A program made the translations under genes and the position numbers. From Gammaproteobacteria bacterium (lineage in GTDB: Bacteria > Pseudomonadota > Gammaproteobacteria > SZUA-229): DNA of 39,758 nucleotides. The stretch lies in assembly GCA_026196035.1 (NCBI GenBank), contig JAPHQX010000074.1, positions 1 through 39,758 of the forward strand. Reading direction: 5' to 3'. Below, piece by piece: positions 1-39,758 of the stretch (its first letter is position 1; each line of letters starts with the position of its first letter). Under the pieces are notes generated by a model that had not been told where the DNA came from, searched no databases, and saw nothing but the letters and a program-made list of their open reading frames with translations.

Positions 1-36
1 AAACACGCCATCAAGATCAAACAGAACAGAAGTCAT
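1..36 (-). CDS. HAD-superfamily hydrolase, N-terminal fragment (cut by window edge)
   Basis: Only the first 12 codons are present; they read MTSVLFDLDGVF on the minus strand. The hydrophobic strand followed by DLDG is HAD motif I, whose first Asp is the nucleophile that becomes phosphorylated. An AGGAA stretch about 5 bases before the ATG supports this start. GVF rather than GTL after the motif would fit NagD-like/HAD-IIA enzymes better than phosphoglycolate phosphatases, but 12 residues cannot decide the subfamily. Its proximity to ampD, amgK and murU makes a role as MurNAc-6-phosphate phosphatase (MupP) thinkable, but nothing visible proves it. Confidence 0.55.
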   Translation of the reverse strand, partial: MTSVLFDLDGVF

Positions 37-66
37 GAGTATTCCTGAAACTGATCGTATTTTTGT

Positions 67-95
67 ATTATAGCGCTAAAAACTTTCAGCTAATC
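67..95 (-). promoter_or_regulatory. possible sigma70 promoter for the HAD gene
   Basis: The minus strand shows a perfect TATAAT at 72-67, about 30 bases before the HAD start codon. No good -35 box sits at the right distance (TTAGCT at 15-base spacing is the best), so only the -10 is convincing. Confidence 0.33.
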
Positions 96-121
96 ATTAT
101 AGATAGCGTAGTCATTATTAA

Positions 122-146
122 GCCTGACTACTCAAAATAATCAGGC
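122..146 (-). terminator. weak hairpin at the rep stop codon
   Basis: GCCTGA (122-127) pairs with TCAGGC (141-146) around a 13-base A/T-rich loop. On the minus strand the stem includes the rep stop codon and is followed by TTAATAAT. The stem is short and the U-tract is interrupted, so this is a modest terminator candidate. Confidence 0.4.
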
Positions 147-2153
147 GAGCATATCCTTCAATGAGTCAAGATGGGCACGAGCCCTTGCCTTACTGGTTTT
201 TTCATCCAGCTTGCGACCACCACCCTCCCATTCAAGCTCTTCCTCTGGTAATTCGTAGAGAAAACGACTCGGTTCACATTCTATATCCTCACCATAACGG
301 CGGCGGTGTTTTGCATGGGTAATCGTCAACTCCTGACGCGCCCGGGTAACACCCACATAAGCCAGGCGTCGCTCTTCTTCAAGACTATCTTCTTTTAAAC
401 TATTTCGATGAGGTAAACACTCTTCTTCAACCCCCACCATATAAACATAGGGAAACTCCAGACCTTTGGCCGCATGTAATGTCATTAATCTAACCGCATC
501 CGTTTTATCCTCTTCCTGATTACGCTCGAGAATATCCATCAGTGCCATATGGGCGAGTAACTCACCCAGATTATCATCTTTTTTATCTTTAGCTAATCGA
601 GATAACCAGCCCAATAGCTCTTCAACATTGGCCATACGCCGTTCAGCAACTTTTAAATCACTACTCTGTTCGTTTAACCAGTCTTCATAACCAATTTCCA
701 GCACCAGACTGCGGGCGACGGCAACCGGGTCACCGCGTTCCGCATTATCACTTATTTTATTTATCCAGTGAGTAAACTGCTGCAAGCGATTTAATGCCCT
801 CTCATTCAGATGCTCCTGCAGGCCGAGTTCAAAACTGGCTTCAAACATACTAATGTTGCGTTGATTAGAATATTCACTGAGCTTCTCTAATGTTGCTGCA
901 CCTATCTCACGACGTGGTGTATTTACAATGCGTAAAAATGCAGTATCGTCATCCGGATTAACCAGTAATCGCAAATAAGCCATCACATCTTTTATTTCTG
1001 CCCGCTCAAAAAAAGAGGTTCCACCACTAACGACATAGGGTATTTGCATTTCCCTTAAATAGCGTTCAAAAATTCTGGCCTGTGAATTACTTCGATAAAG
1101 CACCGCATAATCACTGTGTTTTGCCCGTCGCTGAAACTTGTGCGTATTAATTTCAACCGTTACACGCTCGGCTTCGGCTTCTGCACTGGTACACTCGATT
1201 ATTCGAATCGGCTCGCCATAACCCAGGTCACTCCATAATTTTTTCTCAAACACATGGGGGTTATTACTGATTAACTGATTAGCACATTTCAGGATACGAC
1301 TGGTGGACCGATAATTCTGTTCCAGCTTGATGACTTTCAAACGATGGTAATCCTGATTTAACAAATCAAGATTTTCAGGTCGCGCACCACGCCATGAATA
1401 AACTGACTGATCATCATCGCCTACAGCGGTAAGTCGGGCATGAGTTCCCAATAGCATTTTAACCAGCTGATACTGACTGGCATTGGTATCCTGATACTCA
1501 TCCACCAGGAGATAATGCATGCGTTTCTGCCAGCGCAACAAAGCCTCATTATCCTGCTGGAACAATAAAACCGGCTGTAGAATCAGGTCATCAAAATCAA
1601 AAGCATTGTATGCTTTTAATTGCCGTTGATAGCGTGCATAAAACCGGGCGAAGCGTGCATCAATATCATGCTCGGCTTCAGTTAGTGCCTGATCCGGTAA
1701 AATAAAATCATTTTTCCATTTGGAGATACGCCAGCGCAACTCCTCTGCATCATCCAGACTGCTGGCATTATCCTGCTTATATAAGCCTTTTAATAAACTC
1801 AGCGTATCGGTGGTATCAAAAATACTGAAGCCTGACTTGTAGCCCAGTTTTTTATGCTCTTTACGCAGAATACGCAAACCCAGATTATGGAAAGTGGAAA
1901 CGATCAAACCACGGGTCTCATCCTTACCCAGAAGACCAGTGACACGCTCCTTCATTTCACGGGCGGCTTTATTGGTAAAGGTCACCGCCGTAATATGACC
2001 AGCACTGATCTGACAATCACGAATCAAATAGGCAATTTTATGGGTAATAACACCGGTTTTACCACTACCTGCACCGGCCAGTACCAGAAGAGGACCATCA
2101 ATATATTTTACAGCGGCACGCTGCTGGGGGTTTAAATCGAACAAATCAATCAC
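141..2153 (-). CDS. rep: ATP-dependent DNA helicase Rep
   Basis: A 670-residue superfamily 1 3'-5' DNA helicase, the length expected for Rep (673 aa in E. coli), which helps replication forks pass protein roadblocks. Visible motifs run in order: Walker A AGAGSGKT at residues 26-33, motif Ia TFTNKAAREMKERV, Walker B LLVDEYQDTN, motif III GDDDQSVYSWRGA, motif IV VIKLEQNYRS, motif V VRLMTLHAAKGLEFPYVY and motif VI LAYVGVTRAR. The unbroken similarity to E. coli Rep, including the VFEKKLWSDLGYG region, favours Rep over UvrD or PcrA. AGGTGA lies 5 bases before the ATG. It is divergent from ampD across about 130 bases and transcribed alone. The C-terminus is basic and lacks the long UvrD tail. Confidence 0.96.
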   Translation of the reverse strand: MIDLFDLNPQQRAAVKYIDGPLLVLAGAGSGKTGVITHKIAYLIRDCQISAGHITAVTFTNKAAREMKERVTGLLGKDETRGLIVSTFHNLGLRILRKEHKKLGYKSGFSIFDTTDTLSLLKGLYKQDNASSLDDAEELRWRISKWKNDFILPDQALTEAEHDIDARFARFYARYQRQLKAYNAFDFDDLILQPVLLFQQDNEALLRWQKRMHYLLVDEYQDTNASQYQLVKMLLGTHARLTAVGDDDQSVYSWRGARPENLDLLNQDYHRLKVIKLEQNYRSTSRILKCANQLISNNPHVFEKKLWSDLGYGEPIRIIECTSAEAEAERVTVEINTHKFQRRAKHSDYAVLYRSNSQARIFERYLREMQIPYVVSGGTSFFERAEIKDVMAYLRLLVNPDDDTAFLRIVNTPRREIGAATLEKLSEYSNQRNISMFEASFELGLQEHLNERALNRLQQFTHWINKISDNAERGDPVAVARSLVLEIGYEDWLNEQSSDLKVAERRMANVEELLGWLSRLAKDKKDDNLGELLAHMALMDILERNQEEDKTDAVRLMTLHAAKGLEFPYVYMVGVEEECLPHRNSLKEDSLEEERRLAYVGVTRARQELTITHAKHRRRYGEDIECEPSRFLYELPEEELEWEGGGRKLDEKTSKARARAHLDSLKDMLA

Positions 2154-2175
2154 CTGAATCTACAATCCGCTATTC

Positions 2176-2202
2176 TATAGGCAGATTCAAAATGCGCCTA
2201 TA
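2176..2202. promoter_or_regulatory. dyad in the rep/ampD divergent spacer
   Basis: TATAGGC (2176-2182) is a perfect inverted match to GCCTATA (2196-2202), with a 13-base spacer. It lies between the divergent starts of rep and ampD, where it could be an operator or simply contain overlapping -10 elements. No regulator family can be named from it. Confidence 0.3.
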
Positions 2203-2286
2203 CCACCCGTGAAATATTTACACTCTGTTTCACATTTTTATGCACTGGACTTGCATGATTCAAATCACATGCTAGGATGTAAGCCT

Positions 2287-2835
2287 ATGAAAATTAACAA
2301 AAAAACAGGGCTGATCGAAGATGTAGAATATATCCCGTCACCCAATGCCGATGACCGACCCGAAGACAGGGATCCTGAACTCATTGTCATTCACAATATC
2401 AGCCTGCCGCCCGGCAAATTTGGTGGCGATTACATCAGGCAACTGTTTACCAATAGCCTGAATCCCAATGAACACCCCTATTTTCAGGAAATTCATTCAT
2501 TACATGTTTCAGCTCACGCCCTGATTCACCGGGATGGACAGATTACCCAGTTTGTACCCTTTAATAAGCGGGCCTGGCATGCGGGGGTTTCCTGCTATAA
2601 AGATAAACAGCAATGTAATGACTTTTCAATCGGCATAGAACTGGAAGGCACTGATGACCTGCCCTATGAAACCGTGCAATACCGACAATTAGCAGATATG
2701 ATCAATGCCTTGCGCAAATGCTACACTTGTATTGAAGGTGATGCGATTACCGGACATTGTGATATCGCACCTGACAGAAAGACGGATCCTGGCCAGGCTT
2801 TTGACTGGGATCGCTTAAAACGATTAATAACCTAA
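2287..2835 (+). CDS. ampD: 1,6-anhydro-N-acetylmuramyl-L-alanine amidase AmpD
   Basis: Cytoplasmic zinc amidase that removes the stem peptide from anhydroMurNAc muropeptides recovered from wall turnover; its loss typically derepresses AmpC in bacteria with AmpR. From the chosen ATG the protein has 182 residues, matching the family. An in-frame ATG 78 bases upstream would add a non-conserved leader, while AGGA sits 9 bases before 2287, so the shorter form is preferred. Conserved pieces are IVIHNISLPPG (zinc His), HALIHRDGQI, FNKRAWHAGVS, FSIGIELEGTD and the C-terminal GHCDIAPDRKTDPG with the other His/Asp ligands. It heads an operon with ampE and a histidine phosphatase. Confidence 0.95.
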   Translation: MKINKKTGLIEDVEYIPSPNADDRPEDRDPELIVIHNISLPPGKFGGDYIRQLFTNSLNPNEHPYFQEIHSLHVSAHALIHRDGQITQFVPFNKRAWHAGVSCYKDKQQCNDFSIGIELEGTDDLPYETVQYRQLADMINALRKCYTCIEGDAITGHCDIAPDRKTDPGQAFDWDRLKRLIT

Positions 2836-2854
2836 TAATAAAAAGATAACCATC

Positions 2855-3703
2855 ATGTCTCTTATTTGCATCATTGCCGGACTTTTACTTGAACGTATGC
2901 TGGAAACACTGCAACAGCTGCGCAATTTCCAGTGGTTTGAAAAATATAGCCAGTGGATGATTAATCACATGCCGGGGCTGATTGAGCAGGGTGCATCCTC
3001 TGTGGTTATTTTATTACTACCCGTGATGCTGCTGGCCGGCTTAATTCAAAATATACTGGCTGACACATTTTTCGACATTTTCAGCCTGATTTACGGTTTT
3101 GTTGTTTTTGTCTACTGCCTCGGCCCTGGTGATCTGGACAAGGAAATAGACTGTTTTTTAACAGCCCGTGAAACAGCGGATGAGGACATGGCACACAAAT
3201 GTGCCAGCGCCATTATGGGTGAAGATGCATCCAGATCTCCAGACCAGCAAATTGTTGATGTTACACAAAACATTCTTTACCAGTCGAATGACCGTTTTTT
3301 CGCCGTCATCTTCTGGTTCGTTGTACTGGGGCCTTTTGGCGCCCTGTTGTATCGACTGACGTCCTACACCAGCAAACGCTCTAATAATAAAACGCTAACC
3401 GCTGCTGCAAGAAGACTGAAAGCCATTTTAGCCTGGGCACCGGCACACCTTGTAGCCGTAGGTTATGCCCTCACCGGAAACTATGAAGGTGCCAGCGAAG
3501 GCTTTAAGGGTAAACAGAAAAAAGATGAACTGAATGAAAGTAATTACAATACGCTGGTATCGGCTGGACTCGGCGCGTTAAAAAACTGCACTCCCGGTGA
3601 AGAAACCGCCTGTATTCGTTCCACTCGTGGACTGGTATTACGTACATTAATCGTCTGGCTGGCCCTGATTGCTTTACTGACACTCATGGGCTGGACAAGT
3701 TGA
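2855..3703 (+). CDS. ampE: AmpE-like inner-membrane protein
   Basis: A 282-residue membrane protein that follows ampD, as in E. coli and Pseudomonas. AmpE is annotated as a regulatory or signalling modulator in the beta-lactamase/peptidoglycan recycling system, but its biochemical role is not settled. Hydrophobic segments are visible near residues 1-12, 47-66, 72-90, 150-168 and 262-280. The family signatures VFVYCLGPGDLD, FWFVVLGPFGALLYRLTSY and LAWAPAHLVAVGYALTGNY are present. It starts 19 bases after ampD and ends one base before the next gene, so all three are probably cotranscribed and translation of the third is likely coupled. Confidence 0.9.
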   Translation: MSLICIIAGLLLERMLETLQQLRNFQWFEKYSQWMINHMPGLIEQGASSVVILLLPVMLLAGLIQNILADTFFDIFSLIYGFVVFVYCLGPGDLDKEIDCFLTARETADEDMAHKCASAIMGEDASRSPDQQIVDVTQNILYQSNDRFFAVIFWFVVLGPFGALLYRLTSYTSKRSNNKTLTAAARRLKAILAWAPAHLVAVGYALTGNYEGASEGFKGKQKKDELNESNYNTLVSAGLGALKNCTPGEETACIRSTRGLVLRTLIVWLALIALLTLMGWTS

Positions 3704-3704
3704 G

Positions 3705-4292
3705 ATGTCAGACACCCGCATTGATATCATTCGTCATGGCGAACCAGAAGGCGGACGCCGTTATCGAGGCCACAGCGTCGATGACCCTTTAAGCAAACTT
3801 GGCTGGCAACAGATGTGGAATGCAGTACCCGAAAAACCCATCTGGGATCACATCATCACCTCACCTCTTTCACGCTGTCACAGCTTTGCCGAAGCACTGG
3901 CTGAAACACTCAGCATTGAAGTGACCATTGAAGATAATCTGAAAGAAATTGGCTTTGGTAGCTGGGAAGGCCGTAGTCCCGAAGATATTAAAGCGAATGA
4001 AGGCGATGCTCTACAACGTTTTCTAAAAGACCCTGTTAACAACCGCCCTGATGGCGCCGAACCTCTGGATACTTTTGCCGAAAGAGTCTGGGATGTCTAC
4101 CAGAACACCATTACCCGGCATCATGGCCAGCATATTTTAATAGTCGCTCATGCCGGTGTTATTCGTGCCATCACCAGTAATATACTGGGCATGTCACTGG
4201 ATGATGTCTATAGTAAATTAAAAATAGAATATGCCGCTGTTGCAACCACACGGATAGCCGATAATGGCGATCCGGTAATGGTTTTGACTTAA
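3705..4292 (+). CDS. histidine phosphatase family protein (CobC/phosphoglycerate-mutase-like)
   Basis: A 195-residue cytosolic histidine phosphatase. The catalytic signature IIRHGEP lies at residues 8-14 (phospho-acceptor His11), with TSPLSRC as the second phosphate-binding block, EIGFGSWEG carrying the acid/base Glu, and LIVAHAGVIR with the second catalytic His. The NLKEIGFGSWEG spacing resembles alpha-ribazole phosphatase (CobC) and small phosphoglycerate-mutase-like enzymes. Cobalamin genes occur at the far right of the window but not next to it, so substrate is undecided. The ATG lies one base after the ampE stop, implying translational coupling. Confidence 0.85.
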   Translation: MSDTRIDIIRHGEPEGGRRYRGHSVDDPLSKLGWQQMWNAVPEKPIWDHIITSPLSRCHSFAEALAETLSIEVTIEDNLKEIGFGSWEGRSPEDIKANEGDALQRFLKDPVNNRPDGAEPLDTFAERVWDVYQNTITRHHGQHILIVAHAGVIRAITSNILGMSLDDVYSKLKIEYAAVATTRIADNGDPVMVLT

Positions 4293-4321
4293 CTCTCTGT
4301 GATCTAAATTAAAAAGAAAAC

Positions 4322-4391
4322 ACGAAGCACGCAAATATTTTTATTTAATCTATCTTACCGAATACACAACATCTTTTATTTGCATCTTCGT
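4322..4391. repeat. imperfect inverted repeat between convergent genes
   Basis: ACGAAGCACGCAAATA (4322-4337) is an imperfect inverse of TATTTGCATCTTCGT (4377-4391). The pair fills the gap between two convergent genes, where it could serve as a bidirectional terminator or be a small dispersed palindrome. A comparable CGCAAATA-type arm pair occurs at 30769-30864. Confidence 0.4.
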
Positions 4392-4401
4392 ATCAAGAGT
4401 T

Positions 4402-5172
4402 TTAGGTATTTGCTGCGGCAGATATATCAATCATCTTTTCAACACTAACACCAAATTTTTTCGCCTGCTGCAATGCTCTCTGTAATCGTGATGGCGCACT
4501 TCGGCCCATACATTTATGTTCAGGATCACCTTCAAATGCTTTGACCATAGAAGCAATTAATTTCTCAACATCGAATTCCCGCCCGGTCATAGCCTGCTGA
4601 ATTGAAATAACTTCACGACTAATAGTATCAGCCACTTTTCGATGATGCTCCCAGAGTTCACCAACGTTACCACCCGTCTCTAGTCCTGCAATATTGGTAG
4701 TCAATATATAAACATTCTTAACCACCAGCTCAAACAGCAACTGATCTTCATCACTTAATCGATCACAGGGAATATCAATCGCCGCCAGCGCATCACAGAT
4801 TAACTGACTCTGAGGGCCGTAAACAGGTGAAGGTATAATCACTTTTGCATCCTGACCTTTTTTCTTCTCAAACCAGACCGAAATAACAGAGGGATTATCT
4901 AGCTGATACTGTTTCCAGTCATCTGGCAATAATTCATTTTGCAACAGAGCCAGTTTATTACGCCAGTTCTGAGGAATAATTCCCAGCACAGTATGTAAAT
5001 CATTTTCTGCAACTGCCAGCAATACCATGGCCGGATCAGGAATATCTTCTGCACACTGGTGTATATCCATATTACGTGTAACGGGATATACTGGGTAGCC
5101 CAGACGTAAAAAACCACGGGCAAAAACACCACCCATTTCACCAACACCAATAATCACTACCGGTTTGTTCAT
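4402..5172 (-). CDS. Rossmann-fold NAD(P)-binding protein, ketopantoate-reductase-like
   Basis: A 256-residue soluble protein. The N-terminus VVIIGVGEMGGVFARGF is a dinucleotide-binding beta-alpha-beta with a GxGxxG-type loop (residues 9-14). The hydrophobic strand AMVLLAVAEND follows, and the helical C-terminal half contains LVVKNVYILTTNI and CMGRSAPSRLQRAL. This layout resembles the 6-phosphogluconate dehydrogenase/ketopantoate reductase superfamily, but the usual PanE catalytic blocks are not clear, so no substrate is assigned. It is a single gene, convergent with the histidine phosphatase and divergent from amgK. Confidence 0.6.
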   Translation of the reverse strand: MNKPVVIIGVGEMGGVFARGFLRLGYPVYPVTRNMDIHQCAEDIPDPAMVLLAVAENDLHTVLGIIPQNWRNKLALLQNELLPDDWKQYQLDNPSVISVWFEKKKGQDAKVIIPSPVYGPQSQLICDALAAIDIPCDRLSDEDQLLFELVVKNVYILTTNIAGLETGGNVGELWEHHRKVADTISREVISIQQAMTGREFDVEKLIASMVKAFEGDPEHKCMGRSAPSRLQRALQQAKKFGVSVEKMIDISAAANT

Positions 5173-5196
5173 AACGCCCCCTTATACAAGCCCGAA

Positions 5197-5224
5197 TTCA
5201 CTGATACAATCAGCTGATTATAAC
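5197..5224 (+). promoter_or_regulatory. possible promoter of amgK-murU
   Basis: TTCACT (5197-5202) and TATAAC (5219-5224) are separated by 16 bases, with the amgK ATG about 20 bases downstream. The -10 is good and the -35 mediocre. Confidence 0.38.
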
Positions 5225-5244
5225 AAACATAATCCATTATCTAC

Positions 5245-6240
5245 ATGCAAATAGATTCCCGACTGGAACAACTTAAAAACTGGCTCACGTCAGAACTCAA
5301 TATACAAAATTACAGCATCGAAGTTGCTTCGGCTGATGCCAGTTTCCGACGTTATTTCCGCATTACCAGTGATAGTGACACATGGGTTGCAATGGATGCA
5401 CCACCAGATAAAGAAGACTGCCAGCCCTTTGTGCACATCGCCACCATGATTGAAACAGCTGAAGTTCAGGCACCCCATATATTTCACTGGAATAAAGAAC
5501 TGGGCTTCATGTTACTCAGCGATCTGGGCAGCGAGCCTTACCTCAATACCCTATCTGAGAATACGGCCGAACAGTTATACAATGATGCCATAGATGCATT
5601 AATAAAAATGCAGGGCATTAGAAACGGTCTTGCTGCTTATGATAAAGCATTATTAAATACTGAAATGAATCTGTTTGAAGAATGGTACCTCAACAAACAT
5701 TTTAAGATTCAGCTTAATCAACAACAACAGAAAGAACTGAAATCTATTTTTGATTTACTCACAGATAACGCGCTTAACCAGCCACAGGTTTTTGTGCACC
5801 GCGATTACCATTCACGCAACCTGATGATAACCGGAAAGGACAATCCTGGTGTAATCGATTTTCAGGATGCTGTTATGGGCGGAATTACTTACGACCTGGT
5901 TTCTTTATTAAAAGACTGTTACATCGCCTGGCCACGACAGAAGATTATTAAATGGTTAAATCATTTTCGCATCAACAACCCCTTAACAAACAACATTAAT
6001 GAAAATACTTTTATTCGCTGGTTTGATTTAATGGGACTGCAACGTCATCTAAAAGTACTGGGAATTTTCTGCCGATTAAATTACCGGGATAATAAATCAA
6101 ATTATTTAAATGATCTTCCCTTAACACTGGCTTACGTTATAGATGTATGCCAGCGTTACGATGAATTAAAACCACTTATAAATTTACTCTCTTCTCTAAA
6201 CATAAAAGCAGATCAGAAACTTCTGGATAAAATAAAATGA
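5245..6240 (+). CDS. amgK: N-acetylmuramate/N-acetylglucosamine kinase AmgK
   Basis: Cytoplasmic aminoglycoside-phosphotransferase-fold sugar kinase, 331 residues. In Pseudomonas AmgK phosphorylates MurNAc (and GlcNAc) at C1, giving MurNAc-1-phosphate for MurU; this bypasses de novo UDP-MurNAc synthesis and the fosfomycin target MurA. Supporting blocks are ASADASFRRYFRI, AMDAPPDKEDCQPFV, MLLSDLGSEPYL, the catalytic VFVHRDYHSRNLM, the metal-binding GVIDFQDAVMGG and LMGLQRHLKVLGIF. These match the Pseudomonas enzyme along its length. It overlaps murU by four bases (ATGA), the pairing expected for the pathway. Confidence 0.93.
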   Translation: MQIDSRLEQLKNWLTSELNIQNYSIEVASADASFRRYFRITSDSDTWVAMDAPPDKEDCQPFVHIATMIETAEVQAPHIFHWNKELGFMLLSDLGSEPYLNTLSENTAEQLYNDAIDALIKMQGIRNGLAAYDKALLNTEMNLFEEWYLNKHFKIQLNQQQQKELKSIFDLLTDNALNQPQVFVHRDYHSRNLMITGKDNPGVIDFQDAVMGGITYDLVSLLKDCYIAWPRQKIIKWLNHFRINNPLTNNINENTFIRWFDLMGLQRHLKVLGIFCRLNYRDNKSNYLNDLPLTLAYVIDVCQRYDELKPLINLLSSLNIKADQKLLDKIK

Positions 6241-6902
6241 AAGCGATGATTCTAGCTGCTGGCCGTGGCGAACGTCTACGCCCCTTAACCGACAGCATCC
6301 CCAAGCCTTTATTACAGGCAGGCCAGCATAAACTGATTGAGTATCATTTATATCATCTGGCTGACGCAGGTTTTAAAGATATTATTATTAATGTCGCCTG
6401 GCTGGGTGAACAAATCATCAACACTCTGGGTGATGGTTCAAACTATAATTTATCTATCAAATATTCAAATGAAGGCGATAAGGCACTGGAAACCGGTGGC
6501 GGTATTTTTAATGCACTGCCTTTATTAGGTGATGATCCTTTTCTGGTTATCAATGGTGATATATGGACAGACTATGCTTTTAAAAATCTTTATGGCCTTA
6601 CACCACAGGGCATGGCTCATTTAATAATGGTTAATAACCCTGAACACAATCCTGATGGTGATTTTTATCTGCAAAACAATCGACTCACTGAATCAGGTAA
6701 TAACAAATATACTTTCAGTGGCATCGGTGTTTATAAAAAAGATTTTTTTGCTGGCCAGACCAATCAATCATTTCCCCTGGCACCTTTAATTAGACAACAC
6801 CTCAAACAGAAAAATATTAGTGCTGAACTGTATACCGGTGAATGGGATGATATCGGTACTCTGGAGCGCCTTGAAATGCGCATAAAAAAACAGACTCCTT
6901 AA
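6237..6902 (+). CDS. murU: N-acetylmuramate alpha-1-phosphate uridylyltransferase MurU
   Basis: A 221-residue nucleotidyltransferase that converts MurNAc-1-phosphate and UTP to UDP-MurNAc, the last step of the AmgK/MurU salvage route. The N-terminal MKAMILAAGRGERLRPLT carries the GxGxR nucleotide-binding signature (residues 9-18) and PKPLL the substrate lysine. EGDKALETGGGIFNALP matches the MurU-specific block, and NGDIWTDY holds the metal-binding Asp. Short length without a C-terminal acyltransferase domain separates it from GlmU. Translation is coupled to amgK by a 4-base overlap, and a terminator overlaps its stop codon. Confidence 0.93.
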   Translation: MKAMILAAGRGERLRPLTDSIPKPLLQAGQHKLIEYHLYHLADAGFKDIIINVAWLGEQIINTLGDGSNYNLSIKYSNEGDKALETGGGIFNALPLLGDDPFLVINGDIWTDYAFKNLYGLTPQGMAHLIMVNNPEHNPDGDFYLQNNRLTESGNNKYTFSGIGVYKKDFFAGQTNQSFPLAPLIRQHLKQKNISAELYTGEWDDIGTLERLEMRIKKQTP

Positions 6903-6917
6903 GAGTCTGTTATTTAA
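6889..6917 (+). terminator. Rho-independent terminator of amgK-murU
   Basis: AACAGACTC (6889-6897) pairs perfectly with GAGTCTGTT (6903-6911) around a five-base loop that contains the murU stop codon. TTATTTAATT follows. A run of A residues precedes the stem. Confidence 0.8.
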
Positions 6918-6956
6918 TTCCTGCTGATTTTAATTATTATTATTTTATTTTTATTA

Positions 6957-7511
6957 TTAAAGCCCTGATTTACCTAAATTCCCGCCAAACATGTAATTCA
7001 CCATTAACATATGAACATCATCTGCGCCCTGACTACCACTATAAAATCCGTAGTCTAACTCTAAACGCTCATCTCTTTTCAATCGCCAGCCCATACCCAC
7101 TCCATATATTTTTCCATCTGTCAGAGCCTCTAAATTATTTGAATATGAGTAATCAAGATCTGCATTTCCATATTTAATTTTAAAATATGTTCTACCACTT
7201 TCAACTGTGCGGTATGCAAGTGAAGTCTGGGTACCACTCACGCTATAGTCAAGGCCAGCCACACTCGTACCTGATTCAATACTCTTAAAGCTGGCATATT
7301 CAATAGCCCAGCCATCTTCTTCAAAACCTATAAAAATATTGCCTGATGGGGCCACATCATAATCAATAGCAGGGTTTGATGAATCCGCATAAATGCCGCC
7401 GCCACCAATTCCATATAAAAAATTTATACCCTGTCGACCTGCAAATGATGTTGTAGATGCCGCCACTAGCAGCATAGATAGAACAATCTGAATCGTTTGT
7501 TTAAGCTTCAT
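6957..7511 (-). CDS. small outer-membrane beta-barrel protein
   Basis: A 184-residue protein with a clear signal peptide: basic MKLKQ, a hydrophobic stretch and a cleavage site near TTSFAG (about residue 24). The rest alternates polar and hydrophobic residues in strands with glycine- and aromatic-rich turns (GNIFIGFEEDGWAIEYASF, TSLAYRTVESGRTYFKIKYG, IYGVGMGWRLKRDERLELDYG), and a final VHMLMVNYMFGG strand. Length and pattern fit an eight-stranded OmpA-N/OmpW-like barrel, but no specific family is recognised. It is followed on the plus side by an A/T-rich spacer. Confidence 0.65.
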   Translation of the reverse strand: MKLKQTIQIVLSMLLVAASTTSFAGRQGINFLYGIGGGGIYADSSNPAIDYDVAPSGNIFIGFEEDGWAIEYASFKSIESGTSVAGLDYSVSGTQTSLAYRTVESGRTYFKIKYGNADLDYSYSNNLEALTDGKIYGVGMGWRLKRDERLELDYGFYSGSQGADDVHMLMVNYMFGGNLGKSGL

Positions 7512-7576
7512 CCCTCACATCCTCATACCTGGAGTTTTGTATATTTTTACTGATAATAGCATGTTTTCAGAATAAT

Positions 7577-7616
7577 ACCTCATGAAAATCAATAATGTAC
7601 ATTGATTTTATGAGGT
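7577..7616 (-). terminator. strong hairpin downstream of the metal permease
   Basis: Arms 7577-7593 (ACCTCATGAAAATCAAT) and 7601-7616 (ATTGATTTTATGAGGT) pair over 16 bases with a single bulged G and a 7-base loop. On the minus strand the hairpin lies after the permease stop and is followed by ATTATTCTG, a weak U-tract. It may terminate the permease transcript or fold in the 5' leader of the barrel gene. Confidence 0.5.
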
Positions 7617-7644
7617 TCTACACAAAGTTTGATAAGTAACTGAT

Positions 7645-8715
7645 TTATTTAAGAACAGGTATGAGCAGACGTCTAGCCGGTGTAATCGCCAGCACCAGCA
7701 GGAGTATAGCACTGCCCAGCACCAGCGCTTCAGGCAACAAGCGGTGCTCTTCACCTAAAATAGCCTCTACCTGCCAGCCCTGAGTGGCGATCAAAACATC
7801 CAGCAATAAGCCCATTAACACACTAATAACTGCAATACCCAGTAGATAGACCACAGTGACTTTATTGCCCAGTTCTTTTTTAATCAGCATTAAACCGGCA
7901 ATATTGGTGGCTGGCCCGACCAGTAAAAATACCAGTACGGTACCCGGTGAGACACCCGCCAGTAACAGGCCTGCCGCAATCGGTGTCGAGGCCACGGCAC
8001 AGATATACATGGGAATACCCACCACCAGCATCACCAGCATGGCCGATAAGCCACCCCCCCATTGTGCCAGCCAGCCCGGTGGGATAACAGTCGCGATGAC
8101 ACCGGCGATGACAATACCCAGCATTAGCCATTTTGAAATATCATCCAGCAGCTCTGCACCTGCATAATGAATCGCACTAAAAAATCGACTTTTCTCCTTT
8201 GGCTGATCAGCACTCTCTGTATCACAACAGGCCTTCTCCACCGGCTTGCCACCGCAGGATGTCACTGAACTGCAACAGCTACTGGCCGTATCCGTCTCTT
8301 TTACAGGGAGCTCTTCCTTTATAAACGAGGTCATCATACCTGTGATCATGGCACTCATCAGGGCTGCCAGCGGACGATAAATCGCCATCACTGGCCCCAT
8401 CAGGGCGTAGGTCACCGCCACCGAATCAATACTGGTTTCAGGCGTGGAAATCAGAAACGAAACCGTCGCCTCTTTAGACGCGCCACTACGCCGCATACCA
8501 ATGGCCGCAGGCAGTACGCCACAGGAACACAGAGGCAAAGGGGCTCCAAACAGGGCCGCTCTGCTCACCGCTTTAAAACCACGACCGCCCAGCCAGCGCT
8601 GCATGGCATCCTGAGGAATATAGGCTTTCACCAGTCCACCGGCGAACAGCCCCAGCAATAACCAGAACGCCGTATCAAGATACACCGCCCAGATATTTTC
8701 AAATAATTCGATCAT
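7645..8715 (-). CDS. SO_0444-family Cu/Zn efflux permease (DUF318/ArsP-like)
   Basis: A 356-residue inner-membrane permease with eight or so hydrophobic segments. The signature GAPLPLCSCGVLPAAIGMRR (residues 58-76; Cys63 and Cys65) and its pseudo-repeat GIPMYICAVASTPIAAGLLL belong to the DUF318 permease family that includes ArsP. Between the halves is a hydrophilic loop with a Cys cluster (SSCCSS...SC...KACCD, about residues 145-165), the hallmark of the SO_0444 type proposed to export copper/zinc. No metal-responsive regulator is adjacent. Function as metal efflux is family-based inference. It is transcribed alone, divergent from trhP. Confidence 0.82.
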   Translation of the reverse strand: MIELFENIWAVYLDTAFWLLLGLFAGGLVKAYIPQDAMQRWLGGRGFKAVSRAALFGAPLPLCSCGVLPAAIGMRRSGASKEATVSFLISTPETSIDSVAVTYALMGPVMAIYRPLAALMSAMITGMMTSFIKEELPVKETDTASSCCSSVTSCGGKPVEKACCDTESADQPKEKSRFFSAIHYAGAELLDDISKWLMLGIVIAGVIATVIPPGWLAQWGGGLSAMLVMLVVGIPMYICAVASTPIAAGLLLAGVSPGTVLVFLLVGPATNIAGLMLIKKELGNKVTVVYLLGIAVISVLMGLLLDVLIATQGWQVEAILGEEHRLLPEALVLGSAILLLVLAITPARRLLIPVLK

Positions 8716-8801
8716 CTATAATTAAAAACCCTGCCGCCTTAACGACTTTGATGCATTAAAAGAAGGTACAATACACCCCATTGTAACCACTTGCTGTATC
8801 C

Positions 8802-10127
8802 ATGAAAAAGATAGAATTACTTTCCCCCGCTGGCACCATTAAAAATATGCGTTATGCCTTTGCCTATGGTGCTGATGCTATTTATGCCGGTCAACCACGC
8901 TACAGCCTGCGCGTGCGTAATAATGACTTCCTCGAAGACAATCTGGCCATTGGCATAGAAGAAGCCCATAAGCTGGGCAAGAAGTTTTACCTGACTTCTA
9001 ACATCATGCCTCATAACAGCAAGATTAAAACCTTCATTGAAGACATGGAACCCATCATTGCCATGAAACCCGATGCACTGATCATGGCTGATCCAGGTTT
9101 AATCATGATGGTGCGTGAAACCTGGCCTGACATGCCGGTCCATTTATCGGTACAGGCGAATACGGTAAATTATGCGGCGGTTAGATTCTGGCAGTCGGTC
9201 GGTATAGAACGCATTATTTTATCCCGTGAATTATCTCTGGATGAAATTGCCGAAATTCGTCAGCAATGCCCTGATATGGAACTGGAAGTTTTTGTTCATG
9301 GCGCATTGTGTATAGCCTATTCCGGTCGCTGTTTATTGTCCGGTTACTTCAATCACCGTGACCCTAATCAGGGCACCTGCACCAATGCCTGTCGCTGGGA
9401 ATATAAAACCACACCGGCGGAACAAAATGCCGAAGGGGTTTATAAACCGGTCACATCCAACATGGGCGATCAACGCAATCAGGCTTCTGACCAGGTGGTC
9501 TTCATTGAAGAAAAAGGCCGTACCGGTGAACAGATGCCGATGGAAGAAGATGAACACGGCACTTACATCATGAACTCAAAAGACCTGCGTGCGGTTGAGC
9601 ATGTGCATCGCCTGGTTGAAATTGGTGTCGACAGTTTAAAAATCGAAGGCCGTACCAAATCTCACTATTATGTATCACGCACGGCCCAGAGTTATAAACA
9701 GGCCATAAATGATGCCCTGTCGGGTAAAGAATTTAATCCTGAGCTTTTAGGCGTACTGGAAAATCTGGCCAATCGCGGTTATACCGATGGTTTTTATAAA
9801 CGCCACCACACCCATGAATATCAAAATTATATGCAGGGTAATTCGGTTAACCGACAACAGCAGTTTGTTGGTGAAGTCACCCACTATGACAAAGCCACTG
9901 GCCTTGCTGACATTGATGTGAAAAATAAAATCCTTGTCGGTGATCGACTGGAACTGGTGCAACCTTCTGGCAATAAAGAAATTATTCTCGATAGCATGCA
10001 GGACATGAACGGTAATGCAATGAACGAAGCACCGGGCGGTGGTTATCAGGTGAGGATTCCCTTACCGGAATCTATGGCTGAGCTGGGATTGATTGCGCGG
10101 TATATTGATACACCGATAGCGACGTAA
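8802..10127 (+). CDS. trhP: tRNA 5-hydroxyuridine modification protein TrhP (YegQ, U32 family)
   Basis: A 441-residue U32 'peptidase' family protein of the YegQ branch. In E. coli TrhP supports prephenate-dependent formation of 5-hydroxyuridine at tRNA position 34. MKKIELLSPAGTIKNM opens the barrel, VHLSVQANTVNY and IILSRELSLDEI follow, and VFVHGALCIAYSGRCLLSGY plus NQGTCTNACRWEY carry the cysteines associated with an iron-sulfur cluster in this family. MNSKDLRAVEHV and SLKIEGRTKSHYYVS are also conserved. The length fits YegQ better than the longer RlhA. It is the last gene before a repeat-filled spacer. Confidence 0.9.
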   Translation: MKKIELLSPAGTIKNMRYAFAYGADAIYAGQPRYSLRVRNNDFLEDNLAIGIEEAHKLGKKFYLTSNIMPHNSKIKTFIEDMEPIIAMKPDALIMADPGLIMMVRETWPDMPVHLSVQANTVNYAAVRFWQSVGIERIILSRELSLDEIAEIRQQCPDMELEVFVHGALCIAYSGRCLLSGYFNHRDPNQGTCTNACRWEYKTTPAEQNAEGVYKPVTSNMGDQRNQASDQVVFIEEKGRTGEQMPMEEDEHGTYIMNSKDLRAVEHVHRLVEIGVDSLKIEGRTKSHYYVSRTAQSYKQAINDALSGKEFNPELLGVLENLANRGYTDGFYKRHHTHEYQNYMQGNSVNRQQQFVGEVTHYDKATGLADIDVKNKILVGDRLELVQPSGNKEIILDSMQDMNGNAMNEAPGGGYQVRIPLPESMAELGLIARYIDTPIAT

Positions 10128-10190
10128 TATTTTTTTAGAGTGTTTTTGGTATTTGATTCTTAATTAACAGCACTCTCACATACCACCTTT

Positions 10191-10872
10191 TTATTTCGCC
10201 TTTCTGGCGAGTCACTTTTCTGTCTTCAGCAACAGAAAAGTAACCAAAAGAATGCTGCCCAATACAGTTTGCCCTACGGGTACCCGAGCATTGGTAACTC
10301 ACTCTCTCAAAAATTCTTTCAAGATTTAATTAATTTACCTTCGTTGCCAGGTCGTCTCGATTCGCCGTCGTGGCTCATTTCGACTAAATTTGCCGTCCAT
10401 GGCAAATTTACCCTACAGGCAATCAATGCTCGGCAAACTGCAAAGGGAAGATAAATCAAAAATGAAACCGTCACCATCTATCATTGCGAGCGATAGCGAG
10501 TTTAAAGCGTTTTTGATTTACCTCCTCATGGAGCAAGCCGAGGAGCGAGTGATATTTTTGGGGGCTTTATCCCGGGCGTCCTGCCCTTCACCCTTCGGGC
10601 CAGATCATAAAAAGCATGATCTGTTCAAATTGCTCCTGGCAATTTAGTCTGCGAGGATGTCTGAGCGAATCGTTTTTTGATTCGTGAGTTCCGCAGCAGC
10701 CAAAAACATCGGGAGTGACAAGGGTACCACCATGCGCTTTTTACATGGTGGCTTACGACTCGGAGCGTGCTTTCTTTGGTTCTGTTTCTTTTGCACGAGC
10801 AAAAGAAATGAACTCGCTCAGAAAGAGCGAAATAATGTGTGAGGATTGAGCACTAACAATAAAGAGCCAAAA
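10191..10872. repeat. about 640-680-bp element with inverted twin-hairpin ends (MITE-like)
   Basis: The left end carries two hairpins: TCGCC/GGCGA (10196-10200, 10206-10210) and ACTTTTCTGT/ACAGAAAAGT (10214-10223, 10232-10241). The right end, read on the other strand, has the same arrangement: TCGCTC/GAGCGA (10814-10819, 10825-10830) and TTTCTTTTG/CAAAAGAAA (10785-10793, 10800-10808). Sequence around the hairpins (TTTCGC-TTTCTG-GCGAGT) matches between ends, so they act as terminal inverted repeats. Stem sequences differ but pairing is kept. The right 370 bases recur inverted at 12323-12692. No transposase is encoded, so it would be non-autonomous; exact outer borders are uncertain. Confidence 0.65.
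10503..10872 (+). repeat. 370-bp repeat, left copy (inverted relative to 12323-12692)
   Basis: Reverse-complemented, this segment aligns end to end with 12323-12692 at high similarity with only small differences (by-eye alignment, identity not computed). Shared blocks include TTTTGGCTCTTTA, AATCCTCACACATT, CACTCCCGAT, CTCGCAGACTAAATT, CCAGGAGCAATTTGAACAG, ATCATGCTTTTTATGATCTG and GGCCCGAAGGGTGAA. The two copies flank the DUF1015 gene. Confidence 0.88.
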
Positions 10873-10892
10873 CACCGGGAATGATAAAAAGA

Positions 10893-12116
10893 TTAATCCA
10901 GTACATGCGACACCAGACCATCTGCCAGCTTGGGCTCGAACCAGGTCGACTTGGGTGGCATCACTTCATTGGCATCGGCCACCGCCATTAAATCTTCCAT
11001 GCTGGTGGCATACATCGAAAACGCCACGGCCATTTCACCTGAATCCACTCTTTTCTCCAGACCTTCAAGACCGCGAATACCACCGACAAAATCAATCCGT
11101 GGATCGGTGCGTGGATCTGAAATACCCAGTAATGGTTCAAGTAAATTATTCGCCAGTAAACTCACATCCAGTTTAGCGACAGGATCAGATGGAATTAAAT
11201 CCGCATTGATATTTAGACGATACCATTCACCATCAATATACATACCAAACTCAGCAGGTTTAGATGGTTTAACCGGTGCTGATTCTTTTACGCAGGTAAA
11301 ACTGCTTTCAATTTTACTGATTAACTCTTCTTTAGTTAAACCATTTAAATCAGTCACTACCCGATTGTAATCAAAAATTTGCATCTGATTGTGGGGGAAA
11401 ATAACTGACAGAAAATAATGACTCATCTGGTCATCAGACCCACCAATGGATTTAGCCACGCGTGAAGCCGAAGCAGAACGGTGATGACCATCGGCAATGT
11501 AAATCGCTTCCATGGCATCAAAACCAGCACTGAGTTTTTCAGTTATTGCATCATCTTCTACCACCCAGAAAGTATGACCGATACCATCGTCCGCTTTTAG
11601 ATCATATAAAGGTGCCCCTTCAGCCACTTTCTCAAGCAGTGCATCCAGTTCAGGTTCTGATTTGTAGGCCAGTAACACAGGACCTGTCTGAGCATTCAGG
11701 GCTTCAATCTGACGCACCCGATCATTCTCTTTCGCCGGACGGGTAAACTCATGCTTACGAATACGATTAGTGTCGTAATGCTTAACCGATGCGGCCGCCA
11801 CCAGACCGGTCTGCACATGATCACCCATGGTCAGGCGATAAACATAATAACGGGGCTGATCTTCACGCATCAGAATACCTTCGTCGATCAGGCGCTGCAG
11901 GTTCTCCGCGGCCTTGGCATAAACCGCTGGATCATAGGGATCAATATCTTCAGGCAGATCGATTTCAGCCTTGGAGATATGCAGGAAGCTGTTGGGCTTA
12001 CCGGCAGCACGTTCACGGGCTTCGGCGCTGTTCAATACATCATAAGGCGGTGCGGCGACGTCTTCAGCATGTTGTGGAACGGGGCGAAGACCGGCGAAGG
12101 GGCGAATCAGAGGCAT
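10893..12116 (-). CDS. DUF1015 family protein
   Basis: A 407-residue soluble protein matching DUF1015 throughout: MPLIRPFAGLRP at the start, AAPPYDVLNSAEAR, NSFLHISKAEID, YYVYRL, GLVAAASVKHYD, IRKHEFTRPAKENDR, the central IADGHHRSASA, HYFLSVIFPHNQMQI and the DPRIDFVGG block. Function is not established; family members are often found with serine-metabolism genes, and the DGHHR motif recalls ParB/sulfiredoxin-fold nucleotide-binding enzymes, so a kinase-like role is a guess. It stands alone, bounded on both sides by the same repeat in opposite orientation. Its composition does not look foreign, so the repeats probably landed beside a resident gene. Confidence 0.85.
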   Translation of the reverse strand: MPLIRPFAGLRPVPQHAEDVAAPPYDVLNSAEARERAAGKPNSFLHISKAEIDLPEDIDPYDPAVYAKAAENLQRLIDEGILMREDQPRYYVYRLTMGDHVQTGLVAAASVKHYDTNRIRKHEFTRPAKENDRVRQIEALNAQTGPVLLAYKSEPELDALLEKVAEGAPLYDLKADDGIGHTFWVVEDDAITEKLSAGFDAMEAIYIADGHHRSASASRVAKSIGGSDDQMSHYFLSVIFPHNQMQIFDYNRVVTDLNGLTKEELISKIESSFTCVKESAPVKPSKPAEFGMYIDGEWYRLNINADLIPSDPVAKLDVSLLANNLLEPLLGISDPRTDPRIDFVGGIRGLEGLEKRVDSGEMAVAFSMYATSMEDLMAVADANEVMPPKSTWFEPKLADGLVSHVLD

Positions 12117-12217
12117 AGCTATCTCTTTTGTTGGTGTTTAATTTGGGCGGTATTATACAGGTTTTGAGGTGAATTTTGTCTGATTGTCATTCTGCGCGGT
12201 GTCAGACTCATTTATAT

Positions 12218-12320
12218 TGTCATTGCGAGCATAGCGCGGCAATCTCGATTTTTGTCGTCCTGAGCGTAGTCGAAGGATCTTGCCTTTAATTGTCGTCCCG
12301 ACCGCAGTGGAGGGATCTTA
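12218..12320 (+). repeat. cluster of REP-like half sites
   Basis: Three units occur in one direction: TGTCATTGCGAGCATAGCGC (12218 on, running into GGCAATCTCG), TTGTCGTCCTGAGCGTAGTC (12252 on, ending in GAAGGATCTT) and TTGTCGTCCCGACCGCAGTG (12290 on, ending in GAGGGATCTTA). Similar half sites are scattered in many bacterial genomes. A degenerate first unit may begin near 12185. Confidence 0.65.
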
Positions 12321-12322
12321 GC

Positions 12323-12692
12323 TTTTGGCTCTTTAGTATTAGTACTGAATCCTCACACATTTTTTCGCTCTTCCTGAGCGAGTTCATTTCTTTTGTTCGT
12401 TCAAAAGAAACCGAACCAAAGAAAACACGCCCTGATCACAAGCCACCATGTAAAAAACACATGGCGGTTCCATCGTCACTCCCGATATTGACGGCTGCTG
12501 CGGGGCTCACGAATCGAAAAGCTGATTCGTTCAGACAGTCCTCGCAGACTAAATTTCCAGGAGCAATTTGAACAGATCATGCTTTTTATGATCTGGCCCG
12601 AAGGGTGAAAGGCAGGACGCCCGGAATAAAGCCCCCGTAAATATCACTCCCTCCTCAGCTTGCTCAATGGGGAGGAAAATCAAAAGCGCTTT
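12323..12692 (-). repeat. 370-bp repeat, right copy (inverted relative to 10503-10872)
   Basis: It begins TTTTGGCTCTTTA and ends AATCAAAAGCGCTTTA, matching the reverse complement of 10503-10872 over the same length. Both end hairpins are kept: TCGCTC/GAGCGA (12365-12370, 12376-12381) and TTTCTTTTG/CAAAAGAAA (12387-12395, 12402-12410), with different loop sequences. The other half of the larger element is absent, so this is a partial copy or the basic unit. Confidence 0.88.
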
Positions 12693-12714
12693 ATGATCTG
12701 CTAGCACCCCAACC

Positions 12715-12791
12715 TGTCATTGCGAGGAACGCAGTGACGAAGTAATCTCGGTAGCAAAGCAGGAGATTGCCGCGCTCCGCTCGCAATGACA
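12715..12791. repeat. REP-like palindromic element
   Basis: TGTCATTGCGAG (12715-12726) pairs perfectly with CTCGCAATGACA (12780-12791), and the inner AATCTC (12744-12749) pairs with GAGATT (12763-12768). The whole 77-base unit can fold as one long interrupted hairpin, the form of widespread REP/small-MITE elements. Confidence 0.8.
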
Positions 12792-12970
12792 GACTCTAAA
12801 CGCTTCTAATAAAAACCATGCGCAGCACACAAAATGTTTTGACTGACCTCCTCTTCACAGTAAGCAAGGCGAAACAGAATGTCAAAACCACCCCACTAAA
12901 TTAGAAAAGAATGATACACAAAACAAATTAATAAAAATAATGTAGGATTGCCTTTATGAGTCAGGGTTAG

Positions 12971-13044
12971 ACAGCTTCCACCTATCACAGAAAACATAGT
13001 TTCTGCCCATCACCCTGAACATAGTTTCCACCTATTACACTGTT
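12971..13044 (+). repeat. three tandem ~25-base direct repeats
   Basis: Units at 12971-12994, 12995-13019 and 13020-13044 share the pattern CATAGTTTCCACCTATTACA with a few changes; the first is more diverged and one base shorter. They abut the GTTAGAT core site that begins the cassette. Function unknown. Confidence 0.7.
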
Positions 13045-13064
13045 AGATTAATGTATTGAATCTC

Positions 13065-13601
13065 ATGAAACTAATTGGCCTCACATTACTAACATTAACT
13101 CTCCCGATTTCTGCAGAAGCATACAATGCGCCCCAACAAAGAACACTTGAAGTCGAAAGCCAGATATCATTACCGCCTGACCCTGAGGAAAATGGGAAAG
13201 CCAATTTGTTGGGATTTGATGTTGATGGTGATGGGATTCGTGATGATATCAAGAGATATTTAGAAATTAGATACTTTGACGAGCCTAAATTGAAAGCAGT
13301 ATTTCTTGACTATGCTCTATTTTATTTAAAAACAATTTCAGCTTCAAACCAGAATAAGGAAATTATTCAGAAAATAGCCAAAGAGCCCAAACCTGCTTCT
13401 TGGTGCCTACAATGGTTAACAGACCAAAAAGAGAGAGACTATAAGCCCGAAAAAACTAAGCTTAAAAAAAGAATATACAATACTATGGAACGACACAAGG
13501 CAAATATGATATTTCACTCTAAATTATCAGGCACTCATTTTAAATTGCAAAAAAGAGATCGCGAATCACCTTGTGCTCATTATGGGCTGGGAGATTATTA
13601 A
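13065..13601 (+). CDS. cassette-borne secreted hypothetical protein
   Basis: No family recognised. The ATG at 13065 gives 178 residues; a TTG three codons earlier is possible but less likely. No strong ribosome binding site precedes either, which is common for cassette genes that rely on an outside promoter. MKLIGLTLLTLTLPISAEA is a typical signal peptide with cleavage after AEA, so the product is probably exported. Residues near 50-62 read GFDVDGDGIRDDI, a DxDxDG calcium-binding-like loop of the EF-hand/thrombospondin type 3 kind. The C-terminal half is basic and contains two Cys (WCLQW and SPCAHYG) that could form a disulfide. Composition is A/T-rich relative to neighbours. Confidence 0.7.
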   Translation: MKLIGLTLLTLTLPISAEAYNAPQQRTLEVESQISLPPDPEENGKANLLGFDVDGDGIRDDIKRYLEIRYFDEPKLKAVFLDYALFYLKTISASNQNKEIIQKIAKEPKPASWCLQWLTDQKERDYKPEKTKLKKRIYNTMERHKANMIFHSKLSGTHFKLQKRDRESPCAHYGLGDY

Positions 13602-13614
13602 CATTACACAACCA

Positions 13615-13672
13615 ATCTAACAATGTATTCAAGTGGGTCGCAAAATGCACACCACTTAACCAGACGTTAAAA
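13615..13672 (+). other. attC recombination site (58 bp)
   Basis: ATCTAAC (13615-13621) fits the RYYYAAC R'' box and GTTAAAA (13666-13672) fits GTTRRRY except for its last base. Inside, TTCAAGTGG (13628-13636) pairs with CCACTTAA (13652-13659), leaving C13630 unpaired exactly where attC sites carry an extrahelical base, and AATGTA/CCAGAC form the unpaired spacer between boxes. Length matches the classical '59-base element'. Confidence 0.82.
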
Positions 13673-13673
13673 A

Positions 13674-14639
13674 CTAAAAATCCCCAGCCGCCTGCAAATC
13701 CGCATGATAAGAAGACCTCACCATCGGCCCACTCGCCACCTGCTTGAATCCCATTTCCAGTCCGCGCTGTTTTAATTCATCAAATTCCACCGGCGTCACA
13801 TATCGCTTAACCGACAAATGATGCACACTCGGTTGCAAATACTGCCCCAGGGTCAACATGTCTACATTATGTTTTCTTAAATCCAGCATTACCTGAATCA
13901 CTTCATCCGTTTCTTCACCCAGACCCAGCATCAAACCGGATTTTGTTGGCACGTCATCACAGAGCCGTTTGTAATCCCGCAACAATTCCAGTGAACCCTG
14001 GTAATCGGCGCCGGGGCGTGCTTCTTTATATAAACGTGGAACAGTTTCCAGATTATGATTAAATACATCCGGTGGTGTCTGTTTTAAAATTTCTGTGGCG
14101 ACATCAACTCTGCCGCGGAAATCAGGCACCAGGACTTCAATTTTTATATGTGGATTTAACTCACGAGTTTTTGAAATACAATCGGCAAAATGCTGAGCAC
14201 CACCATCGCGTAAATCATCACGATCGACCGATGTGACTACCACATATTTTAAACTCATTGCTTTTATTGTTTCTGCCAGACTGGCGGGTTCATTTTCATC
14301 CAGTGCTAACGGTCGGCCATGACCGACATCACAGAAGGGACAACGTCGGGTACAGATTTCACCCATGATCATAAAGGTGGCTGTGCCGTGACCAAAACAT
14401 TCGCCCAGATTTGGACAGGATGCTTCTTCACAGACGGTAAACAGTTTCTGTTCACGGAGTATTTTTTTTAGCCGTTTAACTTCAGGGTGCGCCGGTGATT
14501 TTGCTCTTATCCATTCTGGCTTGCGCAATAAAGTTTCAGTCTTTTTAACTTTTATCGGTATACGGGCAACCTTGGCTTCGCCGCGTAATTTCTCACCGGC
14601 AATTTTTTTATTGTTTGTGACCTTGTTTTCTTCAGTCAT
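13674..14639 (-). CDS. lipA: lipoyl synthase LipA
   Basis: Radical-SAM enzyme that inserts two sulfurs into protein-bound octanoyl groups. From the chosen ATG (MTEENK) it has 321 residues, the usual size; an ATG six codons upstream would lengthen it and overlap lipB more. The auxiliary cluster motif [12 protein letters not shown] (Cys70, 75, 81) and the radical-SAM CTRRCPFC (Cys96, 100, 103) are intact, with [54 protein letters not shown] and the C-terminal [10 protein letters not shown] block. The start overlaps the lipB stop by 8 bases, indicating coupling. The stop is only a few bases from the attC-like site, so the cassette replaced whatever lay downstream. Confidence 0.96.
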
Positions 14640-15264
14640 GGATTTCTCGTATTTCATCTATATCAAACTGCTGATATAGAAAGGGAAGATAATTTTCTGC
14701 AACTTTCTGAATACTATCATCGACACCCAGTTTACGCATACTGGTGACTTTAAGGCCTGGATAACCGCAGGGATTTATCTGTTCAAAGGGTGCAAGATCC
14801 ATATCCACATTAAGACTTAATCCATGATAACAACCGCCCTGTTTAACTCTTAAACCCAGTGCGGCGATTTTTTCATGATCAACATAGACACCCGGCGCAT
14901 CTTTTCTGGCCGCTGACTGAATATTTTTTGTCGCCAGATAATCAATCACCGACTGTTCAAGTCGACTAACAATGTTGCGCACGCCCTGCTTACGACGCTT
15001 CAGATCAAACAGAATATAAATAATTAACTGACCGGGACCATGATAGGTCACCTGTCCACCACGATCAGTTTCAACCAGTGGAATAGCACCCGCATCGAGT
15101 ATATGATCCGGTTGTCCATTGAGACCTAATGTAAATACCGGGGGATGCTGTAATACCCAGATTTCATCTTCAGTGATGGAATTTCGGCTCAGATTAAACT
15201 GCTGCATCTGTTGCCAGGTAACTGTGTAATCCTGCAGTCCAGAATGACGAACAATCACGGTCAT
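14632..15264 (-). CDS. lipB: octanoyltransferase LipB
   Basis: Cytosolic transferase that moves octanoate from acyl carrier protein to lipoyl domains, feeding LipA. The protein has 210 residues with [12 protein letters not shown], the glycine-rich [13 protein letters not shown], the catalytic lysine in KIAALGLRV (Lys132) and the catalytic cysteine in INPCGYPGL (Cys166). [15 protein letters not shown] is also conserved. It follows ybeD by six bases and overlaps lipA, so ybeD-lipB-lipA form one transcription unit, in the order known from E. coli and Pseudomonas. Confidence 0.96.
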
Positions 15265-15270
15265 CTGAAT

Positions 15271-15561
15271 TTAGATGGCGTAGAGCACATGCTCACAGGC
15301 AGTCAGCTCATAGTAGATAGCGTCGAGATGATCCTTGCTTTGTGCCACGACAATAATGGTAATACTGGTGTAGTTACCGCCTTTACTGGCATTGAGTTTG
15401 ATGGCATCCTCCGGCAGGTCGGGCACATGACGATTAATAATTTCAATCACCGCACCTTCAAGCTCAGGACCGGTTTTACCCATGGCTTTAATCGGAAACT
15501 CACAGGGGAATTCAAACAGGGTTTCTTCTTCTGATGGATTATTGCTCTGCTCGTCACTCAT
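15271..15561 (-). CDS. ybeD: YbeD/DUF493 family protein
   Basis: A 96-residue small protein of the ferredoxin-like DUF493 family. FPCEFPIKAMGKTGPEL at residues 18-34 and the C-terminal YYELTACEHVLYAI match YbeD, which always sits before lipB in this arrangement. Its molecular role is unproven; an ACT-like regulatory fold has been suggested for the family. The acidic N-terminal extension of about ten residues is longer than in E. coli (87 aa). Confidence 0.88.
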   Translation of the reverse strand: MSDEQSNNPSEEETLFEFPCEFPIKAMGKTGPELEGAVIEIINRHVPDLPEDAIKLNASKGGNYTSITIIVVAQSKDHLDAIYYELTACEHVLYAI

Positions 15562-15649
15562 TCTTACCCTGCCTTACCTTTATCACTGAAACACATAAAT
15601 TATAGTATTCCATATTGGGCCGAATTTCCTGTTTCCAACATAGCTTTTG

Positions 15650-15682
15650 ACCCAAAAGACAAAGTCGGGATAGACCCGACTT
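15650..15682 (-). terminator. Rho-independent terminator after dacA
   Basis: AAGTCGGG (15662-15669) pairs with CCCGACTT (15675-15682) around a 5-base loop. On the minus strand TTTGTCTTTTGG follows the stem. It separates dacA from ybeD-lipB-lipA. Confidence 0.82.
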
Positions 15683-15708
15683 ATTGATTACTTCAATATT
15701 GAAAACGG

Positions 15709-16848
15709 TTATCTAAATAACTGGATGATCTGATCCTTGGTGCGCTGCCAGAGGCTGCCTTCATCGACAGACTGTAATGCCACCAGCGGTCTGGAAATGA
15801 TTTCTTCACCATCCAGCATGACTTTCACTGTTCCCAGTTGCTGGCCTTTTTCTACCGGCGCAACAATATCTTTATTCACATCCATAACGGCATCAAGATG
15901 TTTATACTGCCCACGTGGAATGGTTACATGCAGGTCTTCCTGCAGACCCAGGTTCAGCTGCTCGTTTTCACCTTTCCAGACCCTGGCCTGATTCAGACCT
16001 TCACCTGCCGCATATAATTTACTGCTTTCATAAAACCTGAAACCATAACTCAACAATGACTGACTCACATCAGCCCTTGCCTTTTCACTGCGGGTACCCA
16101 GAACCACAGCAATCAAGCGCATATCATCGCGTTTGGCCGAAGAAATCAGACAATAACCAGCCGATTCTGTATGACCTGTTTTCATACCGTCAACAGATTT
16201 ATCTCGCCACAATAATTTATTACGGTTGTACTGAGGTATGCCATTAAATTCAAACTGCTTTTCTGCATACAATTTATAACGTTCGGGAAATTCTTTTATA
16301 ACCGCCTTGCCCAGAGTCGCAATATCTCGAGCCGTTGTTTTATGATTTCTATTAGGCCAGCCGGTACTGTTAACAAAATTGGTATCATTCATACCCAGTG
16401 CTTTTGCATATTGATTCATATAATCAGCAAAGGTAGATTCACTACCTGCGATATGCTCCGCCAGCGCAACTGTCGCATCATTACCTGACTGAATCACCAG
16501 ACCTTTCAACAAATCTTCGACACTCACCTGTTTACCCACTTCGATAAACATCTTTGAGCCTTTCATGCGCCAGGCTTTTTCACTCACGGTTACTTTTTCA
16601 TCCATGCTCAGACGGCCAGCATCCAGCTCTTTATATACCACATAGGCTGTCATCAGCTTGGTAATACTGGCAGGCTCAATCTGTTTATCAATATTTTTTT
16701 CAGCCAGAACACGGCCACTATTAAAATCAATTAACAAATAACTTTTTGCGGGTTGCTTGGGTGGTGAAGGCACAGGTGCAATAACAGCTTCGACAGTGCC
16801 TGAAATAAAAATACATATCAGTAAAAATCTGGTTAACATCTTAATCAT
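15709..16848 (-). CDS. dacA: D-alanyl-D-alanine carboxypeptidase (PBP5/6 type)
   Basis: A 379-residue low-molecular-mass penicillin-binding protein that trims the terminal D-Ala of stem peptides in the periplasm. A signal peptide (residues 1-24) is followed by the S11 transpeptidase domain with SITK (Ser61, Lys64), SGN (121-123) and KTG (223-225), then the beta-rich PBP5_C domain (about 285-375) and a short C-terminal amphipathic helix (WQRTKDQIIQLFR) for membrane anchoring. GAGGGG precedes the start by roughly 12 bases. It follows rlpA by 29 bases and probably belongs to the mrdA operon, ending at the terminator. Confidence 0.95.
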   Translation of the reverse strand: MIKMLTRFLLICIFISGTVEAVIAPVPSPPKQPAKSYLLIDFNSGRVLAEKNIDKQIEPASITKLMTAYVVYKELDAGRLSMDEKVTVSEKAWRMKGSKMFIEVGKQVSVEDLLKGLVIQSGNDATVALAEHIAGSESTFADYMNQYAKALGMNDTNFVNSTGWPNRNHKTTARDIATLGKAVIKEFPERYKLYAEKQFEFNGIPQYNRNKLLWRDKSVDGMKTGHTESAGYCLISSAKRDDMRLIAVVLGTRSEKARADVSQSLLSYGFRFYESSKLYAAGEGLNQARVWKGENEQLNLGLQEDLHVTIPRGQYKHLDAVMDVNKDIVAPVEKGQQLGTVKVMLDGEEIISRPLVALQSVDEGSLWQRTKDQIIQLFR

Positions 16849-16877
16849 TTTTATCTATTTCCCCTCTCTTACCAGTT

Positions 16878-17666
16878 TTAATCAAGCAACACACTGGCTG
16901 TATTATGTCCAATATTGTTTAAATTTTTCAACACTCTGTAGGCCAGATCCATATTGGGTATTGGTCCTATGCGTACACGATACATTTTTTTACCGTCTGA
17001 TTTCCCTTCATAAACACGCACACTCTGAAAACGTTTATCACGCAATTCTGTGGCTACCTGCTCAGCCTTCTCGGACAGTTTAAACGCAGCCACCTGCACA
17101 TGTATCTTGCCACTGGGCTGCACTGCTGATGGCACAACAACAGCTGATGTATTTAAATCCAGACCCGAAGTATTAATAGCGCGAATTTCTACGCGACCGG
17201 TTCCTGTACCAGCAATACCCAGTTTAGTTGCAGCTGCATAGGATAAATCAATAATACGACCATCATGAAACGGGCCGCGATCATTAACTTTAACAATCAC
17301 CTTTTTACCATTATCCAGATGTTTCACTTCAACATAGGTAGGCAAAGGCAGTGTCTTATGCGCTGCGGTCATAGCATACATATCGTAGTCTTCACCGCTG
17401 GATGTTTTTTTACCGTGAAATTTTGTACCGTACCAGGAGGCATCACCTTTCTGCACAAAACCCTGATTGGATTTTAAAACACGGTAGGTTTTACCCATAA
17501 CCTCATAGGATTCAGGATTACCATAACGACTGAACGGTTCATTAGCGGGTATAGCATCTCGAATCTGGTTCGCATCTAATCTAACATTCGATGGTGCACT
17601 ATCACGAAGTGCGCATGATGAAATCAACAAAACAAATACAACAATTAATAATACTTTAAACTTCAT
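16878..17666 (-). CDS. rlpA: septal-ring lytic transglycosylase RlpA (DPBB + SPOR)
   Basis: A 262-residue lipoprotein: basic/hydrophobic signal with lipobox ISSC (Cys18). The double-psi beta-barrel spans about 70-165 with DASWYGTKFHGKKTSSGE, MTAAHKTLPLPTYV and VNDRGPFHDGRIIDLSYAAA. The C-terminal SPOR domain (about 186-262; IHVQVAAFKLSEKAEQVATE, YRVRIGPI) binds denuded glycan strands at the division site. In Pseudomonas RlpA cleaves such strands; the conserved His103 and acidic residues fit that activity. Its ATG overlaps the mltB stop by one base (TAATG), so the two hydrolases are translated together. Confidence 0.94.
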   Translation of the reverse strand: MKFKVLLIVVFVLLISSCALRDSAPSNVRLDANQIRDAIPANEPFSRYGNPESYEVMGKTYRVLKSNQGFVQKGDASWYGTKFHGKKTSSGEDYDMYAMTAAHKTLPLPTYVEVKHLDNGKKVIVKVNDRGPFHDGRIIDLSYAAATKLGIAGTGTGRVEIRAINTSGLDLNTSAVVVPSAVQPSGKIHVQVAAFKLSEKAEQVATELRDKRFQSVRVYEGKSDGKKMYRVRIGPIPNMDLAYRVLKNLNNIGHNTASVLLD

Positions 17667-18676
17667 TAACGACTCGTGAAATATTCAGTGGCCACAGCCT
17701 GACCCAGCTGGTACACCGCCATGGCATACAACGGGCTGTGATTATATCGGGTGATGACATAAAAATTATTCAGCCCCAGCCAGTATTCCTGACCTTTACT
17801 ACCATCAAATTCCAGTAAAGTTGCCATTTCCTCATCGGCAAATGACTGTAGAGGAATAGCGCCCTGTTTTTTAAAATCTTTAACTTTGGTATGTGGCTTC
17901 ATGGCTTTTCCACCCAGTTTACGCGCAGCACTACTTACCTGTGCACGACTCACAATAGGCTTACCCTTAACCCAGCCATGACGTTTGAAATAATTACCCA
18001 CACTACCGATAGCATCCGCTGTGCTTTTCCATAAATCGCGTTTACCATCGCCATCAAAATCTACCGCGTAAGCACGGAAGCTGCTGGAAATAAATTGTGG
18101 CATACCCATAGCACCGGCATATGATCCCTTGAACTCACGGGGATCCGCTTTTTCTTCACGGCTCATTAACAAATATTCTTTCAATTCTTTACGAAAGAAA
18201 CGCTCTCGACTTTGCTGTCTTTCTTTCGTTGTGTTTTCCAGTGGATAATCAAAACCCAGTGTGGTTAAGGCATCCAGCACAGGGTAATTACCCGCACGTT
18301 TGCCATAAAAAGTTTCTACGCCAATTATGGCTACAATAATTTCTGCTGGCACACCAAAATGAGCTTCTGCTTTTTCTAATTCCTCATGATGATCACGCCA
18401 GAATTTAACGCCATTGCTGATACGTTTTTTTGTCAGAAAAATAGGCCGATAGTCTTTCCATGGCTTGCCTTCAGCAGGTCTTGCGATGGCATCGATAGCC
18501 GTGGTCTGCTTCTGTACAGCACTCATTAAGCTGAGCAGATGATTTTGATCAAAACCATGCTGAGCAACCATTTCAGCAATAAAATCCTGCACTTCCGGTC
18601 TTTGATTATAGGCTGCTGATACCGCATATGAATTTAGCGTTATTAGCAGAGAAATTACGATCAGTATCTGTTTCAT
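17666..18676 (-). CDS. mltB: membrane-associated lytic transglycosylase B (MltB)
   Basis: A 336-residue family GH103 lytic transglycosylase that cleaves glycan strands to 1,6-anhydroMurNAc ends, the substrate stream later handled by AmpD. The catalytic Glu is in IIGVETFYGKR (Glu121). LTTLGFDYP, GSYAGAMGMPQFISSSFRAY, VDFDGDGKRDLW, GSVGNYFKRHGW and NNFYVITRYNHSPLYAMAVYQL are family blocks. The N-terminal signal (residues 1-21, cleavage near VSA) has no lipobox Cys, unlike the E. coli lipoprotein, so it may be soluble in the periplasm. It sits between rodA and rlpA, as in Pseudomonas. Confidence 0.94.
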   Translation of the reverse strand: MKQILIVISLLITLNSYAVSAAYNQRPEVQDFIAEMVAQHGFDQNHLLSLMSAVQKQTTAIDAIARPAEGKPWKDYRPIFLTKKRISNGVKFWRDHHEELEKAEAHFGVPAEIIVAIIGVETFYGKRAGNYPVLDALTTLGFDYPLENTTKERQQSRERFFRKELKEYLLMSREEKADPREFKGSYAGAMGMPQFISSSFRAYAVDFDGDGKRDLWKSTADAIGSVGNYFKRHGWVKGKPIVSRAQVSSAARKLGGKAMKPHTKVKDFKKQGAIPLQSFADEEMATLLEFDGSKGQEYWLGLNNFYVITRYNHSPLYAMAVYQLGQAVATEYFTSR

Positions 18677-18734
18677 TATCAGCTTCCCAGGCCCTGTGTC
18701 ATTTTTGCGCCATTCCGGCTCTTTATTATATTAA

Positions 18735-19868
18735 TTATCTTGCCCATATTTTACGATGCGTATTAATTGACATTAACATGCCAAAACTGGCCATCAATGT
18801 CACCATGGATGTGCCACCATAACTAATTAGGGGTAATGGTACCCCAACCACCGGTAAAATTCCTGATACCATTCCCACATTAACAAATAAATAAACAAAA
18901 AACGTCATACTCAGACTGCCACCCAGTAACCGCGCATAGGTATCCTGAGCATTAGCCGCAATCACCAGACCTCTTAATATAATAAAAGCATATAAACTTA
19001 ATAATAGTATGCCGCCGATTAAACCAAATTCTTCTGCAAATACTGCAAAAATAAAATCGGTTGATTGTTCTGGTAGAAAATCCAGATGGGACTGACTGCC
19101 ATTTAACCAGCCACGACCATAGATTCCACCCGAACCTATCGCTATCTTCGACTGTATGATGTGGTATCCAGTTCCCAGTGGATCGCTTTCAGGGTTTAAA
19201 AAGGTTAATACACGATTACGCTGATAATCATGCATAAAATGCCAGAGCACAGGTAATAATGCAGCTCCACTGATACCCATAGCAATCATGAATGACCAGC
19301 TTAAACCCGCCAGAAAAACCACAAAAAGACCTGCTGCAAATATTAATAAGGAGGTACCCAGATCAGGCTGTTTGGCAATTAGAAAAGTTGGCAACAGGAT
19401 TAGCACCGCGGCAAATAACAGTGTTTTTAAGGTCGGAGGCAATGGCTTTTCTGACAGAAACCAGGCCATCATCATCGGGGTGGCCAGCTTCATCATTTCT
19501 GATGGCTGAAAGCGTATAAAGCCCAAATCCAGCCAGCGCTGCGCCCCTTTACCCATATCACCCGCAACCAGTACCAGCACCAGTAAAATAATACCTACGC
19601 CATAAATCCAGGGTGACCAGAAACGCAGACTGGAGGGCGGCACATGGGCCAGTGCCAGCATAATAACGAAAGCAAGAACCAGGCGGGTGGTCTGTTTATT
19701 AATTAAAGCAATAGACTGATCACCGGCACTGTATAGCACCACCATACCGGTAATACTTAACAGTAAAATACCAAATAACAGCAATGGATCAAGATGTAAT
19801 ATACGCACCAGCTTTACCGAAAAACTGCTGCCACCGCCTTCATTCCTGTAACCATTATCACCAATCAT
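18735..19868 (-). CDS. rodA: rod-shape-determining glycosyltransferase RodA
   Basis: A 377-residue SEDS-family inner-membrane peptidoglycan polymerase that works with PBP2 in the elongasome. About ten hydrophobic segments run from LLLFGILLLSITGMVVLY to the C-terminus. Diagnostic stretches are GKGAQRWLDLGFIRFQPSEM, KQPDLGTSLLIF, GTGYHIIQSKIAIGSGGIYG, FLPEQSTDFIFAVFAEEFG and PLPLISYGGTSMV. The WLNGSQSHLDFLPEQSTDF region is typical of RodA rather than FtsW. It overlaps mrdA by four bases (ATGA). The N-terminal MIGDNGYRNEGGGSS is a soluble lead not needed for the fold. Confidence 0.96.
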   Translation of the reverse strand: MIGDNGYRNEGGGSSFSVKLVRILHLDPLLLFGILLLSITGMVVLYSAGDQSIALINKQTTRLVLAFVIMLALAHVPPSSLRFWSPWIYGVGIILLVLVLVAGDMGKGAQRWLDLGFIRFQPSEMMKLATPMMMAWFLSEKPLPPTLKTLLFAAVLILLPTFLIAKQPDLGTSLLIFAAGLFVVFLAGLSWSFMIAMGISGAALLPVLWHFMHDYQRNRVLTFLNPESDPLGTGYHIIQSKIAIGSGGIYGRGWLNGSQSHLDFLPEQSTDFIFAVFAEEFGLIGGILLLSLYAFIILRGLVIAANAQDTYARLLGGSLSMTFFVYLFVNVGMVSGILPVVGVPLPLISYGGTSMVTLMASFGMLMSINTHRKIWAR

Positions 19869-21718
19869 TTCTGTTCCTGAGTTTCAATCCATGCATCCAG
19901 CACTTTTCTGGCGATGGGCGCTGCCACACCACTACCACTACTGCCATTTTCAGCAATCACAGCAATGGCAATTTCAGGCTTATCTACCGGTGCAAACGCC
20001 ACAAATAAAGCATGGTCACGGTGTTTTTTAGCAATAATATCTTCATCATATTCTTCATCCTGTGCCACACCAAACACCTGAGCAGTACCTGTTTTGCCTG
20101 CCATTTTAAATTTTAGTCTTCTACCTGACTGACGTGCAGTTCCCTTAACACCATGAACCACACTGACCATGCCATTTACAATATGATTCCAGTTCATTTG
20201 CCGATTTAATTTCACCGCAGGCAAAGGCGCAATTTCAGTCTGCCGCCCGTCTCCAGTAGCTGGATCATGAATTTCTTTCAATAAATGTGGCTTAAAACCC
20301 TGACCTCGCATGGCCAGAATGGATGTTGCTGATGCCAGCTGCATGGGGGTGGTTAGCATATACCCCTGACCTATACCGGCTATCAATGTCTCACCGGGAA
20401 ACCAGATTTTATTCTTACTGCGCTGTTTCCATTCCCTTGAGGGCAATAGCCCTGAACGCTCACCCTGGATATCTACACCCGTTGCCTTGCCAAAACCAAA
20501 TTGTTGCAGAAATGCATGTATTCTATCTATCCCTAAACGGTATGACAGCTCGTAATAATAGACATCACAGGATTGGGCCAGGGAATCTTCCAGATCAACA
20601 TGACCATGACCGGTTTTTTTCCAGTCCCTGTATTTCCGCTCCTCATTAGGTAACAGATAATAACCTTCACAGGGGATACTTTCTTTATGGCCAATGACTT
20701 TATTTTCCAGGCCGGCAAGACCGACAAATGGCTTGAGTGTTGAACCTGGGGGATATTGACCATACAGCGCCCGGTTATACAGAGGTCGTGTATCGGGATT
20801 CTGTAAACGTCGATAATCTTTACGACTGATACCATGAACAAATAAATTAGGATCGTAACCAGGCATACTAACCAGTGCCAGTACTTCCCCTGTATTAGGG
20901 TCCATCACCACCACAGCCCCGTTATAATCACCCAGCGCTTTTTCAGCAACAGACTGCAGTCTTACATCCAGAGATAAAATCAGGTCTTTTCCTGGCACCG
21001 GCTGCTTTTTCTCCAGTACCCTTAATATCCGCCCCTGTACGTTAACCTCGACACTCTGATGGCCAACCTCGCCATGCAGCTCACTCTCATAATAACGCTC
21101 CAGTCCGGTCTTGCCGATATGACTGGTACCCGCATACTGGGTTTCGTTCACATTTTTCAGCTCGTCCTCATCAATCCGCCCCACATAACCTGTCACATGA
21201 GCCGCACTTTCACCCAGTGGATAATAACGACTCAGACGAGCGGTTATCTCCATACCCGGGTATTGATGCCGATTAACCGCCAGTCGAGCGACTTCATCAT
21301 CTGATAGCTTGGTACGTAAAGGAATACCTTCAAAAGGTCGACTGCGTTTAATCGCCTTACGGAATCGTTTTATATCGGCTTCATCCAGTTCCACCAGTTT
21401 ACCCAGCTCAACCAGTAACCACTCCATGTTGTTAACCTGCTCAGGAATAACTTCAAGGCGATAAGAAGGACGATTTTCCGCCAGCACCACACCGTTACGA
21501 TCAAAAATCAGACCCCGATTGGGCGCTATGGCCATCAGGCGAACACGGTTATTTTCAGACAATTTGTCAAAATGCTGGTATTCAAGCACCTGAAGATTAA
21601 ACAGCCTAACCAGCAGAACAATAATAAAAAACAGGCAAAACACAGCCGCTACCCAGGCACGATGCTTGAATAGAATGGCTTCCTGCAAATGGTCTTTTAT
21701 TAGTGTACGGCGCAACAT
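19865..21718 (-). CDS. mrdA: penicillin-binding protein 2 (MrdA)
   Basis: A 617-residue class B PBP, the transpeptidase of the elongasome. One transmembrane helix (about 23-45) is followed by the pedestal domain (RVRLMAIAPNRGLIFDRNG near 58-76; GYVGRID) and the transpeptidase domain with PPGSTLKPF (Ser326, Lys329), SCD in SLAQSCDVYYY and KTGTAQV. AGIGQGYMLTTPMQLA is also characteristic. It starts 20 bases downstream of the ppa stop. In E. coli and Pseudomonas rsfS and rlmH precede it; here ppa takes that place. Confidence 0.96.
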   Translation of the reverse strand: MLRRTLIKDHLQEAILFKHRAWVAAVFCLFFIIVLLVRLFNLQVLEYQHFDKLSENNRVRLMAIAPNRGLIFDRNGVVLAENRPSYRLEVIPEQVNNMEWLLVELGKLVELDEADIKRFRKAIKRSRPFEGIPLRTKLSDDEVARLAVNRHQYPGMEITARLSRYYPLGESAAHVTGYVGRIDEDELKNVNETQYAGTSHIGKTGLERYYESELHGEVGHQSVEVNVQGRILRVLEKKQPVPGKDLILSLDVRLQSVAEKALGDYNGAVVVMDPNTGEVLALVSMPGYDPNLFVHGISRKDYRRLQNPDTRPLYNRALYGQYPPGSTLKPFVGLAGLENKVIGHKESIPCEGYYLLPNEERKYRDWKKTGHGHVDLEDSLAQSCDVYYYELSYRLGIDRIHAFLQQFGFGKATGVDIQGERSGLLPSREWKQRSKNKIWFPGETLIAGIGQGYMLTTPMQLASATSILAMRGQGFKPHLLKEIHDPATGDGRQTEIAPLPAVKLNRQMNWNHIVNGMVSVVHGVKGTARQSGRRLKFKMAGKTGTAQVFGVAQDEEYDEDIIAKKHRDHALFVAFAPVDKPEIAIAVIAENGSSGSGVAAPIARKVLDAWIETQEQK

Positions 21719-21737
21719 TCAGCGGTTGTTTATCATT

Positions 21738-22277
21738 TTATTTTTTTTCTAATCGGTTATACCGATCAATACTGGTCAGAATTTCCTTTTTGGCCGCTTC
21801 AACATCAACCCAGTTTTCGACCTTAACCCATTTACCCGACTCAAGCGCCTTGTACTGTTCGAAAAAATGGGTAATTTGCCCTAGCAAACCATCATGTAAA
21901 TCCTGTGGACACTGAATATCATCATACAGATTACTTAAACTGCTGGTGGGCACAGCCAGTACCTTATGATCTTCACCGGCTTCATCGACCATTTCCAGCA
22001 TACCCACCGGTCTGCAGCTGATCACTGACCCACTGATTAATGGCACCGGAGTGACCACGAGCACATCGACAGGGTCACCATCCTCGGATAATGTATGGGG
22101 CATAAAACCATAGTTACAGGGATAAAACATGGCTGTTCCCATGAAACGATCCACCACCAGAGCGCCGCTATTCTTATCTATTTCATATTTGACCGGTGAG
22201 CCGTGTGAAGGGATTTCAACCACCACATTAATACTATTAGGTACATCATCACCCAGAGGGAGATTATCAAGATTCAT
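21738..22277 (-). CDS. ppa: inorganic pyrophosphatase (family I)
   Basis: A 179-residue cytosolic family I pyrophosphatase that hydrolyses PPi to phosphate, pulling biosynthetic reactions forward. [18 protein letters not shown] at the N-terminus, [25 protein letters not shown] with the metal-binding Asp residues of the DGDPVDVLV signature, and [23 protein letters not shown] at the end all match E. coli Ppa. It is divergent from adk and reads into mrdA, with only 20 bases between them. Confidence 0.96.
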
Positions 22278-22334
22278 GATTTATCCTGTGATTTGACTTA
22301 TTGCCAATTATATCAAGATCTTTACACAGAATAC

Positions 22335-22362
22335 TCGACATTATCACTGCTTTGATTACAAT
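22335..22362 (+). promoter_or_regulatory. sigma70-type promoter of adk
   Basis: TCGACA (22335-22340) and TACAAT (22357-22362) are 16 bases apart, each one mismatch from consensus. Transcription would start near 22369, giving a leader of about 40 bases. Confidence 0.6.
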
Positions 22363-22407
22363 CCATTGACTTATTATTTAAATCAGGATTTAAAGGGTTA
22401 TACAGCC

Positions 22408-23559
22408 ATGAGAATCGTATTATTAGGTGCCCCCGGCTCCGGTAAAGGCACACAGGCCAAGCTTCTAACAGAAAAATATGACGTGCCTCAAATCTCCACA
22501 GGTGATTTATTACGTGCCGCAGTCACCGCACAGACACCTCTGGGTCGCCAGGCCAAAGCCATCATGGATGCCGGCCAACTGGTACCCAATGATATTGTTC
22601 TTGGCATGATAAAAGAACGTTTGCTCAGCCCTGATACTAAAAATGGCTTTATTCTGGACGGCTTTCCACGCAATGTAAAACAGGCTGAAGCGCTGGACGA
22701 ACTGCTCGACAGCCTTAACAAGCCACTGGAAAAATCCATTCTGATAGACGTTGATTTTGATAGCCTGATGCAGCGATTAACCGGTCGCCTGACCTGTAAT
22801 GGCTGTGGCGCGGTATACAATATGTACACTCATCCATCGACCCTGGATGACCAGTGTGATGAATGTGGTAACTCATTACATCATCGTTCAGATGATAATG
22901 AAGAAACCATTGGCAGACGCCTCAAGGTCTATGAGACTCAGACCCAGCCCGTCATTGAATATTATGCCAGCCAGAACATTATGAGTTCAGTTGAAGGCAA
23001 GGGTGACATTCAGGATATCCTGAATTCCATCATTTCAGCCCTGAACACCAAAACCTTAAAAAAACCTGCGCCTAAACCTGTCGCGCCAGTGGTGCCAGAA
23101 GTTGAGCCCGCCACTGAAAAACCGACTGCAGCAGCAGAACCCGTAATCGAAAAGCCTGTAGCTGAAGCTGTTGTAAAAACAGCTAAAAAACCAGTAGCCG
23201 TCAGTCCTGAAAAGGCTCCGGCTAAAAAGAAAACCGCTGCAAAACCGGCTGCCCAGGTAAAAGCGGCTACGAAAAAGAAAGTGGCAACAAAACCCGCTAC
23301 CCAGAAGAAAACACCTGCAGCAAAAACTGCCGTAAAACCTGCCAGCACTAAAAAAGCCGCTGTTAAGAAAAAAGCAGCCGGCAAGAAGAAACCCGCTAAA
23401 AGCAGTGCAGACCAGCTCAAACAGATGCGTACAGATCTGGTAAAACTGCAACAGGAACTAAAAACGGTAAAAGCTGACATCAAGTTGTCTGAGCAACGCA
23501 GCAAGCAGGCAATGATAGAACTGAAGAAGAAAAAGCCGCTAAAAAAGAAAGTCAGATAA
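22408..23559 (+). CDS. adk: adenylate kinase with histone-H1-like C-terminal extension
   Basis: Residues 1-213 are a complete adenylate kinase (2 ADP to ATP + AMP): GAPGSGKGTQAK P-loop (7-18), STGDLLRAAV (AMP site), DGFPRNVKQAEAL, a long LID with CNGC and CDEC (Cys130, 133, 150, 153; zinc-type LID, unlike E. coli) and RRLKVYETQTQPVIEYY. About 170 further residues follow in the same frame: a Lys/Ala/Pro-rich low-complexity stretch with KKPA, PAKKKTAAKPA and KKAAVKKKAAGKKK motifs (about 214-333), then a coiled-coil segment SADQLKQMRTDLVKLQQELK and a final basic KKKKPLKKKVR. Typical Adk is 214-218 aa. The ATG at 22408 is preferred to one 42 bases upstream because it begins the conserved MRIVLLG strand; AAAGGG lies about 10 bases before it. 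Confidence 0.93.
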   Translation: MRIVLLGAPGSGKGTQAKLLTEKYDVPQISTGDLLRAAVTAQTPLGRQAKAIMDAGQLVPNDIVLGMIKERLLSPDTKNGFILDGFPRNVKQAEALDELLDSLNKPLEKSILIDVDFDSLMQRLTGRLTCNGCGAVYNMYTHPSTLDDQCDECGNSLHHRSDDNEETIGRRLKVYETQTQPVIEYYASQNIMSSVEGKGDIQDILNSIISALNTKTLKKPAPKPVAPVVPEVEPATEKPTAAAEPVIEKPVAEAVVKTAKKPVAVSPEKAPAKKKTAAKPAAQVKAATKKKVATKPATQKKTPAAKTAVKPASTKKAAVKKKAAGKKKPAKSSADQLKQMRTDLVKLQQELKTVKADIKLSEQRSKQAMIELKKKKPLKKKVR

Positions 23560-23581
23560 CGCGTTGATAGCTTATCTTTAG

Positions 23582-23621
23582 CCCATAAAAAATGCCCGCA
23601 AATGCGGGCATTTTTTATGGG
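23582..23621. terminator. perfect bidirectional terminator between adk and trx
   Basis: A 19-base arm (CCCATAAAAAATGCCCGCA, 23582-23600) matches its inverse (23603-23621) without a mismatch around an AA loop. GCCCGCA/TGCGGGC gives the GC stem and T6 follows in both directions, serving the two convergent genes. Confidence 0.95.
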
Positions 23622-23639
23622 TATCAGATAAAGCCCCTA

Positions 23640-24035
23640 TCAGGCGTTATCTTCAGCAGCTTTTGCTTCAGCCTCTTTCATCCCTGCTTCAATATCTGCT
23701 TTCACTTTATCCATATCCAGGGTTTTAACCTGCTCGATCATCTGCTCAAGGGCATTAGCAGGCAACATACCGGCTTCGGCAAAAATAATAATCTGTTCAC
23801 GAAAAACCATTAATGTCGGTATAGAACGAATCTGGAAATGTGCGGCTATTGCCTGTTCATCTTCAGTATTAATTTTGCCAAATACAATATCCGGATGCTT
23901 TTCAGATACTTCTTCGTAGATCGGGCCAAACGACTTACAGGGTCCACACCAGGGCGCCCAAAAATCAATAATTACAATATCATTCCCATTGACAGTCTCT
24001 TCGAGATTCTGCTCATTTAAATCAACTGTTGCCAC
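23640..24035 (-). CDS. thioredoxin-family protein with acidic C-terminal tail
   Basis: A 131-residue thioredoxin-fold protein. WAPWCGPCKSFGPIYEE carries the redox pair Cys30/Cys33; the cis-Pro loop is IRSIPTLMVF. The thioredoxin core ends near residue 108 and is followed by about 20 residues rich in Ala, Glu and Lys (KADIEAGMKEAEAKAAEDNA). Start choice: an ATG seven codons upstream has no binding site, whereas the GTG at 24035 has AGGAG six bases before it. The tail and divergence suggest a specialised thioredoxin rather than the main TrxA. It lies downstream of the ABC exporter on the same strand and converges with adk. Confidence 0.85.
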   Translation of the reverse strand: MATVDLNEQNLEETVNGNDIVIIDFWAPWCGPCKSFGPIYEEVSEKHPDIVFGKINTEDEQAIAAHFQIRSIPTLMVFREQIIIFAEAGMLPANALEQMIEQVKTLDMDKVKADIEAGMKEAEAKAAEDNA

Positions 24036-24126
24036 GTTAGTCTCCTGGTCCCGCAATATTTAAACAGCACATTGTACTATATCATTGAGATCTAATATAC
24101 CGATGACCATAGAGGTCATAGCCTCA

Positions 24127-25947
24127 CTAACCCTGATGGCCATATAATTTCTGATAAACACCCTTTTTACTAACCAGCTCCTCATGCTGTCCTTCATCAA
24201 TTATTCTTCCATTATCAAAGACATAGACTCGGTCAGCCTGTTTAACTGCACTCAGGCGATGAGCAATAATAATGGTGGTTCTGCTTTTCAGGAAATTTTC
24301 CAGTGCCTGATGCAAACGGGCTTCTGTTGCCGTATCCAGCGCAGATGAGGCTTCATCGAGAATGACGACCTTAGGCTCCATGAGAATCATTCGGGCAATA
24401 GCCAGACGCTGCCGCTGACCACCGGACAAACGGATACCATTTCGACCCACAATAGTATCAAGCCCGTCAGGGGTTGCTTCGACCACTTCTTTTAACTGGG
24501 CAATTTCCAGTGCCTGCCAGAGTTTTTCATCCGTCACCTCTTTGCCAAGATCAAGATTATGGCGAATGCTTTCATTAAATAATGCCGGATGCTGAAGCAC
24601 GGTGGCGACATGTTCACGCACTACATCCAGGCCAATTTCGTTAATCGGCACATCATCAAAATAAATCTGCCCTCCATTAGCCGGATACAGCCCCAGGATC
24701 ACCTGTACCAGTGTTGACTTGCCACCACCACTGGCACCTACCAGCGCTATTTTTTCACCGGCTTTAATATCCAGAGATATCTTATCGAGTACCGGCTCAC
24801 CCTCACCATAGGCAAACTCAATCTGCTCAATCCGCACTGCTACAGTATGTTTACCTTCGAAGGGATTTTTTTCATGGGCGTATACCGGTTCCTGACGCAA
24901 CTCAAGCAAACGATTAATACGCATCAGTGCGGCATTGGCAGAAAAATAACTGTATTGAATACTCAGAATTTCCTGCATAGGCGTCATCATAAACCACAGA
25001 TAAGCATACACAGCGAACATCTGTCCAATCGACAGACTGGAAAAAATCACCATCAGCATACTGACAGCACGAAACATTTCAAAACCAAAAAGAAAAACAG
25101 AAAATGAGGCTTTATTGGCTGCATCACTTTTCCAGCTGAATGCAGACGAATTCTCTTTTACGCCACGTGCTTTATCGATGACGCGCAAAATGTAATGACG
25201 CTCGCGATTACTGGCTCGTATTTGCTGAATACCATCCAGCGTTTCCGTTAATGATTGCTGAAAAAGTTCAAAAGAAAAATTTTCTTCTTTTTTAAGCTGC
25301 TTAACTTTTTTTCCTAACACGGTAGTGAAATAAATCACTATCGGATTCATTACCAGAATAAATAATGCCAGCTGCCAGTGTATCCATAATAAAATAACAG
25401 CTACACCTGTCACTGTTAAAACAGCAACGACAAACTTACTCAATGCCGTACCAATAAATACATCTAGCGCTTCGACATCGGTCACCATATGTGATGCTAC
25501 AGCGCCACTGCCCAGCGTTTCATACTCGGCCATGGAAATAAACTGCAAACGGTTTAATAAACTACGGCGAATCTTATAGGTAATATCTTTGGCAATAATA
25601 GTAAATTCACGGGTTTGCCAGACAGATAACATGAGAACAATAAAACGCATAAACACGGTTAAAAACATAATCGCCAGAATATACAACACAGGTCCATGCC
25701 AGGCTTCAGGAAACAGCTGATTCATCGTCATCACCAACTGACCTGGCTTATGCAATAACACCTCATCAACCAGCAAAGGCATTAACAGGGGAACAGGTAC
25801 ACTAACCAGTGCGGCCAGCAGAGCAATAACATGGGCTTTGATTAAATGTCGCCTGTGCTGCAAGGCAAGATTACGCACATAATCCCAGGTGTATTTCCTT
25901 ACAGTTTCATCAGGTCCATCATTTTCAATGTTAAGCTCTTGATTCAT
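24127..25947 (-). CDS. ABC exporter, fused membrane and ATPase domains
   Basis: A 606-residue half-transporter of the MsbA/LmrA-like exporter class, active as a dimer in the inner membrane. Six membrane helices lie within about residues 35-330 (LIKAHVIALLAALVSVPVPLL, VLYILAIMFLTVFMRFIVLM, AVLTVTGVAVILLW and others). The nucleotide-binding domain follows with Walker A GASGGGKST (404-412), Q-loop LQHPALFN, signature LSGGQRQRLAIARM, Walker B VVILDEASSALD and the switch histidine in IIIAHRLS. The exported substrate cannot be told from sequence. It is followed by the thioredoxin-like gene at a distance of about 90 bases. Confidence 0.88.
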   Translation of the reverse strand: MNQELNIENDGPDETVRKYTWDYVRNLALQHRRHLIKAHVIALLAALVSVPVPLLMPLLVDEVLLHKPGQLVMTMNQLFPEAWHGPVLYILAIMFLTVFMRFIVLMLSVWQTREFTIIAKDITYKIRRSLLNRLQFISMAEYETLGSGAVASHMVTDVEALDVFIGTALSKFVVAVLTVTGVAVILLWIHWQLALFILVMNPIVIYFTTVLGKKVKQLKKEENFSFELFQQSLTETLDGIQQIRASNRERHYILRVIDKARGVKENSSAFSWKSDAANKASFSVFLFGFEMFRAVSMLMVIFSSLSIGQMFAVYAYLWFMMTPMQEILSIQYSYFSANAALMRINRLLELRQEPVYAHEKNPFEGKHTVAVRIEQIEFAYGEGEPVLDKISLDIKAGEKIALVGASGGGKSTLVQVILGLYPANGGQIYFDDVPINEIGLDVVREHVATVLQHPALFNESIRHNLDLGKEVTDEKLWQALEIAQLKEVVEATPDGLDTIVGRNGIRLSGGQRQRLAIARMILMEPKVVILDEASSALDTATEARLHQALENFLKSRTTIIIAHRLSAVKQADRVYVFDNGRIIDEGQHEELVSKKGVYQKLYGHQG

Positions 25948-26104
25948 ATAAAAATAAAACCTTCAGGCGTAGTATATCTTCAACTTTAAGCTATATTTTT
26001 ATACAACCGGATAAAGAATGATATAGCCAGCCCCATTAAATACGACATGACTTAAAGTGAACGCTGAACACAACTCTTGCTTAAGGAATCTTAAATACTA
26101 AATA

Positions 26105-27502
26105 ATGACCTATACATTAGTCATAGATCAGGGAACACATGCTTCAAGAGCGATTGTATTTTCAGCTTCAGGAAAAATTCTCAGTACAGCTGAACAAAAT
26201 ATTAAATTAATAAAACATAATCACAGTCATATCGAACAGGATCCTGAAGAAATACTGCAATCTGTACACACAGTAATTGATCATGCGTTAAAAAAAACGC
26301 CCGGCATCATTTCAAACTGCGCCCTGGCAACACAACGCTCTACCATGCTGGCATGGGATCAGCATTCACTTAAAAGCTTACATCCTGCACTTGGCTGGCA
26401 GGATCGACGCAGTGAAAATGATCTCAAACAATTCAAACCGAATGAAAAAATGATTCGGGAAATAACCGGCCTGCCCTTATCTGCTCATTATGGTGCAGGA
26501 AAGTTTCGCTGGTTGCTAAACTATTTAAAACTTAACACCTCTGATTCATGCCCTTCATTTTCACTCGGCCCTCTGGTCAGTTTCCTGTTATGTCATTTGT
26601 CGTCAAAACATCAGAACCTGGTTGACCACAGTAATGCGCATCGTACTTTGCTATTTGATCTCTACCAGCTTGAATGGTCAGAAAAATTACTCGAACTTTT
26701 TGAAATAGATAAAAAATACTTACCTGTCTGCCAGCCTGTACAGTCAGACTATGGCACTCTAATGGAAACAGGTATACCCGTTACCTGCGTAAGCGGCGAC
26801 CAGAATGCAGCTCTGTTTTCTCAGGGTTCAATTCCCGACAACACAGCCATTATTAATCTGGGAACTGGCGCATTTATACTTACACCCTGTAACCGCACAG
26901 TTAAAACTGACAAACTGTTACAGGGTATTGCACGCAGCAATAGTCATACAGAATATCTTCTGGAAGGTACCGTCAATGGTGCGGGGGCCGCCATCAGCTG
27001 GGCCGAGCGACAATGGCCGGTAACTAACCTCTATCAACATCTTTCTGGCTGGCTGGATGTAATTGATCAACCGTCTGTTTTCATTAATACGGTAGGCGGA
27101 CTGGGATCACCCTGGTGGATCAGTGGTATTGAACCCTATTTTCTCAACACTGATAAACAGCCCACTATCGAACAACGCTATGTTGCTATTATCGAAAGTA
27201 TTATTTTTTTACTCCAGCACAATCTGGAACAGCTCAATGAACACTTTGACATTAAAGTCCTGCGCGTCAGTGGCGGCCTGTCACAAATAGATGGCTTATG
27301 CCAGAAACTGGCCAATCTAAGCCGTTGCCAGGTGCAACGCTCTGAAGATACTGAGGCGACCGCTCGTGGTGCTGCCTGGCTGGCCGCTGGCGGCCCTGAA
27401 CACTGGTCGCCACCCGCATCTGCCAGATCCTTCAGCCCTTTATCCGACACCCCGCTGAAACAGCGCTATCAATGCTTTTCAGAAGAAATCAGCAGATTTT
27501 AA
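26105..27502 (+). CDS. FGGY-family carbohydrate kinase, glycerol-kinase-like
   Basis: A 465-residue FGGY kinase, shorter than typical GlpK (about 500). The N-terminal LVIDQGTHASRAIVF is the phosphate-1 block, HSHIEQDPEEI resembles the glycerol-kinase signature, and GWQDRR, CVSGDQNAALFSQG, INLGTGAF, GTVNGAGAAISW and LRVSGGLSQIDGLCQ follow. Position directly before a glycerophosphodiesterase and a GlpD-type dehydrogenase supports glycerol as substrate, but divergence from GlpK leaves other polyols possible. No glpF, glpT or glpR is nearby. It is 56 bases from the next gene, likely an operon. Confidence 0.75.
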   Translation: MTYTLVIDQGTHASRAIVFSASGKILSTAEQNIKLIKHNHSHIEQDPEEILQSVHTVIDHALKKTPGIISNCALATQRSTMLAWDQHSLKSLHPALGWQDRRSENDLKQFKPNEKMIREITGLPLSAHYGAGKFRWLLNYLKLNTSDSCPSFSLGPLVSFLLCHLSSKHQNLVDHSNAHRTLLFDLYQLEWSEKLLELFEIDKKYLPVCQPVQSDYGTLMETGIPVTCVSGDQNAALFSQGSIPDNTAIINLGTGAFILTPCNRTVKTDKLLQGIARSNSHTEYLLEGTVNGAGAAISWAERQWPVTNLYQHLSGWLDVIDQPSVFINTVGGLGSPWWISGIEPYFLNTDKQPTIEQRYVAIIESIIFLLQHNLEQLNEHFDIKVLRVSGGLSQIDGLCQKLANLSRCQVQRSEDTEATARGAAWLAAGGPEHWSPPASARSFSPLSDTPLKQRYQCFSEEISRF

Positions 27503-27558
27503 TATTCCGACTAAAATCACCTGTATAAAGTTAATTAACGAAAAGAGGATCTACAGTC

Positions 27559-28317
27559 ATGGCTATACCCCACTTGGTAGCACATCGCGGCCATATGGAG
27601 TCTTATCCGGAAAACACACTACTCAGCCTGGAAGCGGCTATGCAGTGTGGTGCAGGCTATATCGAATTCGATGTGCAAAGCACTGCCGATGGTAAACTTG
27701 TTGTATTTCATGACACTGAACTTGAGCGCACCACAGGCGTTAAGGGCAAGCTGTTTGAAATGACTTATCAGGAACTGGAAAATATTCGAGCCCATGAGCC
27801 AGAACGTTTTTCACTGGCATTTTTCAAGGAACATATTCCAAGCCTGTCCGATGTGGTACGCCTGCTACAACGCTATCCCAAAGTAACCGCCTTTGTTGAG
27901 ATCAAACCAGAATCACTGGAACAGTTTGGTTTAGAAAATACGCTTACAACACTCTATCGTGACCTGGAAATTGTTCATCAACAGTGTGTCATTATTTCCT
28001 ATCATCAGCAGGCCCTGAAACATATAAAAGAACACAGCGACTATCAAACTGGCTGGGTTTTACAAAATTATGATGAACAAAGTAAGCATCTGGCTGAAAC
28101 GCTAAAACCTGATTACTTAATCATTAATCATCGCAAACTACCTAATAATGAAGAACCCTGGCCCGGCAACTGGCACTGGATGGTTTATGATATAACAGAT
28201 CCTGAACTGGCTATTCACTATGCGACACTAAATATTCCACTAATTGAGACCCGAGATATTTGCAATATGCTGGAACATCCACTCCTGGCGCTAAATATCG
28301 AAAAGCATGGTAACTGA
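27559..28317 (+). CDS. glycerophosphodiester phosphodiesterase, cytosolic
   Basis: A 252-residue GDPD-domain protein that releases sn-glycerol-3-phosphate from glycerophosphodiesters. LVAHRGHMESYPENTLLSLEAA contains the catalytic HRG and PENT motif, YIEFDVQSTADGKLVVFHD the metal ligands (E-D and the second catalytic His), and FVEIKPE the next conserved Glu. There is no signal peptide, so it acts in the cytoplasm like UgpQ. AGAGGA lies about 10 bases before the ATG. The last 11 bases overlap the dehydrogenase gene, so its product can be oxidised at once. Confidence 0.9.
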   Translation: MAIPHLVAHRGHMESYPENTLLSLEAAMQCGAGYIEFDVQSTADGKLVVFHDTELERTTGVKGKLFEMTYQELENIRAHEPERFSLAFFKEHIPSLSDVVRLLQRYPKVTAFVEIKPESLEQFGLENTLTTLYRDLEIVHQQCVIISYHQQALKHIKEHSDYQTGWVLQNYDEQSKHLAETLKPDYLIINHRKLPNNEEPWPGNWHWMVYDITDPELAIHYATLNIPLIETRDICNMLEHPLLALNIEKHGN

Positions 28318-29470
28318 CTATGACCTGCTTATCATCGGTGCAGGTATTCATGGCGCTGCCTGCGCACAAGCCGCCAGCGCAAAAGGCTATAAAGTTCTTG
28401 TACTTGAGCAATTTGAAAAACCCGGCCTGGTCACTTCAAGTAAATCAAGCAAATTAATCCATGGTGGCTTACGTTACCTGGAAAGCGGACAGTTCAAACT
28501 GGTACGTGAGTGCCTAGAGGAAAGACACTATCTACTTAAAAATGCACCCGCTCTTGTAAAGCTTGTTCCATTCCATATTCCCGTTTACAAAAACACATTT
28601 CGCTCAGCACTCATTATTCGCATCGGATTAATAATTTATTCTTTATTTAGTCGAAAAAGTTTCAGCAGCGTACCGAAACGAAAATGGAAAGACCTTGACG
28701 GCCTGAATACAAAAAACCTGAAAACCGTTTTCAAATATTACGATGCACAAACAGATGACCAAAAACTCACGGCTGCAGTAATGTCATCTGCAGAAAAACT
28801 GGGGGCAGTACTCCATACTAATACCACATTTGATAAAGCTGACTGCACTAATGATGTATGTACAGTCGATTTTACTCAAAATAAAACCCTGAAAAGCATT
28901 ACTACAAAACTCATCATCAATACCGCAGGACCATGGGTTAACCCTGTTCTAAAAAAAATCCATCCACAACCAGAAGCTCTCGATATAGAACTGGTTTTGG
29001 GCACACATATCATCATTAATGGACAATTAACCAGGGGAATTTATTATCTGGAAGCACCACAGGATCAACGTGCTGTATTTGCCATGCCATGGAAAAATAA
29101 AATCATGATTGGCACAACTGAAACACTATATAATGATACCCCTGAAAAGGTCACTTCACCAGAAGCCGATATTAATTACCTGCTTGATGTTTATAATACT
29201 TATTTCAGTCAAAAAAAATCCATAAGTGATATAGAAGAATCATTTTCCGGATTAAGGATTTTACCTAAAGCAACAGGTTCTGCATTTTCTCGTCCACGGG
29301 ATACTATCATCCATCACGATATTACTAAAACACCCCGTGTTTTCACTCTCTACGGTGGAAAATTAACAGCACATCGCGCGACTGCCGAGCAATTAATGAA
29401 AACCATTCAGCCCTTTATTCCTGCGGCAACACGAGATATTGATACCCGTAAAATCAAGTTAACCGATTAA
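28307..29470 (+). CDS. FAD-dependent glycerol-3-phosphate dehydrogenase, short GlpD-like
   Basis: A 387-residue member of the GlpD/DAO family. YDLLIIGAGIHGAACAQAASAKG is the FAD-binding Rossmann motif (residues 5-27), SSKSSKLIHGGLRYLE the GlpD signature, INTAGPWVNPV, GTHIIIN, FAMPWKNKIMIGTTE and SGLRILP follow, and LYGGKLTAHRATAEQLM closes the FAD domain. E. coli GlpD is about 500 residues and carries an additional C-terminal helical domain; this protein ends right after the FAD domain, with no frameshift remnant visible downstream. It would oxidise glycerol-3-phosphate to dihydroxyacetone phosphate, passing electrons to the quinone pool. The start overlaps the GDPD gene. Confidence 0.83.
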   Translation: MVTDYDLLIIGAGIHGAACAQAASAKGYKVLVLEQFEKPGLVTSSKSSKLIHGGLRYLESGQFKLVRECLEERHYLLKNAPALVKLVPFHIPVYKNTFRSALIIRIGLIIYSLFSRKSFSSVPKRKWKDLDGLNTKNLKTVFKYYDAQTDDQKLTAAVMSSAEKLGAVLHTNTTFDKADCTNDVCTVDFTQNKTLKSITTKLIINTAGPWVNPVLKKIHPQPEALDIELVLGTHIIINGQLTRGIYYLEAPQDQRAVFAMPWKNKIMIGTTETLYNDTPEKVTSPEADINYLLDVYNTYFSQKKSISDIEESFSGLRILPKATGSAFSRPRDTIIHHDITKTPRVFTLYGGKLTAHRATAEQLMKTIQPFIPAATRDIDTRKIKLTD

Positions 29471-29537
29471 AAGTAATTTCGATAAAGCTGTTTTTCCTAT
29501 AAAATAGCCTCCTTCTGAAATATAGGCATACAAGAAC

Positions 29538-30299
29538 ATGAGTAATCTGGAAGCACTGATTTTTGATGTAGATGGCACACTGGCAGACACAGAACGTGAT
29601 GGACATAGAATCGCATTCAACCTTGCATTCAAAGAATACAAACTTGACTGGGACTGGGATGTTGATCTTTACGGCAAATTACTGGCTGTAACCGGCGGTA
29701 AGGAGCGAATGAATTATTTCCTGGACAATTTCAATCAAACTTTCCAGAAAGATGAAACCACTCAGGACCTGATCATCGAATTACATCAGGCAAAAACCCG
29801 TCATTACACTGAACTACTCGCCACTGGCACTATCCCCTTACGCCCGGGTGTAAAACGATTAATTAAAGATGCATTAGATAATGATTTACGCATTGCTATT
29901 GCTACGACAACAACACCAGAAAATGTGACTGCATTACTCGAGCACGCACTGGAACCCGGCTCATGTGACTGGTTTGAAGTGATTGCTGCAGGGGACATTG
30001 TTCCTGCCAAAAAACCAGCGCCTGATATTTACACCTATGCACTGGAAAAAATGAAGTTACCTGCAAGCGCATGTCTTGCATTTGAAGATTCTGAAAATGG
30101 TATTCGCTCATCACAGGGTGCTGATCTAAAAACCCTGATTACTATTAATGATTACACCAGAGATCATGATTTCAGCGGCGCTGCTCTTGTCCTCAGCGAT
30201 CTTGGCGAACCCGGTAATAGCTTCACAACTATTTCCGGTGATAATCATGGATTTAATTATGTTAACGTGGAAATGCTAAAAGTAATTCACGGAAGCTGA
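29538..30299 (+). CDS. cbbY: HAD phosphatase, CbbY-like
   Basis: A 253-residue subfamily I HAD phosphatase. Motif I IFDVDGTLADTERDGHR (Asp9, Asp11), a C1 cap, DLYGKLLAVTGGKERMNYF, motif II ATTTTPENV, motif III lysine in PAKKPAPDIY and motif IV AFEDSENGIRSS are all present. The LLAVTGGKERM block is characteristic of CbbY, which removes xylulose-1,5-bisphosphate, an inhibitory by-product of Rubisco. No Calvin-cycle gene is in the window, so the autotrophic role is inferred. A TATAAA at 29498-29503 may give it a promoter of its own; yjbQ follows after three bases. Confidence 0.8.
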   Translation: MSNLEALIFDVDGTLADTERDGHRIAFNLAFKEYKLDWDWDVDLYGKLLAVTGGKERMNYFLDNFNQTFQKDETTQDLIIELHQAKTRHYTELLATGTIPLRPGVKRLIKDALDNDLRIAIATTTTPENVTALLEHALEPGSCDWFEVIAAGDIVPAKKPAPDIYTYALEKMKLPASACLAFEDSENGIRSSQGADLKTLITINDYTRDHDFSGAALVLSDLGEPGNSFTTISGDNHGFNYVNVEMLKVIHGS

Positions 30300-30302
30300 T
30301 TA

Positions 30303-30719
30303 ATGGTTTTTCAACAATCAATTAAAATTTCAACCCTGGGTCGTGGCACATCTAATATCACACGACAAATTAATGAGCTGATAGGTCAGTCCGGGATCAC
30401 TAAAGGACTGGTCAATGTTTTTGTACATCACACCAGTGCATCATTAATTTTATGCGAAAATGCGGATCCAACTGTACGCAGTGATCTCGAATATTTCATG
30501 GAAAAAATAACGCCCGATGGCGACCCTTTATATCAACATAGAGATGAAGGCCCTGATGACATGTCCGCTCATGTGCGTACTGTATTAACAGATAGCAGTC
30601 TTAGCATCCCATTAAATAACGGTCACTGTTTACTCGGCACATGGCAGGGAATTTATTTATGGGAACATAGAACACACCCCCATAGTCGTACACTGACCAT
30701 TACTATTTATGGTGAGTGA
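30303..30719 (+). CDS. yjbQ: YjbQ family protein (UPF0047)
   Basis: A 138-residue member of the YjbQ/UPF0047 family, a small beta-rich protein. FVHHTSASLILCENADP and the metal-site region DDMSAHVRTVL, PLNNGHCLLGTWQGIYLWEHR are diagnostic. E. coli YjbQ shows weak thiamine-phosphate synthase activity in suppressor tests, and members are annotated 'secondary thiamine-phosphate synthase', though the physiological role is unknown. It is three bases after cbbY and may be translated with it. A true thiE lies 4 kb to the right. Confidence 0.92.
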   Translation: MVFQQSIKISTLGRGTSNITRQINELIGQSGITKGLVNVFVHHTSASLILCENADPTVRSDLEYFMEKITPDGDPLYQHRDEGPDDMSAHVRTVLTDSSLSIPLNNGHCLLGTWQGIYLWEHRTHPHSRTLTITIYGE

Positions 30720-30768
30720 TCATTTATATTGGCTCAGACTTGACCGGTTATTGAGAAAAACGAAGATG

Positions 30769-30864
30769 AGTCCGCAAATAGACGCCAATATTTTACTTGT
30801 TCGTCTCCGGCGAACTGCACTCCTCATAAATATTTTTTCTTTTATTTGCGTTCATTTGCGGACT
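30769..30864. repeat. 96-base inverted-repeat element downstream of yjbQ
   Basis: AGTCCGCAAATAGACGC (30769-30785) is inverted at 30848-30864 with two mismatches. An inner GTTCG/CGAAC pair lies in the loop. It sits between convergent yjbQ and the dehydrogenase gene, and may be a dispersed palindrome or a large terminator. Confidence 0.55.
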
Positions 30865-30904
30865 AATTATTTCTGTTTTTTATATCCGATATATCAAAAC
30901 TTAT

Positions 30905-31876
30905 TCACACTAAATTTCTCGGATCACCCGCATTAAACGCTTTAATATTGAGTGCAATTTCATTTAATAATCTTTGCCGTGATTCCTGACTCGCCCAGGC
31001 AACATGAGGTGTAATGATTAAATTATTACTTTTTATACTTAGCAATGGATGATCCTCAGGCGGCGGCTCAACAGTTAACACATCAATTCCAGCCGCTGCA
31101 ATTTGATGTCTCTGAAGAGCATTTAATAATGCCTTTTCATTTATGATACCGCCCCGCGCCGTATTAATAATTATTGCCGATGATTTCATCAATTCAAACT
31201 CTTCAACATCAATCAGATTTTCTGTTTCTTTCGTTAATGGACAATGCAAAGACAGCACATCCACCAGTGGCAGCATTTCATTCAGTGAGACACGACCAGC
31301 ACGATCATCCTGATAATTTCGTTTTGCAATTAATATCTTCATTCCCAGAGCTTCTGCCACCCGGGAAACAGCCCGACCTAAATCACCATAACCCACTATA
31401 CCCAGAGTTTTACCTGCCAGCTCATGAACAGGATAATCCAGTAATGAGAAATATGGACTTCGACTCCACTCTCCCCGCCTTACGGCGTCTGTTAATTCAA
31501 GGAGCCGAGTCTGCAATGCCAGTATCAGTGAAAACACATGCTGCACAACTGACGGGCCTGCATAGCCGGTCACATTACAGGTTTTAATACCCAGATCAGC
31601 TGCCGCCTGTAAATCAATATTATTAGTCCCGGTGGCTGCAACACAGATGAGTTTAATATGTCTGTTATTCTCCAGACACTGCCTGCTTAAATTGACTTTA
31701 TTGGTGATAATCACGTCATAGGCAGTCAGATCTTCTTTTATTTCATCAGCGGCACTTAGTGACCTTAAATCAAGTCTCTTGAGCTGCTGATTCAACAATG
31801 AAAAATCAAGATCATCAGATCCCATTGAATTAACATCGAGAAAAATACCCTGCCTTAGAACATCTGTGTTTTTCAT
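30905..31876 (-). CDS. D-2-hydroxyacid dehydrogenase (glycerate dehydrogenase-like)
   Basis: A 323-residue NAD-dependent dehydrogenase. The substrate domain carries ICVAATGTNNIDLQAAADLG and CNVTGYAGPSVVQHVFSLIL, the dinucleotide domain LGIVGYGDLGRAVSRVAEALG. The catalytic triad is visible: Arg in INTARGGIINE, Glu in VLTVEPPPEDHP and His in TPHVAWAS. It resembles HprA/glycerate dehydrogenase (hydroxypyruvate reductase) more than SerA, having no ACT domain. Function in the glycerate/serine or photorespiration-like route is plausible near cbbY. Convergent with yjbQ. Confidence 0.85.
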   Translation of the reverse strand: MKNTDVLRQGIFLDVNSMGSDDLDFSLLNQQLKRLDLRSLSAADEIKEDLTAYDVIITNKVNLSRQCLENNRHIKLICVAATGTNNIDLQAAADLGIKTCNVTGYAGPSVVQHVFSLILALQTRLLELTDAVRRGEWSRSPYFSLLDYPVHELAGKTLGIVGYGDLGRAVSRVAEALGMKILIAKRNYQDDRAGRVSLNEMLPLVDVLSLHCPLTKETENLIDVEEFELMKSSAIIINTARGGIINEKALLNALQRHQIAAAGIDVLTVEPPPEDHPLLSIKSNNLIITPHVAWASQESRQRLLNEIALNIKAFNAGDPRNLV

Positions 31877-31918
31877 TGGTCTATACTTTATGTATTAATT
31901 TTATAGAGAGAGATTATC

Positions 31919-32260
31919 GTGCAACAGCCTCCTGTAATCAAAGATGATCCAATGTACCGTTTAATCCGAGAAGGTAAAATTAAGGAATTTAATAGCCTGA
32001 AAGCTGATGGCCAGACATGCGATCTTAGAGAAGCCGATTTTAGAGGTGTTAGCCTTTGCGGAATAGATGCAGAGGGTCTCGACTTAACAAACTGTTACTT
32101 CCGTATGAGCAATCTGCGCGGTATTGATTTACGCAACGCCAAACTGGATGGAGCCAGCATTCATGGTGCACAGATTTCCGGCGTAAGATTCCCTGATGAA
32201 CTGGATCCAGATGAAATCAAGCTTTCTCTGGAACACGGAACACGTCTGCGTTACAGGTAA
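31919..32260 (+). CDS. small pentapeptide-repeat protein
   Basis: A 113-residue protein starting with GTG; GAGAGAGA lies about 6 bases before it. An ATG 11 codons downstream is an alternative. The centre (about 38-90) has repeated A(D/N)LxG-type pentapeptides: CDLREADFRGVSLCGIDAEG, LDLTNCYFRMSNLRGIDLRN and AKLDGASIHGAQISGVRF, which form a right-handed beta-helix of three or so coils. Partner unknown. The tail PDELDPDEIKLSLEHGTRLR is conserved-looking and charged. Divergent from the dehydrogenase. Confidence 0.82.
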   Translation: MQQPPVIKDDPMYRLIREGKIKEFNSLKADGQTCDLREADFRGVSLCGIDAEGLDLTNCYFRMSNLRGIDLRNAKLDGASIHGAQISGVRFPDELDPDEIKLSLEHGTRLRYR

Positions 32261-32422
32261 ATCACAGCACTCATTGCGGCTGCCATAATCAACAGACATT
32301 ATGTTGATACTCATGAATTACACTCAAAAAAACAGATCAATGGCTTTTATTTCTTTCCTGGATGTCCTTGCAAAACCCACAGGGCTGAACCACACTTTAT
32401 TACAACAGGTGGTAACTATCTT

Positions 32423-33265
32423 ATGTGGGAAAAATCCTTGAAAGCTGAATTTGAACGACTACTGAGTCAACCTGATGAACAGATCAATCTGGCAGAAGGC
32501 GCTCTACTGGTCGCTCGCCTGGAGTATCCTGAACTAAAAATCCAGCCACAGTTGCAGCGTATTACCGAGCTGGCCGACGAAATTCGTGATCGTCTATCCG
32601 ATAATGCAAATGCCGGTGAGATTCTAACCACACTAAATAAAGTCTTATTCCTTGAAAAAGGCTTTGAAGGCAATTCTGAACACTTTTATGATCCCCGTAA
32701 CAGCTTTTTAAATGATGTTCTTGATCGTAAGCTGGGCATCCCCATTAGCCTGTCCATTCTATATATCGAACTGGGGCAACAATTAGGCATTACATTACAG
32801 GGTGTTTCTTTTCCCGGGCATTTTCTGGTTAAACTGGAAATGGATGAAGGCGCTATCGTACTGGATCCCTACTTCGGCGGTATCTCCCTGAGTGAAGAAG
32901 AAATCGAAGAGCGTCTACAGGAATTTTATGGTGATAAATTAAAACACAGACACTTCAGCGGACTGCTTGCCACTACCCCTAACAGGGATATCATTCTTCG
33001 CATATTACGTAACCTGCGTAATATTTATATGCAAAATCAGGACTGGGACAAAGCACTGGGCATTGCCGATCTTATGATTAACCAGGACACTGACAGACTG
33101 GATTCTATCAAGGCCAGAGCCTACATTTATGATGCACTGGAGTGTTCACGCCCGGCACTTCAGGACTACCAGGAGTATCTCACCATCTCACCGGAAGCCG
33201 AGGATATACAGATCATTCGCGGCCGAATCATGGAACTCGCGGAAAGCTGCCGACATATCTGCTAA
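32423..33265 (+). CDS. SirB1-family transglutaminase-like/TPR protein
   Basis: A 280-residue soluble protein of the SirB1/YchA family. The N-terminal half (about 25-165) is a transglutaminase-like fold with FYDPRNSFLNDVLDRKLGIP, ISLSILYIELGQQLG and FPGHFLVKL; the position of the usual catalytic Cys is not obvious (ISLS in its place), so it may be non-catalytic. The C-terminal half has TPR-like helices (ILRILRNLRNIYMQNQDWDKALG, ALQDYQEYLTISPEA). In E. coli the homologue follows prmC; here it stands between unrelated genes. Function unknown. Confidence 0.85.
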   Translation: MWEKSLKAEFERLLSQPDEQINLAEGALLVARLEYPELKIQPQLQRITELADEIRDRLSDNANAGEILTTLNKVLFLEKGFEGNSEHFYDPRNSFLNDVLDRKLGIPISLSILYIELGQQLGITLQGVSFPGHFLVKLEMDEGAIVLDPYFGGISLSEEEIEERLQEFYGDKLKHRHFSGLLATTPNRDIILRILRNLRNIYMQNQDWDKALGIADLMINQDTDRLDSIKARAYIYDALECSRPALQDYQEYLTISPEAEDIQIIRGRIMELAESCRHIC

Positions 33266-33273
33266 TCTGGATG

Positions 33274-33292
33274 TACTCTGCTTTTCAGAGTA
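33274..33292 (+). promoter_or_regulatory. hairpin between the SirB1 and aldolase genes
   Basis: TACTCTG (33274-33280) pairs perfectly with CAGAGTA (33286-33292) across CTTTT. No U-tract follows, so it could be a weak or Rho-assisted terminator or a leader hairpin for the aldolase-thi operon, whose ATG is 11 bases later. Confidence 0.4.
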
Positions 33293-33302
33293 ACATTTCA
33301 GC

Positions 33303-33860
33303 ATGAACAACAAACAACAACTGATTCAGTATTATCAATGGCTAAGACGCTATGGCTATAACGACTCCCATAGTGGTAACGCTTCTATCAGAAACAATGA
33401 TAACTTCTGGGTAACACCCTCTGGTGCCTGTGCTGACACACTCAAAGATAATGATCTGATCGAATGCAATCTTAATGGTAGCCTGGGTGAAAAAGCCTCT
33501 TTAGATGGACCATTGCATCTTGCGGTTTACCAGAAGAACCCCGAAGCCGGCGCCATACTGCACAGCCATGGCGCCTATAGCGTTGCGGTCACCCTGAATG
33601 GCGAGGATTTTAGTCCTGTCGATTTTGAAGGCCAGTATTACTTCAGCAAGATTCCGGTAATTTCCATTCCTTATGATCAATATATAGAACAGGCAGCTGA
33701 AGCGGTTTCCGATGTACTGGCAAAATACCCCATCACTGTTGTCCGTGGCCACGGCGTTTATGCCACTGCAGAAAGTATCAATCTGGCTTATAAGTGGACC
33801 TGCTCATTCGAGCTATCGGCAAAAACCTGGTTACTCGCAAAACAGGCTGGCACACTTTAA
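33303..33860 (+). CDS. class II aldolase/adducin family protein
   Basis: A 185-residue class II aldolase-fold protein (family range 200-230, so short). SGNASIRNNDNFWVTPSGA matches the substrate-binding block, and ILHSHGAYSVA (HxH zinc ligands) plus VVRGHGVYATAES (third His) complete the metal site. Relatives include fuculose-phosphate aldolase, ribulose-phosphate epimerases and MtnB; the substrate is not determined. Its stop overlaps the thiD start by one base (TAATG), a strong sign that it works with thiamine-pyrimidine metabolism, though no known step calls for it. Confidence 0.82.
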   Translation: MNNKQQLIQYYQWLRRYGYNDSHSGNASIRNNDNFWVTPSGACADTLKDNDLIECNLNGSLGEKASLDGPLHLAVYQKNPEAGAILHSHGAYSVAVTLNGEDFSPVDFEGQYYFSKIPVISIPYDQYIEQAAEAVSDVLAKYPITVVRGHGVYATAESINLAYKWTCSFELSAKTWLLAKQAGTL

Positions 33861-34654
33861 TGATGGAAACTGCCCCTAAGAAACCCGTCGTATTATGCTT
33901 TTCTGGCCTGGATCCCACCGGTGGCGCAGGTATTCAGGCTGATATTGAAGCCATCAGCGCTCAGGGGGCACATGCAACATCCATTGTTACCGCCCTCACC
34001 GTACAGGACACCCATAATGTAAAATCATTTCAGACCATCAGTGCTGATATTGTTATTCAGCAGGCACGCGCTGTACTTGAAGACATGCCGGTATCGGTTA
34101 TCAAACTGGGTATGCTGGGTAATATTGAAATTGCCGAAGCTATTCACAGTATTCTTAAAGACTATCCTGACCTGCCGGTAATTTTTGATCCTGTCCTCGC
34201 GGGCGGCGGCGGCGGAAAACTGGCACAACAGTCACTTGTCGATGCCATCAAGATACTCATAATGCCACTCTGTTACATCATCACACCCAACACACTGGAA
34301 GCACGACAACTGGCCAAAGAGTCTGATAATAATGAAGCCGCTGCCATGGAGCTCCTTGATATGGGTGCTGAATATGTCCTGCTCACCGGGTCACACGAAA
34401 AAACCCGAGATATCCAGCATCAGCTATTTTCAAATAATCGTCTTATAGAAGCATTTAACTACGCACGATTAGATAATGAATTTCATGGATCAGGCTGTAC
34501 GCTTGCCGCTGCGATTGCAGGTCTCATTGCACAGGGCAATGAACCGGTAAGCGCCATACATACCGCGCTGGATTATACCTACAAAACATTACAACAGGCA
34601 CAGCATCTAGGCATGGGACAACTTATACCCAACCGTTATTACTGGATAAAATAA
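33860..34654 (+). CDS. thiD: hydroxymethylpyrimidine/phosphomethylpyrimidine kinase ThiD
   Basis: A 264-residue ribokinase-fold kinase that phosphorylates HMP and HMP-P to HMP-PP in thiamine synthesis. CFSGLDPTGGAGIQADIEAI is the N-terminal signature, SIVTALTVQDTHNV, KLGMLGN, VIFDPVLAGGGGG, ITPNTLEA and FHGSGCTLAAAIAG (anion hole with catalytic Asp replaced in context by GSGC loop residues typical of ThiD) follow. The frame is open further upstream inside the aldolase gene, but conserved sequence begins here; a second ATG directly follows, either could be used. Operon with the aldolase and thiE. Confidence 0.92.
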   Translation: MMETAPKKPVVLCFSGLDPTGGAGIQADIEAISAQGAHATSIVTALTVQDTHNVKSFQTISADIVIQQARAVLEDMPVSVIKLGMLGNIEIAEAIHSILKDYPDLPVIFDPVLAGGGGGKLAQQSLVDAIKILIMPLCYIITPNTLEARQLAKESDNNEAAAMELLDMGAEYVLLTGSHEKTRDIQHQLFSNNRLIEAFNYARLDNEFHGSGCTLAAAIAGLIAQGNEPVSAIHTALDYTYKTLQQAQHLGMGQLIPNRYYWIK

Positions 34655-34656
34655 TA

Positions 34657-35277
34657 GTGCAAAAATTATCAGGTTTGTACGTCATTACAGATGAACACCT
34701 CATCACTGAAAAAGATTTTAGCCAAACTGTTGAACTGGCCCTGCAAGGCGGTGCCAGCATTGTGCAATACAGAGACAAAAGCAATAACAGAGAAAAACGA
34801 CGATATCAGGCTAATGCATTAAGAGAATTATGTAATCAATATTGTGCGACATTAATTATTAATGATGACATTCAGCTGGCAATAGAAACAGATGCCGACG
34901 GAGTGCATATTGGCAGCAACGATGAGTCATTGGCCAACGCAAGAGAACAACTAGGTGAGAATAAAATTATTGGTGTTTCCTGTTATGATAACTTTTCACT
35001 GGCACTCACAGCCGAACAAACGGGTGCAAATTATGTTGCCTTTGGCAGCTTCTATCTATCGTCAATAAAACCTGATGCGAAAAAAGCCGATACTGAACTC
35101 TTAAAAAAAGCCCGTGAACAGCTACAGATACCTGTTTGTGCTATTGGCGGAATCAACTCGGAAAATGCAGCGCTACTCATCGATGCGGGCGCTGATATGC
35201 TGGCCGTTATTACTGATATTTTTACTCATGAAGACCCTAAAACAGCCAGTAAGAATATTAGCAAACAATTCTATTAA
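34657..35277 (+). CDS. thiE: thiamine-phosphate synthase ThiE
   Basis: A 206-residue TIM-barrel enzyme joining HMP-PP and thiazole phosphate to thiamine phosphate. LYVITDEHL opens the barrel, SIVQYRDKS is the pyrophosphate-binding block, LIINDDIQLA and DADGVHIGSNDE hold the Mg/substrate Asp residues, IIGVSCYD, NYVAFGSFYLSSIKP (usual TxTK replaced by SSIK) and VCAIGGINSENA the phosphate-binding loop. Start is GTG two bases after the thiD stop. No thiC, thiG or thiO in the window. Confidence 0.92.
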   Translation: MQKLSGLYVITDEHLITEKDFSQTVELALQGGASIVQYRDKSNNREKRRYQANALRELCNQYCATLIINDDIQLAIETDADGVHIGSNDESLANAREQLGENKIIGVSCYDNFSLALTAEQTGANYVAFGSFYLSSIKPDAKKADTELLKKAREQLQIPVCAIGGINSENAALLIDAGADMLAVITDIFTHEDPKTASKNISKQFY

Positions 35278-35359
35278 TAATAGTATTATCAAAATGCCTT
35301 ACAAATAGTTTAGACTATTATTTTACAGCAGTTCATTAACTTTAAGACCCACTATCTTA

Positions 35360-37090
35360 ATGAGTGAAGAAACACCGCCTAATCTTGACGCTGAATTTTA
35401 TTCAGAACTACTCAGAGCCTATTTTGATAGTGCAAATGATGGCATCTTTGTGCTCTGTGATGAAATGAAATTCCTCACCTGTAATAAAAAAATACAGTCA
35501 TGGCTAGGCGTATCTGAAGACCAGTTAACTCTCCACAAACAACGCATCCCGATTACTGAACTACTGGGAAATAACCACACAACAGAATTATTTAATATAT
35601 ATTTTCCTCGCGCACTACTCGGGAAAAATGTCTCTTTTGAAGCTCGCCTACACCCCGAGAATGGCGAAGAACGCTGGGTCGAAATTAACATGACTCGTGT
35701 TAATATCGAAAACGGTGACATGGTCATTGCTATAGCGCGTGACATTTCAGAACGAAAAAAAGATCTGGCCACTATAAAATACAAAACTTACTATGATGAA
35801 CTAACCGATTTACCCAACTGGAAATTCCTGAACCAGGAACTGGCCACAATTTCTTCTGCCAAAACAAATACCTCCAAACAGACATCACTGATCACCATTG
35901 ATCTGGACCGCTTCAAAGAAATAAACGAAACACTTGGCCAGGATATTGGCGACCATATATTGCAGGAAATAGCTACTAGACTTTCACGCATTACTGATCT
36001 CACAACAAAAGAACTGTTAATTCGCCTTGTCGGTGACAAGTTTGCCCTGCTGTTACCGGATATAAAATTAAACAAGGCCAGAGCCATAGCTGAAACAATG
36101 AAGTCCATTGTCGCGAAACCTGTTGATATAAATAACAACAACATCAGTCTTAGCTGCAGTGTTGGCATCGCATCCTATCCAGAACATACATCAGATATTA
36201 CTAACCTGATTAACCTGGCGGAAGCAGCCATGCACTCAGCAAAAACATACAAGCTGGGAATAGCTGTTTATGATAAGAATCATTTTCACACCAGCAGTGA
36301 ACATCTACATATGATTTCAGATCTGCGTAAAGCGATACATAACAAGCAGATCACAACACTCTATCAACCGATAATCAACCTACGCAACCCTGAAAATATT
36401 AGAGTCGAGGCTCTTGCACGCTGGAACCATAAAACATTTGGCTACATATCTCCGGAAACTTTTATAATCCTTGCTGAAGAAACTGATTTAATTAATTCTC
36501 TAACATCACAAATAATGCAACAGGCCATTAGTGAATCAGCAGAATTAATTCATTCCAATAACATTGACAACCTGTCCATAAATTTATCGCCCCATTGTCT
36601 TGGCAATCAATATCTTGGGCAGGAAATAAAAAACTTGCTTATTCTATACAAAATAGACGCAGAAAAAATCACACTTGAAATGACTGAATCAGCCATAATG
36701 TCAGATATATCAATAGCATTAAATAATATAAATATTCTTAATGACATTGGCATCAAGATGGCAGTAGATGACTTCGGAACGGGGCATTCTTCTCTTTACA
36801 AATTAAAACAACTGCCATTATCCGAATTAAAAATAGACAGGCTATTTATTTCGGATATCGCAACTAATAAAGATGATCTTGCTATAACAACAGCCACTAT
36901 ACAAATGTCACATAGTCTTGGCCTCGAGGTGGTTGCAGAAGGAATCGAAAGCCGGGAAGTTTTTGAAATCGTAAAAAAACTCGACTGTGATTATGCTCAG
37001 GGATTCTGGATTAGCAAACCTTTACCCATAAATAAGCTAACCTCATGGTTAGACATGTTTGATTTATCAATGCTTGAATTTAGAAAATAA
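35360..37090 (+). CDS. PAS-GGDEF-EAL protein, probable c-di-GMP phosphodiesterase
   Basis: A 576-residue cytosolic signalling protein without membrane helices. A PAS domain (about 15-130; FDSANDGIFVLCDE, VIAIARDISERKK) is followed by a GGDEF domain (about 145-305; YYDELTDLPNWKFL) whose active-site loop reads VGDKF (224-228) instead of GGDEF, so cyclase activity is unlikely. The EAL domain (about 315-570) keeps its catalytic set: EAL (350-352), Asn408, Glu440, DDFGTG (470-475), Lys491, Glu527 and Gln547. It therefore probably hydrolyses c-di-GMP, with PAS and the degenerate GGDEF as sensors. Confidence 0.92.
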   Translation: MSEETPPNLDAEFYSELLRAYFDSANDGIFVLCDEMKFLTCNKKIQSWLGVSEDQLTLHKQRIPITELLGNNHTTELFNIYFPRALLGKNVSFEARLHPENGEERWVEINMTRVNIENGDMVIAIARDISERKKDLATIKYKTYYDELTDLPNWKFLNQELATISSAKTNTSKQTSLITIDLDRFKEINETLGQDIGDHILQEIATRLSRITDLTTKELLIRLVGDKFALLLPDIKLNKARAIAETMKSIVAKPVDINNNNISLSCSVGIASYPEHTSDITNLINLAEAAMHSAKTYKLGIAVYDKNHFHTSSEHLHMISDLRKAIHNKQITTLYQPIINLRNPENIRVEALARWNHKTFGYISPETFIILAEETDLINSLTSQIMQQAISESAELIHSNNIDNLSINLSPHCLGNQYLGQEIKNLLILYKIDAEKITLEMTESAIMSDISIALNNINILNDIGIKMAVDDFGTGHSSLYKLKQLPLSELKIDRLFISDIATNKDDLAITTATIQMSHSLGLEVVAEGIESREVFEIVKKLDCDYAQGFWISKPLPINKLTSWLDMFDLSMLEFRK

Positions 37091-37120
37091 TTAGCCTTAT
37101 AAAAATCCATTCTCTACTTA

Positions 37121-37642
37121 TTAACTCTCGAATATTCCCGATTTTCTTTCCCTCACATAACGAAAAATATCGTACTGCAAATGAACCAGTTTAACCCCCA
37201 CACCTTCTGGATCTTCCCTGATCTCATAATCGTATTCAACAAAGCCAATTCGTTTATACAGGCGCATGGCTTGTTCATTAAACTTAAAACAGGAAACATT
37301 TACATTACGAAATCCATATTTATCAAAGGCCATCACCATCATTGATCTTATCAGTTTCTCGCCCAGACCCTGATTACGCTGCTCAGGCAATATAAAAACA
37401 TTACCCATAAAACAGTGTTCACCCTCTTTATGGTCATATAAATTAGAGAACCCCACCACCTGACCATTTATTTCCAGCACACTGGACGCCATGCGCTGCT
37501 TAATAATCAGTTTTAGTTGTTCTACATCAAGAGGATATTGTGCTGAAGGGAAGCTGGAAAATAATTCCATTTCATTTTCGGGAAACCCACAAATACTAGC
37601 AAGATCATCTAACTCTACTGGCCTGAATATTATGTCATTCAT
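37121..37642 (-). CDS. GNAT-family N-acetyltransferase
   Basis: A 173-residue acetyltransferase. IIFRPVELDDLASI opens the GNAT fold, VVGFSNLYD is strand beta-4, VFILPEQRNQGLGEKLIRSM is motif A with the acetyl-CoA pyrophosphate loop (Q/RxxGxG form, here RNQGLG), and NEQAMRLYKRIGFVEYDYE is motif B. Substrate unknown. It follows the ROK kinase on the same strand by about 12 bases, so the two are likely cotranscribed, which may hint at an amino-sugar or small-metabolite substrate. Confidence 0.87.
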   Translation of the reverse strand: MNDIIFRPVELDDLASICGFPENEMELFSSFPSAQYPLDVEQLKLIIKQRMASSVLEINGQVVGFSNLYDHKEGEHCFMGNVFILPEQRNQGLGEKLIRSMMVMAFDKYGFRNVNVSCFKFNEQAMRLYKRIGFVEYDYEIREDPEGVGVKLVHLQYDIFRYVRERKSGIFES

Positions 37643-37654
37643 TATGATCCGAGA

Positions 37655-38548
37655 CTAATCCCATAACCAGGCTGCACCTCTGACACCGCTGGAATCACCA
37701 AATACAGGTGGCAGTAGTTTTGTGAAAACCTTATCTGAAAATACATAACGCCCCCATTGTGCTGGTACATTTTTATACAGACGTTGAATATTCGACATGC
37801 CCCCACCCAGCACAACCACATCAGGATCCAGAATATTAATAACATGAGCCAGACTTCTGGCCATACGATTTTCGTAATGCTGCATAACCATCTCAGCCTG
37901 AGCATCATTATTTTCTGCACGCTCAACAATCTGCTGCGTACTTAACTGCTGCCCTGTCTGTTTGAGATAATCTGCCGCAACTCCAGGGCCAGATAAAAAA
38001 GTTTCGATGCATCCCTGCTTACCACAATAACAGTCTGGCCCGGGCATTTCATCATCCGCCGGCCATGGCAAAGGGTTATGCCCCCACTCACCTGCAATGG
38101 CATTAGGCCCTGTTAACAACTTACCATTGATCACGATACCGGCACCGGTTCCAGTACCGACTATTACACCAAAAACCGTGGCCGCACCCTGAGCCGCACC
38201 ATCTGTTGCTTCTGACAATGCAAAACAGTTTGCATCATTGGCTATTCTAATTTCACGCCCCAGTATTTTTTCAATATCCTGTTTAACAGGCTGATCATTC
38301 AAACAGACTGAATTTGAATTCCTTAATAATCCAGTTGCTGGCGAAATGGCACCCGGTGTGCCAATACCAATACTACCCTGCTGTCCTGTTTTATGTTCTA
38401 CGAAATCAATAAGATCAACAATAGTTTTCAGCACCTGCTGATATTCACTCACTGGTGTTGCGACTCGTTGACGCAATAACTCACTACCTGAAGAATCAAG
38501 CGCGATAACTTCTATCTTTGTACCACCAAGATCAATACCAATACGCAT
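37655..38548 (-). CDS. ROK-family sugar kinase
   Basis: A 297-residue ROK kinase of the fructokinase/NagK type. MRIGIDLGGTKIEVIALD is the ATP-binding phosphate-1 motif, GIGTPGAISP, NDANCFALSEA with the catalytic Asp, VIVGTGTGAGIVINGKLL, GEWGHNPLPWP and the zinc-binding GPDCYCGKQGCIETFLSGPG follow; VVVLGGGMSN is the adenosine motif. The Cys/His zinc centre is intact. Hexose or amino-hexose (fructose, glucose, GlcNAc) is the likely substrate, undecided from sequence. It lies just after the cobalamin adenosyltransferase on the same strand. Confidence 0.88.
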   Translation of the reverse strand: MRIGIDLGGTKIEVIALDSSGSELLRQRVATPVSEYQQVLKTIVDLIDFVEHKTGQQGSIGIGTPGAISPATGLLRNSNSVCLNDQPVKQDIEKILGREIRIANDANCFALSEATDGAAQGAATVFGVIVGTGTGAGIVINGKLLTGPNAIAGEWGHNPLPWPADDEMPGPDCYCGKQGCIETFLSGPGVAADYLKQTGQQLSTQQIVERAENNDAQAEMVMQHYENRMARSLAHVINILDPDVVVLGGGMSNIQRLYKNVPAQWGRYVFSDKVFTKLLPPVFGDSSGVRGAAWLWD

Positions 38549-38557
38549 AATAATTAA

Positions 38558-39112
38558 TTATTTTTTTAATCTTTCTGATTGCCAGTAAACTTCATCTTCC
38601 CCTGCCTCTTTACTTAACACACGACAGGTAACAAACAGTAAATCGGATAAACGATTAATATAAGATTTTACAGTATTACTGAATTCATATTCTCTAGCTA
38701 ATGCCACCACTGTACGCTCAGCCCTGCGACAGACCGCTCTTGCCAGATGACAGGTAGCCGCTGCATCACCACCACCAGGCAAAATAAATTCTTTTAAGGG
38801 GCTTAAGTCTTTATTCATTTCATCCAGCGTAGATTCAAGCCACTGCACTCGATCTTCTGTTACCAGATTATAATCTGGCATACTAAGCTGACCACCCAGA
38901 TTAAATAAATCATGTTGAATGGTTAATAACATTTCTGAAACCCTTCCCGGTTTGCATCTTGCCAACACCATTCCTAAAACACTATTTAACTCATCAATAT
39001 CACCCATGGCTGCGACCCTCAGGCTATCTTTGTCTATACGACTGCCATCTGCCATACCGGTTGTACCTTTATCACCAGTACGGGTATATATTTTGGATAA
39101 TCTGTATCCCAT
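38558..39112 (-). CDS. ATP:cob(I)alamin adenosyltransferase, PduO type
   Basis: A 184-residue PduO-family trimeric enzyme that makes adenosylcobalamin. KIYTRTGDKGTTGMADG is the ATP-binding N-terminus; GDIDELNSVLG, FILPGGG, ARAVCRRAERTV and YINRLSDLLFVTCR are the cobalamin- and subunit-interface blocks. It is divergent from a BtuC-type permease gene, so uptake and activation of cobalamin are placed side by side. No cobalamin riboswitch is visible in the 120-base divergent spacer. It differs from the CobA/BtuR family of E. coli. Confidence 0.93.
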   Translation of the reverse strand: MGYRLSKIYTRTGDKGTTGMADGSRIDKDSLRVAAMGDIDELNSVLGMVLARCKPGRVSEMLLTIQHDLFNLGGQLSMPDYNLVTEDRVQWLESTLDEMNKDLSPLKEFILPGGGDAAATCHLARAVCRRAERTVVALAREYEFSNTVKSYINRLSDLLFVTCRVLSKEAGEDEVYWQSERLKK

Positions 39113-39177
39113 TACCTTGCCTCTAATAATTATTCAATTCGCGTCCAGTTTATAAGCACAAACTCGTTGCTATAGTG

Positions 39178-39205
39178 TTTACTCAGTTTAGATGTAGCTT
39201 ATAAT
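39178..39205 (+). promoter_or_regulatory. sigma70-type promoter of the BtuC-like gene
   Basis: TTTACT (39178-39183) and a perfect TATAAT (39200-39205) are 16 bases apart, about 30 bases before the start codon. Confidence 0.58.
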
Positions 39206-39235
39206 CACATCTTCATTTATTAAATACTATTCATT

Positions 39236-39758
39236 ATGCTTAGACCCGTTCAACTGATTATTGCTCTTATCTGTCTAAGCATCATTACTTTTATTTTTGC
39301 TTTTTCAACTGGCAGCATAACGCTTTCATTCTCTCAGATCTGGGCAACCATCACTGAACAAAACCATAACATAGCCAGTACCATTATCTGGGATCTACGC
39401 GCACCTCGTGCCTATATCGCCTTCGTCACTGGCGGTTTATTATCACTGGCCGGCGTATTAATGCAGGTACTACTACGCAACCCACTAGCTGACCCATATA
39501 TACTGGGCGTATCCGGTGGAGCATCAGTCGCCACACTCATCGCTATGATAATCGGCATTTCAGGTTCATGGCTATCTGGCAGCGCATTTATTGGCGCACT
39601 GATTTCAATACTCCTGGTATTCGGCCTGTCACATGGCAAAGGCAGCTGGAATCCGACCCGGTTATTACTCACCGGCGTTGTCATTGCTGCCGGCTGGGGC
39701 GCCACGATTAACTTTATTCTATCCATCGCCCCTGAAAAACCCCTGCGCGGTATGTTAT
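39236..39758 (+). CDS. BtuC/FecCD-family ABC permease, N-terminal part (cut by window edge)
   Basis: An open frame of 174 codons from ATG 39236 runs off the window. It starts MLRPVQLIIALICLSIITFI, a membrane helix, and continues with IWDLRAPRAYIAFVTGGLLS, LAGVLMQVLLRNPLADPYIL and GVSGGASVATL, the core signature of the BtuC/FhuB/FecCD permeases, with further helices at GALISILLVFGL and LLLTGVVIAAGWGA. About half of the expected 330 residues are seen. The neighbouring cobalamin adenosyltransferase suggests vitamin B12 uptake, but siderophore permeases look alike at this level. Confidence 0.92.
   Translation, partial: MLRPVQLIIALICLSIITFIFAFSTGSITLSFSQIWATITEQNHNIASTIIWDLRAPRAYIAFVTGGLLSLAGVLMQVLLRNPLADPYILGVSGGASVATLIAMIIGISGSWLSGSAFIGALISILLVFGLSHGKGSWNPTRLLLTGVVIAAGWGATINFILSIAPEKPLRGML

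Follow-up and report, generated by a model that had tools for sequence, protein, structure and literature searches.

The locus examined here raises the question of how a single integron gene cassette came to lie beside lipA with no integrase gene next to it. The DNA analysed (the window, 39,758 nt) is contig 72 (C72) of a draft gammaproteobacterial genome of 2.27 Mb in 152 contigs, 73% complete. An initial annotation had described a single cassette that has a canonical attC but lacks a neighbouring integrase, a description that is borne out by the present analysis. It had also placed the insertion at a non-attI secondary site, G/TTAAAA (the slash marks the point of crossover). This second claim is not supported, since the 27 nt around the crossover match the attI sites flanking the integrase genes of eight relatives, and the cassette array of a sibling genome lies in the same interval behind a similar site. 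With somewhat better than even confidence, we regard the cassette as the remnant of a chromosomal integron, consisting of an attI site and one cassette whose cognate integrase gene (intI) has been lost, between a DUF1015 gene and lipA.

Both flanking genes are read from the minus strand (Table 1). The name DUF1015 for the left one is our own assumption. The closest matches to its product are proteins from MAGs of uncultured gammaproteobacteria; identity to those from Thiohalobacter and Thiogranum MAGs is 70–75%. The same part of the window contains a ~230-bp element in two inverted copies (10648–10875 and 12323–12548), ~81% identical to a repeat in contig C130 of the sibling G002, and a REP-like palindromic stretch follows the second copy at about 12712–12800.

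Table 1. Features of the cassette locus in the window and of one locus in a relative
Feature	Position	Strand	Basis
DUF1015 gene (presumed name), other flank of the conserved interval	10893–12116	−	ORF table, synteny in relatives
Three 17-nt direct repeats, 25-nt spacing (12973, 12998, 13023)	12973–13039	+	Repeat search; third repeat inside the attI-type core
Candidate attI-type site; L-like box CCTATT at 13031–13036; crossover G13042/T13043	13019–13045	+	Sequence model of eight attIs
Integron gene cassette, 624 bp	13043–13666	+	Complementarity of R' GTTAGATT and R'' AATCTAAC; attC model
Cassette gene; predicted secreted protein of 178 aa, GFDVDGDGIRDDI motif, two conserved Cys	13065–13601	+	ORF; relatives
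attC	13615–13672	+	Boxes by sequence; covariance model
attC R'' box ATCTAAC	13615–13621	+	
attC L'' box TTCAAGTGG, unpaired (extrahelical) C at 13630	13628–13636	+	
attC L' box CCACTTAA	13652–13659	+	
attC R' box GTTAAAA	13666–13672	+	
Right junction G13666/TTAAAAA	13667–13673	+	Abuts the lipA stop codon (13674–13676, minus strand)
lipA, right flank of the cassette	13674–14657	−	ORF table; synteny
Relic integron of G005: attI-type site, array, N-terminal intI fragment only	L274:6055–6436 (contig C11)		

The segment next to lipA is a genuine integron gene cassette. Its core, its gene, the attC boxes and the extrahelical C all lie where the initial annotation had put them between 13042 and 13672, and the boxes stand at canonical spacing. 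Counted from 13042, the first bases read GTTAGATT, whose reverse complement, AATCTAAC, is the exact R'' end of the attC (8 of 8 nt). This is the best cassette start within 3 kb upstream, and a 5' end complementary to its own R'' is what a circularisable cassette has. Since the start pairs with R'' and the R' box closes the attC, the cassette is delimited to the 624 bp given in the table. It carries one gene, oriented as the attC.

A covariance model, proposed as a check in the initial annotation, was built from 33 attC sites of relatives' arrays with the window left out and loops of more than 16 nt shortened. The structure of this model shows covariation (score 0.299, against 0.072 for shuffles and at most 0.106 for slid versions). 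This independent family model matches the window attC at 44.2 bits, with E 7e-8 in 109 kb and 1.5e-6 over the whole assembly, where the runner-up reaches 18.5 bits (E 1.6); the score is mid-range among true sites. No other attC was found in the assembly, which is 73% complete, and a direct DNA search of the same genome revealed no second copy. As single-stranded DNA, either strand folds with a z-score of about −2. A sub-threshold Rfam match to mir-1002 was set aside as a chance hairpin likeness. Such single cassettes had been thought to be rarely noticed; attC sites are present in 43 of the 54 family genomes, several of them standing alone.

The product of the cassette gene has the features already ascribed to it, namely an N-terminus resembling a signal peptide, DVDGDG and two Cys, and no Pfam, NCBIfam or PDB family fits it; scattered Pfam/NCBIfam matches of single family members (E 0.02–0.1) were dismissed as chance. 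From these motifs, our guess is a small exported protein that may bind calcium. Plasmid relatives from Vibrio, Sulfurovum, Acinetobacter and Aeromonas are 21–30% identical; both Cys and a GxDxxxxGxRDD motif are invariant among five relatives, and NTxxR is conserved. Together with the plasmid proteins of L097–L100, the window protein forms an unnamed family of putatively exported proteins. The surroundings of the four plasmid relatives inspected showed no attC; thus, the family is not cassette-bound in general. Searches of the 54 family genomes, GTDB genome contigs, viral contigs and phages gave no match. The single-sequence structure prediction (pLDDT 43) is too poor to use. The ATG follows the crossover after a leader of 22 nt, and a search of 12850–13800 for sigma-70-like promoters found none on the forward strand.

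The left junction reads ...CCACCTATTACACTG/TT. In relatives, first-cassette starts were located by the R'/R'' rule, and eight integrase-adjacent sites upstream of intI (G007, G023, G035, G012, G015, G071, G028 and G013) served as the attI reference set. These share ...CTAATnnACTG/TT or variants, which the window junction matches; its ACCTATTACACTG/TT differs from the G007 attI, ACCTAATACACTG/TT, by one base over 13 nt. The window site was picked after many left flanks had been viewed and was excluded from both models derived from the eight attIs. On a weight matrix made from these alone, it scores 15.1, against 12.8 for the best background GTT site (none of 35,815 is as high). The eight true attIs score 11.1–21.8 when each is left out in turn, and the window site is therefore typical of them. 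Similarly, the sequence model R2 finds its sole window match at 13019–13045 (E 0.009), a partial one that covers 27 of the 43 model positions. Eight matches of the sequence model occur in 194 kb of relevant loci, all at cassette edges, and none in 666 kb of control loci. The left junction thus looks, from its sequence, like an attI-type site at the start of a cassette.

The attI core also recurs 24–27 nt upstream. At least 7 of 13 positions match in seven of the eight integrase-adjacent sites versus 14% of background GTTA sites, and at least 9 of 13 in four of the eight versus 1.1%. The three direct repeats of the window would by this pattern be putative accessory repeats bound by an integrase. 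Beyond about 75 nt, the left flank has no accepted homology to integrase-attI regions.

Whether an integrase is present depends on the scale considered. The "no integrase" of the initial annotation stands for the window, where tblastn (E ≤ 0.1) detects no IntI fragment and another search (E ≤ 0.05) was likewise empty, and fails for the genome, where one protein exceeds the integron-integrase cut-off, a full-length IntI on contig C41 (381 bits against a cut-off of 265). This gene (L044:603–1601, +) lies beside metK, with a probable first cassette at 93–410 (−) whose attC is truncated by the end of the contig, about 98 nt beyond its R''; the metK region of G002 lacks this integrase. Across the family, intI was found in 29 of 54 genomes. 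In all 21 cases inspected, the assembly breaks 0.2–8 kb upstream of intI, where the array is expected, so that the absence of an array from such a draft carries little weight.

In a tree of 30 integrases, all eight owners of the window-type attI fall in one clade of 14 (clade A, support 100/98). The C41 integrase lies outside it, is 39–49% identical to ten other integrases compared, and has an attI of its own, ...TAGTAATAG/TT. The attI type follows the integrase clade. Given this, and since non-cognate IntI/attI pairs are generally inefficient (PMC8946536), the integrase matching the window site is not in the assembly; a clade-A enzyme has either been lost from the genome or lies within the missing 27%. 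The C41 integrase, of another clade and with a different attI type, is an unlikely but possible partner of the cassette. Most clade-A integrases bear an N-terminal extension of ~150 aa before the usual start, which fills most of the interval from start to attI and shows a weak, below-cut-off likeness to a second SAM-like core-binding domain (Phage_int_SAM_4, E 0.03). Those of G023, G012, G015, G071, G007 and G035 (L054, L051, L058, L059, L070 and L069) are 456–476 aa long. A literature search brought up no description of a ~150-aa extension of integron integrases.

The relatives provide two further lines of evidence. On contig C191 (L176) of G002, the order is DUF1015, a HipBA-like pair, a modABC-like operon, an attI-type site and cassettes. 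The end of C191 overlaps C211 (L132) inside a cassette (111 nt at 100%), and C211 continues with more cassettes and about 2.5–3 kb of other genes up to an overlap with the lipA contig C227 (276 nt, 98.6%). The order was thus pieced together from contig overlaps rather than read from one contig, and the genes were named from their translations. The G002 array has the orientation and the attI type of the window cassette. It stops about 2.5–3 kb short of lipA, whereas only 7 nt separate the window cassette from the lipA stop; the two insertions therefore share the interval, not the same base. No intI was found in G002. The corresponding interval of G007 spans 3.5 kb and has no attC. Both siblings carry a glyoxalase-like gene downstream of lipA, most intervening genes of the sibling's interval were not found in the window's assembly, and no relative with matching flanks on both sides of the cassette was found.

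The second line comes from G005, which carries a window-type attI, an array and only a truncated N-terminus of intI (63% identity over 63 aa with G023, E 4.6e-17). This is a decaying integron caught midway, which displays the decay route in another genus; loss of intI with retention of attI thus does happen in the family. Separately, a similarity of window 12983–13031 to G005 (78% over 50 nt) was considered as an intI fragment and rejected, as translated searches were empty.

Type-A attI sites with cassettes and no adjacent integrase also occur in G024 (C20 and C23), G034 (C2), G059 (C3) and G002 (C191). Several other attI-like sequences were observed. Four contigs of G024 (C20, C23, C9 and C1; L264, L265, L266 and L267) carry cassettes at attI-like sites that lack an adjacent integrase, and on C23 and C1 a near-perfect palindrome of ~46 nt (ACCGGAATATTG...CAATATTCCGGT) precedes the site. 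In G002, the same 18 nt, AATCCGTATAACACACTG, stand before two different first cassettes on C191 (L176:1400–1417) and C179 (L162:1889–1906), pointing to differences between strains or a duplicate of the site. Contig C219 of G002 (L144:2461–2487) has ACATAATACCTGTCCACATACACTG/TTAATACC, possibly an empty attI-like site without a cassette, with an upstream region 67% similar to window 12897–13009.

These observations have to be weighed against several histories. A chance insertion of one cassette at a secondary site other than attI would fit the G/TT at both ends and the lone attC, and a landing right after a gene end is harmless; however, the left flank is attI-like far beyond chance and the sibling's cassettes occupy the same interval, and we consider such an event very improbable. 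Even less credible is a fragment of a longer living array collapsed to one cassette by assembly. The breaks upstream of intI in family assemblies and the 73% completeness speak for it, but C72 is an unbroken stretch of 39.8 kb that spans the cassette with its two junctions, and the right junction leads straight to lipA.

Insertion in trans at a dispersed attI-like site, by an integrase encoded elsewhere and at a locus that never held intI, is the main rival, although we find it rather doubtful. Orphan type-A sites with cassettes exist in several genomes, with two copies in G024. Such a pair could mean that dispersed attI-like targets are used in trans, and is less well explained by the decay of a single integron. 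The window also lacks any intI remnant, and insertion at attG sites is described as experimentally established (Loot et al. 2024, as cited in PMC12444791 and PMC11023631). Nevertheless, a trans-acting clade-A integrase would be expected in these genomes, and in a small sample selected by attC, seven of the eight with orphan sites have none in their assemblies; moreover, the upstream direct repeats exceed the needs of a minimal G/TT target. A broader scheme, which we regard as speculative and quite unlikely, is a distributed integron, in which the family would keep several scattered attI-type sites with one or a few cassettes each. One or a few integrases would serve these sites in trans, and the additional N-terminal domain of some of the enzymes may recognise the direct repeats.

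The relic reading draws on the sole real attC, the attI-like left flank with its 25-nt repeats, the link between attI and integrase clade, the interval shared with G002 and the intermediate in G005. It is weakened by the missing intI fragment, by the left flank beyond about 75 nt, by the different insertion point in G002, by the two separate type-A sites of G024 and by the partial attI match. We infer descent from a complete integron at this locus, followed by loss of intI from the genome; since the window holds no intI fragment, that loss is a deduction here. In this history, an extended clade-A integrase would have bound the attI-type core and the direct repeats, spaced 25 nt apart, in double-stranded form and recombined the site at G13042/T13043 with the folded bottom strand of the cassette's attC. 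Its gene would then have decayed, leaving the cassette fixed at a docking site of about 12973–13045 that keeps this one cassette. A compatible IntI should still be able to mobilise it in trans.

Comparison with known systems helps to place the locus. IntegronFinder 2.0 admits single-attC CALIN as possible true positives, and the window resembles a CALIN in having a cassette with attC and no neighbouring integrase (PMC9024848). By default, however, a CALIN needs at least two attC without intI, whereas the window and the assembly have one, so that only the single-attC definition fits; furthermore, the left end bears a recognisable attI-type site, which IntegronFinder seeks only for class 1. With attG insertion, as cited from Loot et al. 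(2024, Nat Microbiol 9:228–240), the window shares a cassette that lies at a chromosomal G/TT, away from an integron platform. attG sites are described as markedly divergent from classical att sites (PMC12901181), while the window target is attI-like and has direct repeats. The CALIN beside secD in Xanthomonas citri pv. citri, inactivated by intI loss, likewise has cassettes at a conserved chromosomal locus without intI (PMC12444791); the window differs in its one cassette, in its locus at lipA and in having no integrase remnant. The attI1 of class 1 integrons has two accessory repeats (DR1 and DR2) that promote recombination of attI1 with attC and are absent from attIA (PMC8946536). The window likewise has an attI-type core with upstream direct repeats, which would correspond to them. 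Unlike attI1, it has three repeats at 25-nt spacing. We take the two sites to be unrelated in sequence save for a CTAA-like L box. Of a complete integron, the window retains an attI-type site at the array start, as judged by sequence, but not the adjacent intI.

The cassette itself is of a known kind; what is new is the attI family and its orphan copies. According to the authors of IntegronFinder, attI sites have been little characterised except in class 1 integrons, which is why they go undetected (PMC9024848). The short consensus derived here for the attI of a single integrase clade could be used to tell relic integrons from random cassette insertions, which searches for attC alone cannot separate, and the set of attI-type sites provides concrete material on attI recognition by an integrase other than that of class 1. 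The locus suggests that a cassette can persist alone at a conserved position after its integrase is gone, and can mark a former integron.
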